64,000 nt of DNA from Falsirhodobacter flavus (lineage in GTDB: Bacteria; Pseudomonadota; Alphaproteobacteria; Rhodobacterales; Rhodobacteraceae). A model generated the notes under the pieces. The model was not told where the DNA came from. It ran no database searches and saw nothing but the letters and a program-made list of their open reading frames with translations. The DNA lies in assembly GCA_029846755.1 (NCBI GenBank), contig JARWBI010000008.1:1-64000 (forward strand), read 5' to 3'. The translations under genes and the position numbers were made by a program. Shown here one piece after another: positions 1 through 64,000 of this stretch. Every line of letters starts with the position of its first letter. Within the stretch, counting starts at the first letter, position 1.

Positions 1-42
1 ACTGAAGGGTATGCCATAAGGCAATGCCTTACAACCATTTGC

Positions 43-321
43 TCAATCAGTGCAGACGGCCCTCACCGCACGCTTACCGATGAGCAGCGAAATGCCTGCA
101 TCTTCGTTAGTAAAGCTCTCCAGTTTGACGAAACGGAAATCCCTTAAATCCATAGATGGACGGATTGTGTCCCGGATGGCATCGAGCCCAGACACCAACT
201 TATTTCCCTCAGCAACGAACACAGCGTTCGATGTGTAGAGCATAACTGCCGCGTCGAGATCGGCGGCATTAATTGCTTTCTCCATCCCACGGTCGCAGTC
301 TTCGGGTCGCAGCATATCCAT
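43..321 (-). CDS. SnoaL-like/DUF4440 family protein, probably truncated at the C terminus
   Basis: The 92-residue product has the opening of a SnoaL-like (NTF2 fold) protein: a helix with NAADLDAAVMLY, then a strand with AVFVAEG, then SGLDAIRDTIRPS. Family members usually run to about 110-130 residues and continue with more beta strands. Here the frame ends soon after AGISLLIGKRAV, so the C terminus looks lost or shifted. A GGAG ribosome site lies about 8 bases before the ATG. It is divergent from the TetR gene at 420, which may control it. Such proteins are ketosteroid-isomerase-like; no substrate can be inferred. Confidence 0.55.
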   Translation of the reverse strand: MDMLRPEDCDRGMEKAINAADLDAAVMLYTSNAVFVAEGNKLVSGLDAIRDTIRPSMDLRDFRFVKLESFTNEDAGISLLIGKRAVRAVCTD

Positions 322-419
322 TGTCGTTCTCCAGATGGCGCCTCGTAAGAGGGCATGTTAATCACACTGGTCATGGTTATATTGGCAAGCAAGACATTAC
401 AACAGTGATCGGTGTGATA

Positions 420-1058
420 ATGGAAGAGCGTCAACGTCGTGGTCGCCCTCGCAAGTTCGAACGTCCTGCTGTGCTACAAGCGGCGGCAGAATGCTTTGGT
501 CGTTTAGGTTATGAAGGAGCTTCGATCGTCGATCTGACTGCTACAATGGGTATCAGCGCGCAAAGTCTTTACTCTGCGTTTGGCACCAAGGCGCAGCTTT
601 TCGAGGAAGCTTTGGAATGGTATCTGGCACACACCGGAGCATTCGGCCCCCGCGCTTTGGCTGAAGAGGTCGATCCAATAGACGGGATTGTCCGGGTGCT
701 GAGAGAGTCAGCGGTCCTGTTCGCAGATAGGCATAGGCCGCAAGGCTGTCTCATCTGCAATTCGGCTCTTGCCGTGGCCCAGGAGCACAGCAACATCGCC
801 ATTTACAGCAGCAAGATGCGGCAGGACCGGATCGTTGAGTTGGAAGTGCATTTGGCGCGAGGAGTGAAGGCTGGCAAAATTGATCCGACTATCGACACGG
901 ATGGTATCGCACGTCTCGTGATGAGCGTGCGGCAAGGCATGTCGGCGCAGGCAAAGGATGGTGCTAGCTCTAGCGAGCTTCTGCGTATCGTAGCATCACT
1001 CGAACCTATGCTGCATAGCCTACGAGCTACACCTGGCGGTCAAGAAACGTCCGCTTAG
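420..1058 (+). CDS. TetR family transcriptional regulator
   Basis: The 212-residue product starts with a basic arm (RQRRGRPRKFE) followed by a TetR_N helix-turn-helix, with AAAECFGRLGYEGAS and the recognition part GISAQSLYSAFGTKAQLFEEAL at about residues 18-60. The C-terminal half is helical and includes CLICNSALA, as in the TetR_C subfamily often beside oxidoreductases. The ATG at 420 was chosen because the family arm begins right there; an in-frame upstream extension to 273 has no family similarity. It is divergent from the SnoaL-like gene, so autoregulation of the 322-419 gap is likely but inferred. Confidence 0.85.
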   Translation: MEERQRRGRPRKFERPAVLQAAAECFGRLGYEGASIVDLTATMGISAQSLYSAFGTKAQLFEEALEWYLAHTGAFGPRALAEEVDPIDGIVRVLRESAVLFADRHRPQGCLICNSALAVAQEHSNIAIYSSKMRQDRIVELEVHLARGVKAGKIDPTIDTDGIARLVMSVRQGMSAQAKDGASSSELLRIVASLEPMLHSLRATPGGQETSA

Positions 1059-1155
1059 TCCCATCCGGATCCCCTTCGCTAACTTCGAGATCTGCCCCCG
1101 ACATCCGGCGAGGGCGGATCAAGCGAAGTAGCCGATTGCCCGGTCGCCTTCGTCT

Positions 1156-2037
1156 TCAGATGGACGGCGCGCTCTGCGCCCGCCCGATCGCATTCAGCCG
1201 CGCGGCCTGTGCCGGAGTGAACGTCAGCTCCGCCGCAGCCACATTCTCGCGCAGATGGCCGCGGGACGATGTTCCCGGGATCACCAGAACATTCGGGCCG
1301 CGCGCGAGCAGCCATGCCAGCGCGACCTGCTGGACGCTGGCGCCCATATCCTCGGCAACGGACTCGAGTTCAGACGACTGGAGAGGGGAAAAGCCGCCCA
1401 GCGGAAAGAAAGGCACATACGCGATCCCGTCCTCGGCAAGCCGCTCGATCAGAGCATCATCCCCTCGATGCGCAAGGTTGTATTGGTTCTGAACGCAGAC
1501 GACAGGCGCGATGTCCCGGGCGATGTCTGCCTGCGCGGCTTCGACGTTGCTGATGCCGATATGGGCGATCAGCCCCTCGTCGCGCATCGCCCGCATGACG
1601 CGCATCGGGGCGGCAATATCGTCGTCGGGCCCGCCCATGCGCAGGTTGACGATGGCCATCCGGTCAAGGCCGAGGCGGGTCAGGTTGTCCTCCACCGACT
1701 GCCGCAGAAAGGCCTCGTCCCGTCGTAGGTTCCAGCCTCCCTGATCGTCCCGCCATGCGCCGATCTTCGTCACCAGGACCAGATCGTCGGCATAGGGGTG
1801 AAGCGCCTCGCGGATCAGGTCGTTCGTGACGTGGGGGCCGTAGAAGTCGCTCGTGTCGATGTGGTCAATGCCGAGCGCGAGGGTCTCGCGCAGCACGGCA
1901 CGGGCCTCGTCCGGGTCCTTGGGCGGGCCAAAGACGTGGGGGCCGGCAAGCTGCATGGCGCCATAGCCCATGCGGTTTACCGAAAGGTCGGTGCCAGGAA
2001 AGGTGAAGCGGCCTGCGGCCGAAGCGAAGACGGTCAT
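1156..2037 (-). CDS. Aldo/keto reductase
   Basis: The product of about 293 residues is a TIM-barrel aldo/keto reductase. Visible features are the N-terminal strand FTFPGTDLSVNRMGYGAMQL, the IDHIDTSDFYGP segment carrying the catalytic Asp and Tyr, a Lys in VLVTKIGAW, and the C-terminal NADP-binding part VLVIPGTSSRGHLREN. It would reduce aldehydes or ketones with NADPH; the substrate is not predictable. The ATG at 2037 has AAAGGAG a few bases upstream; an in-frame upstream ATG at 2082 lacks such a site. It is divergent from a LysR-type gene, a common pairing, although that regulator seems damaged. Confidence 0.88.
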   Translation of the reverse strand: MTVFASAAGRFTFPGTDLSVNRMGYGAMQLAGPHVFGPPKDPDEARAVLRETLALGIDHIDTSDFYGPHVTNDLIREALHPYADDLVLVTKIGAWRDDQGGWNLRRDEAFLRQSVEDNLTRLGLDRMAIVNLRMGGPDDDIAAPMRVMRAMRDEGLIAHIGISNVEAAQADIARDIAPVVCVQNQYNLAHRGDDALIERLAEDGIAYVPFFPLGGFSPLQSSELESVAEDMGASVQQVALAWLLARGPNVLVIPGTSSRGHLRENVAAAELTFTPAQAARLNAIGRAQSAPSI

Positions 2038-2121
2038 GAGAGTGCTCCTTTTGTCTGGAACGCAATCTGGACCGGCGGACATCGTTTGATAATACCGCCA
2101 GATCCGAATAGGCTGATCGGC

Positions 2122-2664
2122 ATGCCGAACACTCTTCCGCTGGACGACCTGAACATCTTCCTTGCCGTCGTGCGGGCCGGGGGGTTCCGCGGCGCCGCCC
2201 GCAACCTTGGCCTGTCGCCCGCCACGGTCAGCGACACCATCGCCCGGCTGGAGGCAGGCCTGGACGTCCGCCTACTGACCCGCACCACCCGCAGCGTCAC
2301 CCCGACCGACGCCGGCCGCGACCTGGCCGCCCGCATCGCGCCACTTCTGGCCGAAACCACCGCCGCATTGGACGGCATTCGCAGCCGGTCGGGCGATCTG
2401 CGCGGACATCTGAAGCTGAACGTGCCGGGGGCGGTGATGGTCGACATCCTGCCCCCGCTGGTGGAGCGCTTTCTGGCCCTGCATCCCGGTGTGACGATGG
2501 AGATCATGGTGGACGACCGCGTGCCCGATCATCCCCTGCCGGAGGAGGACATCCATCTGGTCTACCCCCGTCACCGGCACCCGTCGGCCATCGTGCGGAC
2601 CTATCTGGACTTCTGTCTCGCACGGGTGCCGGAGCTGGAAGCGGCCGCCTCCCTCACAGGATGA
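2122..2664 (+). pseudogene. LysR family regulator with an internal deletion
   Basis: The first 135 residues are a normal LysR start: the winged HTH (LDDLNIFLAVVRAGGF, then LSPATVSDTIARLE and LTRTTRSVTPTDAG) and the beginning of the substrate domain (LRGHLKLNVPGAV, FLALHPGVTMEIMVDDR). The frame then jumps directly to the extreme C-terminal part (HLVYPRHRHPSAIVRTYLDF). LysR proteins are about 300 residues and this one is 180, so roughly 110 residues of the effector domain appear deleted in frame. It could still bind DNA at the divergent aldo/keto reductase promoter. Regulation by ligand is unlikely. Confidence 0.75.
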
Positions 2665-3046
2665 GACTGCGCCACGGATCAGACGCGGGCCGATCGGTCC
2701 CCTGTCGATCCTCCGCCTGCCGCCGGGCCGCCTCCAGCCCCAGCCAGGCCCATTTCAGCAGTGCGCCATTGTCCTCGGCCTCTGCATCCGGCAGGCGGAA
2801 ATAGGACAAAGCGACTTCACCCTTGCGGCTCCGGTAGGTGAAGGAGGTGCATCCCACCTTGGTGAACGTCTCCCGCGTCAGATCGTCCGCCTTGATGTGG
2901 ACACCGTCGTCGGTCGACACGAGGCCGAACATCAGGCCGTTCAGGAAGAGGCCGGTGCTGCCGAACATGGCGCGTCCCAAAACCGGTCCGAGAGGGTCGA
3001 GGCACTGGATCAGATGACGGCAGAACGGCGAAAGGGGCTTTGGCAT
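2654..3046 (-). CDS. TfoX N-terminal domain family protein
   Basis: About 130 residues match the TfoX N-terminal fold: the pattern GRAMFGSTGLFLNGLMFGLVS with a later FTYRSRKGEVALSYFRLP. These small proteins resemble half of the competence regulator TfoX/Sxy but are mostly of unknown function in alphaproteobacteria. The ATG at 3046 (MPKPLSPF) is preferred over one five codons upstream because the family starts there. Its end overlaps the end of the damaged LysR gene by a few bases, in convergent orientation, which fits a deletion or rearrangement bringing the two together. Confidence 0.75.
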   Translation of the reverse strand: MPKPLSPFCRHLIQCLDPLGPVLGRAMFGSTGLFLNGLMFGLVSTDDGVHIKADDLTRETFTKVGCTSFTYRSRKGEVALSYFRLPDAEAEDNGALLKWAWLGLEAARRQAEDRQGTDRPASDPWRSLIL

Positions 3047-3091
3047 GGCCTTAGTATGCACGTTTATTCAAGGTCCGGTATGGGCTCAAAT

Positions 3092-4456
3092 TTACGTCGT
3101 CGCAGTTCCGACGATCGCTGCAGCTTTGCGCTTTGCGGCCCTTGCGGCGCCGGAACTCCAACCGTCATTGCGGCGGCCGGTCGGGGTATAAACCGTGGCC
3201 TGCTTGCCCACCTTGAGCGGTTTGGGCGGCGTTCGCTGCAGCTCCATGACATGCGCCAAGGCCGCGCTCAGACGCTTGTTCTCGGTGACGGCCGCGTGGG
3301 TCACGCGCTGCTGGTCCTTGTCGAAGATCCTGTAGGGCAGGGAGATGCCTTTCCAGCGCAGATCGATCCGACCGTCCGCGAAAGCGAACGTCTCGACAAA
3401 TTTGCCCGCAGCGGCCCGCGCAAGATCGCTGTCATTCAGGATCAGGCGCTTGCGCTCGTAGCAGACGACAAGCTGGGCGCTGACGGCGCGTTCGTCGCGG
3501 TAACACAGGATGTCCGCCATGCGGGACGCCGGTTCGTTGACGGGGCGGTGCAGGTTGTCGGGCCGCGCCGGGGACCGGGCGAAGCGGGTGTTGTGATCGG
3601 CCATGAACCCCGCGAGGAAGGCGTTGCCCGCCTCCATGTCGCTGATCCCCGCAAGCCGCAGTTCCTTGACCAGCCGGTCTTGCAGGGTGCGGTTGACGCG
3701 TTCGACGCGGCCTTTGGCTTGCGAGCTGTTGGCGCACAGGATCTCGATGTTCAGCTCCGCCAGCGCGCGGCCGAACTGCGTCATGCCGTGACCCGTCCGC
3801 GCTGCCTGGTTCGGGACGCGGAACACCGTATGCTTGTCGGAATAGAAGGCCACCGGGCGTCCGTGATCGCGCAGATAGCCGTCCAGCGCCTCGAAGTAGC
3901 TGAACGTGCTCTCGCTTTCCACAAACCGCATCTGCATCAATGTGCTGGTAGCGTCGTCAATGAACACCAGCAGCGTGCAGCGCGCGGCCCGATCCTCGAA
4001 CCAGCGGTGGTCGGAGCCGTCTATCTGGATCAGCTCCCCATAGCGTTCGCGGCGCAGGCGCGGTGGGTGGAAGCTGCGGCGGGCCTTGCGGTCGCGCCAA
4101 AGGCCGTCCTCGATCATCCATTTGCGCAGCGTCTCGCGCGACACCTTCAGCCCATGCCGCTCGGCCAGCTTCTCGGCGGCCAGTGCCGGGCCAAAATCGG
4201 CGTAGTGCTCACGCACCAGAAGCAGCGCCAAGTCGTGACGGCCAGTGCTAAGCTGGTTATTCGACGGTCGGCCGCGTAACCCGTGCCGCACGGCACCAGC
4301 GCCATTCTCGCGATAGCGCCGAAGGAGCCGCTGCACCTGACGTGGACTGATCGCCAGCACCGCCGCCGCCGTGCATATCCGCATGCTACCGTCCAGAACG
4401 CGCGACAGCACCTCGACACGCTGAAGTTCGTGTTCGCTCATCACAACAAGTCCCAT
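3092..4456 (-). CDS. ISNCY-type transposase with an integrase core
   Basis: The product of about 454 residues has an N-terminal HTH (CTAAAVLAISPRQVQRLLRRY), a second DNA-binding segment with AEKLAERHGLKVSRETLRKWM, and an rve-type DDE core (LIQIDGSDHRWFED, then LVFIDDATS, FYSDKHTVFR, and ANSSQAKGRVERVNRTLQ). This domain order is that of the ISNCY group transposases. The ATG at 4456 is used; an upstream in-frame start at 4483 is possible. Length is normal for the family, so the protein may be intact. Neighbouring genes on either side are unrelated, as expected for an insertion. Confidence 0.85.
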   Translation of the reverse strand: MGLVVMSEHELQRVEVLSRVLDGSMRICTAAAVLAISPRQVQRLLRRYRENGAGAVRHGLRGRPSNNQLSTGRHDLALLLVREHYADFGPALAAEKLAERHGLKVSRETLRKWMIEDGLWRDRKARRSFHPPRLRRERYGELIQIDGSDHRWFEDRAARCTLLVFIDDATSTLMQMRFVESESTFSYFEALDGYLRDHGRPVAFYSDKHTVFRVPNQAARTGHGMTQFGRALAELNIEILCANSSQAKGRVERVNRTLQDRLVKELRLAGISDMEAGNAFLAGFMADHNTRFARSPARPDNLHRPVNEPASRMADILCYRDERAVSAQLVVCYERKRLILNDSDLARAAAGKFVETFAFADGRIDLRWKGISLPYRIFDKDQQRVTHAAVTENKRLSAALAHVMELQRTPPKPLKVGKQATVYTPTGRRNDGWSSGAARAAKRKAAAIVGTATT

Positions 4457-4545
4457 CCGGGGCCACCTCTGCGAAACCGACAAGAGGCGACAGGTTAACT
4501 TTGCTGGATAGCGACAAGTCTACTTTGCGCTTACAGGTTTGTGGC
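3092..4545. mobile_element. ISNCY-like insertion sequence, ends uncertain
   Basis: Upstream of the transposase start, the 4480-4540 stretch carries a doubled GACA motif (gcgacaggttaacttt and gcgacaagtctacttt), which looks like transposase-binding repeats at one end. No matching copy is visible just beyond 3092, where the sequence instead runs into a short match to a dispersed intergenic repeat (GAGCCCATACCGG on the minus strand, about 3068-3086). The left end may therefore be truncated. Confidence 0.45.
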
Positions 4546-4741
4546 TTAGAATCATGCTTATGTAATCATAAATCTTCGATGAGAGCGGCCTATTAGTGTG
4601 GGGTCGCAAATCGCGTTCAGCTGCCAACCCGCTTCCGACGAGACCGATCGTCAGACGGCACCTTGCGTCGTGCTCGGCACTTCGCTTAACTATGGCCACC
4701 GGTCTGCAGTTCGAATACAATGCAGGTTTGGAGGTAGTTCC

Positions 4742-5728
4742 TTGGCCCGCGGCGAACTGATGAAAAAATTGCTTGCCAGCTACGGCCGGGACGAAGAGTT
4801 CCGCGCCGTTGTCGAGCAGATCATCACCGATGAGGAGAAGAAAAACAACAACGTCCTCGCCCGTTCTTTGCGCAAAACCCTAGACAACATTGGTCACACC
4901 GCCGCACCACAGACGGCGGGGCTCTCGCGGCTTTTGCCCTTCCCTGATGAAGCCAAGGAATTCATTCAACGTATCGATCCGAGGCATACGTCCCAAGACA
5001 TCGTGCTGTCGCACGAGAACCTGGAGCAGTTCGTCGGACTGATACAGGAGTTCCGGCAAGCTGATCGCCTCAAGCGCCATGGGCTATCCGTGCGATCAAA
5101 GTTGTTGTTTTGTGGCCCACCCGGCACCGGAAAGACACTTTGCGCCGAGGCTTTTGCGGCTGAGCTCGGTCTGCCCTTGTTTCATGTCCGCCTAGACAGC
5201 CTGATCTCTTCTTATCTGGGAGAGACCGCGAGCAATATTCGGAAGACCTTTGAGTTTGCCCGGCGGCAGCCTTGTGTGCTGTTCTTCGACGAATTCGATG
5301 CTTTGGCACGGTCCCGAGATGAGTCCGGTGAACATAATGAACTAAGACGGGTCGTCAATAGCCTGTTGATTTTCATCGAACAAATTGCACCGAGCGGATT
5401 TCTGATCGCCGCGACAAATCTTGATCGTCACCTTGATCCAGCAATCTGGAGGAGGTTCGACGAAGTGGTCTGGTTTGAATTGCCTGACGCAGGAATGATC
5501 AGAAAGTATCTCGCACACGCTTTTAAGAATACGAAGATTGCTTTTGATCCTGACGCATTTATTGCTGAGTTAGACGGGTTTTCTTATGCTGATTTGGAGA
5601 AGGTATGCATTCAGGCTTTGAAGCTTTCGATACTCGAAAGCAGCAAACAAGTGAGCGATACCCAGTTCCGCGCAGCCTTGCGGCAGGCAAAGCGCCGCCG
5701 CAAACGCGAGGCACAGGTCGAGAGCTGA
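4742..5728 (+). CDS. AAA+ ATPase partnered with a subtilisin-like protease
   Basis: The 328-residue product has a helical N-terminal region, then a single AAA+ module: Walker A GPPGTGKT at about 125-132, Walker B LFFDEFD with D183/E184, sensor 1 in FLIAATNLDRHLDP, and an arginine finger region AIWRRFDEVV. The C-terminal lid ends in a basic tail. The TTG at 4742 is chosen because GGAGG lies about 7 bases upstream and the protein then begins MARGEL-MKKLLASY, as family members do. It is followed after 18 bases by an S8 protease, a recurring pair on mobile elements. It may unfold or gate substrates for the protease; that role is inferred. Confidence 0.85.
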   Translation: MARGELMKKLLASYGRDEEFRAVVEQIITDEEKKNNNVLARSLRKTLDNIGHTAAPQTAGLSRLLPFPDEAKEFIQRIDPRHTSQDIVLSHENLEQFVGLIQEFRQADRLKRHGLSVRSKLLFCGPPGTGKTLCAEAFAAELGLPLFHVRLDSLISSYLGETASNIRKTFEFARRQPCVLFFDEFDALARSRDESGEHNELRRVVNSLLIFIEQIAPSGFLIAATNLDRHLDPAIWRRFDEVVWFELPDAGMIRKYLAHAFKNTKIAFDPDAFIAELDGFSYADLEKVCIQALKLSILESSKQVSDTQFRAALRQAKRRRKREAQVES

Positions 5729-5746
5729 AGTGCGGCGGGGTGACCA

Positions 5747-8077
5747 TTGCCGCCACTTGATCATTTGCAGCTCATTCGCCTGCCAGAAACTCTCCTCCGT
5801 AGAAAAACTGGATTTCCTGGCCCCACCCCGCAGCGCGGTGGCGGCTACGGTCGGCGGGTCAGGGCCGAAGTGGTCGCAGCTGTTCAAGAGCAGCTTCGCC
5901 ATCGCCCCGCGCAATTCGTGGATCCATCGCTCATTCTTCGCGTCAGAATGGAGGGAATGCTCCTTGAGGAAGAATGGGATGCATTGGGCTTGACCCTCCT
6001 GTCAAGCGATGAGGACAAGAATGTCGTCCTCTTTTCCTCTGCCGGTGATCTTGCGGCGCTGATGCAGCGGCTGGATGCTTTTGACGGCCCGATTCCGCAA
6101 GGTCAAGCAAGCCGACGTTACGAGAGCTTTGTTTCCCGCATCGAAAACGTCGGGACACTTTCTCCGAGAGATCGCCTCGGTATCCGTTTTCGGGAAGCCG
6201 GAATCACCGAAGCTGGTGATCTGCAGGACGGCGATATCTATATCGTCGACATCGAACTCTGGGATTTCGGCGGGCGTGGTGTTCGCGAGCGCAAGGCTGC
6301 GGAAATCGAGGCCTTCATCGAAAACCTTGAGGGGGTCGTGCATGATCTGTATGTCGGCCCATCGATTACTCTTATGCGCGCAACAGCACCCGGTCAGGTG
6401 CTGCGTCCACTGCTTTCCGTTACCGAGATCGCCTACATAGATCTACCTCCGGTTCCGGACCTCGAAGCTCACGAGCTCATCCGAATGGAACTCCCCGCCG
6501 CTCCTGCGATCCTGCCTGCTGATGCAGATGCTCCGGTGATTGGCATTCTGGACAGTGGCCTGAACGAGCACCCTTTCCTAGAGCAAAGCATCGCTGGCCT
6601 CGCTGCATTCCCCCCCTCACTCGGCCTTGCCGATGTTTGGGGTCACGGCACGCGGGTGGCCAGCGTCGCCGCGTTTGGGGACTTGAGAAACCACCCCCCA
6701 GAGCACCCGCTTCAGCCGGCTGCCCGGCTTGTTTCCGCCAAGGTCGTTCAAGACAACGGTGCCTTCTTTGAACGTCGAACGCTGCCGGGTCAGATGCGCG
6801 AAGCAATCACACGGCTGCATGCTGATTACGGCTGTAGGATTTTCGTGATTTCGCTCGGAGACACCCGCGCTCGGAATGAATCTGGGCGCGTTGGCCCATG
6901 GGCGGCGACCCTCGACGAGCTCGCCCGCGAACTCGACGTTCTCATCTTTGTCTCAGCCGGCAATCGCATCCCTCGAGGGGGAGCTTCAGTTGAACAGGGC
7001 ATAACCGAATATCCAGGCTATCTTCTGGAGGCGGCTAACCGGCTCTTCGAACCTGCAGGCGCTGCAAACATTATCACAGTAGGGTCTTTGGCAAATGGCA
7101 CAGGCCTTGGGATTCGGCACCAGCACGACGCTCACGTGAGGCCCATCACCAATTTTCTGGAGCCGTCGCCTTTCACGAGGACCGGCCCGGGGGCCGGGGG
7201 CGTGAGGAAGCCTGACTTCGTTGATATCGGTGGGACCTTGGTGTTCGATGCGCCCTCCGCTCGACTACAAGGGGCTCCGATCTTTCCCGAGGCGGGCGTC
7301 ATCACGCTCAACCATCAATATCTACGGCAGCTGCTGACCAGCGGAAACGGGACCTCCTACGCCGCCCCCATGCTGGCGAACAAGACGGCTTACTTGATGC
7401 GTCGCTTTCCCTGGGCCAGCGCCAATCTCATCCGTGCGCTCTTAGCCGGGGCCGCTGCTCTGCCCGAAGCCGCCGATCGGGCGCTCGCGGCAATCGCACC
7501 CGATGAAAAGACCCGTATCTGCGGTTACGGTCAGGTCGACACCCTTCGGGCAGCCTATTCGGACGACCACAGAGTGGTTCTCTTCGCGGAAGAGCGTCTG
7601 GAGATAAACCAGTTCGCCGTTTACCGGGTTCCTATCCCTCAAGATTTCCAAGGAAATGGACGCCGGACAATTCGGGTTTCACTCGCCTTCGATCCTCCGG
7701 TTCGGCGCACGCGGGCGGAATACATTGGCACGAAGATGAACTTTCGCCTGCTGCGCGGCTGCGAGATAGATCGCGTGTTCGAACACTTCCGCGCACGAGG
7801 AGCGGAAGAGGGTGATCCCCCGGACATTCCCGATAGGTTCAAATGTGCTCTGGAACCGACGCCCAGCAGACGCGATGGAAACACGCTGCAAACAGCAGCG
7901 CAAACCTATCAGCGCGACACGGATGCATATGGCGACGAATACTATCTCGTTGTGCGTTGCGTCGGAGGCTGGGCCGAGGGGCAGGAAGTTTTTCAAAACT
8001 TCGCGGTAACCGTGGAACTCGAGCATCAGCCCGGAATCCAACTCCACGCCCGACTGCGGCAGCGACTTAGAGTTTGA
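5747..8077 (+). CDS. S8 family (subtilisin-like) serine protease paired with the AAA+ ATPase
   Basis: The 776-residue protein has a complete subtilase triad: Asp269 in GILDSG, His300 in WGHGTRVAS and Ser537 in NGTSYAAP, with an oxyanion Asn in FVSAGNR. There is no signal peptide, so it should act in the cytoplasm, unlike secreted subtilisins. About 240 N-terminal and 230 C-terminal residues flank the catalytic domain; their role is unknown. The start is a TTG at 5747, 18 bases after the ATPase stop, so the two are almost certainly co-transcribed. The pair is known from mobile elements and defence-rich regions, but its target here is unknown. Confidence 0.87.
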   Translation: MPPLDHLQLIRLPETLLRRKTGFPGPTPQRGGGYGRRVRAEVVAAVQEQLRHRPAQFVDPSLILRVRMEGMLLEEEWDALGLTLLSSDEDKNVVLFSSAGDLAALMQRLDAFDGPIPQGQASRRYESFVSRIENVGTLSPRDRLGIRFREAGITEAGDLQDGDIYIVDIELWDFGGRGVRERKAAEIEAFIENLEGVVHDLYVGPSITLMRATAPGQVLRPLLSVTEIAYIDLPPVPDLEAHELIRMELPAAPAILPADADAPVIGILDSGLNEHPFLEQSIAGLAAFPPSLGLADVWGHGTRVASVAAFGDLRNHPPEHPLQPAARLVSAKVVQDNGAFFERRTLPGQMREAITRLHADYGCRIFVISLGDTRARNESGRVGPWAATLDELARELDVLIFVSAGNRIPRGGASVEQGITEYPGYLLEAANRLFEPAGAANIITVGSLANGTGLGIRHQHDAHVRPITNFLEPSPFTRTGPGAGGVRKPDFVDIGGTLVFDAPSARLQGAPIFPEAGVITLNHQYLRQLLTSGNGTSYAAPMLANKTAYLMRRFPWASANLIRALLAGAAALPEAADRALAAIAPDEKTRICGYGQVDTLRAAYSDDHRVVLFAEERLEINQFAVYRVPIPQDFQGNGRRTIRVSLAFDPPVRRTRAEYIGTKMNFRLLRGCEIDRVFEHFRARGAEEGDPPDIPDRFKCALEPTPSRRDGNTLQTAAQTYQRDTDAYGDEYYLVVRCVGGWAEGQEVFQNFAVTVELEHQPGIQLHARLRQRLRV

Positions 8078-9094
8078 TCAGCCAGTGCCCTTCGCGAGAT
8101 CGAAGCGAATCTTATCGAGCGCTGCCATTGCCGTCGTAATGCGGTGGGGTGCCATGCCAACCTCATAGTCGTCGCGTGAGACGCCGCTGCGCGACTGTCC
8201 GCAAAGCGCCAACGCATGGTCACCCGCAAGACCCGCCATCGCCAGCTCGGTATGCACGAGCGTTCTGACAATGTGGGGCGAATGGCCCACCACCTTCTTG
8301 AAGGCATAGGAAAACGCCTCCGGCTGACACGGAGTTTTGCCGTCGTAAGAAAACAGCGGCCTGCCAATGGAGGAGACATAGATCAGGTCCCGGTCCAACT
8401 CTCCGGAAGGATCAAGCAGACGATCGATAAATACATTCAGGCAATCTGGTATGTCGACGAGGGCCACGTAGCCTGTTTTACTGGAGCGGTAGTCGAACGC
8501 CCAGGACGCGCCGTTGAGCACAAAATTTTTGCCGATCTCGATGGCCAGAGCGTCCTTTCGCCTCATCTGCTCGCGCGACAGGAGCGCACAGATCGCAGCA
8601 AGGAAGAAGCATCTTTCTTTCTTGACGGGCACGGACTCGAGCAGACCTCGTTGCAACTCTGCAACAGCAAGGTTGAAGATTTGATCGAGTGTCATCGGGT
8701 GAGCGGCCAGCAGTATGACCTTTCGCTTCGGATCGCTCCGCGCCGCATTCCGGTGGAAGCGCCGAAGCTTCGCGATCTTCTCGAGGTCTGCATCTGCAAC
8801 GCCATACGCAGCAGCGAAGTAGCCGAAGAACTGCAGATATACCTTCTTGGAAATGTTCTTGATCGCCGAGTGATGGATATGGAGGAGGTAGGCATGGATG
8901 GCCTGGCTGCTCATCCCAACCGCCATGTTGCGATCGGTGCAATACTTTGCGAATCGTAAGACGCATGCCTGAACGCGCAGGAGGATGTCAGGTGCCAGCT
9001 GCCGCTCTGTGAAGTCGACATGTTCCATGGATCTGAGGGCAGCGCAGAAATCCTCGGGAAGGTCTTGAAAGAGAAACGATGAGCGGCGCGTCAT
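8078..9094 (-). CDS. Tyrosine-recombinase-like protein, divergent
   Basis: The 338-residue product has an N-terminal helical SAM-like region and a C-terminal domain that aligns loosely with phage integrases. HIVRT stands in for the H-x-x-R box, LALCGQS for the LGH box, and the Tyr of DDYEVG is in the position of the nucleophile. The canonical RHT context is altered, so catalytic ability is uncertain. It overlaps the upstream recombinase by 4 bases, so the two are translated together. Its stop codon abuts the stop of the S8 protease on the other strand with no gap. Confidence 0.7.
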   Translation of the reverse strand: MTRRSSFLFQDLPEDFCAALRSMEHVDFTERQLAPDILLRVQACVLRFAKYCTDRNMAVGMSSQAIHAYLLHIHHSAIKNISKKVYLQFFGYFAAAYGVADADLEKIAKLRRFHRNAARSDPKRKVILLAAHPMTLDQIFNLAVAELQRGLLESVPVKKERCFFLAAICALLSREQMRRKDALAIEIGKNFVLNGASWAFDYRSSKTGYVALVDIPDCLNVFIDRLLDPSGELDRDLIYVSSIGRPLFSYDGKTPCQPEAFSYAFKKVVGHSPHIVRTLVHTELAMAGLAGDHALALCGQSRSGVSRDDYEVGMAPHRITTAMAALDKIRFDLAKGTG

Positions 9095-10785
9095 GTGTTT
9101 CTCCTCGACAGAGATGCCAAGGCCCCTTGAGCCGCCTTATGTCGACGCGATTCGTCGATGAATGCGTAGTTTCGCTCCGCGACCTCCTCGGAGATGCCCA
9201 AATGTGCGGCAATGACCTTCATGTCCAGCTCTGCATCGTTGAGCAGAAGTGTTGCATGGGCGTGTCTGTTGACGTGGGGGGTCATCGGGATATTTTGGCT
9301 CCGGGAAGATTTATTCCAGATGCGCCGCAGCCGCTGCTTGTTCATCCCGCAGAACAGAAGATCCGGATCGTTGCAGTGGTTGTCATCGCGGAGGAGCAAC
9401 GGACGGATTTTGTCGCGATACCACCGGATGATTGCAGCCGGGTCCGCTCCCGACGTGGCTTTCAACTCTATATTGTGGTGCTCATAGTCGTTTTTGACGA
9501 CCATGGCCCGCGTCGAGATGAACACGCTCCTGCCCCGAAACCAGATGTCAGGCGCCGCACCATTGAGTGTCAGATTTTCCGTGCTCTTGATTCGCAACGG
9601 AAGATGTCGCCATACCGCACTGAGGCACGCTGCAGTTCCCCAGTTGGTGATGCGATATCGATCATGGGTTCCGGCCGTGTCGTAAAGGGCAAGCTTGGAC
9701 TTTGCCGTCTCCCAGAGCGTTCCCGGGAGATTAAGGTAGGTTTCTTTCATGTCGGGCCGCAACATGAGCGCGTGGCACCACGCTTGCCGGGATGCCGACA
9801 TCTGCTTTCGGCTGTCGAAATAGCTGGAATTCGGCAGATCCCTCAGCCTCTTCAACTTAACTGAGTCGAGGCCTTTCTCTTCGAGAAATGCCGTTAAGAA
9901 CCTCAACCGGCTTAGCACGGTCACAGGTGCCAGTTTCTTCCACGGCAGGGCTCCAGCCACCTCCGCGCGAATGACACCGACGATAAGATCGACGTCACAG
10001 ACGACGTCGAGGCCCGAGTGTTCACTGCGTTCGGGATGCAGAGTTACTCCGGCTGTGTAGAAGTAGTTGATTGCATCCGCGATGCCGTAGGCTGTTTCAT
10101 CCGTCACGCCATCGCCGCTGATGTCATCGATGCCCAGGAAACCGGAGCGTTTCTTGGCAACCCAATCATCGCGAGCCGACGCCAGATCTTCCGGTGCCGG
10201 GATCCTCCAAGCGACATTTCGCCGCCGCAGAGCATCGAAGTCGTAAGACGCCGGCGTGGGGCAATCGAGCTCGTCAGCCATAGCCTCCAGACGTCTCCAA
10301 CCCGTGATCAGGGTGCGTGCCGTGGTTGCGCGTTCACAGCCTCTGGTCATGCTCACCAGATGCTGACCATCCAGATCGCCAGGCTGGAGCTTTCGTTTCC
10401 GGGATTCTCGAGCAAGCGACTTCACTGCTATAGCGCGAAATACACCGTAGATCTCGTCCGCCTTCGCGTTGACCTTCGTCCAGTCATCATCATATCCAGC
10501 CGGATCGACCGGATCGATGCAGGCCAAATAGCCTTTCATCATGGCGATGCATTGTTTCCGCCAGACCTGATATGATTTCATCGAGCTCCACTGCGAGAGA
10601 ATCCCAATCGGCGGGTCCTTCGGCCATCTGCTCTCGAATATCGCCACATCGCAACTCAAGGAGGCAAGTGGCATATTTGAGATCCGTGCCAATTTACGAC
10701 CAGACCCTCTGATTTTTCTATCATAGTTGGCCGAGAAGACAATATTCTTCACGAAATGATCGATTGCATCTTGCATAGTTTTCAT
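9091..10785 (-). CDS. Tyrosine recombinase/integrase-like protein
   Basis: The product of about 564 residues is long for an integrase. The C-terminal domain has the expected motifs: HVNRHAHATLLL for H-x-x-R-H, VIAAHLGISEE for the LGH box, and NYAFID with the nucleophilic Tyr. An arginine corresponding to the first catalytic residue was not located with certainty. The ATG at 10785 has AGGGGG about 6 bases upstream; an in-frame ATG at 10809 lies before that site. It is the first gene of a two-recombinase unit, which may form a heteromeric recombinase that moves or inverts DNA. Confidence 0.78.
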   Translation of the reverse strand: MKTMQDAIDHFVKNIVFSANYDRKIRGSGRKLARISNMPLASLSCDVAIFESRWPKDPPIGILSQWSSMKSYQVWRKQCIAMMKGYLACIDPVDPAGYDDDWTKVNAKADEIYGVFRAIAVKSLARESRKRKLQPGDLDGQHLVSMTRGCERATTARTLITGWRRLEAMADELDCPTPASYDFDALRRRNVAWRIPAPEDLASARDDWVAKKRSGFLGIDDISGDGVTDETAYGIADAINYFYTAGVTLHPERSEHSGLDVVCDVDLIVGVIRAEVAGALPWKKLAPVTVLSRLRFLTAFLEEKGLDSVKLKRLRDLPNSSYFDSRKQMSASRQAWCHALMLRPDMKETYLNLPGTLWETAKSKLALYDTAGTHDRYRITNWGTAACLSAVWRHLPLRIKSTENLTLNGAAPDIWFRGRSVFISTRAMVVKNDYEHHNIELKATSGADPAAIIRWYRDKIRPLLLRDDNHCNDPDLLFCGMNKQRLRRIWNKSSRSQNIPMTPHVNRHAHATLLLNDAELDMKVIAAHLGISEEVAERNYAFIDESRRHKAAQGALASLSRRNT

Positions 10786-10967
10786 ATCAGCCCCCTGCCC
10801 CGATTCCAACCCTGTTGGAGATCATGCCACAACACGGTGAGTTTTAGGAGTTAAATCAGCGTTGGGGGATTTATGATATAGGGTATGGCTCACGTTGATA
10901 TCAAACGGACAACATGAAGATCAAAGAGCCCAAACTGATACCAAAACGCATCTTCGCACATCAAACG

Positions 10968-11381
10968 CTACTTGATGCGCATACGACTGTGGGAAGCGTA
11001 GCGCAAAGCCGGGTCGAAAAACATACGTAGATCCGGCGCGTTGTTCGGACTAAACGGGTGATAACGATGATCTCCGTCCAATATGTATATGATATCGAAT
11101 GAATAAATCTTGCGACTGTTGTATATCGTGGACTTGCTTAGTCCCAAGCATCGCGCGACTTCCGTTGTCTTCAGCAGCTTCGGGACCAGCGGGTCACCCT
11201 TCTCCATGAGACTGATAGCCTCCTCCTCCGGCAGACCGTCGACTTTCATGAGCACGTCCATAATCAGATACCTGGGCCTCGCGTGTCCAGAAACCTGGAC
11301 TCCAAACCGCGATACGATCTTGTTCACGGATTTTCTACTCACCTGCCAATGCTCTGCCAACTCATCCTTGTATGCGAACAT
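10968..11381 (-). CDS. Small protein with two helix-turn-helix segments
   Basis: The 137-residue protein is not recognised by name. Two HTH-like segments are visible: ELAEHWQVSRKSVNKIVSRF near the start and LLKTTEVARCLGLSKSTIYN in the middle, the latter like excisionase/MerR helices. It has a good ribosome site (GGGAG) before the ATG. It lies upstream of the two recombinases on the same strand, separated by about 180 bases, and 77 bases downstream of a GTCCTA operator. It may be an excisionase or recombination-directionality factor, but this is inference from position and fold only. Confidence 0.6.
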   Translation of the reverse strand: MFAYKDELAEHWQVSRKSVNKIVSRFGVQVSGHARPRYLIMDVLMKVDGLPEEEAISLMEKGDPLVPKLLKTTEVARCLGLSKSTIYNSRKIYSFDIIYILDGDHRYHPFSPNNAPDLRMFFDPALRYASHSRMRIK

Positions 11382-11457
11382 TCAACACTCCCAACCTGAG
11401 AAACGAAAGACCATGCGCTTCAGAAACGCGGTGGGTGTGCTTGGCATGAGAGAGAAA

Positions 11458-11478
11458 TTGTCCTAAACATTAGGACAA
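11458..11478. promoter_or_regulatory. Operator-like palindrome GTCCTA-N5-TAGGAC
   Basis: The sequence forms a perfect 9-base inverted repeat (TTGTCCTAA, spacer ACA, TTAGGACAA). The same core with the same 5-base spacing occurs next to the XRE repressor gene at 17251-17267. It lies 77 bases before the HTH/recombinase genes, so it probably controls them. Confidence 0.6.
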
Positions 11479-11588
11479 GCTGGAAATGGAACTTGAATAT
11501 TATATTCGCAATGCGCTTCTAGTAGATTGTTGAAGGGGAGCGAACGATGATACTCAAGGAAGGCTGGCTAGTCGGGGACCTCATGAAT

Positions 11589-11618
11589 GCGAATAAATGG
11601 TTCATATGATTTATTCGC
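11589..11618. repeat. Perfect 10-bp AT-rich inverted repeat
   Basis: GCGAATAAAT at 11589-11598 and ATTTATTCGC at 11609-11618 flank a 10-base spacer. The form (two inverted arms around a short core) is like a tyrosine recombinase crossover site, and it sits beside two recombinase genes. It is not followed by a T run, so it does not look like a terminator. It could also be an operator. Confidence 0.45.
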
Positions 11619-12119
11619 GAACCCCAAATTTTTTCACATCAGTCAATTGGGTCGTCAAGTTTCTGTGATACGGCTCTTCCGGGCTTGGTAAGGCACAAAG
11701 AGAGCCTCGAAATCTCCAGCTTCATCGACGAAATGCGGAACCGCCGAGAGACTGATTCGGGTCTTGGGCGATTTTCGCCTGCGCGCAAGGCAAGAAGATC
11801 CGCGCCAAGAATTCGGTTTTCACATTGCGGCGGGGGAAGTGACACTCCCCGGCCCGTAACGTCTTCAACGATCGGTCTCTACCTTCGCAAGTTGACTAAA
11901 AGGCACTAAGATAGTTGTTACGACGTTGCCCGCCGAGGGGTGCTCTTTGCCTGCAACGGCGCATCGAGGCTACGATCTCGCTGGCCGCCTCTGCCCATCG
12001 AGAGCGCGAAAAACAAAGTCGTTGCCCATCGAGCCATGTCGTGTCATTCATTCTAACGGTCGGCACCGCTTTCAGCGGTCCGCAACGTTAAGTGCCAAAA
12101 AGGCCGCGCCGAGGGTGAG

Positions 12120-13391
12120 ATGAACGAGCAGCTGCGACAAGCCGAGACAGCCGGGGTCGGTGTTGACACTGTCAGCCGCTTTGCCGATGCGCTCGCTCGC
12201 TCTCTCGATGAGGAGATGCGAAAAGCCTATCGTCCGACCGAACGTAAGACATTAAGGCGTTTCAGCGTAGGCGAAGTTGCCGAAATCACCGGCATCAGCG
12301 CCAACAACCTGCGTCAGCGGCACAACGACAAGACACTTCCTCACGTCGAGACGGACTCTCGCGGTCACAGAACGTATGCAGCCACGGATATACAGGCGAT
12401 CCGCGAGGTGATGGCAAGAACCAGTAAAACGGGAGATCTGTTCAGACCCGGGCGGCGAGGCCCCGAAGATCATTTGCAGGTTCTTTCTGTCGTAAACTTC
12501 AAAGGTGGATCATCAAAAACCACCACCTCCATCCACCTCGCCCAGCGATGGGCGTTGCGTGGGTATCGAGTCTTGGCAATCGATCTTGACCCGCAGGGCT
12601 CTCTCTCGACCTTCTTCGGGCTGCGTCCCGAGCTCGATTTCGAAGAACCTGATGCACTGACCATTTACGACGCCATCTGTTATGATGACCCTGTCGCCGG
12701 CGTGCGGCAACGTCCTCTTCGGGATGTCATTCGTAAGACCTACTTTCCGAATTTGGACATGGTCCCGGCGAGTTTGCTCTTGTCTGAATACGAGACCGAG
12801 ACTGCGCACGCCTTGAGCGCGAATGCGGTGGCACGTGAGCACAATGTCCAACCGCCTCACGATATCTTTGCAGTTCGCCTAGCAAAGGCGCTAGGCGCGG
12901 TCGAGGCCGACTATGATCTCGTTGTCATTGATTGTCCCCCGCAGCTCGGATTCACAACGCTAAGCGCTCTTGCAGCCTCCACCGGACTTATTGTGACGGT
13001 TGTGCCTGGGATGCTTGATGTCGCGTCAATGTCCCAATTTTTGAAACTCGCGTCTGAAACCATGCGCGCAGTGCAGGGCGCAACGCATACGCAAGACGAG
13101 TGGGACTTCCTTAAGTTCCTTGTCACTCGATACGAACCGGCAGACGGACCACAAATCCAGATGTCCAGTTATCTTAGGCATATCCTCGGGGGCCACGTGT
13201 TGAAGGAGGCAATGCTGAAGTCGACTGCGATAAGCGACGCGGGGATGACTCATCAAACCATCTACGAGGTAGATCCGAAACAGCTCGTTCGGAGCACGTT
13301 GGAGCGAGCGGTAACCTCTATGAACGCCGTGTCCAACGAGATCGAGAAAGTAATACAAGCTGCTTGGGGGAGATCGGCAAATGGGGCGTAA
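12120..13391 (+). CDS. repA: RepA, ParA-type partition ATPase of a repABC replicon
   Basis: The 423-residue protein has an N-terminal MerR-like HTH (RRFSVGEVAEITGISANNLRQR, about 48-70) and a ParA ATPase domain with the deviant Walker A KGGSSKTTT beginning at Lys128, a Walker A' segment VLAIDLDPQGS and Walker B VVIDCPPQLG. These are the features of RepA, which partitions the plasmid with RepB and represses the operon. Length is normal. It overlaps repB by 11 bases, as is usual for this operon. Confidence 0.95.
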   Translation: MNEQLRQAETAGVGVDTVSRFADALARSLDEEMRKAYRPTERKTLRRFSVGEVAEITGISANNLRQRHNDKTLPHVETDSRGHRTYAATDIQAIREVMARTSKTGDLFRPGRRGPEDHLQVLSVVNFKGGSSKTTTSIHLAQRWALRGYRVLAIDLDPQGSLSTFFGLRPELDFEEPDALTIYDAICYDDPVAGVRQRPLRDVIRKTYFPNLDMVPASLLLSEYETETAHALSANAVAREHNVQPPHDIFAVRLAKALGAVEADYDLVVIDCPPQLGFTTLSALAASTGLIVTVVPGMLDVASMSQFLKLASETMRAVQGATHTQDEWDFLKFLVTRYEPADGPQIQMSSYLRHILGGHVLKEAMLKSTAISDAGMTHQTIYEVDPKQLVRSTLERAVTSMNAVSNEIEKVIQAAWGRSANGA

Positions 13392-14451
13392 GCTATTTGA
13401 CAGGATCGCCGCGGGTAGCGACGCATCAGATGGCAAGGCTTCTGATGAAGTGAGCACTTCTCAAGGGCGCGCTCGCCCCGTCCAGCGAATGGCGGACAGC
13501 TTGCTCGATATGTCGGCGAACTCAATCCGCCTCATTCCACTCGAGAGCATAGAGTCCTCCAGTATCAAGGACCGGATCAGCGCCGACGATGACGTTGAAG
13601 CACTTGCTGCCTCTATTGCAGCTCACGGACAGCAAGTTCCGATCTTGGTGCGCCCCCTGCCCCACGCGTCTGACCGCTTCCAAGTGGTCTATGGTCGGCG
13701 TCGAATAGCGGCCATCAGATCGCTTGGCGCCGGTCGAACGGTTAAAGCGATTGTAAGGACACTCAAGGACGAAGAAGCCATTGTTGCCCAAGGGCAAGAG
13801 AATAGCTTGCGCCTCGATCCTTCGCATATTGAAAAGTCGTTATTTGCCCGCGAATTGAGAGAGCAAGGTTATTCTACGAGTGTCATCGTCGACGCTCTTG
13901 GAGTCGATCGGTTTACGATCTCTCGGATGATAAAGGTCGTGGACAACATTCCTCTCGCCATCATCGAACTGATAGGAGCAGCACACGACATTGGTCGACG
14001 TCCCTGGAAAAATATGAGCGACCTGCTCGGAAGCGTAACTTTTGACGCTGTCTCGGTTGTCACCAGCGCGATCAATGAAAAGGCTGGGAAATTATCCAGT
14101 TCTGAGCGCTTTCACACTGCATTCTCCGCTATTCGCAACGAAGTATCGCTGTTGGAACAACAGCAGTTGAGCCATGGCTCAACTGCTGTTGTGCTCGGAC
14201 AGGATGATGCACGGCCGAAGGTCGAATTCACATCGACACGAGACAAAGTTTCGATTGTCGTTTCCACGAAAAGTTCGCAAGCGTTTCACGCGTGGCTTAC
14301 TGAGAATTACGAACAGCTCATCCAGGATATGTTAGTTCGTTTTGAAGAACGCGAACTCCAGACGGCGCAGCAAATCCCTGTGAGTCCGGAAGCGTCGGTT
14401 CGACTCAAGACCGAGAAACCCTCAAAGAAAGGAGCACCCGAGAACCGGTAA
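13381..14451 (+). CDS. repB: RepB, ParB-type centromere-binding protein of a repABC replicon
   Basis: The 356-residue protein has the ParB N-terminal domain (VEALAASIAAHGQQVPILVRP and VYGRRRIAAIRSLG), a QGQEN box, and a central HTH with YSTSVIVDALGVDRFTISRMI. It should bind parS-type palindromes and load onto DNA, working with RepA in segregation. Its start codon lies inside the end of repA. Its own coding sequence contains a perfect 36-base palindrome at 14157-14192 that matches two other palindromes downstream. Confidence 0.95.
   Translation: MGRKLFDRIAAGSDASDGKASDEVSTSQGRARPVQRMADSLLDMSANSIRLIPLESIESSSIKDRISADDDVEALAASIAAHGQQVPILVRPLPHASDRFQVVYGRRRIAAIRSLGAGRTVKAIVRTLKDEEAIVAQGQENSLRLDPSHIEKSLFARELREQGYSTSVIVDALGVDRFTISRMIKVVDNIPLAIIELIGAAHDIGRRPWKNMSDLLGSVTFDAVSVVTSAINEKAGKLSSSERFHTAFSAIRNEVSLLEQQQLSHGSTAVVLGQDDARPKVEFTSTRDKVSIVVSTKSSQAFHAWLTENYEQLIQDMLVRFEERELQTAQQIPVSPEASVRLKTEKPSKKGAPENR
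14157..14192. promoter_or_regulatory. parS: parS-like palindrome inside repB (36 bases, perfect)
   Basis: The core GTTGAGCCATGGCTCAAC is an 18-base palindrome centred on CCATGG. In this copy the symmetry extends without mismatch to 36 bases, though it codes for ordinary RepB residues (QQQLSHGSTAVV). The same core recurs at 15917 and 16714. repABC plasmids carry short palindromic centromeres near or in the operon, so these are the best candidates. Confidence 0.75.
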
Positions 14452-14607
14452 TATAGAAGAGCCCCCCGAAGTCACCCTCGGAGAGCCCCATCTGCGTCCT
14501 TAGCAAGAGCAGATTTACCAGCGATCCGTAGCAACCGTCAAGAGCAGCCGATTCGGCTGACGGTATTCTGCGCGATATTTTTCGCAAAGTTAGGTGCTCA
14601 TCTCGGA
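14452..14607 (-). ncRNA. repB-repC intergenic region, probable site of the countertranscribed incompatibility RNA
   Basis: repABC plasmids encode a small antisense RNA in this exact gap, which represses repC. The gap is 156 bases and holds a strong hairpin: arms ACCGTCA and TGACGGT at 14534-14564 with an inner stem AGCCG/CGGCT. A second weaker inverted pair (CCGA...TCGG) lies near 14468-14485 and could serve as its terminator. The RNA itself is inferred from position; the promoter was not identified. Confidence 0.45.
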
Positions 14608-15723
14608 TTGGCCACCGTTTCTCCTCGTGAGAAAATGATGCAACAACAGATTTTCACATCCCCTGCCCCGCGCGGCGGGTCTCAACAGCACACCCGTGCG
14701 ACAACGAAAAATGAGCTTTGGAGTGTTTTGCGTTCTATCGTGAAGGCCCGGCATATCCTGGGCTTGAAACAACCTCCATTGACCACTCTCAGGGCCCTCC
14801 TTAGCTTTGTGCAAGACACGGATCGTCTTACGGTTTTCGCATCGAACAAAGAACTGTGCATGAGAGCCGAAGGAACAAATGAACGCACCCTTCGTCGCCA
14901 TCTTGCCAAACTTGCAGATGCCGGGCTAATCCGCCGATTGGACAGTTCGAACGGCAAAAGGTTCACCATCAGCCAACCGGGTGGAGAGCGGATAGACTAC
15001 GGTCTCGACCTAAGTCCTCTTTACGCCCGGAGACATGAACTTCACTCCGCTGCCGCCGAAGCCGACGAAGAAGCTGAACTTATCAAATTCTATCGCCGCA
15101 AGCTTTCCGGCTTGGTATACTCCTGTGAGCGTCATGGCGTCGACCACGAACTGGGCAATGACACGCGAGCCATCGCACGCCGAGTCTCAGGTTCCACCGC
15201 CCTTAAACAGTTGTGCGAACGCCTCGTCAAACTTCTGGAACAGACCCTGATCGATGAGGAAAAGCTGAACGAACCCGCGGTCGAGCCGAACGCGAAAACC
15301 GACATGACCGATGAAATGTCCGCCAATGCCAGTCATATTGTCCGGCACATAGACAAGACGAGAATCATAAATATAGATTCTAAGGAAGGGATCTCAGAGA
15401 AGGGAATGGCGTCGGATGATGATCTCTCACTCGCCCAACTGATGGCAAGTTCACCGGCAGCTATGGCTTACCTTACTGACTATCCGAAGGACTGGCGGAC
15501 GATGGAGGACGCATGTTTCCGTCTAGCGAAATGGGCCGGCATCAGCACTACAGTAACTGCTGCCGCAGTCGAAAAGACCGGAAGGCGTCACGTCGCAACG
15601 CTCATTTGCGGTATCTTCGAACGTCTCGATGCCATTAGGAATCCTGGGGCATACTTTGCATCGATGATAACCAGAAGCCACAGCACTCCACCTAAACGGC
15701 CCCGCCGAAGGCACATACATTGA
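14608..15723 (+). CDS. repC: RepC, replication initiator of a repABC replicon
   Basis: The protein of up to 371 residues has the RepC N-terminal domain, with NERTLRRHLAKLADAGLIRRLDS as the DNA-binding winged helix and RIDYGLDLSPLYARR, then the C-terminal RepC domain ending in AIRNPGAYFASMI. RepC starts replication, and in this family the origin lies within repC itself. The TTG at 14608 gives 371 residues; an ATG at 14635 is an alternative that would remove nine. It lies 156 bases after repB, as in other repABC operons. Confidence 0.93.
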   Translation: MATVSPREKMMQQQIFTSPAPRGGSQQHTRATTKNELWSVLRSIVKARHILGLKQPPLTTLRALLSFVQDTDRLTVFASNKELCMRAEGTNERTLRRHLAKLADAGLIRRLDSSNGKRFTISQPGGERIDYGLDLSPLYARRHELHSAAAEADEEAELIKFYRRKLSGLVYSCERHGVDHELGNDTRAIARRVSGSTALKQLCERLVKLLEQTLIDEEKLNEPAVEPNAKTDMTDEMSANASHIVRHIDKTRIINIDSKEGISEKGMASDDDLSLAQLMASSPAAMAYLTDYPKDWRTMEDACFRLAKWAGISTTVTAAAVEKTGRRHVATLICGIFERLDAIRNPGAYFASMITRSHSTPPKRPRRRHIH

Positions 15724-15916
15724 ACTGATGCTGACTTTCGGCTCAGCGTTGCAGATCAATTGAGGGGAACTAGGAATGAGCCTAAATGAAGCCAACCTCG
15801 AGCCACACCACCAGGTCCTTGATCGTCGGTCAGTGCCAGAATCGACTATGTTGCCGCATGCCGACAAGCACTAACCCAAGAACCGACTGCATCGCCGACC
15901 GCAATGTTGAGCCGAT

Positions 15917-15934
15917 GTTGAGCCATGGCTCAAC
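15917..15934. promoter_or_regulatory. parS: parS-like palindrome, second copy
   Basis: This is an exact copy of the 18-base core GTTGAGCCATGGCTCAAC, about 190 bases after the repC stop, with a GTTGAGCC half site just before it. Confidence 0.7.
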
Positions 15935-16257
15935 TATCCAAGAGCAATATGACTTCGTCATAAAAACCTAAGAACGGATGCGTTCAGTCGGTGTTGATGA
16001 ACGTCGGTAAAGCAGCTTCACTTCGTGAATTCTGAGTGCCAAGTTCGGGCCATGCCAAAAACCTTCCTCTCCCGCGACCGCGCGACGAGCTGACCTGACT
16101 AAAATCGCCCTGCGCTGCCGCAGCTCGCTCTCCATTGTTCGACCCGACTATGACTGCAACGACCGGCAAGCTTGGCCATCCGGCGGCCCCCTCAGAGAGC
16201 GCTATCTAGGCCTGCTTGACGCTGAAGGTGTTGTTCGACGCGACACTTCTGCAAAAG

Positions 16258-16278
16258 TCAGGCTGGTCGCCAGCCTGA
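16258..16278. repeat. 9-bp perfect hairpin
   Basis: TCAGGCTGG and CCAGCCTGA are separated by three bases. There is no T run after it on either strand, so a role as terminator is possible but not shown. Confidence 0.4.
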
Positions 16279-16712
16279 TTGACATATCGGGATTGGAGTA
16301 ACCGGTTTCAGATTACTTTAAGTTCTGCCGACGTCAGGCCCAGCTTGCGGTGCAGGTTCCTACCGCCGTCCAAAGTGTTCAGGGACGCCGGGAGGGCGAC
16401 AGCCCGATGCTATCATAGCTACTGACGCAAATCCCTGAGATTAGAAAAGATCGGTTCGGTCATGGCCGATGGGGCCCTTGGCGCGATCGCTGGTCGAAAG
16501 GCCGACGTGCGGGGCGCGAAGCGATGGCCGCAAGCAAAGCTCTTGAGGACACCGGCAGGATATCGTCAAAGATCCGCTTTAGGGCCTTACAAGAACCGTT
16601 AGCGTTTTTCGCTTTTCGGAACTAGACGATACATGCCTACGAGCCACTCTATCCCTATCACCAAGTGAGCTATCGCAGAGCAGTCCGCAGAAAACCTGAG
16701 TGCTGCGGTCGA

Positions 16713-16732
16713 AGTTGAGCCATGGCTCAACT
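16713..16732. promoter_or_regulatory. parS: parS-like palindrome, third copy
   Basis: This third copy of the 18-base core is symmetric over 20 bases. It lies about 800 bases after the second, completing a set of three spread over 2.6 kb around repB and repC. Confidence 0.7.
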
Positions 16733-16899
16733 CACCACATCAAGTTCTCTCCCAACGTCAAAAAGCGTCCTCGCCAAAGCGAAGGTTCGGCTGCCTGTGC
16801 AAGCACGCCGCCATATTGATCACAATGGATGGCTAAAGATGCTCAGCAGCGATCGCTTATTCTTAAAACGATCGAAGAGGGCAGGGCGAGCAACGCTTG

Positions 16900-17229
16900 T
16901 CATCGCTTTTTGCTATGCGGACTCCTGATGGCTCCTCGGGTAAAATTATTGATCAAGTCATTTGGTTCAACGGCTCGAACGACGACGGCAAACAAGTCCT
17001 CAGGATCAAGATCGAGCACGCGAGCAAGTGCAATCAGCTCAATGACGTCGATCCGGCGATGTCCATTCACGATGTTTAGCGCCGTGTTTGGAGAGCATCG
17101 TAAAGCCTTTGCGAGGTCGCGGATTGTCCAGCCCTTTGCACTGCGAGCTGCGCTGAGGGCGTCACTAAGCGCCTGAAACCCCGAACTACGAATGGTGTTT
17201 GTCATGATGATCCCGGTGTCTGTTGACAC
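16900..17229 (-). CDS. XRE family HTH repressor
   Basis: The protein of up to 109 residues carries a classic XRE/Cro HTH: LSDALSAARSAKGWTIRDLA then LRCSPNTALNIVNGHRRIDVIELIALARVLDLDPEDLF. The C terminus is short and has no ligand domain. Either the GTG at 17229 or the ATG at 17205 could start it; the ATG gives a protein of 101 residues that begins MTNTIRSSGF. A GTCCTA-N5-TAGGAC palindrome lies just upstream, between this gene and a divergent gene at 17413, so it probably represses itself and, through the copy at 11458, the recombinase genes. Confidence 0.8.
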   Translation of the reverse strand: MSTDTGIIMTNTIRSSGFQALSDALSAARSAKGWTIRDLAKALRCSPNTALNIVNGHRRIDVIELIALARVLDLDPEDLFAVVVRAVEPNDLINNFTRGAIRSPHSKKR

Positions 17230-17241
17230 CGGTTAGCCCAC

Positions 17242-17267
17242 GTCCTAGTAGTCCTAAAAAATAGGAC
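17242..17267. promoter_or_regulatory. Operator-like repeats at the XRE gene
   Basis: GTCCTA occurs at 17242-17247 and again at 17251-17256, and TAGGAC at 17262-17267. The last two form the same GTCCTA-N5-TAGGAC palindrome as at 11460-11476. The position right upstream of the XRE gene suggests an autoregulatory operator. Confidence 0.6.
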
Positions 17268-17412
17268 AACTGCTGGTAGGCTCGATGCGAAAAACACCGC
17301 GAACGTAAAAGAATGCCGAGCGCAGGACGCGGCCGATGACGCCGTCTCGCAGCGTCGAGTCCATTCCTCAGGCGTTCGCTCAAACACCGCAGCCAGCGAA
17401 ACACATGACACC

Positions 17413-18243
17413 ATGAATGCAATGCAATCACCCGATGACAGTCTTTTCGCGTTGCCAGTCAGCGGCGTGCCTTTTCTTGAAAGCGACCTTTGCTCAGGCG
17501 AACGGGACTGCTTGGTTCCTGCACTGGAATTGTTCTTTAACGGCGCCGCCACTGCACCTGCGGCCGATGCGCTGCTCGCCTACGATCTTGCAACAGTCGC
17601 CCAGACAGAGCTTTTTGTGGCATCTTTCGTCATGCAGGTCGCCACGGTTGAGCCTACGCACGTTTTGCAAGACTTCGTTGTCAACGCAATCAAGCGCCAC
17701 AAGACGACATCCTGGTTCCCGCAAGTTCTTGGACAAATCCTGGCATACGCGGTGCGCGATGAAGGGCAGGGTGCCTGCACGACGCGGCGCATGGCCGAAT
17801 ATGCGATTAATGCCGATGATAGCGAGCTCCTCTCAGTCCTTGTGGATTTTCACACACGCAAACCATTTTTTCGCGTGCGAGATGCAGGCGAAAAAACAAG
17901 CCATGAGAGCGCCCGCCTTGTCGCGGCGAACCGAGAGCCGGCCCAAGGCATGATTTCACATGAGCAATCCTGGAGTTGGTTTAGACCAAGGGCCAGTACA
18001 ATCGTCATAAGCCATCGACAGGCTGACAGGCCATCCCAAATCTCTATCGCGCACGAGCGTATCAGAAAACTCGGGCTGTTTCGCCCGATGATGCAGCTTG
18101 GATTTCTCGACCCAAAACTGACCGCATTTGTTGGGCAGCTGGCCATGCACCCCCTAGGCGAGGCGCATTTGGCGGGGGAGGGCGCGCGCTCGGATCGCGA
18201 AATTGCTCCTGGTGTGCGCAAGAACAAGAAGCCTAGAAAATGA
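17413..18243 (+). CDS. Uncharacterised protein, 276 residues
   Basis: This protein is not recognised. It is soluble, with an acidic and helical N-terminal 160 residues (for example ALLAYDLATVAQTELFVAS) and a basic C-terminal tail ending NKKPRK. A conserved-looking segment is ESELLSVLVDF-like at about 135-145. It is divergent from the XRE repressor and shares its operator region. An ATG three codons further in is an alternative start. Codon use looks normal for the window, which supports it as a real gene. Confidence 0.5.
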   Translation: MNAMQSPDDSLFALPVSGVPFLESDLCSGERDCLVPALELFFNGAATAPAADALLAYDLATVAQTELFVASFVMQVATVEPTHVLQDFVVNAIKRHKTTSWFPQVLGQILAYAVRDEGQGACTTRRMAEYAINADDSELLSVLVDFHTRKPFFRVRDAGEKTSHESARLVAANREPAQGMISHEQSWSWFRPRASTIVISHRQADRPSQISIAHERIRKLGLFRPMMQLGFLDPKLTAFVGQLAMHPLGEAHLAGEGARSDREIAPGVRKNKKPRK

Positions 18244-18288
18244 CTCTGGTAAGCTTGCAGTGCTACTTGGCAAGGTCGTGAGGTGATT

Positions 18289-18642
18289 ATGCACAGCGAA
18301 GGGATCGGAGCGATGAGTGCCGTTGACTGGATGTTTCTTGGGGCGATCGCTCTTCTTCTTCAAGCAGGATTGCTGATCGGGATACTACAGATAGTCAAAT
18401 GGGTGTCCCCGCGCGATAAGCCTTCCCAGACTAGGCGGTCAGATCCAAGGACAGCACAAAGGCTCGAAGGGCAACGCGTTGACGTTTCGCTGGCAGATAA
18501 CTGGACGCGACTTGCTGTTGATCGGGTGGGGCGGGCCACAGTGGAAAACGGCATGCCCGCATTCATTCTCATTTCGTTTCCGTCGGGACAAAAGGCGCGA
18601 TACCGCTTTGACGCTATAGTAGAGCCGCCACAAGTAACCTAG
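18289..18642 (+). CDS. Small membrane-anchored protein
   Basis: The product of about 117 residues has one strong transmembrane helix near the start (WMFLGAIALLLQAGLLIGIL, about 13-32), followed by a basic linker and a beta-rich domain of about 65 residues ending in SGQKARYRFDAI. The family is not recognised. The ATG at 18289 follows GTGAGG closely; an ATG at 18313 (MSAVDW) with GGAG is an alternative. It follows the previous gene by about 45 bases and may be in the same operon. Confidence 0.5.
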   Translation: MHSEGIGAMSAVDWMFLGAIALLLQAGLLIGILQIVKWVSPRDKPSQTRRSDPRTAQRLEGQRVDVSLADNWTRLAVDRVGRATVENGMPAFILISFPSGQKARYRFDAIVEPPQVT

Positions 18643-19020
18643 CAAGCCCACTTGGAGAGGGCTTACCCGAGCGCACGAGTTGGTTCAGCGCTCCGATTTC
18701 ATTCCGACGGTTCCCTATTATCCGCCTGCAGTCTCTTGGCAGAGAACATGCACCCCCTTGGAGCGGGCTTTCTCGATCCGCCCAGAGATGTAACTTAGCC
18801 ACAAGTCCGACAGGAGCCGATCTCGTCGCCGGTAGCCGCCTCCACCGGACTTACCTTGCTCTGGGTGCCCTGATGCTGGTGACACTCAGCCGGCGGAGTG
18901 TCACGTCCACACTGGCAAAATATCTTGATATCGAGCTCAACCCAAAATCAAACCCGACGAAGGTCGGGGAGGCACCGCTATGACCCTTCCGGAGTTCTTC
19001 GTAGCCACCGCCTTCAAGCA
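18643..19020. other. Intergenic region with possible gene remnants
   Basis: No full gene was seen. A short plus-strand frame ending at 18982 (with TSTLAKYLDIELNPKSNP) meets a second frame in an ATGA overlap (MTLPEFFVATAFKHYDEKN), which then runs into the DUF4238 gene and stops. This looks like a truncated operon, but no family could be assigned. Confidence 0.35.
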
Positions 19021-19941
19021 TTACGACGAAAAAAACAGCGACCCTCCAGCAGCTATCTGGGCCAACAGGCGGATTTGCGGTCGTGTGCCAAAATGCTTCT
19101 GAATAAATTCCTTTCGAGAGGCGTCAACATCATAGACATATCGCGCGGCTGCGCCAACGATTTGACGGTTGATTTCTTTCGCCAATTGTGACGCATTTAC
19201 GTCCTCAATGCGCTGGATAAGTTCCGTGGTTCTAGCAATAACAAAAAGTTGACGTGGCGATAGCGGCAAAGCCAGGTGCCCTTGAGATGAGCCTAGAGGT
19301 GTCCAAATGATCGGACGGTCTGAAGATAAGAGCGTAGGCGCATGTGACGGTAGATCAAAGACTCGCCAGTGCATGTCGCTCATTTTCTTGGCTAAGCTTT
19401 CGTTCGCAATCAGACCGGTGTAAACTCGGAACATAGATCGCTCTTTGAAGCCGGTGGAACGAGAGCGCGCATACTCTTCATAAGTCAGTGGATCGTCTTT
19501 ATCTCTGACATGCTGGTATGCTTCTTCTTCTGATGCCGTAACGTTCCCAAACTCTTCACGGAAATTAGGCCGGAAAATATCAATATCTTCAGGAGCCCTG
19601 ACGAGCATTGACAAGAGGAAATGACTCCAGACTTGACGTGCGGAAGAGTCCCAACCTGACCGGCGGCCATGCCGTCTCATCCACGAAAGCGTCTCGGATG
19701 CCATCGTGTCTAGGGGCTTAAAAAACTTCTCCTCCATGACCTGCGCCAGTTCCTCAGGTGTGTCTTCGAGCGTGTAGAGACGATGGAGGTGTCCAGTGGC
19801 CTCAGGCTTGACGTGGCGAACATAGATTAAAGATGAGCGCGGCTGAGTGAATTCATGAATCTTTCCAAGTTCGTCTGTCCAACCCTTTAAATAGAACGCT
19901 GGAACATAGTGGTGTTTTTGGGGCGGGTTCGGAGGTGTCAT
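19021..19941 (-). CDS. DUF4238 domain-containing protein
   Basis: The 306-residue protein begins with the DUF4238 signature HHYVPAFYLKGW at about residues 9-20, and includes the later pieces WSHFLLSMLVRAPE and LLSSDRPIIW. The function of DUF4238 is unknown; members are scattered and often occur in accessory regions. A standard-length copy, so probably intact. It is followed on the same strand by nothing obviously related and preceded by a plus-strand noncoding stretch, so it seems to be a single-gene unit. Confidence 0.75.
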   Translation of the reverse strand: MTPPNPPQKHHYVPAFYLKGWTDELGKIHEFTQPRSSLIYVRHVKPEATGHLHRLYTLEDTPEELAQVMEEKFFKPLDTMASETLSWMRRHGRRSGWDSSARQVWSHFLLSMLVRAPEDIDIFRPNFREEFGNVTASEEEAYQHVRDKDDPLTYEEYARSRSTGFKERSMFRVYTGLIANESLAKKMSDMHWRVFDLPSHAPTLLSSDRPIIWTPLGSSQGHLALPLSPRQLFVIARTTELIQRIEDVNASQLAKEINRQIVGAAARYVYDVDASRKEFIQKHFGTRPQIRLLAQIAAGGSLFFSS

Positions 19942-20065
19942 AATGCTGTCTCAAGGCCTGCGTTCAGGATTCAAATCTGCATTTAAATTTGCTTTTCCGT
20001 CAACTGAACCATGCGTTCGGGAATGTCAGAATTATTTACCGGGCTTTTGGCACATTAGAACTACC

Positions 20066-20776
20066 CTACATTTTTGCTTTTATCGCACGCCACACTTCGA
20101 AAGAAACGGCATCGTGAAATATGCCTATAGTCGGAGGATCAGGGCAGGGAAGCCAACCTTCTTCGATTCGCCAATGCCTGACCACGACCCACTGCCCGTA
20201 AAAGTCAGAGATAACGTGTTCAGAATGCTGGTTTGCATCAGCAAGCATTGCGGAAATAGCGCTCGGTTGCACAAGGCAAGCTTCTGTTACAGCAGCTGTT
20301 ACGATTGGATTCATCGAAAAATCCAAAGTTGGCCACTCGTATGGCCAACACCGCCATAGGATGGGCTCCGTCCCCGGCATCCATGCGCCCTCCTTGGAAA
20401 TGATACCGAGGCGGTTGAGTAATGGAATGAGTTCATCGTCTGCCCGTGCGGCACCAAACGTTGCATTGGGTCCAATATTCTTGGTCGGATCATCTCGATC
20501 CGCCAAAAAAGAGATAAGACCCTGCTGGTCGGCAAGTGCGAGGACGACGACACATGTGTCGTCGTGGCGGGGCAGGGTAGCAGGTAATCGCGGGCTGCTG
20601 AGCGGAACGGCACCCCATTCAGTTCTTTCGACATAGCCTAAAGCTTCAAGCAATTCACACGCTGTTTCCTGCGCACTGACGAATGAATGACCGTAGGTGC
20701 CGTCCGAATGTCGATCCAGATTCGCCATAATGAAGTCGGCAATTTCGGAAACCAACTCGAAAGGGAGAGGCTTCAT
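20066..20776 (-). CDS. Uncharacterised protein, second gene of a pair
   Basis: The 236-residue protein is not recognised. It is soluble, with an N-terminal helical part (LVSEIADFIMANLDRH, then AQETACELLEALGYVER) and a middle strand-rich part (DDTCVVVLALADQQGLISFL). It overlaps the upstream gene at 20773-21039 by 4 bases (ATGA), so the two are co-translated. The frame is long and clean, which supports it as real. No catalytic motif is evident. Confidence 0.5.
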   Translation of the reverse strand: MKPLPFELVSEIADFIMANLDRHSDGTYGHSFVSAQETACELLEALGYVERTEWGAVPLSSPRLPATLPRHDDTCVVVLALADQQGLISFLADRDDPTKNIGPNATFGAARADDELIPLLNRLGIISKEGAWMPGTEPILWRCWPYEWPTLDFSMNPIVTAAVTEACLVQPSAISAMLADANQHSEHVISDFYGQWVVVRHWRIEEGWLPCPDPPTIGIFHDAVSFEVWRAIKAKM

Positions 20777-21039
20777 TCAAAGATATCCTGACATCCACCA
20801 ATTGAGATGTCGCGTCCAGAAATTTCATCCCGAAGCTCGATCACCTTCTTACTCCAATTATGAGAGGCAGCATGCTCTGCTGCATTCGACAAGTGTTCGT
20901 CTGACATTTCCGAAATGCGAAGAACGCGTCCTTCGGCTGTCTCCCAAAGACCGAGCGGCAAATCATTGTAGTAGGCACCGAGGACCGGGCCATCCTCATC
21001 TAGCTTTTCGGAACCTGCAACCATATTTAGTTTCCTCAC
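20773..21039 (-). CDS. Small uncharacterised protein, first gene of a pair
   Basis: The 88-residue acidic protein contains GAYYNDLPLGLWETAEGRVL and MSDEHLSNAAEHAASHNW, a pattern suggesting a small two-part domain, but the family is not recognised. It overlaps the following gene by 4 bases. The two together form a compact unit between noncoding stretches, which is a shape common to accessory two-gene modules, but no function is claimed. Confidence 0.5.
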   Translation of the reverse strand: MRKLNMVAGSEKLDEDGPVLGAYYNDLPLGLWETAEGRVLRISEMSDEHLSNAAEHAASHNWSKKVIELRDEISGRDISIGGCQDIFE

Positions 21040-21486
21040 CTCGGATAAGAAGTCGTTCCCGCAGCAGGGAACACTCGTTTCAGCATAGCTTCAACTCAGT
21101 TTGTCGCGCTGGTCGAGATTCAAACTGATGAACCTCCCCACCATTGTCGTAGCGTGGAGGAGATTTCCGCCTCAGGCTGCTCGCGCATCTGACGCCCCGA
21201 CACGCGTCCCTGCCGGGCTGACCGTTTCCGAAGAATGCCATCACGCGGCATGCAGCGCTCGAGAGCGTTTGTCGGTCCGGTCTCGTGGAACTTGGTCTCC
21301 GCTAACCCGCCAGGAATGATGTCCGAGGGCTCTATAACGCAGTGAAGCATCCACTCGGCCTGTCGCCAACCGCCCGGATATTGGTTCATTCATCGCGAAC
21401 GATGTCCGGGAGATACTTTTGGGCCTGTCGACCTCGGTGGCGGTCATCGAGGCTCTCCGAACGCACAGAGGTGACGCGCATGGCCG
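21040..21486. other. Intergenic region, nothing recognised
   Basis: These 447 bases hold only short overlapping frames on both strands without family features or ribosome sites. Confidence 0.4.
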
Positions 21487-22011
21487 CTAAAATGGCATAT
21501 TGTCTGAAGCACGCTTTACCGCTTCGCGCGTAAGATCGTGGAATAGCTGAGCAAGTGATAGAATGTTCTGATCATCCTTCTCGGATGAATAGGGCGATAC
21601 CAGTTCACCGTGCATCACTCTGTTCCTGATCTGGTTCCAGGTCTCGACTCCTTTTCTCCTTATGACCCCGGCGTCCGCGAGCCTGCGCATCGCATTTGCG
21701 GTCGACAGGCTGGGGAGTGTATCCAGCGAGGTCTCCACGCGCCTGATGATCCGTTCCGGCGCGGGCGATTTGGCAAGATATGCTTTCAATTCGTCAACCG
21801 CCTGCAGTTCGACCGCGCTCAGGGGGACGCTGCGCTCGCCGATGCGTTTCACGACTGCTTCGATCGAGCTGGCCAGTGTCAGGGCCATAACCCATCGGGA
21901 CCCTTTCGCAGCTTCGATGACTTCGCCATATAGGAAAGTAATCTTGTGCTCTTCCAAACCAGGCTCGGCTGCCCGTCGCGACCATCTGCCGAAGGGTATC
22001 AAGCGTTGTTC
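21487..22011 (-). pseudogene. C-terminal part of a HEPN-like protein cut by an IS3 element
   Basis: About 174 residues remain, beginning near LIPFGRWSRR at the insertion edge. The end carries ETWNQIRNRVMHGELVSPY, where R-N-R-V-M-H fits the RX4H catalytic motif of HEPN ribonucleases; the preceding part (LASSIEAVVKRIG) is helical, as in ApeA-like C-terminal domains. The N-terminal part is missing: beyond the IS at 23252 the sequence belongs to a different gene (DUF982). No target duplication was found at the IS edges, so a deletion followed insertion. Confidence 0.55.
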
Positions 22012-22074
22012 TGAGCTGCTGCCGGTTTCGTGGACACGAAGATAAGATCGTGACCAAGGAACTGGAGTGCAGAT

Positions 22075-22365
22075 ATGACGAGACGGAAGTTCAGCCGTGA
22101 GTTCAAAGTTGAGGCCGTCAGGCTGGTGGCGGACCGTGGTGTGTCGGTGGCTCAGGCCGCGCGTGACCTCGGTGTTGCCGAGAGTGTGCTGCGTCGGTGG
22201 ATGCGGGAACTGACCGCAACACCAGTCACGGCGTTTCCCGGCAATGGTCAAATGCGGGCCGATCTGGCCGAGATTGCAGCGCTGAAGAAAGAGGTCGCAC
22301 GGCTGCGTGCGGAGCGTGATATTCTAAAGAAAGCCGCAGCTTTTTTCGCGCGCGAGGCGACATGA
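22075..22365 (+). CDS. IS3 family transposase OrfA
   Basis: The 96-residue protein has the OrfA HTH_Tnp_1 helix (REFKVEAVRLVADRGVSVAQ, then LGVAESVLRRWM) and a C-terminal leucine-zipper-like helix (EIAALKKEVARLRAERDILKKA). It overlaps OrfB by 4 bases (ATGA). A poly-T/A stretch near the overlap (gcagctttttt) could support frameshifting to make the OrfAB fusion, as in other IS3 elements. Confidence 0.92.
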   Translation: MTRRKFSREFKVEAVRLVADRGVSVAQAARDLGVAESVLRRWMRELTATPVTAFPGNGQMRADLAEIAALKKEVARLRAERDILKKAAAFFAREAT

Positions 22366-23222
22366 GGTTCGCCTTCATCGCCAGACACCGCCACATCTGG
22401 CCCGTCAGTTGGCTGTGCAACGTGCTGGATGTGTCACGATCCGGTTTCCACGCCTGGCTCAAACGCCCGACCAGCGCCCGCGAGATCCATGACGCGAAAC
22501 TCGTCACAGCGATCCAGTCGAGCTTCAAGGCCAGCGATCGGACCTATGGCGCGCGCCGCGTCTGGCGTGATGTTCTCGAGGAGGGGCTTACCTGCGGGCT
22601 TCACCGGATCGAACGGTTGATTCGGCTCAATGCCCTACGGGCGCGGCCCCGGCGCCGTGGAAAGCCGAAGGATGATGGGGAACGGTCGGTCATCGCCGAC
22701 AACATTCTGGACCGTGACTTCCAAGCCGATCGACCAAACCAGAAGTGGCTGGCCGACTTTACCTACATCTGGACCGCTGAGGGCTGGCTTTACGTCGCGG
22801 TCGTGCTGGACCTGTTTTCCCGGCTCGCGGTCGGTTGGTCAATGAAGGCAGACCGGGATGCATCACTGGTCATGGACGCATTGATGATGGCCGTCTGGCG
22901 CCGTGGCAAAGCCGACGCCCTGCTGCATCACTCGGATCAGGGATCGCAATACACAAGCGAGCAGTTTCAACGGCTTCTGATTGACAATGGCATCACCTGC
23001 TCAATGAGCCGTGCGGGTAACGTCTGGGATAATTCGGCAATGGAGAGCTTTTTCTCAACGCTGAAGACCGAACGCACAGCCCGCAAGGTCTATCGAACTC
23101 GCAACGAAGCGAGGGCCGATGTCTTTGATTACATCGAGCGCTTCTACAACCCGCGGCGGCGGCACTCGAAACTGGGCTACATCAGCCCCATGGAGTTCGA
23201 AGCCCGCGCTATGCTAGCTTAA
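22362..23222 (+). CDS. IS3 family transposase OrfB
   Basis: The 286-residue protein has the HTH_21 region (SFKASDRTYGARRVWRDVL) and the rve DDE core: Asp in WLADFTYIW, Asp in HHSDQGSQYTS and Glu in WDNSAMESFFSTLKTE. All three catalytic residues and the terminal FYNPRRRHSKLGYISP are present, so the transposase looks functional. Confidence 0.93.
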   Translation: MRFAFIARHRHIWPVSWLCNVLDVSRSGFHAWLKRPTSAREIHDAKLVTAIQSSFKASDRTYGARRVWRDVLEEGLTCGLHRIERLIRLNALRARPRRRGKPKDDGERSVIADNILDRDFQADRPNQKWLADFTYIWTAEGWLYVAVVLDLFSRLAVGWSMKADRDASLVMDALMMAVWRRGKADALLHHSDQGSQYTSEQFQRLLIDNGITCSMSRAGNVWDNSAMESFFSTLKTERTARKVYRTRNEARADVFDYIERFYNPRRRHSKLGYISPMEFEARAMLA

Positions 23223-23261
23223 CATACTGTCCACGAAACCGGCAGCAGCTCATCGGAACAT

Positions 23262-23483
23262 CTACCGTTTTAGGTTGACAGGTCGAACCGTTGTCAAGGG
23301 ACGATCGCTTGCGCGGCCCGCACCTTCCCACAGGATCTTGCTCACTGTCCCGTATTCCTCTGTCCTTGGCCACGTCCATTGCTTTCTAAGGAATGCGATC
23401 GCATGGAGAGGCCCGTCCAACACCACCGGGTGTCCCGGATTGGGATGGTCAAAAACGATGCTATTGACCCATATCTTGCGCAT
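23262..23483 (-). CDS. DUF982 family protein, C terminus probably altered by the IS3 insertion
   Basis: The product of 73 residues starts with the DUF982 core, VFDHPNPGHPVVLDGPLHAIAFL, followed by W and a tail that does not resemble the usual helical end. It stops 10 bases from the IS3 right end, so truncation by the rearrangement is likely. The ATG at 23483 has GGACGAGG before it; a longer TTG-started version to 23576 adds an unrelated segment. One of six DUF982 proteins in this window. Confidence 0.6.
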   Translation of the reverse strand: MRKIWVNSIVFDHPNPGHPVVLDGPLHAIAFLRKQWTWPRTEEYGTVSKILWEGAGRASDRPLTTVRPVNLKR

Positions 23484-23604
23484 GCCTCGTCCTGTCTTGT
23501 GCTGGCAAAAAGACTGGGCAGCGGCGCCGAAAGTTCCGACCTGAACAAAGGTCGGTGTTGGGCGTTGTTTGACCAATACACAGATCCTGCGATAAGCCCC
23601 CCAA

Positions 23605-23973
23605 ATGACCCGAAATATTCTGATTGTCGAAGATCAGGCCATCCTTGCGCTCGACCTAGAGGCTTTGCTCAGCGCTGCCGGCTACAAGGTGGTCGGTATC
23701 GCTGCGACGACCTCACAGGCCTTGCGTATTGCTCGCTCTGAGCGGGTGGACGCGGCAACGATGGATATCGAGTTGGCGCTTGGCGATAACGGCGTGGACA
23801 CTTCAATCGCGCTACGTGCTCTCGGCGTGAGATCGTTGTTCGTTTCGGGCAGTCTGGACGACAACGTGCGTGCGTTGGCAGATCGCGCAGAGCCCTTGGG
23901 GTTTCTGAGCAAGCCTATTGATCAGGAAGCCCTGACAAATGCGCTGCACGTTTTCTTCGAGCACGGAGCTTAG
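23605..23973 (+). CDS. Single-domain response regulator (REC)
   Basis: The 122-residue protein is a bare receiver domain: acidic pair in ILIVEDQAIL, phosphoacceptor Asp54 in AATMDIELA, the Ser/Thr position in SLFVSGS and Lys in GFLSKPID. It lacks an output domain. It lies about 420 bases upstream of a bacteriophytochrome kinase on the same strand with one DUF982 gene on the other strand between them. It may be the partner of that kinase, as in other phytochrome loci, but the pairing is inferred. Confidence 0.85.
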   Translation: MTRNILIVEDQAILALDLEALLSAAGYKVVGIAATTSQALRIARSERVDAATMDIELALGDNGVDTSIALRALGVRSLFVSGSLDDNVRALADRAEPLGFLSKPIDQEALTNALHVFFEHGA

Positions 23974-24230
23974 GTCGAGCTTTGACCATACACACGGGCA
24001 TAAGCTCCGATTTCATCTGCGGCATTCAGAAAAGCGATCCGCGCCTGATCGTGGCCTACCTGACCCGCGGTTGCCGCAAAACACATGCTTACGGCCTCTT
24101 CGTATCCGCGACCGGTGCGTTTCGGCCATTTTGTCTGAAGTGCAGCAAGCGCATCGCGGGTGCGCGCATATGTGCCCTCGATCCCCCGGCATGGCGCATC
24201 TAGGATGACGGGTTCCGACCACTTGCCCAT
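23970..24230 (-). CDS. DUF982 family protein
   Basis: The 86-residue protein has the full DUF982 layout: an N-terminal strand (WSEPVILDAP), a helix with RTRDALAALQTKWPKRTGRGYEEAVSMC and the C-terminal helix DQARIAFLNAADEIG. The family is small, mostly found in Rhizobiales and Rhodobacterales, and has no known function. Its end overlaps the end of the response regulator by 4 bases, in convergent orientation. A GGAAC-N17-CGTT promoter-like sequence lies 28 bases before its start. Confidence 0.8.
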   Translation of the reverse strand: MGKWSEPVILDAPCRGIEGTYARTRDALAALQTKWPKRTGRGYEEAVSMCFAATAGQVGHDQARIAFLNAADEIGAYARVYGQSST

Positions 24231-24257
24231 GAGACTGCCCTTATCGTTTACGGGGCA

Positions 24258-24283
24258 AACGCAGCGTTGGACCCCTTGGTTCC
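24258..24283 (-). promoter_or_regulatory. ECF (EcfG-like) promoter candidate for the DUF982 gene
   Basis: On the minus strand GGAAC (24283-24279) is followed after 17 bases by CGTT (24261-24258), which matches the recalled alphaproteobacterial general-stress consensus GGAAC-N16/17-CGTT. It ends 28 bases before the start codon at 24230. Confidence 0.45.
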
Positions 24284-24398
24284 GCGATGAGATGAGAACG
24301 CGAGGCCTTCACGATTCTGTGGTTTTCTGGTTTTGTTTCCCGAAAGCGGCTATAAACGCATTCGACAACGATCGCACTTGCAGAACAACGAGGTAGCC

Positions 24399-26528
24399 AT
24401 GCCCGAGGGCGCGACCCAGATGACGACCGAGGTCGAGTTGACGCTGTGCGATAAGGAACCGATCCACATTCCCGGCTCGATCCAGCCGCATGGGGCGTTG
24501 CTCGTCGCCGACCCGGCAACCTTGCGTGTGATCGGCGAGGCGGGCCTGCGTGCCTGGGGCAAGCCAGTCGTTGGCCAAAGGCTTCTCGACCTTTTCACGC
24601 CATTCGAGGATATCCAGTTCGCTGATTTGCAGCGTGGCCTGAACATCCTTGGTGACGTGACCATTGGGGCAAAATCCTACGATGTCGTGGCTTTCGAGGT
24701 CAGCAATCGAATTGTGGTCGAGCTCACCCCGCAAATCGCTGGTCCGAGGCTGAACGCGCGGTTTCTTGCGGCGATAGAAGCATTCGGAAACGACATCGAT
24801 CGATCCATCTCCGACACGGATCTGTTCCAGAAGGCTGCGCGGATCTTCCAGCAGATCACCCGCTATGATCGGGTCATGATCTACAAGTTCGTGGATCAGG
24901 ACGCGGGCACGGTCGTCGGGGAGAGCCTCGCCCCCGGCATGAAGAGCTTCATGAACCACCACTTTCCAGCGACGGATATCCCGCGCCAGGCACGGGCGCT
25001 TTATGTGCGCAACCGCGTGCGGGTGATTGCCGACGCGGGCTACGTGCCATCGGTCATCAAAGGCGACGGGGATTTCAGCAAGCTGGATCTAAGCGACTCC
25101 ACCTTGCGAAGTGTCTCCCCAACGCATCTGCGCTACCTTGCCAATATGGGCGTCGCGGCCTCTGCGTCCGCATCGATCGTGAAGGACGGGGTGCTTTGGG
25201 GCCTTGTGGCCTGCCACAATCTCGAACCCAAGGACTTGTCGCTCACCTCGCGGCTGGCCTGCCAGACGCTGGCGACCAGTCTGGCGCGGCAGGTCAAGGC
25301 ACGCGAGGAAACCGAACTCTATCGCGAGCGGATAAGGCTGCGTGCACAGGAGGACATCGTCCTGGGCCAGATCGGGTCTGATCGCTCTCTGCATGACTTC
25401 TTTTCCTCAGCGGGGAAGCACATTGCGCATTTGCTACAAGCGGATGGCTTCGCCGCGATCCAGAGCGATGATCTCTACACGATCGGCCATTGTCCCGATG
25501 CCATCGACATCCGGGCGCTCGCCGAATATGTTCGCCTTCCCGCGGCCACCCGGCCATATGTGACAAGCACCCTCGCGGCGCAATACCCCGCTGCGGCCTC
25601 GTTTAAGGATTTGGCGAGCGGGCTTTTAGCTGTCACCATGTCCACGGAGATCCCGATCATCCTTATGTGGTTTCGGGCCGAGGTCCGCCAAACCGTGGTC
25701 TGGGCGGGTGATCCACACAAGGATGTGCCGCATGACCCGCAGACCATCTTGAACCCGCGCACTTCGTTCGAAGACTGGAAGCAATCCGTCGAGGGGCGGT
25801 CGATCGACTGGACGCTCGGCGAAGAGGAATCCGCGTCTCGGATCGTGCGCCTGATGCTGGAGTCGCGCAACGCCCGGCACATGCGTGAAATCAACCGTGA
25901 CTTGAATATCACGCTCAGGGAAAACGCAGCCCTCATGCAGCAGAAGGATTACCTTCTACGTGAGGTGAACCACCGGGTTCAAAACAGCCTTTCACTAGTC
26001 GCCGCCTTTTTGCGAATGCAAGCGCGCGAGGCGTCGAGTGATGTGAAGGCGCAGCTGGCGGAAGCTGAGAACCGACTGAAAGCGGTCAGTTTGGTCCACC
26101 AGCGTTTGCATCAACATGAGAACGGCGAGGTCCTAGATCTGGCTCGATACCTCGGGGATCTCTGCACGGAAATGTCCGGCACTCTCGGAGAAGACTGGGC
26201 GCGTCACATCAATACGAGTTTCACGCCAATCCTCATCAGCACAGACAAGGCGATCAGTATCGGCCTCGTCGTCAATGAGCTGGTGCTGAACGCAACCAAA
26301 TATGCCTATCGTGGTGCTGTCGGTCCTGTAAGCCTGTCTTTGGCGCAGCATCGCGACAGCTTCAGGCTCGTCGTGGAAGATCAGGGCGTCGGGCGCGACG
26401 GCTCGACTAAAGGCACAGGCTTTGGTCTGCGCATGCTGACGTCGCTGGTCGATCGGCTGGACGGACATCTCGATTTCGAAGACGGGCAACCCGGCACTCG
26501 GGCCATCGTGACGGCGAAGATCAAGTGA
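24399..26528 (+). CDS. Bacteriophytochrome sensor histidine kinase
   Basis: The 709-residue protein has the phytochrome order PAS-GAF-PHY-kinase. Cys17 in LTLCDKEPIHIPGSIQPHG is the bilin attachment position, and FPATDIPRQARALY carries the chromophore-contacting DIP motif in the GAF domain. The kinase is of the HisKA_2/HWE-related type: LLREVNHRVQNSLSLVAAFL with His525, then NELVLNATKYAY and GTGFGLRML. It should sense red/far-red light with biliverdin. No heme oxygenase gene is in the window, so the pigment would have to come from elsewhere. The ATG at 24399 is chosen because the Cys motif then falls at the usual distance. Confidence 0.93.
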   Translation: MPEGATQMTTEVELTLCDKEPIHIPGSIQPHGALLVADPATLRVIGEAGLRAWGKPVVGQRLLDLFTPFEDIQFADLQRGLNILGDVTIGAKSYDVVAFEVSNRIVVELTPQIAGPRLNARFLAAIEAFGNDIDRSISDTDLFQKAARIFQQITRYDRVMIYKFVDQDAGTVVGESLAPGMKSFMNHHFPATDIPRQARALYVRNRVRVIADAGYVPSVIKGDGDFSKLDLSDSTLRSVSPTHLRYLANMGVAASASASIVKDGVLWGLVACHNLEPKDLSLTSRLACQTLATSLARQVKAREETELYRERIRLRAQEDIVLGQIGSDRSLHDFFSSAGKHIAHLLQADGFAAIQSDDLYTIGHCPDAIDIRALAEYVRLPAATRPYVTSTLAAQYPAAASFKDLASGLLAVTMSTEIPIILMWFRAEVRQTVVWAGDPHKDVPHDPQTILNPRTSFEDWKQSVEGRSIDWTLGEEESASRIVRLMLESRNARHMREINRDLNITLRENAALMQQKDYLLREVNHRVQNSLSLVAAFLRMQAREASSDVKAQLAEAENRLKAVSLVHQRLHQHENGEVLDLARYLGDLCTEMSGTLGEDWARHINTSFTPILISTDKAISIGLVVNELVLNATKYAYRGAVGPVSLSLAQHRDSFRLVVEDQGVGRDGSTKGTGFGLRMLTSLVDRLDGHLDFEDGQPGTRAIVTAKIK

Positions 26529-26612
26529 GCAAGGCGTAGACGTGCCTGACACCACCGCCAGGGAGGTTAAGCCGGAGATACGACAGCCCCTATCTGCACA
26601 CTCTTTACCCCG

Positions 26613-26915
26613 TTACGCGACAAGGGGACGCGACGTTGCCCTTACCGCTGGCGGAGACGGGTTCAGCGCAGGGTGTGCAGGGTCTACAAGCGGTAGCGCC
26701 CGGGGTGCGTAGCTCAGCTCGAAAACGATGTCCTTGCCCGACTTGCGGATCAGTTCGCGCAGCTCAAGCACCGAAGGCGGCTTGTAGCTGCGCCAGTCAG
26801 GATCGAGGCAGAGCCGGTGGCCGATCATCGCGGTGAAATCCGCAAGAACGGTTGGCAGGTCGCCCTCCAGGGAGCCTTCCAGCAGGTTGATCCGGTATGA
26901 AAGACGAAAGCTCAC
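26613..26915 (-). CDS. Uncharacterised small protein
   Basis: The 100-residue product starts at a GTG with GGAG about 8 bases upstream. It has an amphipathic N-terminal part (LSYRINLLEGSLEGDLPTVL), a middle with SVLELRELIRKSGKDIVFELSY, and a proline/alanine-rich tail. No family is recognised. It is a plausible gene because of the ribosome site and clean frame, but it could be spurious. Confidence 0.4.
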   Translation of the reverse strand: MSFRLSYRINLLEGSLEGDLPTVLADFTAMIGHRLCLDPDWRSYKPPSVLELRELIRKSGKDIVFELSYAPRALPLVDPAHPALNPSPPAVRATSRPLVA

Positions 26916-27085
26916 AAACGATACTCCGACAATAATTTGGGTCGCATAATGCGAAGAGGGAAATGTCTTGCGCGGAGGTCGCGTCCAGCGTCAAATGGCT
27001 TAATGCCCTTCTGAAGGGCAGAAGGTCGCGGGGGGTGCTCTTATGGGATTGAAGCTCCAGACCTCAGCGCATGACATAGCTTCGC

Positions 27086-27170
27086 CGCAGCGAACGGCTT
27101 CGTCCCATCCTCTACGTTTGGAGCCCCCTGCCGTCATTCGTTCGGGCCGCAGCAAATGCATGAGCCGCGT
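27086..27170. repeat. Dispersed intergenic repeat, copy
   Basis: Shared blocks are GCAGCGAA.GGC, GTCCCA, a TTTGGAGCCC box and GCCGTCATTCGTTCGG followed by AATGCATG. The best match is the copy at 35488-35575, over about 80 bases. It lies in noncoding DNA. Confidence 0.6.
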
Positions 27171-27180
27171 AATTGCGCCC

Positions 27181-27245
27181 GGGGGCTATCGCGTCGACGC
27201 GGTGCCATTTCTCCTCCAGGTTGGGGGGATCGGATACCCGCTGCC
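27181..27245 (+). pseudogene. Short fragment of a trehalose-synthase-like gene
   Basis: About 21 codons (GYRVDAVPFLLQVGGIGYPL) match the catalytic segment GFRVDAVPFLLETEGIGHPL of the GH13 gene at 29847-31502. The fragment has no start or stop of its own and lies directly after the dispersed repeat, so it is the debris of a duplication or recombination. Confidence 0.7.
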
Positions 27246-27282
27246 AGCCCTTCACGACAATTCACATAAGCGACGGCCTGAC

Positions 27283-27337
27283 ACGTCACGAAACGTTAGC
27301 GTCAACGTCACGTTAACGTCAGGCCCACGTCACAGGC
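27283..27337 (+). promoter_or_regulatory. 11-bp-periodic GTCA array, possible Pho box array
   Basis: ACGTCA occurs at 27283, 27305, 27316 and 27327, spaced 22, 11 and 11 bases, and a degenerate unit (CGTTAGC) fills the missing place at 27294. PhoB sites are 7-base units with a GTCA core repeated every 11 bases (consensus CTGTCAT). The array ends 57 bases before a glycerophosphodiesterase, a typical phosphate-starvation gene. The match to the consensus is partial. Confidence 0.5.
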
Positions 27338-27393
27338 GGTGCCTAGTCCGACGACGGCGGGTCCAGAACGGGCTTGTAGCAAGTGAGGATATA

Positions 27394-28452
27394 ATGAAGA
27401 CCATTTCCATGATCTCGGGCGGCGCGGTGCTGGCGCTTTCCCTGTCGGCGCCGTCCGTTTTCAGTGCAACCATCAATACGCTCTCCGGCAAGCCCCCGGC
27501 GGTGATCGCGCACCGTGGCGCGTCCTCCTATCTGCCCGAGAACTCGATGGGTGCTTACGAGCTTGGTGCGGTCATGGGATCGGACTATGTTGAGACCGAC
27601 GTCATGATGTCGAAGGATGGCATCGGCATCGTGATGCATGATGCCAGCCTCGCTCGGACCACCAACGTCGAGGATCTTTTCGCGCCCCGCAATGGCGGCT
27701 ATCTGGTGGCTGACTTCACCGCAGCCGAGATGAAGACGCTGACGACCGAGCCGACGCGCACGGCGGGCACGAGCTATCCGGGCTTCACGCCGACGCTGCC
27801 GAATGCCGACAAGGTTGTGACTTTCGATGAATTCCTCGACGGGATGACTGCCTACAACGAGGCGAACGGCACCGATGTCGGGATCGTTGTCGAAGCCAAG
27901 GAAGGGGCGTTCCGTCCCGACATGAACCGCTACATTATCGACGCGCTGGCGGCCAAAGGCTATGACGCGGCGTCCAACGTCGTGCTGCAAGCGTTCAACT
28001 TCTCCAACACGGCGCAACTCAACAGCCTTGCCGACGAGGCGGGCATTGTGGCCGAGGCGCATCAGCTTGGCGATCCGAGCGAGCAGAACGGCATTTTTGG
28101 TGTGGCCTCGCAGGGCACTTTCCAAACCCTGGAATTCCTGTCCTCCTATCTCGATACCGTTGCGGTCTACAACGCTGCGACCCTTAGCTCTGCCTTCGTC
28201 GATGCGGCTCATGCGCTTGGCCTTGGCGTCAACGTCTGGACACTGCGCCCGGGCAGCCAGGAAGAAGCCTTTGCCCAGGTCCAGCCGCTGATCGATCTGG
28301 GTGTGGACGGGATCATCACCGACAACCCCGACTGGGTCCGCACGGTGGTCGACGCTAATACCCCGGCGCCCGTGCCGCTGCCTGCGGCGCTCCCGCTGCT
28401 TCTCGCAGGGATCGGCGCGCTGGGCCTTGCCGCGCGCAAGCGTCGCACATGA
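27394..28452 (+). CDS. Glycerophosphodiester phosphodiesterase with a VPLPA-CTERM sorting signal
   Basis: The 352-residue protein has an N-terminal signal peptide (ISGGAVLALSLSAPSVFSA), then a GDPD TIM barrel with the catalytic segments AHRGASSYLPENS, YVETDVMMSKDG and IVMHDASL, and near the end GVDGIITDNPDW. It would release glycerol-3-phosphate from phospholipid headgroups outside the cytoplasm. The C terminus is VPLPAALPLLLAGIGAL plus ARKRR, the VPLPA-CTERM signal: motif, one membrane helix, basic tail, processed by an exosortase. The ATG at 27394 gives the signal peptide at the right place. A strong terminator follows, and the GTCA array precedes it. Confidence 0.93.
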   Translation: MKTISMISGGAVLALSLSAPSVFSATINTLSGKPPAVIAHRGASSYLPENSMGAYELGAVMGSDYVETDVMMSKDGIGIVMHDASLARTTNVEDLFAPRNGGYLVADFTAAEMKTLTTEPTRTAGTSYPGFTPTLPNADKVVTFDEFLDGMTAYNEANGTDVGIVVEAKEGAFRPDMNRYIIDALAAKGYDAASNVVLQAFNFSNTAQLNSLADEAGIVAEAHQLGDPSEQNGIFGVASQGTFQTLEFLSSYLDTVAVYNAATLSSAFVDAAHALGLGVNVWTLRPGSQEEAFAQVQPLIDLGVDGIITDNPDWVRTVVDANTPAPVPLPAALPLLLAGIGALGLAARKRRT

Positions 28453-28459
28453 TCGATTC

Positions 28460-28487
28460 ACACCACGGCGCAAACGCGCCGTGGTGT
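28460..28487 (+). terminator. Terminator after the glycerophosphodiesterase
   Basis: A perfect 12-base stem (ACACCACGGCGC with GCGCCGTGGTGT) with a 4-base loop lies 8 bases after the stop codon. Only a short pyrimidine run (ctctgttg) follows. Confidence 0.7.
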
Positions 28488-28890
28488 CTCTGTTGCCCTG
28501 GCTGCACCGTTCAGAAGGGTCAGCAATGCCCGTTAGCGGAAAGGCTCGTGGATCGCCTCTACCATTTCGCGGACCACTTTCATGTTGCTTTGGGAAGCCC
28601 CCTGACCGGGTCATGTCTCGTAAAAATCACCGCCCACGTCATTCGAAAGCAACCTTGCAGCACACTTGCGGCGTCGCAGCGAAAATCGGCAATGCCCAGT
28701 GATTGTCGGCGAGCTCTCAACTGCTTTTCGGATCGGCTGGGACTTTGACGGACGCGTTTCCGGTTGCCTGTATCGCCTTGGCCCCGGACGATATCGGAAC
28801 TCCTGGCGCTGAAGATGCGCAGGATGAGAACGGTATCCCTCGGAACCATACTCCCGGTCTTGCCTTGACATTCAGTATACAGGAGACGTC
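28488..28890. other. Intergenic region with a promoter candidate
   Basis: No gene was recognised in these 403 bases. At 28842-28866 GGAAC is followed after 16 bases by CCTT, one base off the GGAAC-N16-GGTT pattern seen before other stress genes of this window, and it ends 25 bases before the next start codon. Confidence 0.45.
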
Positions 28891-29847
28891 ATGGCGATCA
28901 TCGGCTTTCACGCATCTCACGAACAGATCGACCCGAAGCAGCTTCTGGCAGATGTGAAGCTGGCCGAGGAGGCAGGGTTCGCTGCCGCCATGTGCTCAGA
29001 TCATTTCGTGCCGTGGAGCGAGCGACAGGGCCAATCGGGGTTTGCCTGGTCCTGGTTGGGTGCTGCGCTGGAGGCGACGTCTCTGTCCTTCGGTGTGGTT
29101 AATGCGCCGGGGCAGCGGTATCACCCCGCGATCATCGCGCAAGCGGCGGCAACATTGGCGCAGATGTATCCGGGCCGGTTCTGGGCAGCGCTTGGTTCGG
29201 GGGAGGCGGCGAATGAGCATATCACCGGCGACCGCTGGCCGGAAAAGGCGCGCCGCAATGAACGCCTCGGCGAATGCGTCAACGTGATGCGCAAGCTGTT
29301 TGCCGGGCAGGAGGTCAGTCATGATGGGCTTATCCGCGTGGATCGGGCCCAGCTGTGGACCCGGCCCGAGACGCCGCCTGCGCTGCTCGCAGCCGCAGTT
29401 TCGGCGAAAACGGCGGCTTGGGCGGCGGAATGGGCCGATGGGCTGATAACGGTGAACCAAGATCATGAAACTTTGCGCCGCGTCCTCGATGCCTATCGCA
29501 GTGCCGGTGGGAAGGGGCCCGTTTGCCTGCAAGTTCACGTGTCATATGCTGCATCCGAGGCTGAGGCGCTTGCCATTGCGCATGACCAGTGGCGCAGTAA
29601 CGTGGCGGGCCCACCGTTGTCATGGGACATCGACAGCGTCGAGGGGTTCGATTGCGCGGCTCGCACGGTCCGCCCGGAGGATATGCACGCCGCAGTTCGC
29701 ATATCTGCCGATCCAGCGCAGATCACAGGCTGGCTTTGCGAGTATCTCGAGCTCGGTTTCGAACGGCTTTACCTGCATCACGTCGGGAAGGAGCAGCGCA
29801 CCTTCATCGAAACCTTCGGTTGCCGTGTTCTGCCGGAGTTGATGTGA
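28891..29847 (+). CDS. LLM-class flavin-dependent oxidoreductase (non-F420 type)
   Basis: The 318-residue protein is a luciferase-like monooxygenase: LLADVKLAEEAGFAAAMCSDHF at the start, VVNAPGQRYHPAIIAQAAATL, and the flavin-binding segment RFWAALGSGEAANEHITGDRW. It resembles the subgroup annotated as probable non-F420 flavinoid oxidoreductases (TIGR03885-like), which often sit beside trehalose-synthase-like enzymes, as here. The substrate is unknown. AGGAG precedes the ATG. The stop overlaps the start of the next gene (TGATG), so they are translationally coupled. Confidence 0.85.
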   Translation: MAIIGFHASHEQIDPKQLLADVKLAEEAGFAAAMCSDHFVPWSERQGQSGFAWSWLGAALEATSLSFGVVNAPGQRYHPAIIAQAAATLAQMYPGRFWAALGSGEAANEHITGDRWPEKARRNERLGECVNVMRKLFAGQEVSHDGLIRVDRAQLWTRPETPPALLAAAVSAKTAAWAAEWADGLITVNQDHETLRRVLDAYRSAGGKGPVCLQVHVSYAASEAEALAIAHDQWRSNVAGPPLSWDIDSVEGFDCAARTVRPEDMHAAVRISADPAQITGWLCEYLELGFERLYLHHVGKEQRTFIETFGCRVLPELM

Positions 29848-31502
29848 TGGACATGGAAAGGACCGGAGACGCGTGGTGGAAGAACGCCATCTTCTATTGT
29901 CTCGATGTTGAGACGTTTCAGGACAGCAACGACGATGGGGTAGGCGACTTCCGCGGATTGACCCATCGGATTGATTATCTGGCGGGGCTGGGCGTCACCT
30001 GCATCTGGCTGATGCCCTTTTATCCTAGCGATGACCGCGACGACGGGTATGACATCACCGACTACTACGCCGTCGATCCGCGGCTGGGCACTTTGGGCGA
30101 CTTTGTCGAATTCATGCGCACCGCGCGTGATCGGGGTATCCGAGTAATCGCCGATCTGGTCGTTAACCACACGTCGCGGGCGCATCCGTGGTTTCAGTCG
30201 GCACGCTCCGATCCGAAATCGCCCCACCGCGACTGGTATGTCTGGCGAAGTGATCCTCCTGAAGAAACGCCCCCGTCGGATCTGGTTTTCCCCGATCAGG
30301 AACGCAGCATCTGGGAATGGGACGATGTGGCGGGGCAGTATTATCTTCATCGTTTTTACAAGCACCAGCCGGACTTGAACATCGCCAGCCCCGCGCTGCG
30401 CGAGGAAATCCGAAGGATCATCGGCTTCTGGATGGAGTTGGGCCTTTCGGGTTTTCGCGTCGACGCAGTGCCCTTTCTTCTGGAGACCGAAGGGATAGGG
30501 CATCCGCTCGGTTTCGATCCGCATGACTGGCTGCGGGACCTGCGGGCCTTTCTCAACCGTCGCCGGGGCGACGGCGTCCTGTTGGGTGAGGTCAACCTGA
30601 GCTACGAGCAGACCCGCGCCTTCATGGGGGACGATGGTGGCGACGAGCTGCACATGTGCCTTGATTTCAACATGAACCAATCGATAGGCCTGTCCCTTGT
30701 CCGCGAGGATGCAGGATCGATCCTTCATACCCTTGCCGCCATGCCCAGCCTCGCGCGGGACAGTGCCTGGGGACAGTTCGTGCGCAATCACGACGAATGG
30801 TCGCTGGACAAGCTGACCGAGGCCGAGCGGCGCGAGGTGTTCCGTGCCTTTGGCCCAAGGAAGGACATGCAGCTTTATGGGAGAGGTCTGCGTCGCAGGA
30901 TGCCTTCGATGCTACAGGACGAGGCACGGTTGCGGATGGTCTACAGCCTCGCCTTTTCCTTGCCGGGTGCGCCCATTCTCTTCTATGGCGAGGAGATAGG
31001 CATGGCCGAGAATCTTGCTATTCCCGGACGGCTAAGCGTGCGCGCCCCGATGCAATGGAGCGCGGGGACGAATGGTGGCTTTTCGGGCGCTCCACCGGAC
31101 CTGATCCGCCGTCCGGTGGTTGCCACCAAAGCTTTCGCGCCCTCAGCGGTCAACGCCAACGATCAAGACCGTGACCCGGCATCGCTGCTCCACTGGATGA
31201 CGCGCCTGATCCGCCGCCGCCGTGAATCGCCCGAGATCGGTTTTGGCACAAGCCGGGCGCTCGCGGTTGCCGAGGCCGCCATTGTGGCGCTGCGCCATGA
31301 CTGGGGGCCGTCATCGCTGCTGACTATCCACAACCTTTCGGCGAAGGGATGCACAGTGACGCTTCCTTTGGCCGAGGTGCCCAACGGTGGCGAGCTTGTT
31401 CCCCTTCTAGGGGATGCCGAAATCATGCGGGGATCGGAGGGGGTCGAAGTTCGCTTACCGCCCTATGGCCTGCTTTGGGGGCGGATCTTAGGGTCTCAAT
31501 AA
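29847..31502 (+). CDS. GH13 trehalose-synthase-like enzyme
   Basis: The 551-residue protein has a GH13 alpha-amylase barrel with all catalytic residues: nucleophile Asp206 in GFRVDAV, acid/base Glu248 in LLGEVNL, and Asp316 in RNHDEWS; region I is DLVVNHTS. The start, WWKNAIFYCLDVETFQDSNDDGVGDF, is characteristic of the trehalose synthase/maltosyl-transferase branch. It likely interconverts maltose and trehalose or acts on related alpha-glucans. It is co-translated with the LLM oxidoreductase. With the distant malQ gene it suggests alpha-glucan or trehalose metabolism under stress. Confidence 0.88.
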   Translation: MDMERTGDAWWKNAIFYCLDVETFQDSNDDGVGDFRGLTHRIDYLAGLGVTCIWLMPFYPSDDRDDGYDITDYYAVDPRLGTLGDFVEFMRTARDRGIRVIADLVVNHTSRAHPWFQSARSDPKSPHRDWYVWRSDPPEETPPSDLVFPDQERSIWEWDDVAGQYYLHRFYKHQPDLNIASPALREEIRRIIGFWMELGLSGFRVDAVPFLLETEGIGHPLGFDPHDWLRDLRAFLNRRRGDGVLLGEVNLSYEQTRAFMGDDGGDELHMCLDFNMNQSIGLSLVREDAGSILHTLAAMPSLARDSAWGQFVRNHDEWSLDKLTEAERREVFRAFGPRKDMQLYGRGLRRRMPSMLQDEARLRMVYSLAFSLPGAPILFYGEEIGMAENLAIPGRLSVRAPMQWSAGTNGGFSGAPPDLIRRPVVATKAFAPSAVNANDQDRDPASLLHWMTRLIRRRRESPEIGFGTSRALAVAEAAIVALRHDWGPSSLLTIHNLSAKGCTVTLPLAEVPNGGELVPLLGDAEIMRGSEGVEVRLPPYGLLWGRILGSQ

Positions 31503-31754
31503 GAGGAACTGAAGAAGCGCCGTTACGCCAGACTACGCACCCCCGTCGTGCCGAATGTTTCGCGCGCCATGCGCGTTCATCGATCAGGGCATCATATCTG
31601 CCCGTCAGCGTGCTGGGTTTCCTATCTACGACAAGGGTCAATGCATGCAAAGCCGCCGTCCATCTTGAGGTGGGTGATACGCTTTGACCCTAGGGTCAGG
31701 ACCCATTGAAATCACTGGGTTGAGCTGATTCAGTTGCCTCTAAGGAGTCGACTG

Positions 31755-32511
31755 ATGAGTGATCTTTTCTGGCTGAGTGACGCGCAGATGGCGCGTCTGC
31801 GTCCTTACTTTCCCAAGTCTCACGGTCGTCCTCGCGTGGATGACCGGCGCGTGTTGAGCGGTATAATCTTCGTCAATCGCAATGGCTTGCGGTGGCGGGA
31901 CGCCCCTCGGGAATATGGTCCGGCGAAGACGCTCTACAATCGATGGAAGCGGTGGGGCGACATGGGGGTCTTTGCGCGGATCATGGCGGGCCTGGCCACT
32001 GAGGCCGCGGCTCCGAAGACGGTGATGATCGACGCCACATATTTGAACGCTCACCGCACGGCGACCAGCCTGGGGATGAAAAAAGGGGGCGCGGGCGGCT
32101 GATCGGTCGCACGAAAGGCGGTATGAACACCAAGCTTCACGCCGTCGCCGATGCCGAGGGCCGACCGATCCGCCTCTTCATGACGGCGGGCCAGGTCAGT
32201 GATTACACCGGTGCGGCGGCTTTGATGAAAATCTGCCCCAGGCCGACTGGCTGCTGGCAGATCGCGGCTATGACGCGGACTGGTTCCGCGAGGCCCTGCA
32301 AAACAAGGGCATCACGCCCTGCATTCCCGGCTGTAAGTCTCGCGGCAAGTCCGTCAAATACGACAAGCGCCGCTATAAACGCCGCAACCGCATCGAGATC
32401 ATGTTCGGCAGGCTCAAGGACTGGCGGCGCGTCGCCACCCGATACGACCGATGCCCCGAAACCTTCTTCTCAGCGATCATGCTCGCCGCAACCGTCTTGT
32501 TCTGGCTATGA
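31755..32511 (+). pseudogene. IS5 family (IS427-type) transposase, frameshifted
   Basis: The first frame (SDLFWLSDAQMARLRPYFPK through MIDATYLNAHRTATSLGMKK) ends at 32102 near an AAAAAAGGGGGC run, where IS427-group elements use programmed frameshifting to reach IGRTKGGMNTKLHAVAD. A second, unprogrammed shift near 32228 then breaks the frame: the expected ADRGYDADWFRE, YDKRRYKRRNRIEIMFGRLKD and ATVLFWL are all still there in another frame. The copy is therefore probably dead. Possible ends lie near 31690 (GGTCAGGACCCATTG) and 32515-32530 (CAATGAGATGCCTTAA). Confidence 0.8.
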
Positions 32512-32623
32512 AACGCAATGAGATGCCTTAACGGGGCCTGCGTCGCGACCCGCCCGTTACTGTTGCAAGATCGAGGGCAAGCTGGCGCCATTCCCGTATC
32601 GGATCCACATGGAGGACTGCGGG

Positions 32624-33655
32624 ATGAAACTGTTTGTCGGGCTGGATGTATCGCTGGATAAGACCGCGATCTGCGTGATCAGCGAGCATGGGAAGATCGT
32701 GAAGGAGGCGCAGGTGGCCAGTGAGCCTGAAGCGCTGTCGTGCTGGATCTGCGATCAGGACGGCGCAATTGCCGCCGTGGGGCTTGAGGCCGGTCCATTG
32801 TCGCAATGGCTGCATCGCGGGTTGTCAGATGCGGGACTACCTGTCGTTCTGATGGAAACCAGACAGGTAAAAGGCGCCCTGAAGGCCATGCCGATTAAGA
32901 CGGACCGGCGGGATGCAGAGGGTATTGCACGCCTGCTTCATCTTGGGTGGTTCCGACCCGTTCATTGCAAATCGGTTTCTGCACAGGAGGTTAGGGCGGT
33001 GCTCAGCGCTCGTAGAGCTGTGCAACAAGGGTTTATCACGCTGGAAATGTCATTGCGCGGGCTGCTGCGGAACTTTGGGCTCAAGGTTGGCACCATATCC
33101 CGCGGCAGGTTCGAACAACGTATCCGCGAACTGGCGGCGGGCAACCTGGTGCTGGAAGCGGCAACCGAACCCATGCTTCGCGCGCGCTCGGCACTGCGGC
33201 GAGAGTTGGCGGGTCTTGAACGCAATGTCCGCCAACTTTCCTTGGAGGATCCGGTTTGTCGTCGGCTGATGTCGATGCCCGGGATCGGCGCCGTCGTGGC
33301 GTTGACCTATCGATCTGCTGTCGATGATCCCGACCGCTTCACGTCCTCGAAGAATGTCGGACCGTGGGTCGGCCTGACGCCGTCTCGCAACCAGTCGGGC
33401 GAGCGCGACGTCTCGGGAGGGATCACAAAGGCAGGCGACGTCAACCTTCGGCGAGCGCTGTGCCAGGCGGCAACCGTCATGATGCATCGTGGACGGGCGA
33501 ACTGGCTGCGAACCTGGGCGGCAAAACTCGCGCGCCGTCGTGGTGCCAAGCGCGCGATGTTTGGGCTGGCCCGCCGCATCGCCGTAATCCTGCACCGGAT
33601 GTGGAAGAATGACACCGACTTCCATTTTGACATTCCTGTGCTTCATGCCGGCTGA
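32624..33655 (+). CDS. IS110 family transposase
   Basis: The 343-residue protein has the DEDD RuvC-like start (KLFVGLDVSLDKT, Asp8), a second acidic patch (GLEAGPLSQWLHRGL), PIKTDRRDAEGIARLL, and the C-terminal Tnp_20 region PGIGAVVALTYRSAV with GLTPSRNQSGERDVSGGITKAGD carrying the conserved Ser. The ATG at 32624 follows GGAGG. IS110 elements are guided by a bridge RNA encoded in flanking noncoding DNA; hairpins downstream are noted separately. It lies about 110 bases after the dead IS5 copy, so two elements are stacked here. Confidence 0.9.
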   Translation: MKLFVGLDVSLDKTAICVISEHGKIVKEAQVASEPEALSCWICDQDGAIAAVGLEAGPLSQWLHRGLSDAGLPVVLMETRQVKGALKAMPIKTDRRDAEGIARLLHLGWFRPVHCKSVSAQEVRAVLSARRAVQQGFITLEMSLRGLLRNFGLKVGTISRGRFEQRIRELAAGNLVLEAATEPMLRARSALRRELAGLERNVRQLSLEDPVCRRLMSMPGIGAVVALTYRSAVDDPDRFTSSKNVGPWVGLTPSRNQSGERDVSGGITKAGDVNLRRALCQAATVMMHRGRANWLRTWAAKLARRRGAKRAMFGLARRIAVILHRMWKNDTDFHFDIPVLHAG

Positions 33656-34073
33656 AGACACAGATTCCAGACTGCTGCCCGCCTGATCGCGGGCCTTTGA
33701 GGTCCCCACGGGACGCGGTTCCGGTGATGCCGTGCTCAGGACTGATGCCGATCCTATCGAGCACGCCAATGAGATGGGCACATCGGAATTGCATTGAACC
33801 AGCATCATGTTGGCAGTCACAGCGCTGACCACGGACCGAAGCATGCACCCGGGTCGATCTCAGGCGAAGGCTACCGAACAGGCAAGCATACCACTTTACC
33901 AAAGAACAAGGCCGCCCGCCCCGGCGGCACATTCCGTATGCGCAAAACCGCTTGACTGGGACGACCCCGTTACCGAAGTCCTGACCCTAGCCGTCACGGG
34001 CGAAGCTACAATAAATATAGCTTTACGAGCAACGCGGGGCAATCCGGGCTGTGCCGCCGATAGGCGACAGAAC
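33656..34073. other. Noncoding region after the IS110 transposase with tandem hairpins
   Basis: No gene is recognised. Two hairpins follow the transposase: GCCCGC/GCGGGC at 33677-33694 and GTCCC/GGGAC at 33702-33714. They could belong to the noncoding end of the IS110 element or act as a terminator. Confidence 0.45.
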
Positions 34074-34328
34074 TCACGCGCCGGATTGTCCGTTAGACGT
34101 GGTATTCCAGCCGTCCTCTACCATATCGGCTGCCACCACATACATCTCCCATTCTTTCATGCGCCCCTCTTCCCGAGCCCGCTTTCCTTCCCATCGCAGG
34201 TTGAACGCGATATCCGCCCGTTCTTCAACGGTGCGCGCAATGCGTCGAAGGATTTTTGCCATTGTTCGGGCGGCCTGCGAGGTGTCTTCGGGGATACGCT
34301 CTTCGAGGCGCGAAGAGAAATCTTTCAT
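34074..34328 (-). CDS. Small helical uncharacterised protein
   Basis: The 84-residue product is highly charged and helical (DTSQAARTMAKILRRIARTV, then WEGKRAREEGRMKEWEMYV). It is not recognised. A GGAG lies about 11 bases before the ATG. It is located 77 bases after a DUF982 gene on the same strand and may share its transcript. Confidence 0.45.
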   Translation of the reverse strand: MKDFSSRLEERIPEDTSQAARTMAKILRRIARTVEERADIAFNLRWEGKRAREEGRMKEWEMYVVAADMVEDGWNTTSNGQSGA

Positions 34329-34405
34329 CGTAAGCGGAGCTCCATCGAACAGGTGTTGGATAGGGCACGGGAAGGCGCACTATGTGCAAAGCGATCCCGA
34401 GCCGA

Positions 34406-34663
34406 TCAGGCGGCCTCGTTGGTCGCGTCCGCGAGCAATGACATGCCCATCTCATTCAGCGCCAGGCTAAACGCGATCCGCGCCTCATGCGCTCCGGCGT
34501 CGCCGTGGAGTTCGGCTAAGCACGTTTCAACTGCGGCCGCATAGGCTGCCCCGTCGGACATCCACCAATATTCATTCAAGATCTTCAGAGCCTCGCGGGA
34601 GGTTCGAGCCGTTGCGTGAAGTTTTGTCGAGGGATTAATAAATGTAAGCGGTTTTGACCACAT
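34406..34663 (-). CDS. DUF982 family protein
   Basis: The product of about 85 residues has the DUF982 pattern: WSKPLTFINPSTKLH, RTSREALKILNEYWW, AAAVETCLAELHGDA and EARIAFSLALNEMGMSLL. The ATG at 34663 has AGAGAGGA at good spacing; an ATG two codons upstream is too close to it. It lies downstream of hsp20 on the same strand, separated by a strong hairpin. Confidence 0.75.
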   Translation of the reverse strand: MWSKPLTFINPSTKLHATARTSREALKILNEYWWMSDGAAYAAAVETCLAELHGDAGAHEARIAFSLALNEMGMSLLADATNEAA

Positions 34664-34690
34664 GCGCATTCCTCTCTTTGAACCGATTGA

Positions 34691-34715
34691 GGAACGCCGG
34701 AAAGTCCGGCGTTCC
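34691..34715 (-). terminator. Hairpin after hsp20
   Basis: A perfect 11-base stem (GGAACGCCGGA with TCCGGCGTTCC) and a 3-base loop lie 15 bases after the hsp20 stop. There is no clear T run, so it may act as a weak terminator or as a 3' stabiliser. Confidence 0.55.
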
Positions 34716-34729
34716 GATTGGCACCAGTG

Positions 34730-35224
34730 TCAGGCGGCAACGTCCTCAGGAACACGGGTATCCGAGATCTGCGGGGTATTAATCCCTGATCGCAACCCTG
34801 TGGCAGCGATGGGGATTTGCCGAGGCTTCAGGGCTTCCGGAATTTCGCGCCGGAGTTCAACCGTCAGTAGGCCATTTTCAAGCCGGGCACCCTCGACCTT
34901 TACATGATCTGCCAGTTCGAACCGGCGCTCGAAGGAGCGAGCAGCAATGCCGCGATAGAGATAGCTTCCGTTTTCGCTCCCCGGTGTTGCTTTCCGCCCG
35001 GATACGATTAAAAGGTTTCTCTCTTGTCGCAACTCAAGATCGTCTTCCGCAAAGCCGGCAACGGCCATGTCGATACGATACAGATCATCGCTCGTTTTAA
35101 CGATGTCGTAAGGGGGCCAGTTCTCCGGCGCCTGAAGTCGGCTGGCAGTCTCCAGGGTGTTCAGCACGCGCTCGAAGCCGATGCTGGACCGGAACAAGGG
35201 GGTTAAGTCGATTCTGGTGGTCAT
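34730..35224 (-). CDS. Small heat shock protein, Hsp20 family
   Basis: The 164-residue protein has an N-terminal region like IbpA (FERVLNTLETASRL), an alpha-crystallin domain (PPYDIVKTSDDLYRIDMAVAGF, SGRKA, YRGIAARSFERRFELADHV, and ARLENGLLTVELRREIPE) and a C-terminal tail. It would hold unfolding proteins during heat shock. The ATG at 35224 (MTTRIDLTP) is preferred because GGAGG lies at good spacing; an upstream in-frame start is inside the leader. The leader carries a ROSE-like RNA thermometer and is preceded by an RpoH-like promoter. Confidence 0.92.
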   Translation of the reverse strand: MTTRIDLTPLFRSSIGFERVLNTLETASRLQAPENWPPYDIVKTSDDLYRIDMAVAGFAEDDLELRQERNLLIVSGRKATPGSENGSYLYRGIAARSFERRFELADHVKVEGARLENGLLTVELRREIPEALKPRQIPIAATGLRSGINTPQISDTRVPEDVAA

Positions 35225-35317
35225 AACCACATCCTCCATTGAGCAATATGATCGCAACCGGGAGGCTCGTGGAAGACCCTCCCGTGTTTGTCGCCGGACC
35301 CGAACGGCATCCGGCGA
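35225..35317 (-). promoter_or_regulatory. ROSE-type RNA thermometer in the hsp20 leader
   Basis: Read on the minus strand, the leader has three stem-loops: TCGCCGGA/TCCGGCGA (35317-35291), CGGGAGG/CCTCCCG (about 35286-35258), and a last one in which TTGCTC (about 35249-35244) faces GGAGGAT across four bases. UUGCU opposite the ribosome site, with a G-G mismatch, is the signature of ROSE elements, which melt on heating to allow translation of small heat shock genes in alphaproteobacteria. Confidence 0.7.
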
Positions 35318-35322
35318 TCATT

Positions 35323-35351
35323 AATTTGGAAAAGCCGTAGACGGTTTCAAG
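35323..35351 (-). promoter_or_regulatory. RpoH-like promoter of hsp20
   Basis: On the minus strand CTTGAAA (35351-35345) is a perfect sigma-32 -35 box, followed after about 14 bases by TCCAAATT (35330-35323), close to CCCCATNT. Transcription would start just before the first ROSE stem. Confidence 0.6.
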
Positions 35352-35867
35352 ATCGTCACTCGTTTTTTTAATCAGCATTATCAGATTGTTATAGAATTTT
35401 TAGAACCTACGGTGAAGGAGAGTGGACGTCTAGCACTGACGGAATGCCTTCCTTGTCACAGCGCTGCGGGAGCAAAGCAATTTTGCGGTGCAGCGAATGG
35501 CAGCGGCGTCCCACGATCGACGTTCGGAGCCCATTGCCGTCATTCGTTCGGATCGCGGCTAATGCATGCGCGGCATGATTTCGCCCATACTGCGACCTGT
35601 CATTGGTAGCCGCAGAACGTCTCATCGAGGAACGTGCAGAGCTCACAAGGGGCCCGCCTTACGGGGCGGGTCCGCGGCTTGACCGAGACAAAGACTGTCA
35701 AGGGCGGCGGAGAAGGACCGCCTAGCTGAGGGGGATGGTGGCCGAGGAGGCCGGGGAGCTGGGTGGTGTAGGGCGTCCGTGATCGCGCCTCCGGATGCTC
35801 CCGTCTCTGGCACGATCCGCCCAGAGGGAACATCGCCCGCACCGACTCGACCGAGTGCGGATCCGGC
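35352..35867. other. Intergenic region containing a dispersed repeat
   Basis: No gene was recognised in these 516 bases. A full copy of the dispersed repeat lies at 35488-35575. Confidence 0.5.
35488..35575. repeat. Dispersed intergenic repeat, best copy
   Basis: It reads GTGCAGCGAATGGC, then GTCCCACGATCGACGTTCGG, AGCCCATTGCCGTCATTCG and AATGCATG. Related copies are at 27086, 42603, 51368 and 62582, all outside genes. Confidence 0.65.
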
Positions 35868-36431
35868 TCAACGCAGCATCCGCTCGCAAATCGCCTCGGC
35901 CATCTCTCGCACGATCCCCCGCGCCTTGGGGGCGGGACATCCGGCGACGTCGACAAGCGCGATCATCGCCTCGATCCCCGTCGCGGTGCCAAGGGCCGCG
36001 GCGATGCGGCGGGCCTGTTCAGGGGGCAGCCCCTCGGCATCCAACGCCCTGAGGAAGGCTGCGATGCGTCGCGCACCGCGGCGCGGAATATCCGACGGAG
36101 GCGCCTGCAGGTTCAGGCTCAGATAGGCGCGAAACGCCGCCTCGTTCGCAATGGCCAGGTCGAAGTTGTAAAGGCAGATCGCGACCAGACGGTCGCGCGT
36201 CGTGTCGGCTCCGGCCACGATCTCCTCATATGGGGCCATCTTCACCTCAAGTCCCGCCTCGGCCGCCAGCAACGCAGGGTCCGAGTAGTAGCGGTAGGCC
36301 GAGGCCTTAGAAATCCCGCATTCTCGTGCAGCGCTGGCGATCGTCAGCGGCTCGCCGCGGCCGAGAAGGCGACGGGCGGCCTCCACGAGGGATCGGCGGG
36401 TCCGGGTCTTTTGCTCTTCGCGCTGGCTCAT
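35868..36431 (-). CDS. TetR family transcriptional regulator
   Basis: The 187-residue protein has a TetR_N HTH (TRRSLVEAARRLLGRGEPLT, then ARECGISKASAYRYYSDPAL) and a helical ligand domain. It is divergent from a cupin gene; the 71-base gap holds a 13-base direct repeat likely to be its operator. It probably represses the cupin gene and itself. Confidence 0.87.
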   Translation of the reverse strand: MSQREEQKTRTRRSLVEAARRLLGRGEPLTIASAARECGISKASAYRYYSDPALLAAEAGLEVKMAPYEEIVAGADTTRDRLVAICLYNFDLAIANEAAFRAYLSLNLQAPPSDIPRRGARRIAAFLRALDAEGLPPEQARRIAAALGTATGIEAMIALVDVAGCPAPKARGIVREMAEAICERMLR

Positions 36432-36437
36432 GAGAAC

Positions 36438-36488
36438 TTTGTCTTGCGAGAATCGTTAGCCCGGATCATAAGACTTTTGTCTTGCGAG
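36438..36488. promoter_or_regulatory. 13-bp direct repeats between tetR and the cupin gene
   Basis: TTTGTCTTGCGAG occurs at 36438-36450 and 36476-36488, 38 bases apart, filling the divergent promoter region. The second copy ends 14 bases before the cupin start. Confidence 0.6.
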
Positions 36489-36502
36489 TTACAAGGAGAA
36501 GG

Positions 36503-36964
36503 ATGATGACCGACCGCGCGCGGGTCTATCAGTCAATGGGCATGCTGTTCCGCTTCCACGCCTTTCCAGTCGACACGATGGGCAAGTTCTGCCTCGTCGA
36601 AGCCGTGGTGCCACCGGGACAGGGCGCCCCGCCCAACCACCATGCGGGTGAGACCGAGGCGTTCTACATCCTGTCAGGCGAGGTAACGTTCGAGATCGAG
36701 GGCGTTGCACGGACCGCGGGAGAGGGCAGTTTCGTGTCCGTGCCGGATGGTGCGGTCCACAGCTTCCGCGTCGTGGGGCCGAATCCTGCGCGGATCTTGG
36801 TGCTGAACGCCCCCGGCCACATGCACGAACAGTTCTTCACCCAGACGGGGGAGCCCGTCGCCCCCGAAACCACGCTTCCCGGGCCAATGGACGGGCCGCC
36901 CGATGTTGCCCGCATCCTTGCCGTGGCGGCGGCTTCGGGCATGACGATCCTGCCTCCGGCGTGA
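36503..36964 (+). CDS. Cupin domain protein
   Basis: The 153-residue protein has the two cupin motifs: PPNHHAGETEAFYILSGEV with metal-ligand His/His/Glu, and GSFVSVPDGAVHSFRVVG with the last His. It is a small single-domain cupin, of the quercetin-dioxygenase-like sort, but no substrate can be named. AAGGAGAAGG precedes the ATG at 36503. The divergent TetR gene is its likely regulator. Confidence 0.85.
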   Translation: MMTDRARVYQSMGMLFRFHAFPVDTMGKFCLVEAVVPPGQGAPPNHHAGETEAFYILSGEVTFEIEGVARTAGEGSFVSVPDGAVHSFRVVGPNPARILVLNAPGHMHEQFFTQTGEPVAPETTLPGPMDGPPDVARILAVAAASGMTILPPA

Positions 36965-37061
36965 CGAAGCGGTGGGGTGCGCTTTAGGGCGAAGCAGTCG
37001 TAGTTTCGTAGCACCTGTATCCTCCAGTCTGACGGGATCCCATTCTCGTCGTGCCACGGCA

Positions 37062-37190
37062 TCACACTCCGGCCATGAACCGACCCGGCGGGCGACCCGT
37101 CTGCCGGGCAAAGGCGATGCTGAAGGCGCTGGCGGAGCCGCAGCCGACACAGGCCGCGACCTCGGCTATGGCCGCCGGACGGTCCGCGGT
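37062..37190 (-). pseudogene. C-terminal remnant of an AraC family regulator
   Basis: On the minus strand about 40 codons read PAAIAEVAACVGCGSASAFS, then IAFARQTGRPPGRF and a stop. This is the second HTH of the AraC DNA-binding domain. No N-terminal part is found upstream, so only debris is left. Confidence 0.65.
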
Positions 37191-37230
37191 AGGTCCTGTG
37201 CCATCGCCCGGCCCACTTACGTGAGGACAG

Positions 37231-37473
37231 TCAATCCGCGCCTATACTAACCGAATGGAGCGCCCGTTTGACCTTGTCTCTGACGTCTTCCGGAGAGACA
37301 GGCGTGGCACGCTCCGCCTTACAGGCCCACACCGCCTCGTAAAACTCGCCCGTCAGCGACCATGCCCAGTAATGGGTCAGAAAGATGTTCGCGCTTTCAG
37401 CATCCTGTATCACTGCAGTTTGTCCAGTTTTCGGATGCCGAAAGACTAAATCCTTTGACCATTTGTCGTGCAT
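37231..37473 (-). CDS. DUF982 family protein
   Basis: The 80-residue protein has WSKDLVFRHPKTGQTAVIQD, AESANIFLTHYWAW, FYEAVWACKAERATP and VRDKVKRALHSVSI, the DUF982 layout. It is most like the copy at 38904-39194 (FYEAVWAC is identical), suggesting a local duplication. The start (ATG 37473, with a GTG/ATG choice upstream) is not certain. Confidence 0.72.
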   Translation of the reverse strand: MHDKWSKDLVFRHPKTGQTAVIQDAESANIFLTHYWAWSLTGEFYEAVWACKAERATPVSPEDVRDKVKRALHSVSIGAD

Positions 37474-38298
37474 CACGATCACCGATCAGCTGCATGCGTT
37501 GATCGTATCATAAACGCACCAATGCCGAAACATGGTCGGGATTTTCAGGGCGTGCGCTTTCGTTAATCATATTGGGTGCTTCAACCCAGCATCGATTGAA
37601 TGCTGATGCCGCCGCCCCACATGCCTCGGGGTCTGAGTTGCTGCCAACGGGTGTTTTTGACAAGCCAGCATGCTAAAGACCTCGCCCCTTTTCTTCGAGG
37701 ATCGTCGGCCTAATTATCGCGTCTCGTTGTTTGATGGCCCCACACGACAGCGAGCGTGGCGGACTGCGATCATTGCATCGCTTCCGCCACACCCTTTGGG
37801 GCAGATGGTCGCACGATCCCCTCCGGCCCCGATAATGTGGCTCCCGTCCTTCGTTCAACGGCGGCAGTTGCGCCAAACCCAGTCATCCAGCGTTTCCAGT
37901 TGAGGGCCTTTCAAAGCTCCTGCTTTTCTGCCAGTCGTGCCCTTGGTGCGCCCAATCGGGTCATAAACGCTGCTGAAGATGGATTGGGACGGCTCTGGGA
38001 CAGAGGCCTGTGGACCATCGCCAGCTGCGACGGTCTTTTCCATGTCCGTGGTGATTTTCATACGCGCTCCCCCGTGTTCAACTCTTTGCGCTAGGAGTTG
38101 CAGCGCTCGCAGTCCAGGTCAATTCCATGGGCGCGTCTCAGCGCATCCGGTGCGGAGCCGGAACGTCCTTAGCGTTTGACCGCAAGAGGTGCCTCACTTC
38201 GGTAAGATAACGGACAGCGGAACGCGGGCACTATCTTTCCCCCCGCGCAGGTGCAAGCTGGGCGCTTGCAGGACCGCACTCCCGCAATTGGAGGCACT
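37474..38298. other. Region without a confidently recognised gene
   Basis: Several short frames occur on both strands. Only the one at 37855-38061 on the minus strand has a good ribosome site and is listed separately. Confidence 0.4.
37855..38061 (-). CDS. Possible small protein, possibly truncated
   Basis: The 68-residue frame starts at an ATG with GGGGGAG about 6 bases upstream. The product (MKITTDMEKTVAAGDG, then PIGRTKGTTGRKAGALKG and LETLDDWVWRNCRR) is not recognised. It may be the start of a longer gene that has been frameshifted. Confidence 0.3.
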   Translation of the reverse strand: MKITTDMEKTVAAGDGPQASVPEPSQSIFSSVYDPIGRTKGTTGRKAGALKGPQLETLDDWVWRNCRR

Positions 38299-38532
38299 AT
38301 GGGCGAAAACAGTCATCCTGCGCTTACGGTGGACGGTCAGTTTGCCTATGATTTCTCCTATCTCGAGGTCGCCCTGACAGTGATGAGCCAAGAGATCATG
38401 AAATCCGCCTCATGTCCGGCAGAGATTCGCGTCAAGGACCGCTTGATCGCCGAATTCGAGTTGCCGGAGCATGAAGCGGCAGCCTTTGCGTCCATAGCCT
38501 TTGCCCGCTGCCTGCATGCCTTTGCAAAGTAG
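38299..38532 (+). CDS. Small uncharacterised protein
   Basis: The 77-residue acidic protein (GENSHPALTVDGQFAYDFSY, then PAEIRVKDRLIAEFELPE) is not recognised. GGAGG lies 6 bases before the ATG at 38299, which supports it. It lies among DUF982 genes on the other strand. Confidence 0.5.
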   Translation: MGENSHPALTVDGQFAYDFSYLEVALTVMSQEIMKSASCPAEIRVKDRLIAEFELPEHEAAAFASIAFARCLHAFAK

Positions 38533-38566
38533 GATAGCGACCCTGCGCAACTGCAAAGCCAAGGGC

Positions 38567-38809
38567 TTATGAGGCATCAATCTCTGCTTGTCGCAGTGCG
38601 AAGACGACGGCCGCGCGTGCATTCTCGGGATCGTCGAACTCGTCCAGCACCATCATGCAGGCGCGGGCGGCGGCGAAAAAGCCAAGACCGCGATCCCATT
38701 TCCAGCGGGTCGACAGAAACATCACCGCGCTGCTTGTATCGACCAGCACCACAGAACCCCCTGTCTCGGGATTGGTGAATCGAATGGGGATGGCAAAGGC
38801 GCGATGCAT
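38567..38809 (-). CDS. DUF982 family protein
   Basis: The 80-residue protein has FAIPIRFTNPETGGSVVLVD, SSAVMFLSTRWKW, FFAAARACMMVLDEF and ENARAAVVFALRQAEI, fitting DUF982. The next DUF982 gene lies just upstream on the same strand, so these two form a tandem pair. No clear ribosome site was seen. Confidence 0.72.
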   Translation of the reverse strand: MHRAFAIPIRFTNPETGGSVVLVDTSSAVMFLSTRWKWDRGLGFFAAARACMMVLDEFDDPENARAAVVFALRQAEIDAS

Positions 38810-38903
38810 CGCGTGCGATTACACAATGCTCTGGTGGTTCAGAATACCGATCTTAATGCGCATTTCTGGATTGCAGGGTTTGGGCGCTATTTCGCTCAGC
38901 GGC

Positions 38904-39194
38904 TCAATCGACATCAATTCCAGAAGATCGAAGGGCATTTCTGACCTTTGTTCGGAGATCGCCCGCGCCCAGCGGATTGGTCTTTGCCGCCTCGCAAGCC
39001 CAGACCGCTTCGTAAAACTCCGGGGTCAGTGCCCAGGCCGAATAGGAAACGAACAAGGCATCAGCAGCTTTGGCATTCCCTATGATGGTCATGGCCCCGG
39101 TTTGGGGATGGGGAAACATCAGATCTGCTTCCCACCCATCAGACATTGGGACCGTGGATTGAGTTTCCATGTCCAGCTCACATGCCAGGCGCAT
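38904..39194 (-). CDS. DUF982 family protein
   Basis: The product of about 96 residues has a short N-terminal extension and then DGWEADLMFPHPQTGAMTII, AKAADALFVSYSAW, FYEAVWACEAAKTNP and LRTKVRNALRSSGI. The ATG at 39194 has GAGGAGG at good spacing, so the extension may be real; METQ or MSDG further in are alternatives. It is closest to the copy at 37231. Confidence 0.72.
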   Translation of the reverse strand: MRLACELDMETQSTVPMSDGWEADLMFPHPQTGAMTIIGNAKAADALFVSYSAWALTPEFYEAVWACEAAKTNPLGAGDLRTKVRNALRSSGIDVD

Positions 39195-39252
39195 TCCCCC
39201 GCCTCCTCTTTCTCTATTCTTAGGCAGAAAGTTACACCATGCTCCCGGCTCG

Positions 39253-39669
39253 CTAACTGCTTTCACGTTTGCGCCTGAACCAATCGGCCAACGCTGCCAC
39301 CGGATTGCGCAGCCGATTGCGCTCGATGCGGCACTCGATCAGTTCGCGCTCGAGCTCGAGGATGCGGGCAAAGAGGCCGTAGCGCTCCTGCCGGATGCGA
39401 TCGAAGCCGCTAAGCTGCTCGGCAAGGCGAGCAGTGTTGTCATCCACCCAAGCCAACATGCCCTTCTCGGGGCACCGCGTCTCGAGCTGCCATGGATCCT
39501 TCGGGAGAGGCGGCCACGCGTGAAGCCTATGCCCTCCGCTCGTCACGGCCTCCCGCGCATCGCGCGCAGCTCGGATACTCTGGAGATAGTGGATCGATGC
39601 TTCTCGGGTTTGGCCCTCGATTGGTTTGCCTCCTGGAAGCTTTGGGCTCTGCGGTTTGCTCAAGGGCAT
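39253..39669 (-). CDS. Uncharacterised helical protein
   Basis: The 138-residue protein has a disordered, proline- and lysine-rich start and a charged helical C-terminal half (FDRIRQERYGLFARILELER, ELIECRIERNRLRNP) that looks like a coiled coil. The family is not recognised. It lies 27 bases after the sugar transferase gene on the same strand and may be co-transcribed with it. Confidence 0.5.
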   Translation of the reverse strand: MPLSKPQSPKLPGGKPIEGQTREASIHYLQSIRAARDAREAVTSGGHRLHAWPPLPKDPWQLETRCPEKGMLAWVDDNTARLAEQLSGFDRIRQERYGLFARILELERELIECRIERNRLRNPVAALADWFRRKRESS

Positions 39670-39696
39670 TCTGTTTCCCTTTCATATTGCATCGCC

Positions 39697-40371
39697 TCAG
39701 TGCCCGGTGGCGCGCAAGACGACCGCCATTGTTTTGGTGATCAGGGTCAGGTCGCGAAAGAACGTCAGGGTCTCGACATAGGCGTCGTCGAACTCGGCAC
39801 GCCGGGCAAAGCTGCTGTCGTTGCGCGCCGCGACCTGCCAGGGTCCGGTCAGGCCAAGCCTTACGGCATAATAGGCAAGACCGGGATAACGAGCGGCCTG
39901 CTGCGGCATCATCGGGCGAGGCCCGACAAGGCTCATGTCGCCCCGCAGCACATTCCAGACCTGCGGCAGCTCATCGAGGGAGGTGCGGCGCAGGATGTTT
40001 CCCACCCGTGTCACGCGTGGATCGCTCATCAGCTTTTGTCGAACGTCCCATTCGGCGCGGGCGGCAGGATCGGCAGCGAGGTGATGCGCCAGCGCGTCCT
40101 CGGCATCCGTGACCATGGTCCTGAACTTCCACAGTCGGAACGGCCGGCCTGCGGCTCCGATCCGGATCTGACTGTAAAGCGGTGCGCCGCCATCCATTGT
40201 CACCAGAAACGCGATCAGGGCCATGATCGGCAGCAGGAATGGCAAAGCCAGACCGATCAGACACAAATCGAAAATCCGTTTGAGGCGGCGGCGGTAAAGG
40301 CTCCGCGGGGCCGACGTGGCGGGCCAACTCGCAGTGCTGGGCTCCGCAGTGTTTAAAGAAGATCCGTCCAT
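39697..40371 (-). CDS. Sugar transferase of the polyprenol phosphate-sugar type (exopolysaccharide)
   Basis: The 224-residue protein has a start helix after RRLKRIFD ([20 protein letters not shown]), then the bacterial sugar transferase motifs [30 protein letters not shown] and [16 protein letters not shown], with Asp/Glu pair DEL. It would put the first sugar phosphate on a lipid carrier at the inner membrane face. The ATG at 40371 is used because upstream extension has no similarity. It lies next to a VPLPA-CTERM gene; exosortase substrates often occur near exopolysaccharide genes. Confidence 0.87.
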
Positions 40372-40435
40372 CTCCAGGCGTCCCCAATTGGTAACGTGAC
40401 CGAACAGGGCTGTTGCCCTGTCCGGTCGATCGATG

Positions 40436-40843
40436 TCAGGCAGAGGCCCCGACATCCGCGCCGCGGCGACGGCGGAGCATCTTTCCGGCCCCAAGCAGGG
40501 ACAGGCCGCCGGCCAGCAGGAAGCCTGCCGCCGGGAGGGGAACCGGTGCGGGGGGCGGCACTTCGGCCACGAAGTTGTAGGTGAGCTGGACGGGGCTCAC
40601 GACACCGTCCGTCAGCAGCAGCGAGAAGTTCTGCGATAAGGTGACTTCGTTTTGCGTTGTGCGATAAGAACGATAGCTTGAGTGTGCGGTGGGCGTCGCA
40701 GCTCCGCCTCCAACGAAGAACCCGCCAGCATCGGGGGCTACTGGCGGGTCATAGTAGAGACTAAGCGCCGAACAGCACAACCTTAGGTTTTGTTCCCAGC
40801 TTTCGGCATTGGTATCTGGCGGGCCTGCCAACTGAAAGTCCAT
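40436..40843 (-). CDS. VPLPA-CTERM sorting domain protein, probably frameshifted at the N terminus
   Basis: The 135-residue frame ends in PPAPVPLPAAGFLLAGGLSL plus LRRRRG: VPLPA motif, one membrane helix, basic tail. It lacks a signal peptide. Upstream on the minus strand a different frame has MNLCSLKTFVIAGMAGTA at about 40938, which reads like a signal peptide start, and the two frames meet near 40843-40850. A one-base change there would join them. The protein would be an exported, exosortase-processed surface protein if repaired. Confidence 0.65.
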   Translation of the reverse strand: MDFQLAGPPDTNAESWEQNLRLCCSALSLYYDPPVAPDAGGFFVGGGAATPTAHSSYRSYRTTQNEVTLSQNFSLLLTDGVVSPVQLTYNFVAEVPPPAPVPLPAAGFLLAGGLSLLGAGKMLRRRRGADVGASA

Positions 40844-41117
40844 GGCTTTCTACACGCACCAACGCTGCTCGACGCACTTCGCGACGCCGTCCCCGCCATT
40901 CCTGCGATCACGAACGTTTTCAGACTGCACAAATTCATTAAGATGATGCGCACGAGAGGAGGCTGGAAATGGAAAGGTCGTCTCAGCGAAACACGGTTGG
41001 GCTTTGGCTTCGATTGCTCTAGCTTTGCCCCATTCATGACATGACACCCACGTCATTCGTGAAGTGGCGGGGCGCTCTCTGCAAAGACCCCCGCCACACA
41101 TTCGCGCTCTGTTGACG

Positions 41118-41429
41118 TCAGATCTCGAGATCGGTGGTCGGGCGTCCGGCCGCGACAGCCTCCTTGAACCACCGCGGCTGCCGACCCCGCCCCGACCATG
41201 TGTCCGACGGGTTTTCTGGGTTTGCGTATTTGGCCGCAGGGGCCGGTTTCCGAGCGCCCTCGCTTTCTTCCAAAAGATCGGCCAGACGGTAGCCGTGTTC
41301 TTTTGCAGCCGCTTGCAGCACCTGAAGCGCCTCAGCCTTGCGGCGCTTCTCGAACGTCTCGATGGCTTTGCCGATGTCTTTCTGCAGGGTCTTCAATTCG
41401 TTCAGTGAAAGGGCGTTCAGGTCTGTCAT
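41118..41429 (-). CDS. H-NS family DNA-binding protein (HvrA-like)
   Basis: The 103-residue protein has an N-terminal coiled coil (LNALSLNELKTLQKDIGKAI, KRRKAEALQVLQAAAKEHG) and the C-terminal H-NS motif YANPENPSDTWSGRGRQPRW, which inserts into the AT-rich minor groove. This is the short alphaproteobacterial form. On a plasmid it would silence or shape transcription of acquired genes, many of which are in this window. Confidence 0.92.
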   Translation of the reverse strand: MTDLNALSLNELKTLQKDIGKAIETFEKRRKAEALQVLQAAAKEHGYRLADLLEESEGARKPAPAAKYANPENPSDTWSGRGRQPRWFKEAVAAGRPTTDLEI

Positions 41430-41648
41430 TTGTCTTCCTAGAGAGTGCAGCCGAAATGGCGGATCAATCAGGTAGTGTTGATGCTTCTACAGGTCATTAG
41501 CCACCTGTCTTTTTCTTCATGTCTGCATTGTGAAGATGGGTGCGGCATCATTAGTTGAGCGGAGCAACACTATTAAGTCTTGCCGCTGCTTGCTTTGTTC
41601 GAGCGCCAAAGGTATTCCCTGCCGCCGAGCAAGATCGACACGCCTTTC

Positions 41649-42593
41649 ATGAATGCACTGACACAGCTGTCCCTGCCGATCGGGGATCGGCTTTTCCAAT
41701 CCGAATTGATTGCGGGTTTTGAATGTGGGCTGGTCCATGGCGGTCGGCACGATTTGCTTTGCACCACCCGGCATCTGCCGGGGGACCGGATGGAGGAGCA
41801 TCTGCGGATCGCGCGCGAGCATGGTCTTCTGACGATCCGTGACGGGCTGGTTCCGGGACATAACGCGGTCGAGCGGCTGAAGGCAGCCCATCACGCGGGC
41901 GTTCAGGCCATCTGGGATCTTTCCCACTACCACCGAAATCAGGATCCGGCCCGCTGTGCCCGCATCGTCGCCGAGGCCGCCCTCGCCATCGCCGTCAAGG
42001 AGCGGCTCTGGCTCTGCCCGGTGAACGAGCCTGCGCTTTATCCCCTCATCGCGGGCATGCCCGAGCATGAGGCGGTGGAGATGGCCATCACCATGGCGCG
42101 GGTGGCGCGCGACCATCACCCGGATGTCGGCATTCTGAGCAACGATCCGATCACCGGCATCGGCGAGCGGCAGTTCGCAGCAACGGATGCGATCGTATCG
42201 GCAATCGATGTGGATGTGGTCGGGGTCAATTACTACCCGCACACCGCGCGGACGACGCTGTCAAAGGTCCTGATCAAGACCTGGCGCCGCTATGGCAAGC
42301 CGGTCATGGTGTCCGAGACAAGCTGGCACGACGGCCATCCGGTGCATCACCGCCGATATCCGGGGTTCAACAAGGGCCACTGGCTGGAGCATGTGCTGGA
42401 GGAAGTTGAGATTGCCAAAGCGCGCGGGGTCAAGATCGCGGGGGTGTGCTGGTATCCGATCATCGACTGCCCGCCCTGGCATGCGCCGCGCTCGCGCACC
42501 CGGTGGAGCCACGGGCTCATCCGGAGTGATCTGACGGTGGATCCTGCGCTGTCAGGTGCGTTTCGAAGCTTCGAGAAACACATTGCGGCATGA
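41649..42593 (+). CDS. Glycoside-hydrolase-like TIM-barrel protein (GH1-like)
   Basis: The product of about 314 residues contains FECGLVHGGRHDLL, VPGHNAVERLKAAHHAGVQA, LCPVNEPALYPLIAGMPEH and VMVSETSWHDGHP. The NEP and the later SETS carry the two Glu expected of a retaining clan-A glycosidase. It belongs with uncharacterised family members often found near glycosyltransferases or stress loci. The ATG at 41649 is used; an upstream TTG at 41580 has no ribosome site. The last 110 bases have a decayed second copy at 62424. Confidence 0.65.
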   Translation: MNALTQLSLPIGDRLFQSELIAGFECGLVHGGRHDLLCTTRHLPGDRMEEHLRIAREHGLLTIRDGLVPGHNAVERLKAAHHAGVQAIWDLSHYHRNQDPARCARIVAEAALAIAVKERLWLCPVNEPALYPLIAGMPEHEAVEMAITMARVARDHHPDVGILSNDPITGIGERQFAATDAIVSAIDVDVVGVNYYPHTARTTLSKVLIKTWRRYGKPVMVSETSWHDGHPVHHRRYPGFNKGHWLEHVLEEVEIAKARGVKIAGVCWYPIIDCPPWHAPRSRTRWSHGLIRSDLTVDPALSGAFRSFEKHIAA

Positions 42594-42602
42594 TTGCTGC
42601 CT

Positions 42603-42660
42603 TGCAGCGACTGTCGGGATTGTCCCATGATCGACGCTCGAGAGCCCAGAGCGGACATTC
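42603..42660. repeat. Dispersed intergenic repeat, copy
   Basis: It reads TTGCAGCGACTGTCGGG, TTGTCCCATGATCGACGCTC and GAGCCCAGAGCGGACATTC, following the GH1-like gene, and is related to copies at 35488 and 51368. Confidence 0.6.
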
Positions 42661-42726
42661 GTGCACGTGGTTGGTTGGATCGAAACCGAAGCTGTCGCGT
42701 TCCTCCACGAATGCGATGGAGCTTTC

Positions 42727-43140
42727 ATGTCAAACGACCTTACCCCCTTTGCACTGATTGCCGACGATGACGCTCTGATCCGGATGGACGTGGCGCATAT
42801 TCTTGAGGATGGGGGCTATCGCGTCCATGAAGCGGCTAACGTCGAGGAAGCCTTGTCGATCCTTGGGCGGGCGGGCGAAAGCATCCAGCTACTGTTCACC
42901 GATGTGCAAATGCCCCCGAGTGAACGCAACGGCTTCGAGCTGGCTCGGCAATGTGCGAAGGACTGGCCGCACATCAAAATACTGGTCGCATCAGGTCAGG
43001 CAAAACCTTCCCCCGGTGACATGCCGGATGGAGCGGTGTTCATCGGCAAACCGTTCAGCGCGGAAGTAGTCTATGAACGGTTAGAAGAGCTTTTGCCTGA
43101 CGGCGAAAAGCCCGAACCGCTCAAGCGTCGGGTGCGGTAG
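42727..43140 (+). CDS. Single-domain response regulator (REC)
   Basis: The 137-residue receiver has the acidic triad ALIADDDALI, phosphoacceptor Asp59 in LLFTDVQMP, SGQ at the Ser/Thr position and Lys in VFIGKPFSAE. There is no output domain. Its last 20 bases overlap the end of the LOV kinase gene on the other strand, so it is likely to be the partner of that kinase. The ATG at 42727 (MSNDLTPF) is preferred over an upstream in-frame GTG at 42661. Confidence 0.85.
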   Translation: MSNDLTPFALIADDDALIRMDVAHILEDGGYRVHEAANVEEALSILGRAGESIQLLFTDVQMPPSERNGFELARQCAKDWPHIKILVASGQAKPSPGDMPDGAVFIGKPFSAEVVYERLEELLPDGEKPEPLKRRVR

Positions 43141-44599
43141 CGCCAAGTGCGTCGCCGTCCTCGATCTTCAAAGGCGCTTCCAACGCATACACCAGCCCTG
43201 TCTGGTCATAGACAAGGGTTGCCGTCCCGCCCATGTCCGTCGGGGTGATCTGTTCGATGATTGCAGAACCGAACCCGCGCCGTGATGGTTCGACCACTTG
43301 CGGCCCCCCGGACTCGCGCCAATTGAATTGGAAGCGGTCCTGCGCCAAGCCTGTGATCTTCCATACGATCTCAACGGCGCCACCCTCGACGCTCAACGCA
43401 CCGTATTTGAGCGAATTCGTAGCAAGCTCATACAGCGCAAGCGTCAGCGCAGAGACACCTCGCTCATTCAGCATGATCCGGGGACCGTTGATCCGGAATT
43501 TATAGGCGCGGAACGCCTTGAGGGCGGTCTTCACAACCTCGTCCAGCGCCATGCTTGACCAGTTGTCTTGGGTTAGCATTTCTTGAGCCGCCGACATTGC
43601 CTTGATGCGTCCGGCGACCTTACGGCGCGCATCCTCCAAGTCGGTTGCGCCGCGCAGCGAATGGTTGAAGACAGCCTGCGCCGTGGCGAGCGAATTCTTG
43701 ACGCGGTGCATCAGCTCGCGGGCCAGCACCTTGCGATGCCATTCAGCTTCTTTACGTTCGGTGATGTTCTGGGACACGCCGACGATAAGATCATTCTTGC
43801 CATCGACATTCGGGGTGACGTAGCCGCGTATCTCCACCCAGCGACGCTCCCCGGCCGGAGTGATCACCTGATACTCGACCTGAAGGTCTTCTTTTGTGGC
43901 AGCGGTGCGTTCGATGGCCGCAAGTAAGCGCTCTTTGTCCTCGGGCGCGATGATCGTCATCAACTCCGCTGTGCCAAACTTTTCCGTTAGGGTGATGCCA
44001 TAGTTTTCACGGCAAGCCTTGGACACGATCAGATCGTTAGTTGCGACATCCAAGGTCCATGTGCCCATGCTGGCCGCACCTAGAATGAAGCGCAGACGGG
44101 CCTCCGTCAGCGTCAGATCTTGCATACGAGTCGCGATTTGCGTCTCTAGTTCGCTCTGAGCGCGGGAGAGCTCGGTCAAGCGATTGCGATCGGGCGAGAC
44201 GTCGAACTGCGATGCAAAGAAATGGGTAAGCTTGCCATCCTTGCCGAATACCGGCGATACGAGCAGGCGGTTCCAGAAAGACGATCCATCCTTGCGGTAG
44301 TTCAGCAGGTCAATCTCGATGCTTTCGAGATTGGCAATGGCCTGGCGTATCTTCGCCACGTCCTCCCGGTTGGTGCCGCTCCCTTGCAGAAAGCGGCAGT
44401 TCTTACCCAGCAGTTCGTCACGCCCGTAGCCCGTGAGCTTAAGAAATGCGTCGTTGACATAGATGATCGGATTGTCGGGTTGGTGCGGGTCGGTGATGAT
44501 CATCGGCATACGGGTAGCCGCGACCGCCGCCGCATAAGGATTGTTGGTATCCGGCATCGGAAAATGGCCCGAACCTGTATCCCTCGTCGTAGAATCCAA
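43121..44599 (-). CDS. LOV-domain blue-light sensor histidine kinase (HWE family)
   Basis: The 492-residue protein has a LOV domain with the photoactive Cys68 in GKNCRFLQG, preceded by IIYVNDAFLKLTGY. A coiled-coil linker and a second PAS with PAC (AGERRWVEIRGYV) follow, then an HWE kinase with His298 in ELMHRVKNSLATAQAVF and the WK motif in GGAVEIVWKI. Blue light would form the flavin-Cys adduct and change autophosphorylation. The convergent receiver gene is a likely partner. HWE kinases often feed the alphaproteobacterial general stress response, which fits the promoter motifs seen in this window. Confidence 0.93.
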   Translation of the reverse strand: MDSTTRDTGSGHFPMPDTNNPYAAAVAATRMPMIITDPHQPDNPIIYVNDAFLKLTGYGRDELLGKNCRFLQGSGTNREDVAKIRQAIANLESIEIDLLNYRKDGSSFWNRLLVSPVFGKDGKLTHFFASQFDVSPDRNRLTELSRAQSELETQIATRMQDLTLTEARLRFILGAASMGTWTLDVATNDLIVSKACRENYGITLTEKFGTAELMTIIAPEDKERLLAAIERTAATKEDLQVEYQVITPAGERRWVEIRGYVTPNVDGKNDLIVGVSQNITERKEAEWHRKVLARELMHRVKNSLATAQAVFNHSLRGATDLEDARRKVAGRIKAMSAAQEMLTQDNWSSMALDEVVKTALKAFRAYKFRINGPRIMLNERGVSALTLALYELATNSLKYGALSVEGGAVEIVWKITGLAQDRFQFNWRESGGPQVVEPSRRGFGSAIIEQITPTDMGGTATLVYDQTGLVYALEAPLKIEDGDALGATAPDA

Positions 44600-44877
44600 A
44601 GGCAGTCCTCACTTCTCAAAGTTGCAGCCGCGTTTGGGCAAGATGATTTTGAGCCTAAATCGCAGGAAAACCCTGCCGTGGAAAGGTGGACTACTTCGCT
44701 ACGTGTCGGGCGCGGCCTAGGCCGAAGGTCTGCTCTGTCCCAACTCGCGCTACCCGTGGGCGACATTTCAGATTATGCCGCTCGTGTCGCCCATCACCCA
44801 CCCATTTATGCATGGTGCTCAGCCCTGTAGGATAGGCAACTGAAAAACCGCGTAACAGCGTTTGAAAAGGATCGTGC

Positions 44878-45552
44878 ATGCGCCTGCTGTTGGTCGAAGA
44901 CGATCACGAACTTGCCAGTTGGCTGATGCAGAACCTTGTTCAGCGCGGATTCCAGGTCGATTGGGCAGATGATGGTCGCAGTGCCGAACACCGCGTTTTG
45001 AGCGAAGACTTCGATGTCATTCTTCTGGATCTGGGCCTACCGACCATATCGGGTGCGCAAGTGCTTTCCCGCCTGAAGTCAAAGGGGAACGACACGCCCG
45101 TCCTTGTGATGACGGCGCGTGATACGCTGGCGCAGCGGGTCGCCTTGCTGCGCGACGGCGCGGACGACTTCATGGGCAAGCCCCTTGCAATCGAGGAGCT
45201 CGAAGTCCGACTTCAAGCCCTGATCCGGCGCAGTCATGGGCGGGCACGGGGCATCTTCACCTGCGGACCGCTTGTCTATGATCAGGCGAGTCAGAGGTTC
45301 ACGCTGGGCGGTCAAAATCTCTCTTTCTCTCCGCGCGAACACGCTGTGCTGCGCCTGCTGATCCAGAAACAGGGCGACCCTCTGTCCAAGCAGCAGATCC
45401 TTGATCGGCTGGTGTCGATGGAAAGCGATCTGAACCCCGAGGCCGTGGAGGTTATCGTCCATCGCCTGCGCAAGAAGCTGGGTGAAGGCGCGATACAGAT
45501 CGTGACCCTGCGCGGTGTGGGATATCTTCTTGAAGAAGGCGACGCCGCGTGA
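44878..45552 (+). CDS. tctD: OmpR family response regulator, TctD-like
   Basis: The 224-residue protein has a receiver domain (LLLVEDDHELA, Asp51 in ILLDLGLPT, VLVMTARD, Lys in FMGKPLA) and a winged HTH of the trans_reg_C type (SFSPREHAVLRLLIQKQG, VEVIVHRLRKKLG, LRGVGYLLE). It overlaps the kinase gene by 4 bases and heads the Tct transport operon, so it should activate that transport in response to its substrate. Confidence 0.9.
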   Translation: MRLLLVEDDHELASWLMQNLVQRGFQVDWADDGRSAEHRVLSEDFDVILLDLGLPTISGAQVLSRLKSKGNDTPVLVMTARDTLAQRVALLRDGADDFMGKPLAIEELEVRLQALIRRSHGRARGIFTCGPLVYDQASQRFTLGGQNLSFSPREHAVLRLLIQKQGDPLSKQQILDRLVSMESDLNPEAVEVIVHRLRKKLGEGAIQIVTLRGVGYLLEEGDAA

Positions 45553-46964
45553 GGAACCGCCCCCCCGTGGGCCGCGCGTTATGGAAGACGCTTGCGTTGT
45601 GGATGATCCCGACGCTGCTGTTCCTGATGACGGCAGGCCTGATCCTGACCGTGCAAAGCCTGCGCGAAGTCGCCGACAGCGCCTATGACCGATCGCTGGC
45701 GGGCGCGATCCGGGCAATCGACCTGCGCATTTCGACCGAAAGCGGCGGTCTCGGGATCGAACTACCCTATCCATTGTTCGAAAGCTTTCAGGCGACGGCG
45801 GATGGGGAGGTGCTTTTCCGCGTCTCTACCAGCGACGGGCTGGTCCAGATCGGCGATGCACTATTGCCCGAACCACCGAAACTGACGCTGGACGAGGTCA
45901 TCTTTTACGATGCCGCATATTTCGATCGACCCATCCGCGTCGCGGCCTTCATGCGTCCGTTGGAGCTGCCGCTCTACGGAGCGGACGGGGGCCAGAATCT
46001 GATCATCGAGGTGGCCGAGACGACAGGCTCGCGCGAAGGGTTCATGCGCACCGTCCTGCGGCGCACGATGATGCGCGATATCGCGGCAGTCGTCGCTGCG
46101 GCGTTGCTTCTGGCGCTTGGACTTCACGCGGGGTTGAAGCCGCTGCGGGCGCTGCGCGACCGGCTGGACAGGCGCAGTTCCGACGATCTCCGTCAGGTCG
46201 ACCCCGCAGGTCTGCCGCGCGAGGTGCAACCGTTGGTCCAGTCGTTGAACCGGCTGGTTGACCGCCACCGTCTGCAGGGCGAGGCGCAGCGCCGCTTCAT
46301 CGAGGATGCCTCGCACCAGCTCAAGACACCGCTGGCGGTGCTGAGCGCGCAGATCGATCTTGCGTCGCGGTCAGATGATCCGGCGCGGATGCATGAAATC
46401 CTTGGCTCGATGCGTGAGATTACCGCCCGATCCGCCCGCATGACGTCGCAACTTCTTAGCCTTGCGCAGGCGCGCAACGCCGTCCTTTGGGGCGAGGGGG
46501 TTCGCGATCGGGTTAGCCTGCCTATGCTTTTGGACGCGGTGGTCCGCCTGCATATCGGCGCCGCGCGAAAGCGGCGCATCATACTGGAAATAGAAGCGGA
46601 GCCGACCCTTGCCGCTCTGCGCGCACCCGAGGACATGCTGTTCGAGGCGGTCAGCAACCTTGTGGATAACGCCATCGCCGCCAGCCCGCGCGGATCGCGG
46701 ATCGTTTTGTCCGCGCAGCAGTCGGGGTCATCCACGGTAATTGAGGTGCGAGACTTCGGCCCGGGCTTGCCCGCCGATTTGCTTGCTCGCATCGCGTCGG
46801 GGCAGCGATTCATTTCTGGGAAAAGCGCAAAACCCAAAGGCAGTGGCCTTGGCATTGCCATCGTGCAGCAGATCATGAAGTCAATGGGCGGCTCGCTGGT
46901 GCTGGCGAACCGCGGCGGCGGCGGGCTCTCGGCGACCCTGACCATTCCGCAGACTGAAAGCTAA
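45549..46964 (+). CDS. tctE: Sensor histidine kinase, TctE-like
   Basis: The 471-residue protein has one membrane helix (LWMIPTLLFLMTAGLILTV), a periplasmic domain of about 130 residues, a second helix (AAVVAAALLLALGLHAGL), a HAMP-like region, and a HisKA domain with His256 in EDASHQLKTPLAVL. The ATPase part has NLVDNAIAASP and GSGLGIAIVQQI. It would sense a carboxylate outside the membrane and phosphorylate TctD. The gene order tctDE-tctCBA is the standard arrangement. Confidence 0.9.
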   Translation: MRNRPPVGRALWKTLALWMIPTLLFLMTAGLILTVQSLREVADSAYDRSLAGAIRAIDLRISTESGGLGIELPYPLFESFQATADGEVLFRVSTSDGLVQIGDALLPEPPKLTLDEVIFYDAAYFDRPIRVAAFMRPLELPLYGADGGQNLIIEVAETTGSREGFMRTVLRRTMMRDIAAVVAAALLLALGLHAGLKPLRALRDRLDRRSSDDLRQVDPAGLPREVQPLVQSLNRLVDRHRLQGEAQRRFIEDASHQLKTPLAVLSAQIDLASRSDDPARMHEILGSMREITARSARMTSQLLSLAQARNAVLWGEGVRDRVSLPMLLDAVVRLHIGAARKRRIILEIEAEPTLAALRAPEDMLFEAVSNLVDNAIAASPRGSRIVLSAQQSGSSTVIEVRDFGPGLPADLLARIASGQRFISGKSAKPKGSGLGIAIVQQIMKSMGGSLVLANRGGGGLSATLTIPQTES

Positions 46965-47035
46965 CTGAAAGGTTGGCATCGCTACCAAGGGCCGATGGGC
47001 TGGGAGGCCTGACATAATTCCTTGGGAGGGAAATC

Positions 47036-48025
47036 ATGACCCGTAGCAACTTGGGGCGCATCGCTGCGCTTGCCGGCACCGCTGTTCTGCTGTCGGCTAC
47101 GTTCGTATCGGCCCAGCCGGATCGCCCCGAATGCATCGCACCCGCGCAGCCGGGCGGCGGCTTCGACATCACCTGCAAACTGGCACAGGCCGCGCTGACC
47201 GAGGCGGAGGTCCTGCCTTCCCCCCTGCGCGTGTCCTACATGCCCGGCGGGATCGGAGCGGTCGCCTACAGCACTATCGTCGGCCAGCGCCCGGACGAGC
47301 CGGGAACCGTCGTCGCCTTTTCGGCAGGCTCGCTGCTGAACCTCGCGCAGGGCAAGTTCGGCGCGCATGACGCGGATGACGTCCGCTGGGTCGCGTCGAT
47401 CGGAACAGATTACGGCGCGGTCGTCGTGCCTGCGGACAGCGAATGGACATCGCTTTCGCAGATGATGGACGCGATCAAGGCCGATGCAGGCTCGGTCATC
47501 CTTGGGGCTGGCGGCACTATCGGCAGCCAGGACTGGATGAAGGCCGCGCTGACCGCCCGTGCCGCAGGGATCGATCACAAGACCATGCGTTTCGTCGCGT
47601 TCGAGGGCGGCGGGGATTGCGCCACCGCACTTCAGGGTGGCCATGTGCAGGCCTGCATGAACGATGTGGGCGACAGTCAGGCCGCCATCGACGGCGGCGC
47701 GCCCTTGAAGCTGCTGGCGATCTTTGCCCCCGAGCGGCTGCCCGGCAAACTGTCCGAGGTTGCGACCGCCAAGGAGCAGGGCTTCGACATCCAATGGCCC
47801 ATCGTGCGCGGCTTCTACGTCGGTCCCGAAGTCTCGGACGAGGATTACCAGTGGTGGGCGGATGCGTTCCGCACCGCGATGGAAGCGCCCGGCTACGCCG
47901 CGCTGCTGGAATCGCGCAACCTGCTGCCGCTGCCGATGACGGGCGACGAACTGGACGCCTTTGTAAAGAAATCGGTCGAGGATTACCGCACCCTCGCCAC
48001 CGAGTTCGAGCTGGTTCGGAACTGA
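47036..48025 (+). CDS. tctC: Tripartite tricarboxylate transporter substrate-binding protein
   Basis: The 329-residue protein begins with a signal peptide (LAGTAVLLSATFVSAQ) and has the TctC family pattern PGGGFDITCKLAQAAL with MPGGIGAVAY, then GTDYGAVVVPADSEW and the ending with DAFVKKSVEDYRTL. It is periplasmic and delivers the substrate (a di- or tricarboxylate or aromatic acid) to TctAB. It lies 71 bases after tctE; a promoter for the transporter genes may be in that gap. Confidence 0.92.
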   Translation: MTRSNLGRIAALAGTAVLLSATFVSAQPDRPECIAPAQPGGGFDITCKLAQAALTEAEVLPSPLRVSYMPGGIGAVAYSTIVGQRPDEPGTVVAFSAGSLLNLAQGKFGAHDADDVRWVASIGTDYGAVVVPADSEWTSLSQMMDAIKADAGSVILGAGGTIGSQDWMKAALTARAAGIDHKTMRFVAFEGGGDCATALQGGHVQACMNDVGDSQAAIDGGAPLKLLAIFAPERLPGKLSEVATAKEQGFDIQWPIVRGFYVGPEVSDEDYQWWADAFRTAMEAPGYAALLESRNLLPLPMTGDELDAFVKKSVEDYRTLATEFELVRN

Positions 48026-48035
48026 GGGCAGTGCC

Positions 48036-48476
48036 ATGAGCAACAACAGAACCCTCGGGGCCATGGCATTGCTCATGGCCGCCATCCTTGCGATCTTCGG
48101 CTGGGGGCTGGTGGCGCCCTTTGCCTATGAACCTGTCGGGCCGCGCGCCTTTCCGATGATCACCGCGTTGGTCATCGCCATCTGCGGCACGATCCTGCTG
48201 GTGCAGGGCGGCGGCGATGCCGAACCGATCAGCCGCGAGACCCTGACCGGCATCATTCTTCTGTCCATCACCCTGCTGGTCTATGCCTTTCTGTTCCAAC
48301 GGCTTGGCTACGTTCCCTCCACCTTTGCCATGAGCGCGGTCGTCGCGCTGATCTTCGGCGCCAAGCCGCATCAGGCGCTGATCTCGGGCGTTGTGCTTTC
48401 GGTCGGCTCTTACCTGCTGTTCGACCACGGCCTTGATGTGGTTCTGCCCACCGGCATCATGGGGGATCTTCTTTAA
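48036..48476 (+). CDS. tctB: Tripartite tricarboxylate transporter small membrane subunit
   Basis: The 146-residue protein has four predicted helices (LLMAAILAIFGWGLVAPFAY, PMITALVIAICGTILLV, GIILLSITLLVYAFLF and LISGVVLSVGSYLLF), as in TctB. It overlaps tctA by one base. Confidence 0.9.
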   Translation: MSNNRTLGAMALLMAAILAIFGWGLVAPFAYEPVGPRAFPMITALVIAICGTILLVQGGGDAEPISRETLTGIILLSITLLVYAFLFQRLGYVPSTFAMSAVVALIFGAKPHQALISGVVLSVGSYLLFDHGLDVVLPTGIMGDLL

Positions 48477-49996
48477 TGGAAACGCTTGCGTTCCTTCTGA
48501 CCGGCTTTGCCGTCGCCGCGACGCCGACGAACCTGTTGCTGGCCGCGATCGGCGCGGTGGTGGGCACGATGGTCGGCGTCCTTCCGGGCTTGGGTCCGGT
48601 CAATGCCGTGGCCATGCTGGTGCCGGTCGTCTTTGCCCTTGGGCTGCCGCCCGAAAGCTCGATGATCCTGATGGCGGCGATCTATATCGGGTCGGAATAT
48701 GGCGGGCGTATCAGCGCCATCCTGATCAACGTGCCGGGAGAGGCGTCTGCCGTGATGACCGCGCTGGAGGGGTATCCCCTGTCGCGTCAGGGCCTTGCCG
48801 GCGTTGCGCTGTCGCTCTCGGCGGTCACGTCATTCATCGGGTCGATGCTGGCCACCATCGGCATCGTGCTGTTCGCGCCGATCCTGTCGAAATGGGCGCT
48901 GGCCTTCGGGCCGGTGGAATATGTCGCGCTGATGGTCTTTGCCTTCGCCTGTCTGACCGGGCTTCTGGCGGATCAGCCTGTCAAGGCGATGCTGGCGGCG
49001 GGGATCGGCCTTGCGCTGTCCACCATCGGCATCGACGCGAACTCGGGCGTCATGCGCTATACGTTCGACATGCCGAACCTGATCGACGGGCTGGCATTTT
49101 CGACGCTGGTGATTGGTCTGTTCGCCATCTCGGAACTGCTGATCCTGCTGCAAACGCACCATGACGGCGATTCCGTGTCGATGGACAAGGGCGAGCGCAA
49201 GCTGTTCAACATGTCCGAGCTGAAATCCACCTTCCCCGCTGCCCTGCGTGGATCGGTGATCGGGTTCTTCATCGGTCTTTTGCCCGGCGCGGGCGGGACC
49301 GTGGGCTCGGCGCTGGCCTATTCGACCGAGCGCAAGATGGCGGCGCGCAGCCCCGCGACCAACCGCTTCGGCAATGGCGATCTACGCGGGTTGGCTACGG
49401 TCGAGGCTGCGAACAACTCGGCCTCCAACTCCAACTTCATCCCGATGCTGACGCTGGGCATCCCCAGTTCCGGCACGACGGCGATCATGCTTGGGGTGCT
49501 GACGCTCTATAACCTGACGCCGGGGCCGATGCTGTTCACCTCGCAGCCGGAACTGGTCTGGGGTCTGATCGCGTCGCTGTTCATCGGAAACATCATGCTG
49601 CTTGCGATGAACATCCCGATGGTGGGTCTGTTCGCGCGGATGCTGTCGGTGCCCGCGTGGGTGCTGGTGCCGTTCATCGTCGTCGTCTCGGCTGTGGGGG
49701 TCTATTCGGGCAAGTCCGCAAGCTTCGATCTGGTCTTGATGACCGCCATCGGGGTGATCGCCTATTGGCTGCGGCGCATGTCTGTGCCGATGGCGCCGCT
49801 GATCCTCGGGTTCGTGCTGGGCGGGATTCTGGAGACGAACCTGCGCCGCGCCCTGTCGCTTTCCGCTGGCGAGCCGCAGATCCTGTGGTCCAGCACCATC
49901 GCTATTATTCTCTGGGTGGGCGCAGTCGCTATCCTTGTCCTGCCGCGCGTAATGCGTCGCCTGCTTCCCGCCGAAGCCCGGATCGCGGAGGATTGA
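48476..49996 (+). CDS. tctA: Tripartite tricarboxylate transporter large membrane subunit
   Basis: The 506-residue protein has about 11-12 helices and the TctA signatures VGVLPGLGPVNAVAML near the start and LLPGAGGTVGSALAYSTERK with NNSASNSNFIPMLTLGIPSSGTTAIMLG. Length is normal. It forms the translocation channel with TctB. Confidence 0.95.
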   Translation: METLAFLLTGFAVAATPTNLLLAAIGAVVGTMVGVLPGLGPVNAVAMLVPVVFALGLPPESSMILMAAIYIGSEYGGRISAILINVPGEASAVMTALEGYPLSRQGLAGVALSLSAVTSFIGSMLATIGIVLFAPILSKWALAFGPVEYVALMVFAFACLTGLLADQPVKAMLAAGIGLALSTIGIDANSGVMRYTFDMPNLIDGLAFSTLVIGLFAISELLILLQTHHDGDSVSMDKGERKLFNMSELKSTFPAALRGSVIGFFIGLLPGAGGTVGSALAYSTERKMAARSPATNRFGNGDLRGLATVEAANNSASNSNFIPMLTLGIPSSGTTAIMLGVLTLYNLTPGPMLFTSQPELVWGLIASLFIGNIMLLAMNIPMVGLFARMLSVPAWVLVPFIVVVSAVGVYSGKSASFDLVLMTAIGVIAYWLRRMSVPMAPLILGFVLGGILETNLRRALSLSAGEPQILWSSTIAIILWVGAVAILVLPRVMRRLLPAEARIAED

Positions 49997-49997
49997 G

Positions 49998-50891
49998 ATG
50001 ACCCATCTGATCCGCCATGACACTGTGCCCGCCGGTCGCCGCTTTCGCGACAGGCTGGCGGATCCTGCGATCTTCCGGCTGCCCGGTGCGCATAACGGGC
50101 AGGCGGCGCTTCAGGCGCGCGCCGCAGGGTTCGAGGGGCTTTATCTGTCCGGCGCCGCGATGAGCGCGTCGATGGGGCTGCCCGACCTCGGCCTGATCAC
50201 CATCGAGGATGTGTGTTTCTTCATCCGTCAGATCGCGACCTCGGGGCTGCCGGTTCTGGTCGATGCCGACACCGGCTATGGCGAGGCGCTAAATGCGATG
50301 GTCATGGTGCGCCGGTTCGAGGAGGCGGGGGCCGCCGCCATCCATCTCGAGGACCAAATCCTGCCCAAGAAATGCGGTCACCTGTCGGACAAGCGCCTTG
50401 CCTCGCCCACGGAAATGGCGGCCAAGATCGCGGCGGCGGCGCGCGCGCGGCGCGATCTGGTCATCATTGCCCGCACCGATGCGATCGCGAACGAGGGCAT
50501 GGAGGCCGCCATCGCCCGTGCCCGCCTGTATCTCGAAGCTGGAGCCGATGCGATCTTCCCCGAGGCGCTGACCAGCACCGAGATGATGCACACCTTCGCC
50601 GATGCGCTTCCGGGTGTGCCGCTGCTTGCGAACATGACCGAATTCGGACGCACCCCCGCCCTAACGGGGGCGGAACTGCAGGAGATCGGTTTCCGCATGG
50701 TGATCTGGCCGGTTTCCTCGCTGCGCGCTGCGAACCGTGCGCAGGAACGGCTTTACGCGGCAATCCGCGACCATGACACTACCGCGCCGATGCTGCCCGA
50801 AATGCAGACCCGGCAAGAGTTATACGACACGATCGGCTATTTCGACTTCGAAGCGTTGGACGCGTCGATCCATCGCAGCGCGCTTCCCTGA
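49998..50891 (+). CDS. Isocitrate lyase/PEP mutase family protein
   Basis: The 297-residue protein has GAHNGQAALQARAAGFEGLY, VDADTGYGEALN, EDQILPKKCGHLSDKR and ARTDAIANEGMEAAIARARL. The KKCGH loop carries the catalytic Cys of lyases (isocitrate or 2-methylisocitrate), rather than a mutase. It would cleave a 2-alkyl-malate-like or methylisocitrate-like acid. It starts one base after the tctA stop, so its substrate may be the compound brought in by the Tct transporter. Confidence 0.85.
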   Translation: MTHLIRHDTVPAGRRFRDRLADPAIFRLPGAHNGQAALQARAAGFEGLYLSGAAMSASMGLPDLGLITIEDVCFFIRQIATSGLPVLVDADTGYGEALNAMVMVRRFEEAGAAAIHLEDQILPKKCGHLSDKRLASPTEMAAKIAAAARARRDLVIIARTDAIANEGMEAAIARARLYLEAGADAIFPEALTSTEMMHTFADALPGVPLLANMTEFGRTPALTGAELQEIGFRMVIWPVSSLRAANRAQERLYAAIRDHDTTAPMLPEMQTRQELYDTIGYFDFEALDASIHRSALP

Positions 50892-50906
50892 GGCAGGAGC
50901 CTTCCC

Positions 50907-51269
50907 ATGCCACACGTCTCTATCGAATTTTCGCCGAACATCGACAACTGGGCAAATCCGGTCGCGATTGCCAGGGCTGTGCATGATGTCCTGTGCGCCA
51001 GCCCCCATCTTCCCGCAGACGCGGTGAAGACGAGAGTATTTCATCACGACCAGGTCCTGATCGGCAATGACGCAGACCGTGGAAAAGGCTTTATCGCCGT
51101 ATCTATCCGCACGCGTCCGGGCCGCGAGGATCAAGTGCTCGCTGCGATATCCGCCAGCGTCCGGGACGAGATCGTTGCCAGCGTCATTCCGATCCCCGGC
51201 AGGCCGCTTACCATTTCGGTGGACATTCAGATTATGAACCCCGTCACCGTGGCGCACGCTAAACTATAG
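50907..51269 (+). CDS. Tautomerase-superfamily 5-carboxymethyl-2-hydroxymuconate isomerase-like protein
   Basis: The 120-residue protein begins MPHVSIEFSPN, so Pro1 becomes the catalytic N-terminal proline after Met removal, and has HDVLCASPHLP, RVFHHDQVLIG and ISVDIQIMNP. The length and pattern match CHMI of homoprotocatechuate breakdown. It follows the lyase gene by 15 bases in the same operon, which suggests an aromatic or dicarboxylic acid route, but other genes of that route are absent. Confidence 0.75.
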   Translation: MPHVSIEFSPNIDNWANPVAIARAVHDVLCASPHLPADAVKTRVFHHDQVLIGNDADRGKGFIAVSIRTRPGREDQVLAAISASVRDEIVASVIPIPGRPLTISVDIQIMNPVTVAHAKL

Positions 51270-51625
51270 TATTGCCCTCTACCTATTCATCGTCATTGCG
51301 ATCCCTCGACTCCGCGAAATATGAAATCATGGCGAATCCGACCGGTCCATCCGCCTTAATGCCGCGATGCAGCGAATGGCGGGTTTGTCCCACGATCGAC
51401 ACTCGGAGCCCGAAGCCGCCACTCAATCATCGCGCGGCGGATGCAGTCGCGGCATCGCACTCGCCCAAGCTGTCGCTCCCGCGACGTGACTAGGAAACCG
51501 AGACGGGCGAATAACCGAGTTTCGTTGATGTGTGTATGTCGATCGAAAGATCGGTAGATGAAGGACGCGCTAGAGTTCGTGCTCGCTCCCGGTGCAAGGC
51601 AGACTGATTCCACCACCCGCCATCC
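51270..51625. other. Intergenic region with a dispersed repeat
   Basis: No gene was recognised. A repeat copy lies at 51368-51445; the region ends with the malQ promoter candidate. Confidence 0.45.
51368..51445. repeat. Dispersed intergenic repeat, copy
   Basis: It reads ATGCAGCGAATGGCGGG, TTGTCCCACGATCGACACTC and GGAGCCC, closest to the copy at 35488 in its first 50 bases, and then diverges. Confidence 0.6.
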
Positions 51626-51650
51626 GGAACAACGCCGATAAGGTATGGTT
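51626..51650 (+). promoter_or_regulatory. ECF (EcfG-like) promoter candidate for malQ
   Basis: GGAAC (51626-51630) is followed after exactly 16 bases by GGTT (51647-51650), 27 bases before the start codon. It is one base from the recalled general-stress consensus GGAAC-N16-CGTT. Confidence 0.55.
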
Positions 51651-51676
51651 CTCAGCCTTGTTGTCGGGGGGAAGGA

Positions 51677-53713
51677 ATGATTGACGCAGATGTGGCAGAT
51701 CGAAGCTTTGAGGAGCTGAAGCGCCTGTGCGCCGCAGCTGGCCTGGAACGGACGTTTCTCGATGCGACGGGGGTAGTGCGTGAGGCATCGCCTGAAACGC
51801 TATGGAAATTGCTGGAGGCGGTCGGCCGTGAGGGCACAATGAGTGGCTCGCCAGCCATGATCTCGGCCCCGGGTGCACGCCTCGACCTTCCGACGGAGGC
51901 CCGCGACTGGACCCTCGTAGATGAAGGGGGTGCTGTGTTGGATGCTTCTGTCGCGCCTGACGTGGGGCGATACAGGCTCTCAGCAGTCATGACGGATGAA
52001 GGGACGTTTGAAAGGACGCTCATAGTTTCCAGTGGACGATGCTGGCTTCCCGAACAGCGAAAGTATCCTTGGGGGATCGCGATCCAGCTCTACCAGCTGC
52101 GATCGGATGAGAATTGGGGCATCGGCGACTTTTCCGACCTGCGCTGCTTCGCGAGGATCGCGTCTGGGCTTGGCGCTTCCATGATCGGGTTGAACCCGCT
52201 GCACGCGATGTTCCTTGATCGGCCCGAGCAGGCTAGTCCCTATTCGCCGTCCTGCCGCCACCACCTGAATGTTCTCTATATCGATGTTACCGCGATCGAC
52301 GGTTTTGACAGCGATCCAGCAGCGCGTGAGATCGTCGCAAATGACCGTTTTGTCGAACGCCTCTGCGCCTGCCGTCGGGCGGCGCTCGTTGATTACGCCG
52401 AAGTCGCCGCATTGAAGCTCCCGGTTCTCGAAACACTTTTCGCTCGGTTCCTGCGGCAAGCCTCTGCCGAGGAGATGCAGCAGTTCGATTACTTCTTGGC
52501 CGAGCGCGGTGAGACACTCCAACGCTTCTGCCGTTATGAGGCCCTGCGAGAGGTTATGACACAGCATGGCGCGGGCGGCGACTGGACGGCTTGGCCGGAT
52601 CGCTTGGACGATTGCCTGTCCGAAGCGGTGGAACGCTTTGCCGCTGTCCACGCAAACCGTGTCGCCTTCTTCGGATGGATGCAGTGGATCGCTGATACCC
52701 AGCTAGCGCAGGCAGCCGCCGAGGCCAAGGATGCGGGGATGGAAATCGGACTTTACCGAGACTTGGCTGTCAGCGCCGATCGGCAAGGCGCAGAGGCTTG
52801 GGGTAATCCGGGGCGCTTTCTGCCGGGGGCCGACATCGGCGCACCCCCAGACCCTTTGGGCCCAACCGGTCAGAACTGGGGATTGCCCCCGCTCCACCCC
52901 CGCGAAATCGAGGGGTTTGGCCAGCTGATCCGTGCAAATATGCGTCATGCGGGCGCGCTGCGGATCGATCACGTCATGGCGCTTCAGCAGCTTTATTTGA
53001 TCCCGCATGGCTTTCCTACCGATGCTGGTGCCTACCTGCGCTACCCGACCGAAGAGTTGCTGGCTGTGCTTGCTGCCGAAAGCGAGCGGCAACAATGCAT
53101 AGTGATTGGGGAAGACCTCGGAACGGTTCCGGAGGGGTTCCGCGAACGAATGGCCGCTGCCCGTATCCTGTCCTATCGTGTCGTGCAGTTCGAAAGACGG
53201 ATAGATGGCACGCTCATCCCGCCGGGCAAATACCCCCGCCTCTCACTTTCCGTGCTGGGGAGTCACGACCTGCCGACGCTGAATGGCTGGTGGACAGGCA
53301 ACGACATTCAAGTGCGCGTCAGCCTCGGCCTCTACGGCCAACCCGATGACGAGCGGCTGCACCGTGAGCAACGCGCACAGGAGCGTGATATCCTCGCGCA
53401 CGCCTTTGGTCTCGAAGATGGTTCCCCCGCAGATCAACTACCAATCGCCGCACATGAATTCCTTGCCCGCACCGCCTCCATGCTGATGATCGCGCAGCTG
53501 GACGATCTTCTTGGCGAAGCCGATCAGGTCAATCTACCAGGCTCAAACGACGAGCACCCGAATTGGCGCCGTAAGTATTCACGCGATCTAAATTCGATCG
53601 CGTTGGACGCGGGGCTTTCTCGCCTTGCCGGACGGATGAGCGAACTGCGGGAAGAGCGTGTGTTGGCAAGCCTAAGATTTGATGATCCGCGTTCAGAGGG
53701 CCATCATCCCTGA
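51677..53713 (+). CDS. malQ: 4-alpha-glucanotransferase (GH77)
   Basis: The 678-residue protein is a bacterial-type GH77 amylomaltase with an extra N-terminal region of about 125 residues. It has GIAIQLYQLRSDENWGIGDF and SPYSPSCRHHLN, and catalytic residues Asp431 in ALRIDHVM, Glu479 in VIGEDLGTVP and Asp531 in GSHDLPTL. It moves maltooligosaccharides between glucan chains. A GGAAC-N16-GGTT promoter candidate lies upstream. With the trehalose-synthase-like enzyme it suggests stress-induced glucan and trehalose turnover. Confidence 0.92.
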   Translation: MIDADVADRSFEELKRLCAAAGLERTFLDATGVVREASPETLWKLLEAVGREGTMSGSPAMISAPGARLDLPTEARDWTLVDEGGAVLDASVAPDVGRYRLSAVMTDEGTFERTLIVSSGRCWLPEQRKYPWGIAIQLYQLRSDENWGIGDFSDLRCFARIASGLGASMIGLNPLHAMFLDRPEQASPYSPSCRHHLNVLYIDVTAIDGFDSDPAAREIVANDRFVERLCACRRAALVDYAEVAALKLPVLETLFARFLRQASAEEMQQFDYFLAERGETLQRFCRYEALREVMTQHGAGGDWTAWPDRLDDCLSEAVERFAAVHANRVAFFGWMQWIADTQLAQAAAEAKDAGMEIGLYRDLAVSADRQGAEAWGNPGRFLPGADIGAPPDPLGPTGQNWGLPPLHPREIEGFGQLIRANMRHAGALRIDHVMALQQLYLIPHGFPTDAGAYLRYPTEELLAVLAAESERQQCIVIGEDLGTVPEGFRERMAAARILSYRVVQFERRIDGTLIPPGKYPRLSLSVLGSHDLPTLNGWWTGNDIQVRVSLGLYGQPDDERLHREQRAQERDILAHAFGLEDGSPADQLPIAAHEFLARTASMLMIAQLDDLLGEADQVNLPGSNDEHPNWRRKYSRDLNSIALDAGLSRLAGRMSELREERVLASLRFDDPRSEGHHP

Positions 53714-53800
53714 TTTAGAATGCGCGGGATAGCCGATCTAACTTCACCGTTTTTAGGGAACGGCGAAGGCACCAGCATCGTGCGGAGAAGAAGGCTTAGC

Positions 53801-53832
53801 GGCCATCCTCCCCTAAGGCCATCCTCCCCTAA
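53801..53832 (+). repeat. 16-bp tandem duplication
   Basis: GGCCATCCTCCCCTAA occurs twice back to back (53801-53816 and 53817-53832) in the noncoding gap after malQ, just before the next promoter candidate. It looks like a recent slippage duplication. Confidence 0.7.
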
Positions 53833-53843
53833 TCGGAACCGCA

Positions 53844-53868
53844 GGAACCTTCCGAGGCGCCCTCGGTT
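53844..53868 (+). promoter_or_regulatory. ECF (EcfG-like) promoter candidate for the DUF892 genes
   Basis: GGAAC (53844-53848) and GGTT (53865-53868) are separated by 16 bases and end 26 bases before the ATG at 53894. Confidence 0.55.
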
Positions 53869-53893
53869 GCAGGGCAGGTAAGGAGAGCCCGAC

Positions 53894-54396
53894 ATGACCA
53901 GCACGCTGTCCGCCCGCGACGTCTTCGTCGATGGCTTGCGATGGAGAAGCAGGCGCTTTCGATCATGGAGCCGCAGCTGAAGCGGCTCGAGCACTACCCC
54001 GAGGTTTCGGCGCTTCTGGACCGCCATATCCGTGAGACGGAAGGCCAGATCGCCCGGCTGGACGAAATCCTCGCAACCGTCGCGGAAAGCTCCTCGACGC
54101 TGAAGGATCTGTCGCTGTCCTTCACCGGGACCATGGCCGCCGTCACCCATTCGATGGCCAGCGATGAAATCCTGAAGAACTCGATGGCCAACTTCGCCTT
54201 CGAGAATTTCGAGATCGCCGCCTATACGGCGCTGATCGCCGCCGCCGAACAGGCGGGTGCCGCATCGGCAATCCCGCTGCTGGACCAGAGCCTGCAAGAG
54301 GAGCGCCAGATGGCGGCCCAGATCGAAGACGGGCTGCCCGGCGTCGTGCGCCGCTACATCGAACTGTCCGGCACCGAACAGCGTGCGGACATCTGA
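53894..54396 (+). pseudogene. DUF892 (YciE/YciF-type) ferritin-like gene with an N-terminal frameshift
   Basis: The natural start appears to be the ATG at 53894 (AAGGAGAG upstream), reading MTSTLSARDVFVDGL, then the frame breaks near 53937. The rest continues in another frame from MEKQALSIMEPQLKRLEHYP, through HSMASDEILKNSMANFAFEN, to LQEERQMAAQIEDG. In intact family members about four more codons lie at the break, so a small deletion has probably occurred. A protein starting at 53941 could still fold as most of the four-helix bundle. Confidence 0.7.
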
Positions 54397-54425
54397 CCTT
54401 CCCCACACCACCACAGGAGAGCCAA

Positions 54426-54923
54426 ATGGCCGACAAGACCCTCGAGACGCTTTTCCACGAGACCCTGAAAGACGTCTATTATGCCGAAAAGAAGCTGACG
54501 ACGAACCTTCGCAAGATGGCGCGTGCCGCACAATCGCCGGACCTGAAAGCGGCGTTCGAAGCGCATGAGGAAGAGACGCAGACTCAGGTCGAGCGCCTGA
54601 CGCAGGTGTTCGAGCTGATCGGCAAGCGCCCGCGCGCCAAGACCTGCGATGCCATCGAAGGCATCATTTCCGAAGCGCAGGAGATCATGGAGGAGTTCAA
54701 GGGCAGCCCCGCCCATGATGCGGGCCTTCTGGCAGCCGCGCAGGCTGTGGAGCATTACGAGATCGTGCGCTATGGCACGCTGAAGGCATGGGCGACCCAG
54801 CTTGGGCTTGATGAAGCCGTGACACTGCTGGACGCGACGCTTCAGGAAGAAACGGCGGCGGATGAAAAGCTTTCGGCTTTGGCGGAAAGTGTGGTGAACG
54901 CCGCTGCGGAAAAGGCGGCCTGA
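54426..54923 (+). CDS. DUF892 (YciF-type) ferritin-like protein
   Basis: The 165-residue protein is a complete DUF892 helix bundle: LETLFHETLKDVYYAEKKLT, KAAFEAHEEETQTQVERLTQ, then the repeat of the Glu/His pattern in AAAQAVEHYEIVRYGTLKAW and LDATLQEETAADEKL. The Glu/His residues bind a di-metal site. These proteins are stress-induced in bacteria. It lies 29 bases after the frameshifted paralogue and is followed by a terminator. Confidence 0.88.
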   Translation: MADKTLETLFHETLKDVYYAEKKLTTNLRKMARAAQSPDLKAAFEAHEEETQTQVERLTQVFELIGKRPRAKTCDAIEGIISEAQEIMEEFKGSPAHDAGLLAAAQAVEHYEIVRYGTLKAWATQLGLDEAVTLLDATLQEETAADEKLSALAESVVNAAAEKAA

Positions 54924-54928
54924 TCGCT

Positions 54929-54955
54929 GCCCGCCGCACGGCGGGCCTTTCTTTA
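54929..54955 (+). terminator. Terminator after DUF892
   Basis: GCCCGCC and GGCGGGC form a perfect 7-base stem with a 4-base loop, followed by cctttcttt. Confidence 0.8.
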
Positions 54956-55003
54956 TCTTGGCTCGCCTCTCCGGCAACGGATGAAAGAAAATAGGAAGCC
55001 CCA

Positions 55004-55825
55004 ATGTTCTATACCGACAACAAGCTGCAATATCCCGTCCGCGTCGATGCGCCGAACCCGCTGTTCGCGCGTGCGCTGCAACAGGCCATCGGCGGTGTCG
55101 AGGGCGAGATCCGCGTGGCCATGCAGTATTTCTTCCAGGCCTGCGGTGCGCGCGGCAACCCGAAGTTCCGCGATCTGCTGATGAACACCGCCGCCGAGGA
55201 GCTTGGCCATATCGAGATGCTGGCCACCGCCGTCGCCCTGAACCTCGAAGGTGCCTCGCTGAGCCTGCAGGAACGGATGGCCAAGGATGCCGCGGTCGGT
55301 GCGGTGATGGGCGGGATCAACCTGAAGAATCTGCTGTCCTCGGGGCTGTCGGCCATGCCGGTGGACAGCGACGGCGTGCCGTTCGACATGTCCCACATCT
55401 ATGCCAGTGGCAATATCGCGGCGGACATGACAGCCAACATCGCCGCCGAATCCACGGGCCGCACGCTGGCCGTCCGGCTTTACAACATGACGGACGATGC
55501 GGGCATGAAGGACATGCTGCAATATCTGATCGCGCGCGACACCATGCACCAGAACCAGTGGATGGCCGCGCTGGAGGAGCTGGGCGGCACGGCGGCCTTC
55601 CCGATCCCCAACAGCCACCCGCAGGCCGAGGAGAAGACCGAGTTCAGCTATGCCTATCTGGGCTTTCAGGCCGATGGCAGCGCGCCCGCGCCGGGCCGCT
55701 GGTCCGAAGGGCCGTCCATCGACGGCAAGGGGCAGTTCACCTCGGGCGTGCTGGAGCCGTCGGCGCAGGTTCCCGATCTTGGCAAGGCCCGGCCCGACAG
55801 CGGCGCGCAGTCCGAACAGATGTAG
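55004..55825 (+). CDS. Manganese catalase
   Basis: The 273-residue protein has the di-manganese ligands in GVEGEIRVAMQYFFQ (Glu35), NTAAEELGHIEMLATAVA (Glu65/66, His69) and later ARDTMHQNQWMAALEEL. It removes hydrogen peroxide without heme. The length matches the family. It lies between two terminators as a single gene, with no promoter identified in the 50 bases before it, so it could also depend on read-through from the DUF892 genes. Confidence 0.93.
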   Translation: MFYTDNKLQYPVRVDAPNPLFARALQQAIGGVEGEIRVAMQYFFQACGARGNPKFRDLLMNTAAEELGHIEMLATAVALNLEGASLSLQERMAKDAAVGAVMGGINLKNLLSSGLSAMPVDSDGVPFDMSHIYASGNIAADMTANIAAESTGRTLAVRLYNMTDDAGMKDMLQYLIARDTMHQNQWMAALEELGGTAAFPIPNSHPQAEEKTEFSYAYLGFQADGSAPAPGRWSEGPSIDGKGQFTSGVLEPSAQVPDLGKARPDSGAQSEQM

Positions 55826-55830
55826 GCGGC

Positions 55831-55857
55831 ACGGCCCGGCACTTGCGCCGGGCCTTT
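55831..55857 (+). terminator. Terminator after manganese catalase
   Basis: GGCCCGGC and GCCGGGCC form a perfect 8-base stem with a 6-base loop, followed by TTTTT. Confidence 0.88.
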
Positions 55858-55874
55858 TTATCAAGGGAGATACG

Positions 55875-56624
55875 ATGGGACTTTGTGTCATCACGGGAGC
55901 GGCCAGCGGTATTGGCCTTGAGCTCGCACGGATCGCCGCAGCCGAGGGCCACGAGCTTCTGCTGGTCGACCGCGATCCCGCGATTGAGCAGGTCGCCGCG
56001 ACGCTGTCGGGCGGCGCCGTTGTCGCGGACCTTTCGACGCGCGACGGGGTAGACGCGCTCTGCAGCCGGCTCGCCGGGAACGCCCCGGACTTGCTAATGC
56101 TGAACGCCGGACGCGGCCTTGGCCATGCGTTCATGGAGCAGTCGGAGGACGCAATTCTCGATGTAATCGAAACCAACGTGATCGGCACGACGATGCTCGC
56201 TCGGCGCATCGGGCAGAGGATGGCGGCGCGGGGATCGGGGCGGATCATGTTTGCCGGCTCCATCGTCGGTTATATGCCGGGACCTTATCAGGCGGTCTAT
56301 AACGCGACGAAGGCCTATGTGAATTCTCTATCCGTTGCGCTTTCGAATGAACTTTCGGGCTGTGGGGTTACGGTCACCTGCCTCATGCCCGGCGCGACGG
56401 ATACGCAGGTGTTCGAGCGGGCAGGAATGCAAGAGACGCCCATTGGCGAAATGAAGAAGGAAGATCCCGTCAAGGTCGCCCGATCCGGCTATGATGCGAT
56501 GATGGCAGGGCGCGAGCAGATCACCCCAGGGGTGATGAACAAGATTCAGGCCACTGCCGCAGAAATCCTACCAGCGGGAATGGTTGCGGAACTGCATCGC
56601 AAGATCGCCGAACCGAGGGACTGA
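55875..56624 (+). CDS. Short-chain dehydrogenase/reductase
   Basis: The 249-residue protein has the Rossmann motif TGAASGIG at 7-14, LNAGRG for NNAG, and the active-site YNATK with Tyr142 and Lys146. It would reduce or oxidise an alcohol or ketone with NAD(P); the substrate is unknown. The ATG at 55875 follows a short AAGGGAG site. It sits next to a patatin-like gene and a DUF2243 gene with overlaps or tiny gaps, forming one operon. Confidence 0.88.
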   Translation: MGLCVITGAASGIGLELARIAAAEGHELLLVDRDPAIEQVAATLSGGAVVADLSTRDGVDALCSRLAGNAPDLLMLNAGRGLGHAFMEQSEDAILDVIETNVIGTTMLARRIGQRMAARGSGRIMFAGSIVGYMPGPYQAVYNATKAYVNSLSVALSNELSGCGVTVTCLMPGATDTQVFERAGMQETPIGEMKKEDPVKVARSGYDAMMAGREQITPGVMNKIQATAAEILPAGMVAELHRKIAEPRD

Positions 56625-56625
56625 G

Positions 56626-57543
56626 ATGGAATGTTGGCTTTGCCTTGCGGGCGGGAATGCCCTTGGCGCCTTTCATGTCGGGGCGTGGACGGCGATCGAG
56701 ACATCGAGCCTGAATGTTACCCGGATTGCCGGAGCCTCGATCGGGGCCGTCGTCGCCGCGATCATTGCCGGGAATGCGCCTGCCGACCGGGCCGGAATGC
56801 TCACGGAGTTCCTGCATAGGATCGCCCAGCCTTCTCCTCTCGTCGGCGGGCGGCGTATGCTCGTCACCGCAACGCTGATGGCGGGGAACCCGGCGCTCTT
56901 TTCTCCCTCATTTCCGGGACTGCTGGAGGTTCTGCCGTTTATGCCGCCGGATGTCTCGCTGTTCCGGCGCGACCGGATGCGGCAGCTTCTGGAGCAAAGC
57001 ATCGACTTCGACATCCTGAACGGCGGCGGGATGGAGGTTACGCTAACCGCCCTCGATGCCGAAACCGGGGCAATTACCCGGTTCAGAACGGGCGAGCAGC
57101 CGCTGACGGTCGATCACGTGATGGCCAGCACGGCACTTCCCGGTCTCTTCCCACCTGTGACCATCGCGGGCCGCACCTTCCTCGATCCCGGCCTGTGCGA
57201 GAACCTGCCGCTGCCGTCTCTGCTGGACCGCGAGGGGGATGCCGCGGTGATCGCGCTCGATCTCTATCCCCTCGCCGGACGGATGACCCGGACGGTCAAT
57301 GGGATCGCCGACCGTGCTCAGGCGCTTGCCTTCGCGGGGCAATCGGCGCGCATTATAGAGCTCACACGCGCGACCGAGCGACGGTTCCTCCACCTCGTTC
57401 TCGATGATCCGGCGGATAACTACGCACTCAAGGCATTCGATTACAGTCGAGCCTCGCTGGACCGGCGCAGGCAGCTTGGCGAGGATTTGACGGATGCGCA
57501 TCTGCGCGAATGGATGAAAGGACAGGGCAATGCGTCTGCATAG
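56626..57543 (+). CDS. Patatin-like phospholipase
   Basis: The 305-residue protein has the patatin oxyanion loop AGGNALGAFHVG, catalytic Ser38 in GASIGA and Asp187 in FLDPGL, which replaces the usual DGG. It would hydrolyse acyl esters of lipids. It starts one base after the SDR stop, and the next gene overlaps its end by 14 bases. Confidence 0.88.
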   Translation: MECWLCLAGGNALGAFHVGAWTAIETSSLNVTRIAGASIGAVVAAIIAGNAPADRAGMLTEFLHRIAQPSPLVGGRRMLVTATLMAGNPALFSPSFPGLLEVLPFMPPDVSLFRRDRMRQLLEQSIDFDILNGGGMEVTLTALDAETGAITRFRTGEQPLTVDHVMASTALPGLFPPVTIAGRTFLDPGLCENLPLPSLLDREGDAAVIALDLYPLAGRMTRTVNGIADRAQALAFAGQSARIIELTRATERRFLHLVLDDPADNYALKAFDYSRASLDRRRQLGEDLTDAHLREWMKGQGNASA

Positions 57544-58255
57544 CGCCAGCATTCTTTTAGGCATTTCCATCGGCGGATTTTTCGATGGCATCCTGCTGCA
57601 TCAGATCTTGCAATGGCACCATCTGTTCAGCGGGATCGAGGATTGGAACGCAAACGCCTGGTTCGTGATCATGACCGACGGAGTGTTCCATCTCGCCATG
57701 TTCGCGGCGCTCATCATCGCCCTCTGGATGCTGTGGCACAGGAATGAGCGCCCCGAGCGGTTGGCGGAGAGCACGTTGATCGGCTTCGGATTATGGCATG
57801 TCTTTGATGCCGTCTTGTCACACTGGGTCTTGGGCATTCACCGCATCAAGGACGCCGCCGCGAACCCGCTTCTCTGGGATTTGGGTTGGGTCGCGGCCTT
57901 CGGGATCATTCCGATCGTTCTGGGACTTTTGGCCCTCCGTCGGCCTCCGCCCCCGATGCGCGGCGTCCTTGTCCTCCTCCCTATGGCTGCAGTCGGACTG
58001 GGAACGCTCAACGCTTTCCCCTTGGTTGACCCCAAAGGGCCGGTAATGGTCGCCTTTGCGCCGACCACCAGCTTTGCTGCCGTTGCAGAGGCAGCAGACG
58101 CAGTGGGCGCGACCCTTATCACCACAGACGCTTCGGGTCTCATCTGGGCACTCGATATACCAGACGGATCGGACTGGTGGCGCCTTTACCTGCACGGTGC
58201 GATCATGGTCGGCCGCGGGCCGGCGGCGGGGTGTCTCGGCTGGACGGAGATCTGA
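57530..58255 (+). CDS. DUF2243 membrane protein
   Basis: The 241-residue protein has several membrane helices (ILLGISIGGFFDGILLH, FHLAMFAALIIALWMLW, LWDLGWVAAFGIIPIVLGLL, GVLVLLPMAAVGLGTL) and the conserved GFFDGILLHQILQWHH, WFVIMTDGVFHL and LWHVFDAVLSHW boxes of DUF2243, rich in His and Asp. Function is unknown. The C terminus has the end seen in family members with a soluble tail. It overlaps the patatin gene by 14 bases. Confidence 0.85.
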   Translation: MRLHSASILLGISIGGFFDGILLHQILQWHHLFSGIEDWNANAWFVIMTDGVFHLAMFAALIIALWMLWHRNERPERLAESTLIGFGLWHVFDAVLSHWVLGIHRIKDAAANPLLWDLGWVAAFGIIPIVLGLLALRRPPPPMRGVLVLLPMAAVGLGTLNAFPLVDPKGPVMVAFAPTTSFAAVAEAADAVGATLITTDASGLIWALDIPDGSDWWRLYLHGAIMVGRGPAAGCLGWTEI

Positions 58256-58547
58256 TGCGACATCTGCTGGATATCCCTCGTGGGCGTTCGGATTTCCGTT
58301 TGCCGTGGATCAAATAGAAGGGCCGCGTTGCGGCGATCGGACCGAGCCAGGATATTTCCCGCTTTGCATTCTCATGCCGGTAGAAGCGGCAAGTCGAGAG
58401 GATAGGTGGTATACGTGACTTCTGACCGCGCGATCGACTAGAAATCCGCGAGGACCCTTGATGTAGCGCACCGATCACGCAGTCGCTCGTTTCTCTGTTA
58501 CCCTATCAAAATGTAATTGCCTGCGACAAACGCATGGTCCCTCTGCG
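58256..58547. other. Intergenic region, nothing recognised
   Basis: No gene or strong hairpin was found between the DUF2243 gene and the promoter candidate at 58548. Confidence 0.4.
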
Positions 58548-58572
58548 GGAACGTATCGCACCCCCATCGGTT
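58548..58572 (+). promoter_or_regulatory. ECF (EcfG-like) promoter candidate for DUF4142
   Basis: GGAAC (58548-58552) and GGTT (58569-58572) are 16 bases apart, ending 23 bases before the ATG at 58595, which has GGAGG after the expected start of the transcript. Confidence 0.55.
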
Positions 58573-58594
58573 CAGGGCCGAAATGGAGGTTCAC

Positions 58595-59101
58595 ATGACA
58601 TTCACCCGCATCGCCGCCTGCTTCGCTCTCGCCTTGGCCACCCCGGCTTTCGCCCAGACGAAGCCCACGCCCGAAGCATTCGCCGCCGCCGCTGCCAGCT
58701 CGAACATGCTGGAGATCCGATCGAGCCAACTGGCGCTGGAAGTTTCGGAAGACCCCGCCATCCGCGCCTTTGCCGAACAGATGATCCGCGACCATCGCGA
58801 TGCCGGTGAGAAGCTTTCGGCGGCGGCGATGTCCGACGGGGTCGCGGTTCCCGAGGAACTCGCGCCGAAACACGCGGACGAACTGGATGCCCTTGCAGAT
58901 GGTAACAAGGGGGCTTTCGATGCCAATTACCTCAAGACCCAGCAGTTGGCCCATGAGGAGGCCGTGACCCTGTTCGAAGACTATTCCTCTTCCGGCCCCG
59001 AGGGGGAACTGCGCACCGTTGCAGGCGAGCTTCTTCCGATTTTGCGAGAGCATAAGGCCCATGCGGATGGGATGACCCCAGCCGATGCGACCCCAGAATA
59101 A
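58595..59101 (+). CDS. DUF4142 periplasmic protein
   Basis: The 168-residue protein has a signal peptide (IAACFALALATPAFAQ) and the DUF4142 helical bundle: FAAAAASSNMLEIRSSQLAL, RAFAEQMIRDHRDAGEKL and FDANYLKTQQLAHEEAVTLF, with conserved His residues. Members are predicted ferritin-like outer-layer proteins linked to stress. GGAGG precedes the ATG. It is followed after 12 bases by the MBL gene. Confidence 0.88.
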   Translation: MTFTRIAACFALALATPAFAQTKPTPEAFAAAAASSNMLEIRSSQLALEVSEDPAIRAFAEQMIRDHRDAGEKLSAAAMSDGVAVPEELAPKHADELDALADGNKGAFDANYLKTQQLAHEEAVTLFEDYSSSGPEGELRTVAGELLPILREHKAHADGMTPADATPE

Positions 59102-59113
59102 GGAAGGGCGACG

Positions 59114-60292
59114 ATGATCCCGCCCAAGACCCATGCTGTGCTGGATGCCGCATCCGCCGCTTTGCTGTTGGCCGCACCGACAATGCTTGGCTGGCCCGCG
59201 CGGGTGAGCCGAGGGCTTGCGACGCTTGGCCTAGGCGTCGCGGCCTATTCGCTTCTGACCCGGTATGATGGGGGCCGCGCCCCGCTGGGCCTGTCCGAGC
59301 ACCGGATGCTGGACGCGGCACAGGGCGCGCTTGCTCTTGGGCTGGCGCTGCGTGAACGCGATCCAGTGATCCGCAAAACAGTCACGGCTTACGGCCTTTT
59401 TTCGCTAACCGCTGCCGCCCTGACCGCGCCGAAGGGCGCGCCCGGTCTGCCGGTCGGAAGTGCTGCCCTGCCCATTCGCAACGGCGATTTGGTCGAGGTG
59501 GCCGAAGATGTCGCCTATATGCGGCTGGCCATCGTGAACGTCGTGTTCCTTGGCAGGGTAGGCGCAGCGGATCGAGGCTGGGTTCTGATCGATGCCGGCA
59601 TCGGGGGCAGCGGCCATGCAATCCGTGCCGCGGCCGCGCGGCGCTTCGACTCTGCACGCCCTGCCGCAATCATCCTGACGCACGGGCATTTCGATCATGT
59701 CGGCGCGCTGCGCGATCTTGCTGAGCACTGGGATTGCCCGATCTACGCCCATCCAAACGAGCGTCCCTTTCTCGATGGCAGCTCCCGCTATCCTTCCGCT
59801 TCGCCCGAAGTTGGGGGCGGACTGATGGCGAACCTCTCGCCTCTGTTCCCGCGTGGGCCGCTGGATGTTTCGGATCGGCTGCGCGATCTGCCGCAGGCCG
59901 GCGAACTTCCGGCGATGCCCGAATGGCGTTGGATCCACACGCCGGGCCATTCTCCGGGGCATGTCTCGCTCTGGCATGCCGGACGAGCCATCCTGATTGC
60001 TGGCGACGCACTTTCGGCCACACGGCAGGAATCCTGCTATTACGCGGTGACACAAAGGCCGGAGCTGCATGGCCCCCCCGCCTATTTTACGCCGGATTGG
60101 GCCGCAGCCAAAGCGTCTGCGCGCCGTCTTGCAGGTTTAACGCCCGATATCCTTGTTGCCGGCCATGGTCCGGCTTTGGCCGGTGCCGAGTTTAAAGCGG
60201 CCCTCGCACGGCTCGCGGAGGATTTCAGTTCCGTGGCCATGCCAAAGCATGGCCGCTATGTCCAAGGAGCGTTTCATGACCGATCCTCGTAA
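59114..60292 (+). CDS. MBL-fold metallohydrolase with an N-terminal membrane region
   Basis: The 392-residue protein is a fusion. The first 110 residues hold short hydrophobic segments (LDAASAALLLAAPTMLG, LGLGVAAYSLLT) as in a small membrane domain. The rest is a metallo-beta-lactamase fold with THGHFDHVG at 189-197, IHTPGHSPGHVSLWH, LIAGDAL and VAGHGPAL, all the metal ligands. Substrate is unknown. Its end overlaps the next small gene. Confidence 0.85.
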   Translation: MIPPKTHAVLDAASAALLLAAPTMLGWPARVSRGLATLGLGVAAYSLLTRYDGGRAPLGLSEHRMLDAAQGALALGLALRERDPVIRKTVTAYGLFSLTAAALTAPKGAPGLPVGSAALPIRNGDLVEVAEDVAYMRLAIVNVVFLGRVGAADRGWVLIDAGIGGSGHAIRAAAARRFDSARPAAIILTHGHFDHVGALRDLAEHWDCPIYAHPNERPFLDGSSRYPSASPEVGGGLMANLSPLFPRGPLDVSDRLRDLPQAGELPAMPEWRWIHTPGHSPGHVSLWHAGRAILIAGDALSATRQESCYYAVTQRPELHGPPAYFTPDWAAAKASARRLAGLTPDILVAGHGPALAGAEFKAALARLAEDFSSVAMPKHGRYVQGAFHDRSS

Positions 60293-60488
60293 AGAGGCCC
60301 GCGCAATCCCTTTCCTTTTACTCATCGCGGTCGTGGTCGCTGGGCTACTTGCCTATGGCTGTAGCTGGAATAGTGAGGACGCCATACCCGAAACGCTCGA
60401 GCCATCGGATGCGCTGGATTTCGACGTCGGCCCGGACGGACCGGCAGGCGTGTCCGATCCCGCGCCGAACGCGAACGAGGCCAGATAA
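60276..60488 (+). CDS. Small membrane-anchored protein
   Basis: The 70-residue protein has one hydrophobic helix (IPFLLLIAVVVAGLLAYGCS) followed by an acidic, proline-rich tail. The Cys after the helix (YGCS) is not in a classic lipobox, so a simple anchor is more likely than a lipoprotein. It overlaps the MBL gene by 17 bases and has GGAG before the ATG. Confidence 0.6.
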   Translation: MTDPRKEARAIPFLLLIAVVVAGLLAYGCSWNSEDAIPETLEPSDALDFDVGPDGPAGVSDPAPNANEAR

Positions 60489-60530
60489 GGCCCCCGCAAG
60501 TCTGAATGCGGGCGGGCGCCTTCGACCTAT

Positions 60531-60590
60531 ATGTTGGATTGCATCGTCGTGGGCGGCGGCCCGGCTGGCTTGTGCCTTTATATGAACAAC
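60531..60590 (+). pseudogene. Fragment of an FAD-dependent oxidoreductase start
   Basis: MLDCIVVGGGPAGL is the typical N-terminal FAD-binding motif of thioredoxin-reductase-like enzymes, but the frame then changes to unrelated sequence (LYMNNDDRIGT). Further on, to about 60800, other short frames appear to be decayed genes, including VEVPANEVELGQAHDGDKVR. No functional gene is expected here. Confidence 0.5.
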
Positions 60591-60820
60591 GATGATCGCA
60601 TAGGAACGATTGTCGATTTCACGATTACTGTGGATGGCGATGTCGAAGCCATTTGCCGTCGACATGGGTCTGGGGGGATAGCAGGTCGAGGTGCCGGCGA
60701 ACGAGGTCGAATTGGGGCAGGCGCATGATGGCGACAAGGTGCGCGCTTATGTTGCCCGCTCCCGGGAAAATTCGGAGGCCCATCCCGAAAGCACCCGTCA
60801 GATGGAAGGGTGAGATAGCC

Positions 60821-61888
60821 TTAGACCGGCGTAAAATTCATATCCGGCCGCAAGCGACAACAAAATTCATGGACAAGCTCTATCGTCGCTTGGATGTCGT
60901 CAATACAGACGACTTCGGACGGTGTGTGCATATACCGGAGCGGAACTGAAATGACGCCCGTTGCAACACCGCCGCGCAACTCCTGCACCACGCGCGCATC
61001 GGTAGGGCTGGTCCCACCGACCGCTTGCTGCTGATACGGGATAGCCGCCTCGGTTGCTGTTTTCACAAGCAAATCGAAGAGGACCGGATTGGTGTTTGCG
61101 CCTTGGGATATACCCGGCCCTCCGCCAAGATAGAGCGCACCTTGATCCTCCGGTCGAGCTCGCGGGTAATCCACCGCGACGCCCATATCGATCGCAAGCG
61201 CCAGATGCGGCGCAATGTTGAAACCCGCAGTCTTGGCGCCGCGTGAGCCGATTTCCTCTTGCACGGTTCCCAGCACGTGGAACCCTACGTCTGGATGAAC
61301 TCTGTCATCCTTGGACAGGCGCCGGACCAGTTCAGCCCCAATCAACAGCCCCACTTTGTTGTCAAAGGCCCTCCCCACGGCCAATCGGTCCCCCAGCAAG
61401 GCGAACTTTGCCGCTAGCGTCACCGGATTTCCAATGCGAATGCGCTTCTCCGCGTCCTCTCGCGAGGACGCGCCAATGTCAATCCAGAGATCTTTGAGGG
61501 TCGGCGTCTGTGTCATGTCCGAAGATTGGAAAGTCTGAATTGACTTGCGCCCGATCACGCCAAGGACGGGCTCGGACCCGTGGACCCAAACCCTTTGACC
61601 GATTTCGGTCGCAACGTCGGTGCCGCCAATGGCGTTGAAGAAAAGAAAGCCTGCGTCATCGATATGGTGGACGATGAAGCCGACTTCGTCCATGTGGCCT
61701 GCATACATGAAGCGCAGAGGGGCATCGGGGTTTATCACTGCACTGACATTGCCTAAAACGTCGGTGGTGACCCTATGTGCAAATGGCTTGACATAGTTTC
61801 GGTAGAGCCGCGCCACCGGCTGCTCAAACCCGCTTGGCGAAGGCGCTGCCACGAATGCTTTCCACACGTCGAGCACAGAACTGTCCAT
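60821..61888 (-). CDS. M42 family aminopeptidase
   Basis: The 355-residue protein has the M42 metal-binding segments MYAGHMDEVGFIV (His65, Asp67), VGRAFDNKVGLLIG, VLGTVQEEIGSRGA with the catalytic Glu pair, and LALAIDMGVAVD, and ends with ISVPLRYMHTPSEVV. It is a cytoplasmic, dodecameric type of aminopeptidase (TET-like) or endoglucanase-named relative. Full length. It has no close functional neighbour. Confidence 0.92.
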   Translation of the reverse strand: MDSSVLDVWKAFVAAPSPSGFEQPVARLYRNYVKPFAHRVTTDVLGNVSAVINPDAPLRFMYAGHMDEVGFIVHHIDDAGFLFFNAIGGTDVATEIGQRVWVHGSEPVLGVIGRKSIQTFQSSDMTQTPTLKDLWIDIGASSREDAEKRIRIGNPVTLAAKFALLGDRLAVGRAFDNKVGLLIGAELVRRLSKDDRVHPDVGFHVLGTVQEEIGSRGAKTAGFNIAPHLALAIDMGVAVDYPRARPEDQGALYLGGGPGISQGANTNPVLFDLLVKTATEAAIPYQQQAVGGTSPTDARVVQELRGGVATGVISVPLRYMHTPSEVVCIDDIQATIELVHEFCCRLRPDMNFTPV

Positions 61889-62091
61889 TTTTTTCCTTCA
61901 TACTTTGGACGATCGGATGGTTCATGCGGGCGGAGACGTGAGCTATCTGAGCGGTCCCGATCTAAATTTTGCTATCGGGTCTAATGCTTCCTTGCGGCTT
62001 CGGAGCGAGTTTGCGGCGTTGATAGTTACACGCTATTTGGCATTGGTCACGCTTGGCGACCAGATTACGCGGCCCGACGTCGTAGCGGGCC

Positions 62092-62292
62092 TTAGCAATC
62101 CTCGTTCTTGTCAATCATGCCAGGCTTGCTCAGATTTTCGCACATCGCGGTATTGGATTTCGCCCCGCGCGGCTCGGAAGGCCAGTCCCGCTCTGATCCG
62201 GTCTCTGGCCTATCGGCTCCGGGGTCTTGCGACTCACGAGCAATTTGCTCCGCTTCGCGGAGCGCGGACTCTTTCTTGTTATTTGGTGACAT
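62092..62292 (-). CDS. Small acidic protein
   Basis: The 66-residue protein (MSPNNKKESALREAEQIARE, then RDWPSEPRGAKSNTAM) is not recognised. GGAGGAG lies just before the ATG at 62292, which supports it over an upstream start. A weak GGAAC-N16-TGTT promoter-like sequence lies 21 bases upstream on the same strand. Confidence 0.5.
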   Translation of the reverse strand: MSPNNKKESALREAEQIARESQDPGADRPETGSERDWPSEPRGAKSNTAMCENLSKPGMIDKNEDC

Positions 62293-62312
62293 TGTAACTC
62301 CTCCTGTCAACG

Positions 62313-62337
62313 AACAGGGCCGAGACATGGATGTTCC
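62313..62337 (-). promoter_or_regulatory. Weak ECF-like promoter candidate for the small acidic gene
   Basis: On the minus strand GGAAC (62337-62333) is followed after 16 bases by TGTT (62316-62313), so only the last three bases of the second box match. Confidence 0.3.
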
Positions 62338-62423
62338 GCGTTACACTTAACTTCCCCCCCGTGCGGGGCACGGGTAGATCACGCTGTTATAAGTCAAGTA
62401 TCCATTATGAATGCACCGACACG

Positions 62424-62537
62424 GGTGTGTGGTATCCCATCATCGACTGCCCACCCTAGCATGCCCCGCGCGTGCGCACGCGGTGGAGCCATGGGCTGAT
62501 CAAAAGTGATCTGACGGTGGATCATGCGCTCTCGGAG
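62424..62537 (+). pseudogene. Fragment of the GH1-like gene
   Basis: These bases match 42450-42563 (the last part of the GH1-like gene) with many substitutions, including an in-frame stop in WYPIIDCP-P-stop. It is followed by a repeat copy, as the parent gene is at 42603, so the whole 3' end with its repeat was duplicated or shuffled. Confidence 0.75.
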
Positions 62538-62581
62538 GTGCTCAAAGCTGAGGAGCACCCGTTGCGACATAGATTGCCGCG

Positions 62582-62622
62582 GTGCAGCGAATGACTGCAA
62601 TGTCCCCCCTCGAGACGTTTAG
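62582..62622. repeat. Dispersed intergenic repeat, degenerate copy
   Basis: It keeps GTGCAGCGAATGACTGCAA, TGTCCCCCCTCGA and then diverges. Confidence 0.45.
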
Positions 62623-62899
62623 CCAGAGTCCAGCTGCACCCCAATCTGACGTCTGCTTTGCAATGAAGCAGCGCTGCCGGTTTGACCGGCGGCTATGTGT
62701 CGCGGGCCCTTGACCTTCGGGGGGATGCTCGGGCCGGACTGCGGCCTCATACAACGTTCGAATTTTCTTGGAACTCTTAGGTTTCGGGTGCCCCGACCAC
62801 GATCTGGTTTCTAAAGACATGCTGGGACGGCGATCCGACGCACTTCTTTCGCGCGCCCGCATGAGATATGACATCATAAAACAAATCAGGGGTCATTAC

Positions 62900-63598
62900 A
62901 TGAAGCGACGGCGCGACAGCCTGTCTTCCATCGTGGCGAAGGACATAGCCGAACGGATCGACGCTGGCGAATATGCCGTGGGAGCCCGCATCCCGATCGA
63001 GGCGCAACTGGGCGAAACATATAACGTCAGCCGCACCGTCGTGCGTGAGGCCATCGCCCATCTGCGGTCCGAGGGATTGGTCGAATCGCGTCAGGGCGTC
63101 GGGGTTTTCGTGGCCGCGCGCGGCGGTATGGTGCTGAAGATCAGCCCCGACAGGCTGGGCGAGCTGGCCGAAATCCTCGAAATACTGGAGCTTCGTCTGG
63201 GGGTCGAGGTCGAGGCGGCCGGACTTGCCGCTCAGCGCCGCGATGCCCTGGCCCTGCGCCGAATTCTGGATGCGTTCGAGCGGACGACCGATTTGGATGC
63301 CTTTTCCGCGAATCCGCGCGAACTGGATTTCGATTTTCACATGGCCATCGCCGAGGCCAGCGGGAACAGCTACATGCCGCGCTTCATGTCCTTCATCGGT
63401 CCGGTCATCATTCCGCGAAGCCAGCTCATCCATGCATCCATCCCCAAGATCACCCGCGAATATCTGGCGAAAATGCTGGAAGAACACCGGCGTATTGCCG
63501 ATGCCATCGAACGGCAGGACGTGCTGGATGCCCGCGATGCGATGCGCTTCCATCTCGTCGGAAGTTTGGAGCGGTATCGAAAACTGAAGGCTGCCTGA
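62900..63598 (+). CDS. GntR family regulator, FadR subfamily
   Basis: The 232-residue protein has the GntR winged HTH (IAERIDAGEYAVGARIPIEA, NVSRTVVREAIAHLRSEGLV, SRQGVGVFVA) and an FCD ligand domain (EILELRLGVEVEAAGLAA, DFDFHMAIAEASGNSY, EEHRRIADAIERQD). It lies 171 bases before a TRAP transporter, so it is expected to control uptake of the sugar acid or carboxylate that the transporter carries. The ATG at 62900 follows AGGGG. Confidence 0.9.
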   Translation: MKRRRDSLSSIVAKDIAERIDAGEYAVGARIPIEAQLGETYNVSRTVVREAIAHLRSEGLVESRQGVGVFVAARGGMVLKISPDRLGELAEILEILELRLGVEVEAAGLAAQRRDALALRRILDAFERTTDLDAFSANPRELDFDFHMAIAEASGNSYMPRFMSFIGPVIIPRSQLIHASIPKITREYLAKMLEEHRRIADAIERQDVLDARDAMRFHLVGSLERYRKLKAA

Positions 63599-63622
63599 AT
63601 CATACGTTGACAGTCATCATAC
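63599..63622. promoter_or_regulatory. ATCATAC direct repeat, possible GntR operator
   Basis: ATCATAC occurs at 63599-63605 and 63616-63622, 17 bases apart, directly after the GntR stop and before the TRAP genes. FadR-type regulators often bind such AT-rich repeats, but the match is not diagnostic. Confidence 0.4.
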
Positions 63623-63769
63623 AATTAAATTAGCAATTGGGTAACAGGGAGACCGTGGCGAAAGACCCGTAAACGGGCGTGCCGTCGGAAGATGAACGGC
63701 TTTGGCCGATGGCGGATCTGCGTCCTCTGTTCCGGGGTGAATACCCCTTGTTTGACAGCGGAGGGTAAC

Positions 63770-64000
63770 ATGACCGCCTTCAGGAACATCTATCTCGGGA
63801 TTTTGCGGTGGATCGTCATCCTCTGCATGGCGGGAATGCTTTGCCTGATCTTTTGCAACGTGGTGCTGCGCTATGCGTTTAACAGCGGCATCTATCTGTC
63901 CGAGGGTGTCTCGGGCCTGCTTTACGTCTGGATGACCTTCATCGGCGCGCTTCTGGTGCTGTATGAGCGGGGCCATATCGGCGTGGACATGCTGGTGCGC
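63770..64000 (+). CDS. TRAP transporter small permease (DctQ), cut by the window end
   Basis: The visible 77 residues have two helices (WIVILCMAGMLCLIFCNVVL and GLLYVWMTFIGALLVLYERG) with the DctQ patterns RYAFNSGIYLSEGV and ERGHIGVDMLV. GGAGGG lies before the ATG at 63770. It would pair with a large permease beyond the window. The regulator just upstream is probably its controller. Confidence 0.88.
   Translation, partial: MTAFRNIYLGILRWIVILCMAGMLCLIFCNVVLRYAFNSGIYLSEGVSGLLYVWMTFIGALLVLYERGHIGVDMLVR

What the first reader, a model, noticed from the sequence alone, without database searches (positions are those of the whole stretch)
4742..11381. AAA+ ATPase and cytoplasmic subtilase convergent with an HTH gene and two recombinases
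Seen: an ATPase and an S8 protease with all catalytic residues but no signal peptide, followed with no gap by two overlapping recombinase-like genes and an HTH gene on the opposite strand. AAA+/S8 pairs are known in mobile or defence contexts. The link to a two-recombinase unit with a 564-residue member is not one I can name. Inference: the block may be one mobile or defence module, in which the protease acts on the repressor or a recombinase, or on an invader protein, when the ATPase is triggered.
Basis: partly seen in the sequence, partly recalled or inferred. Interest (0 to 1): 0.72.

Follow-up and report, generated by a model that had tools for sequence, protein, structure and literature searches.

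The report
Known defence pair beside recombinase operon
A plasmid-like piece of bacterial DNA carries a known two-gene defence and plasmid-stability pair (IetAS) packed tightly against a separate three-gene DNA-recombinase operon that recurs in related bacteria; the two look like neighbours, not one machine.

Summary
In detail: an AAA+ ATPase (4742-5728), an S8 protease with complete catalytic residues and no signal peptide (5747-8077), then, with no gap and on the other strand, two overlapping tyrosine-recombinase genes (RecS 8078-9094, RecL 9091-10785) and a helix-turn-helix gene (10968-11381), beside a repABC replicon. The AAA+/S8 pair is IetAS, a known anti-phage and toxin-antitoxin pair. 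HTH-RecL-RecS is a separate conserved operon: none of 45 other RecL loci read has IetAS in the stretch fetched (up to about 10 kb a side), and 18 other IetAS loci lack RecL/RecS. The operon resembles, without belonging to, known multi-recombinase elements (SE, Tn554, GInt): in one clade it has a conserved left end, and shared DNA stops at the RecS stop codon. More defence families lie near it than near 20 arbitrary loci (control not matched for genomic islands). IetAS sits at the point where other DNA begins in that clade, so 'defence cargo of a recombinase element' is open but unproven: no ends were found around the window copy.

The parts
4742..5728 (+). ietA-like AAA+ ATPase (antitoxin-like partner of IetS)
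   Evidence: PADLOC IetA 1.6e-84; Pfam AAA 6.3e-35; motifs
5747..8077 (+). ietS-like S8 (subtilase) protease, cytoplasmic
   Evidence: PADLOC IetS 1.9e-109, residues 31-774 of 776; catalytic D/H/N/S
8078..9094 (-). RecS, smaller tyrosine recombinase
   Evidence: no Pfam match alone; R, K, R, Y conserved in 38 aligned; hhalign to RecL, probability 97.9; AlphaFold model poor
9091..10785 (-). RecL, large tyrosine recombinase (564 aa)
   Evidence: R, K, H, R invariant and Y in >=90% of 42 aligned; profile matches XerC-like, XerD and XerA chains, best 4.5e-12
10968..11381 (-). HTH protein, excisionase-like by weak matches, first gene of the recombinase operon
   Evidence: Pfam HTH_23 4.1e-7; profile matches solved small DNA-binding proteins 6ama/6amk, Gp37 and an AlpA-family protein; PHROG excisionase 1.3e-4
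11458..11478 (.). 21-bp palindrome TTGTCCTAA-N3-TTAGGACAA upstream of the HTH gene, candidate operator
   Evidence: second copy with 2 mismatches at 17249-17269; mean 0.00 matches in 100 shuffles
12120..15723 (+). repABC replicon next to the block (context)
   Evidence: NCBIfam RepA 8.6e-154, RepB 2.9e-76, RepC 4.9e-55
3092..4483 (-). ISNCY transposase on the far side of ietA (context)
   Evidence: NCBIfam transpos_ISNCY_2 6.1e-142

Best explanation
Two separable modules lie side by side next to a repABC replicon. (1) IetAS: the AAA+ protein IetA restrains the cytoplasmic subtilase IetS; when IetA fails (phage attack, or loss or competition of the plasmid) IetS damages the cell. This would protect against phage and stabilise the plasmid. 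Shown here: family membership, catalytic residues, pairing. From papers on relatives: toxin/antitoxin roles and maintenance (SGI1), association with phage resistance (Pseudomonas). Inferred: trigger and target. (2) HTH-RecL-RecS: an operon of an excisionase-like HTH protein and two tyrosine recombinases that most likely act together on the ends of a mobile element. Shown here: conserved order, conserved catalytic residues, behaviour as a discrete unit in one clade. Inferred: joint action of the two recombinases, role of the HTH protein. The protease need not act on the recombinases or the HTH protein.
For: IetA/IetS PADLOC matches, IetS over nearly its full length. IetAS without RecL/RecS in Paracoccus aminovorans (76% nt over 4730-8077), in 8 of 8 plasmids opened and in 9 of 9 other genomes of the order with IetS (in one, L107, only an IetS fragment at a contig end). 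5 of these 18 loci have a RepA-, RepB- or RepC-like gene in the fetched stretch. SGI1 homologues: protease toxic, ATPase antitoxin (PMC5006074, passages). RecS follows RecL in 41 of 45 other loci, 3 of the 4 others being cut by contig ends and one followed by an IS; the HTH gene is found by profile in 25 of 45 and in L077 by alignment; four of the 45 helped to build the RecS and HTH profiles. IetA/IetS in 0 of 45. Of 390 genomes of the order, 4 have both RecL (E<1e-50) and IetS, and only the window's has them adjacent. In the L143-L154 clade shared DNA ends at or next to the RecS stop codon.
Against: NCBIfam equivalog cut-offs for IteA/IteS are not reached (248.7 of 510; 95.2 of 900 bits), so function may have drifted. 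Both modules occur in the same genome more often than independent draws give (4 genomes, p 0.005), though the window's genome, picked for having both, is one of the four. Other integrase genes are annotated near IetAS in 4 of the 8 plasmids. No ends could be found for the window's recombinase unit. No experiment was done.
Confidence: 0.72

Rival explanations
1. IetAS is cargo of the recombinase element: as in GInts, the recombinase operon forms one end and acquired DNA starts at its last stop codon; IetAS was picked up there.
For: In the L143-L154 clade L143 and L153 share left flank plus module (95.4% over 13 kb) and part at +3041, the stop codon of RecS in L143; L144, L147 and L149 share the module and, with some indels, about 28 kb to its right with L153 but have other DNA directly to the left. 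PADLOC families near modules: 157 (110 genes downstream) and 231 (107 upstream) against 12 for 119 genes at 20 arbitrary places. In L152 (Phaeobacter) a CBASS SAVED-HNH effector gene ends 14 bases from the RecS stop, convergent as IetS is. GInts carry defence systems in E. coli (PMC10121019, passages).
Against: Genes upstream of the module hit more PADLOC families than those downstream. 16 of 20 neighbour proteins scanned singly had no PADLOC match at 1e-5. The first downstream gene is convergent in only 20 of 38. No right end was found beyond cargo in any locus. The control places were arbitrary, not other islands. L153's RecS stop lies at +3059, 18 bases past the point where it parts from L143.
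Confidence: 0.35
2. The recombinase operon is a plasmid-maintenance (dimer resolution) device belonging to the repABC backbone.
For: A second HTH-RecL-RecS operon in the same genome (contig C20, L077) is also divergent from a repABC, with a similar gap.
Against: Homologues of the window's RepA/B/C near only 2 of 45 other RecL loci, one of them L077 (other replicon types not sought); 6 of the 40 loci fetched lie on contigs above 1 Mb.
Confidence: 0.15
3. The five genes are one defence system in which the ATPase-triggered protease frees or destroys the HTH repressor or a recombinase.
For: Tight packing; convergent stops with no gap; known AAA+/S8 defence family.
Against: 0 of 45 and 0 of 18 co-occurrence in the two directions.
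Confidence: 0.04

Closest known systems
IetAS (pTiC58 ietAS; SGI1 sgiAT; PADLOC IetAS)
   Same: AAA+ ATPase followed by S8 protease in one operon; near-full-length profile match
   Different: below the NCBIfam equivalog cut-offs; function of this pair not tested
SE, strand-biased circularizing integrative elements (intA-tfp-intB-srap; PMC10214605, passages)
   Same: [quoted passage not shown] inverted end sequences in three members of one clade
   Different: two recombinase-type genes, not three; HTH gene first; SE proteins were not compared directly
GInt (ginABCD; PMC5385486, passages)
   Same: recombinase operon at one end with other DNA starting at its last stop codon (one clade here); defence genes nearby
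   Different: two recombinases, not three; small DNA-binding gene first, not last
Tn554 (tnpA-tnpB-tnpC)
   Same: two tyrosine recombinases, one large, plus a small protein (as described in PMC10214605)
   Different: small gene first here; no Tn554-named match in NCBIfam; no direct comparison made
RIT (recombinase in trio)
   Same: adjacent tyrosine recombinase genes
   Different: two, not three; RecL is longer than the 315-410 aa given in PMC10214605

Membership tests
IetAS | adjacent AAA+ ATPase and S8 protease matching the IetA and IetS profiles | tested here: met
   PADLOC IetA 1.6e-84, IetS 1.9e-109
IetAS | catalytic D/H/S of the protease and Walker motifs of the ATPase | tested here: met
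NCBIfam equivalog IteA/IteS (the narrower group) | score cut-offs of 510 and 900 bits | tested here: not met
   248.7 and 95.2 bits; filed as a divergent member of the wider IetAS family, not as this equivalog
IetAS | protease toxic, ATPase antitoxin, phage resistance | not testable with these tools
   known from relatives only (PMC5006074 and PMC11878078, passages)
GInt | three recombinase-type genes plus small HLH gene at the end (ginABCD) | tested here: not met
   two recombinases, HTH gene first
GInt | foreign DNA starts at the last stop codon of the operon | tested here: inconclusive
   seen in the L143-L154 clade; in the window IetS abuts RecS but no comparison locus exists
SE | intA-tfp-intB-srap gene set | tested here: not met
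   no third recombinase-size gene with the two recombinases in the window
SE | imperfect inverted end repeats | tested here: inconclusive
   both ends in 3 of 12 clade loci; over 36 loci of the family, window included, 6 hits against 7.25 by chance
Tn554 | TnpA, TnpB, TnpC homologues | tested here: inconclusive
   no Tn554-named NCBIfam match; no Tn554 protein compared directly
RIT | three recombinases of 315-410 aa | tested here: not met
   two genes, 338 and 564 aa

The most novel reading that the evidence does not exclude
HTH-RecL-RecS is an undescribed class of tyrosine-recombinase mobile element of Alphaproteobacteria that inserts, carries and exchanges defence operons directly behind its RecS stop codon; in the window it holds IetAS beside a plasmid replicon and so helps to build plasmid-borne defence islands.
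Probability: 0.33. Interest if true: 0.68.

Novelty: new variant of a known kind. Interest (0 to 1): 0.47.

Why it matters
How defence islands with unexplained recombinases move is an open question (PMC10121019, passages). A conserved two-recombinase operon with an excisionase-like partner, found in at least 31 of 390 sampled genomes of one order and in a defence-rich setting, is a concrete, testable candidate. The IetAS part itself is known.

Tried and rejected
Tried without result: profile search of genome and viral collections with the first RecL alignment (no stretch conserved enough); single-protein scans with RecL (no relatives); no further scan of viral contigs was made. Genus search: 1 of 7, the window's own. 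Repeats around the block: one search listed pairs without a control and none stood out; exact matches between 11382-12119 and the left flank reached 11-12 bases, and 13-14 over 124 kb of the contig (no shuffle control); inverted pairs against shuffles were at chance, and the best one (left arm at 12026; right arm at 8058-8068 by my recount from the printed sequence) lies inside ietS coding sequence. Inverted ends flush with the RecS stop over 36 loci: 6 against 7.25 expected, so the ends of L143, L145, L148 are not general. AlphaFold of RecS: mean pLDDT 49.4, not used for a fold search. Rejected: RecS as a pseudogene (catalytic residues kept); the recombinases as a working part of IetAS (no co-occurrence).

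Caveats on counts: one search scored at most 3 candidates a genome, so 31 genomes is a lower bound. PADLOC tables for gene sets list families, not members, and only the first 25 of 157 and of 231. The Fisher tests (p 1.8e-4 for 19 of 217, 0.012 for 10 of 217, each against 0 of 119) rest on my reading of family names at E<1e-30; some names may hit one protein. Neighbour sets came from 40 of the 45 loci (L007, L042, L048, L059, L060 left out as cut or incomplete), 3 genes a side, fewer at contig ends, called by a simple longest-ORF rule. Of the 15 loci, L155-L157 were left out (more distant or partial).
Full report
Observation. The block is as described. An AAA+ ATPase gene (TTG 4742-5728) is followed by an S8 protease gene (5747-8077) with D269, H300, N406 and S537 and no hydrophobic N-terminus. 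On the other strand RecS (8078-9094) abuts the protease with no base between the stop codons, RecL (9091-10785, 564 aa) overlaps RecS by four bases, and an HTH gene lies at 10968-11381. The neighbours are an ISNCY transposase (3092-4483) and repABC (12120-15723). The contig is 132,203 bp. The host is taken to be of the order Rhodobacterales, because a genome listed as of the same family (G655) has a contig of the same length as one named Roseicyclus marinus.

The pair is known. PADLOC's IetA and IetS profiles match at 1.6e-84 and 1.9e-109, the latter over residues 31-774 of 776. The NCBIfam equivalogs match but stay below their cut-offs, so this is a divergent member. tblastn found IetS relatives in 349 of 72,556 plasmid records, 40 of them with one place covering at least 80% of the protein. 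Paracoccus aminovorans has the pair at 76% nucleotide identity over 4730-8077. Relatives on SGI1 act as toxin (protease) and antitoxin (ATPase), with the pTiC58 pair named as closest (PMC5006074, passages); the pTiC58 paper itself was seen only as a title in a reference list and was not held. A Pseudomonas study associates IetAS with phage resistance and calls the mechanism unknown (PMC11878078, passages). That IetAS came to notice as an anti-phage system in a 2020 survey is recalled, from no call.

The recombinase operon is something else. A RecL profile from the window and five Rhodobacterales plasmid loci, searched in 390 genomes of the order, gave matches below 1e-50 in 31 genomes, the window's among them (the tool's own tally of 307 at 1e-3 includes many short matches to the C-terminal catalytic part). 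I fetched 40 stretches around matches and read them with the five plasmid loci. RecS follows RecL in 41 of 45; L048, L059 and L060 are cut by contig ends and in L007 an IS follows. The HTH gene precedes RecL by profile in 25 of 45, and in L077 by alignment. L003, L004 and L006 were in both building sets, L005 in that of RecS and L007 in that of HTH. RecL keeps R, K, H and R in all 42 aligned sequences and Y in at least 90%; RecS keeps R, K and R in all 38 and Y in at least 90%, but where relatives have a second histidine the window reads Q (by eye). The RecL profile finds XerC-like, XerD and XerA chains. RecS is tied to RecL by profile comparison (probability 97.9), but its own PDB search gave only weak hits and its model was poor. 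The HTH profile finds small solved DNA-binding proteins and an AlpA-family regulator and, weakly, PHROG excisionases. In a sample of the class, 10 of 385 genomes match at 1e-20, the window's included.

They do not travel together. IetA or IetS occurs in 0 of 45 other RecL loci. RecL or RecS occurs in 0 of 18 other IetAS loci: 9 genomes with up to about 10 kb a side (one has only an IetS fragment at a contig end), 8 plasmids and Paracoccus. Integrases of other kinds are annotated near IetAS in 4 of the 8 plasmids. Four genomes of 390 have both modules, more than independent draws would give (p 0.005; the window's genome was picked for having both), but only the window has them adjacent. Five of the 18 IetAS loci have a RepA-, RepB- or RepC-like gene nearby, in keeping with a role in plasmid stability.

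What the operon does. A clade with many close copies was found with a RecL alignment (15 loci); twelve were compared. Pairs with different surroundings share about -1640 to -1790 up to about +3041 to +3118, counted from the RecL start; the RecS stop codon starts at +3041 in nine and at +3059 in L144, L146 and L153. L143 and L153 share 13 kb (left flank plus module, 95.4%) and part at +3041. L144, L147 and L149 share the module and, with indels, about 28 kb to its right with L153, but have other DNA directly to the left; in L147 the flank of L143 and L153 lies about 3.4 kb further out. The sequence GGAACCATCTCCTGC lies near the left limit in 12 of 12 (at most one mismatch in 11, three in L154), which close kinship alone might keep; an inverted copy with 1-3 mismatches lies flush with the RecS stop in three, L143, L145 and L148. 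This is the picture of a mobile unit with one end before the HTH gene and other DNA starting at the RecS stop, as described for GInts (PMC5385486, passages). Against generality: over 36 loci of the family inverted ends at that place are no commoner than chance (6 against 7.25), and none above chance was found for the window.

Defence neighbourhood. Up to three genes a side of 40 modules were scanned with PADLOC: 110 downstream genes hit 157 families, 107 upstream genes 231, with names including CBASS cyclase and effector, GmrSD-like, AbiD, AriA, restriction-modification of types I, II and III, Ssp and MADS. 119 genes from 20 arbitrary places in genomes that carry the operon hit 12 families, the best at 2.9e-13. 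The control is not matched for genomic islands, so this shows a defence-rich setting, not that the operon causes it. Twenty neighbours scanned singly gave four with matches (L152 CBASS effector, L080 and weakly L077 methyltransferase, L066 PD-Lambda-2-like) and 16 without. In L152 the CBASS effector gene is convergent with RecS at 14 bases, the nearest parallel to the window; over 38 loci the first downstream gene is convergent in 20, so there is no rule of orientation.

Literature. Searches for ietAS, AAA/subtilase defence (9, 121: nothing), GInt/ginABCD (27), recombinase in trio (28), pTiC58 (70), and combinations with Rhodobacter, Tn554 and Alphaproteobacteria listed no paper that, by title and start of abstract, describes an HTH-plus-two-recombinase operon of this kind; most subscription journals are not held. 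One abstract says that recombinases are often beside anti-phage genes with unknown function (PMC12529663, start of abstract in the listing). Comparisons with SE and GInt rest on passages of PMC10214605 and PMC5385486.

Verdict. Ordinary part: IetAS. Unnamed part, of a familiar kind: the HTH-RecL-RecS operon. The link between them in the window is adjacency at a place where, in one related clade, other DNA begins.

Noticed in passing
window 11458-11478 and 17249-17269; small regulator gene 16900-17205 (-): A 21-bp palindrome lies before the HTH-RecL-RecS operon and, with two mismatches, before a small regulator gene that looks XRE-type by eye (no family search run); none expected by chance. The regulator may control both.
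   Followed up: partly
G000 contig C20, L077 5599-13807: The same genome has a second HTH-RecL-RecS operon, again divergent from a repABC replicon.
   Followed up: partly
window 14157-14192, 15917-15934, 16713-16732: Palindromes with the core GTTGAGCCATGGCTCAAC (its outer bases vary) around repABC, possibly parS sites.
   Followed up: no
L143, about -926 to -237 from the RecL start at 10540: An open frame between the HTH and RecL genes matches part of the RecL profile (2.3e-12) in several clade members, as if a deleted recombinase relic.
   Followed up: no
L052 6737-7628, L062 6742-7713: In one subgroup a further gene overlaps the end of RecS in the same direction, a possible fourth member of the operon.
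   Followed up: partly
PDB 9i5v chain 14: A chain labelled RaiA matches both recombinase profiles weakly; the label or the sequence may be misassigned.
   Followed up: no
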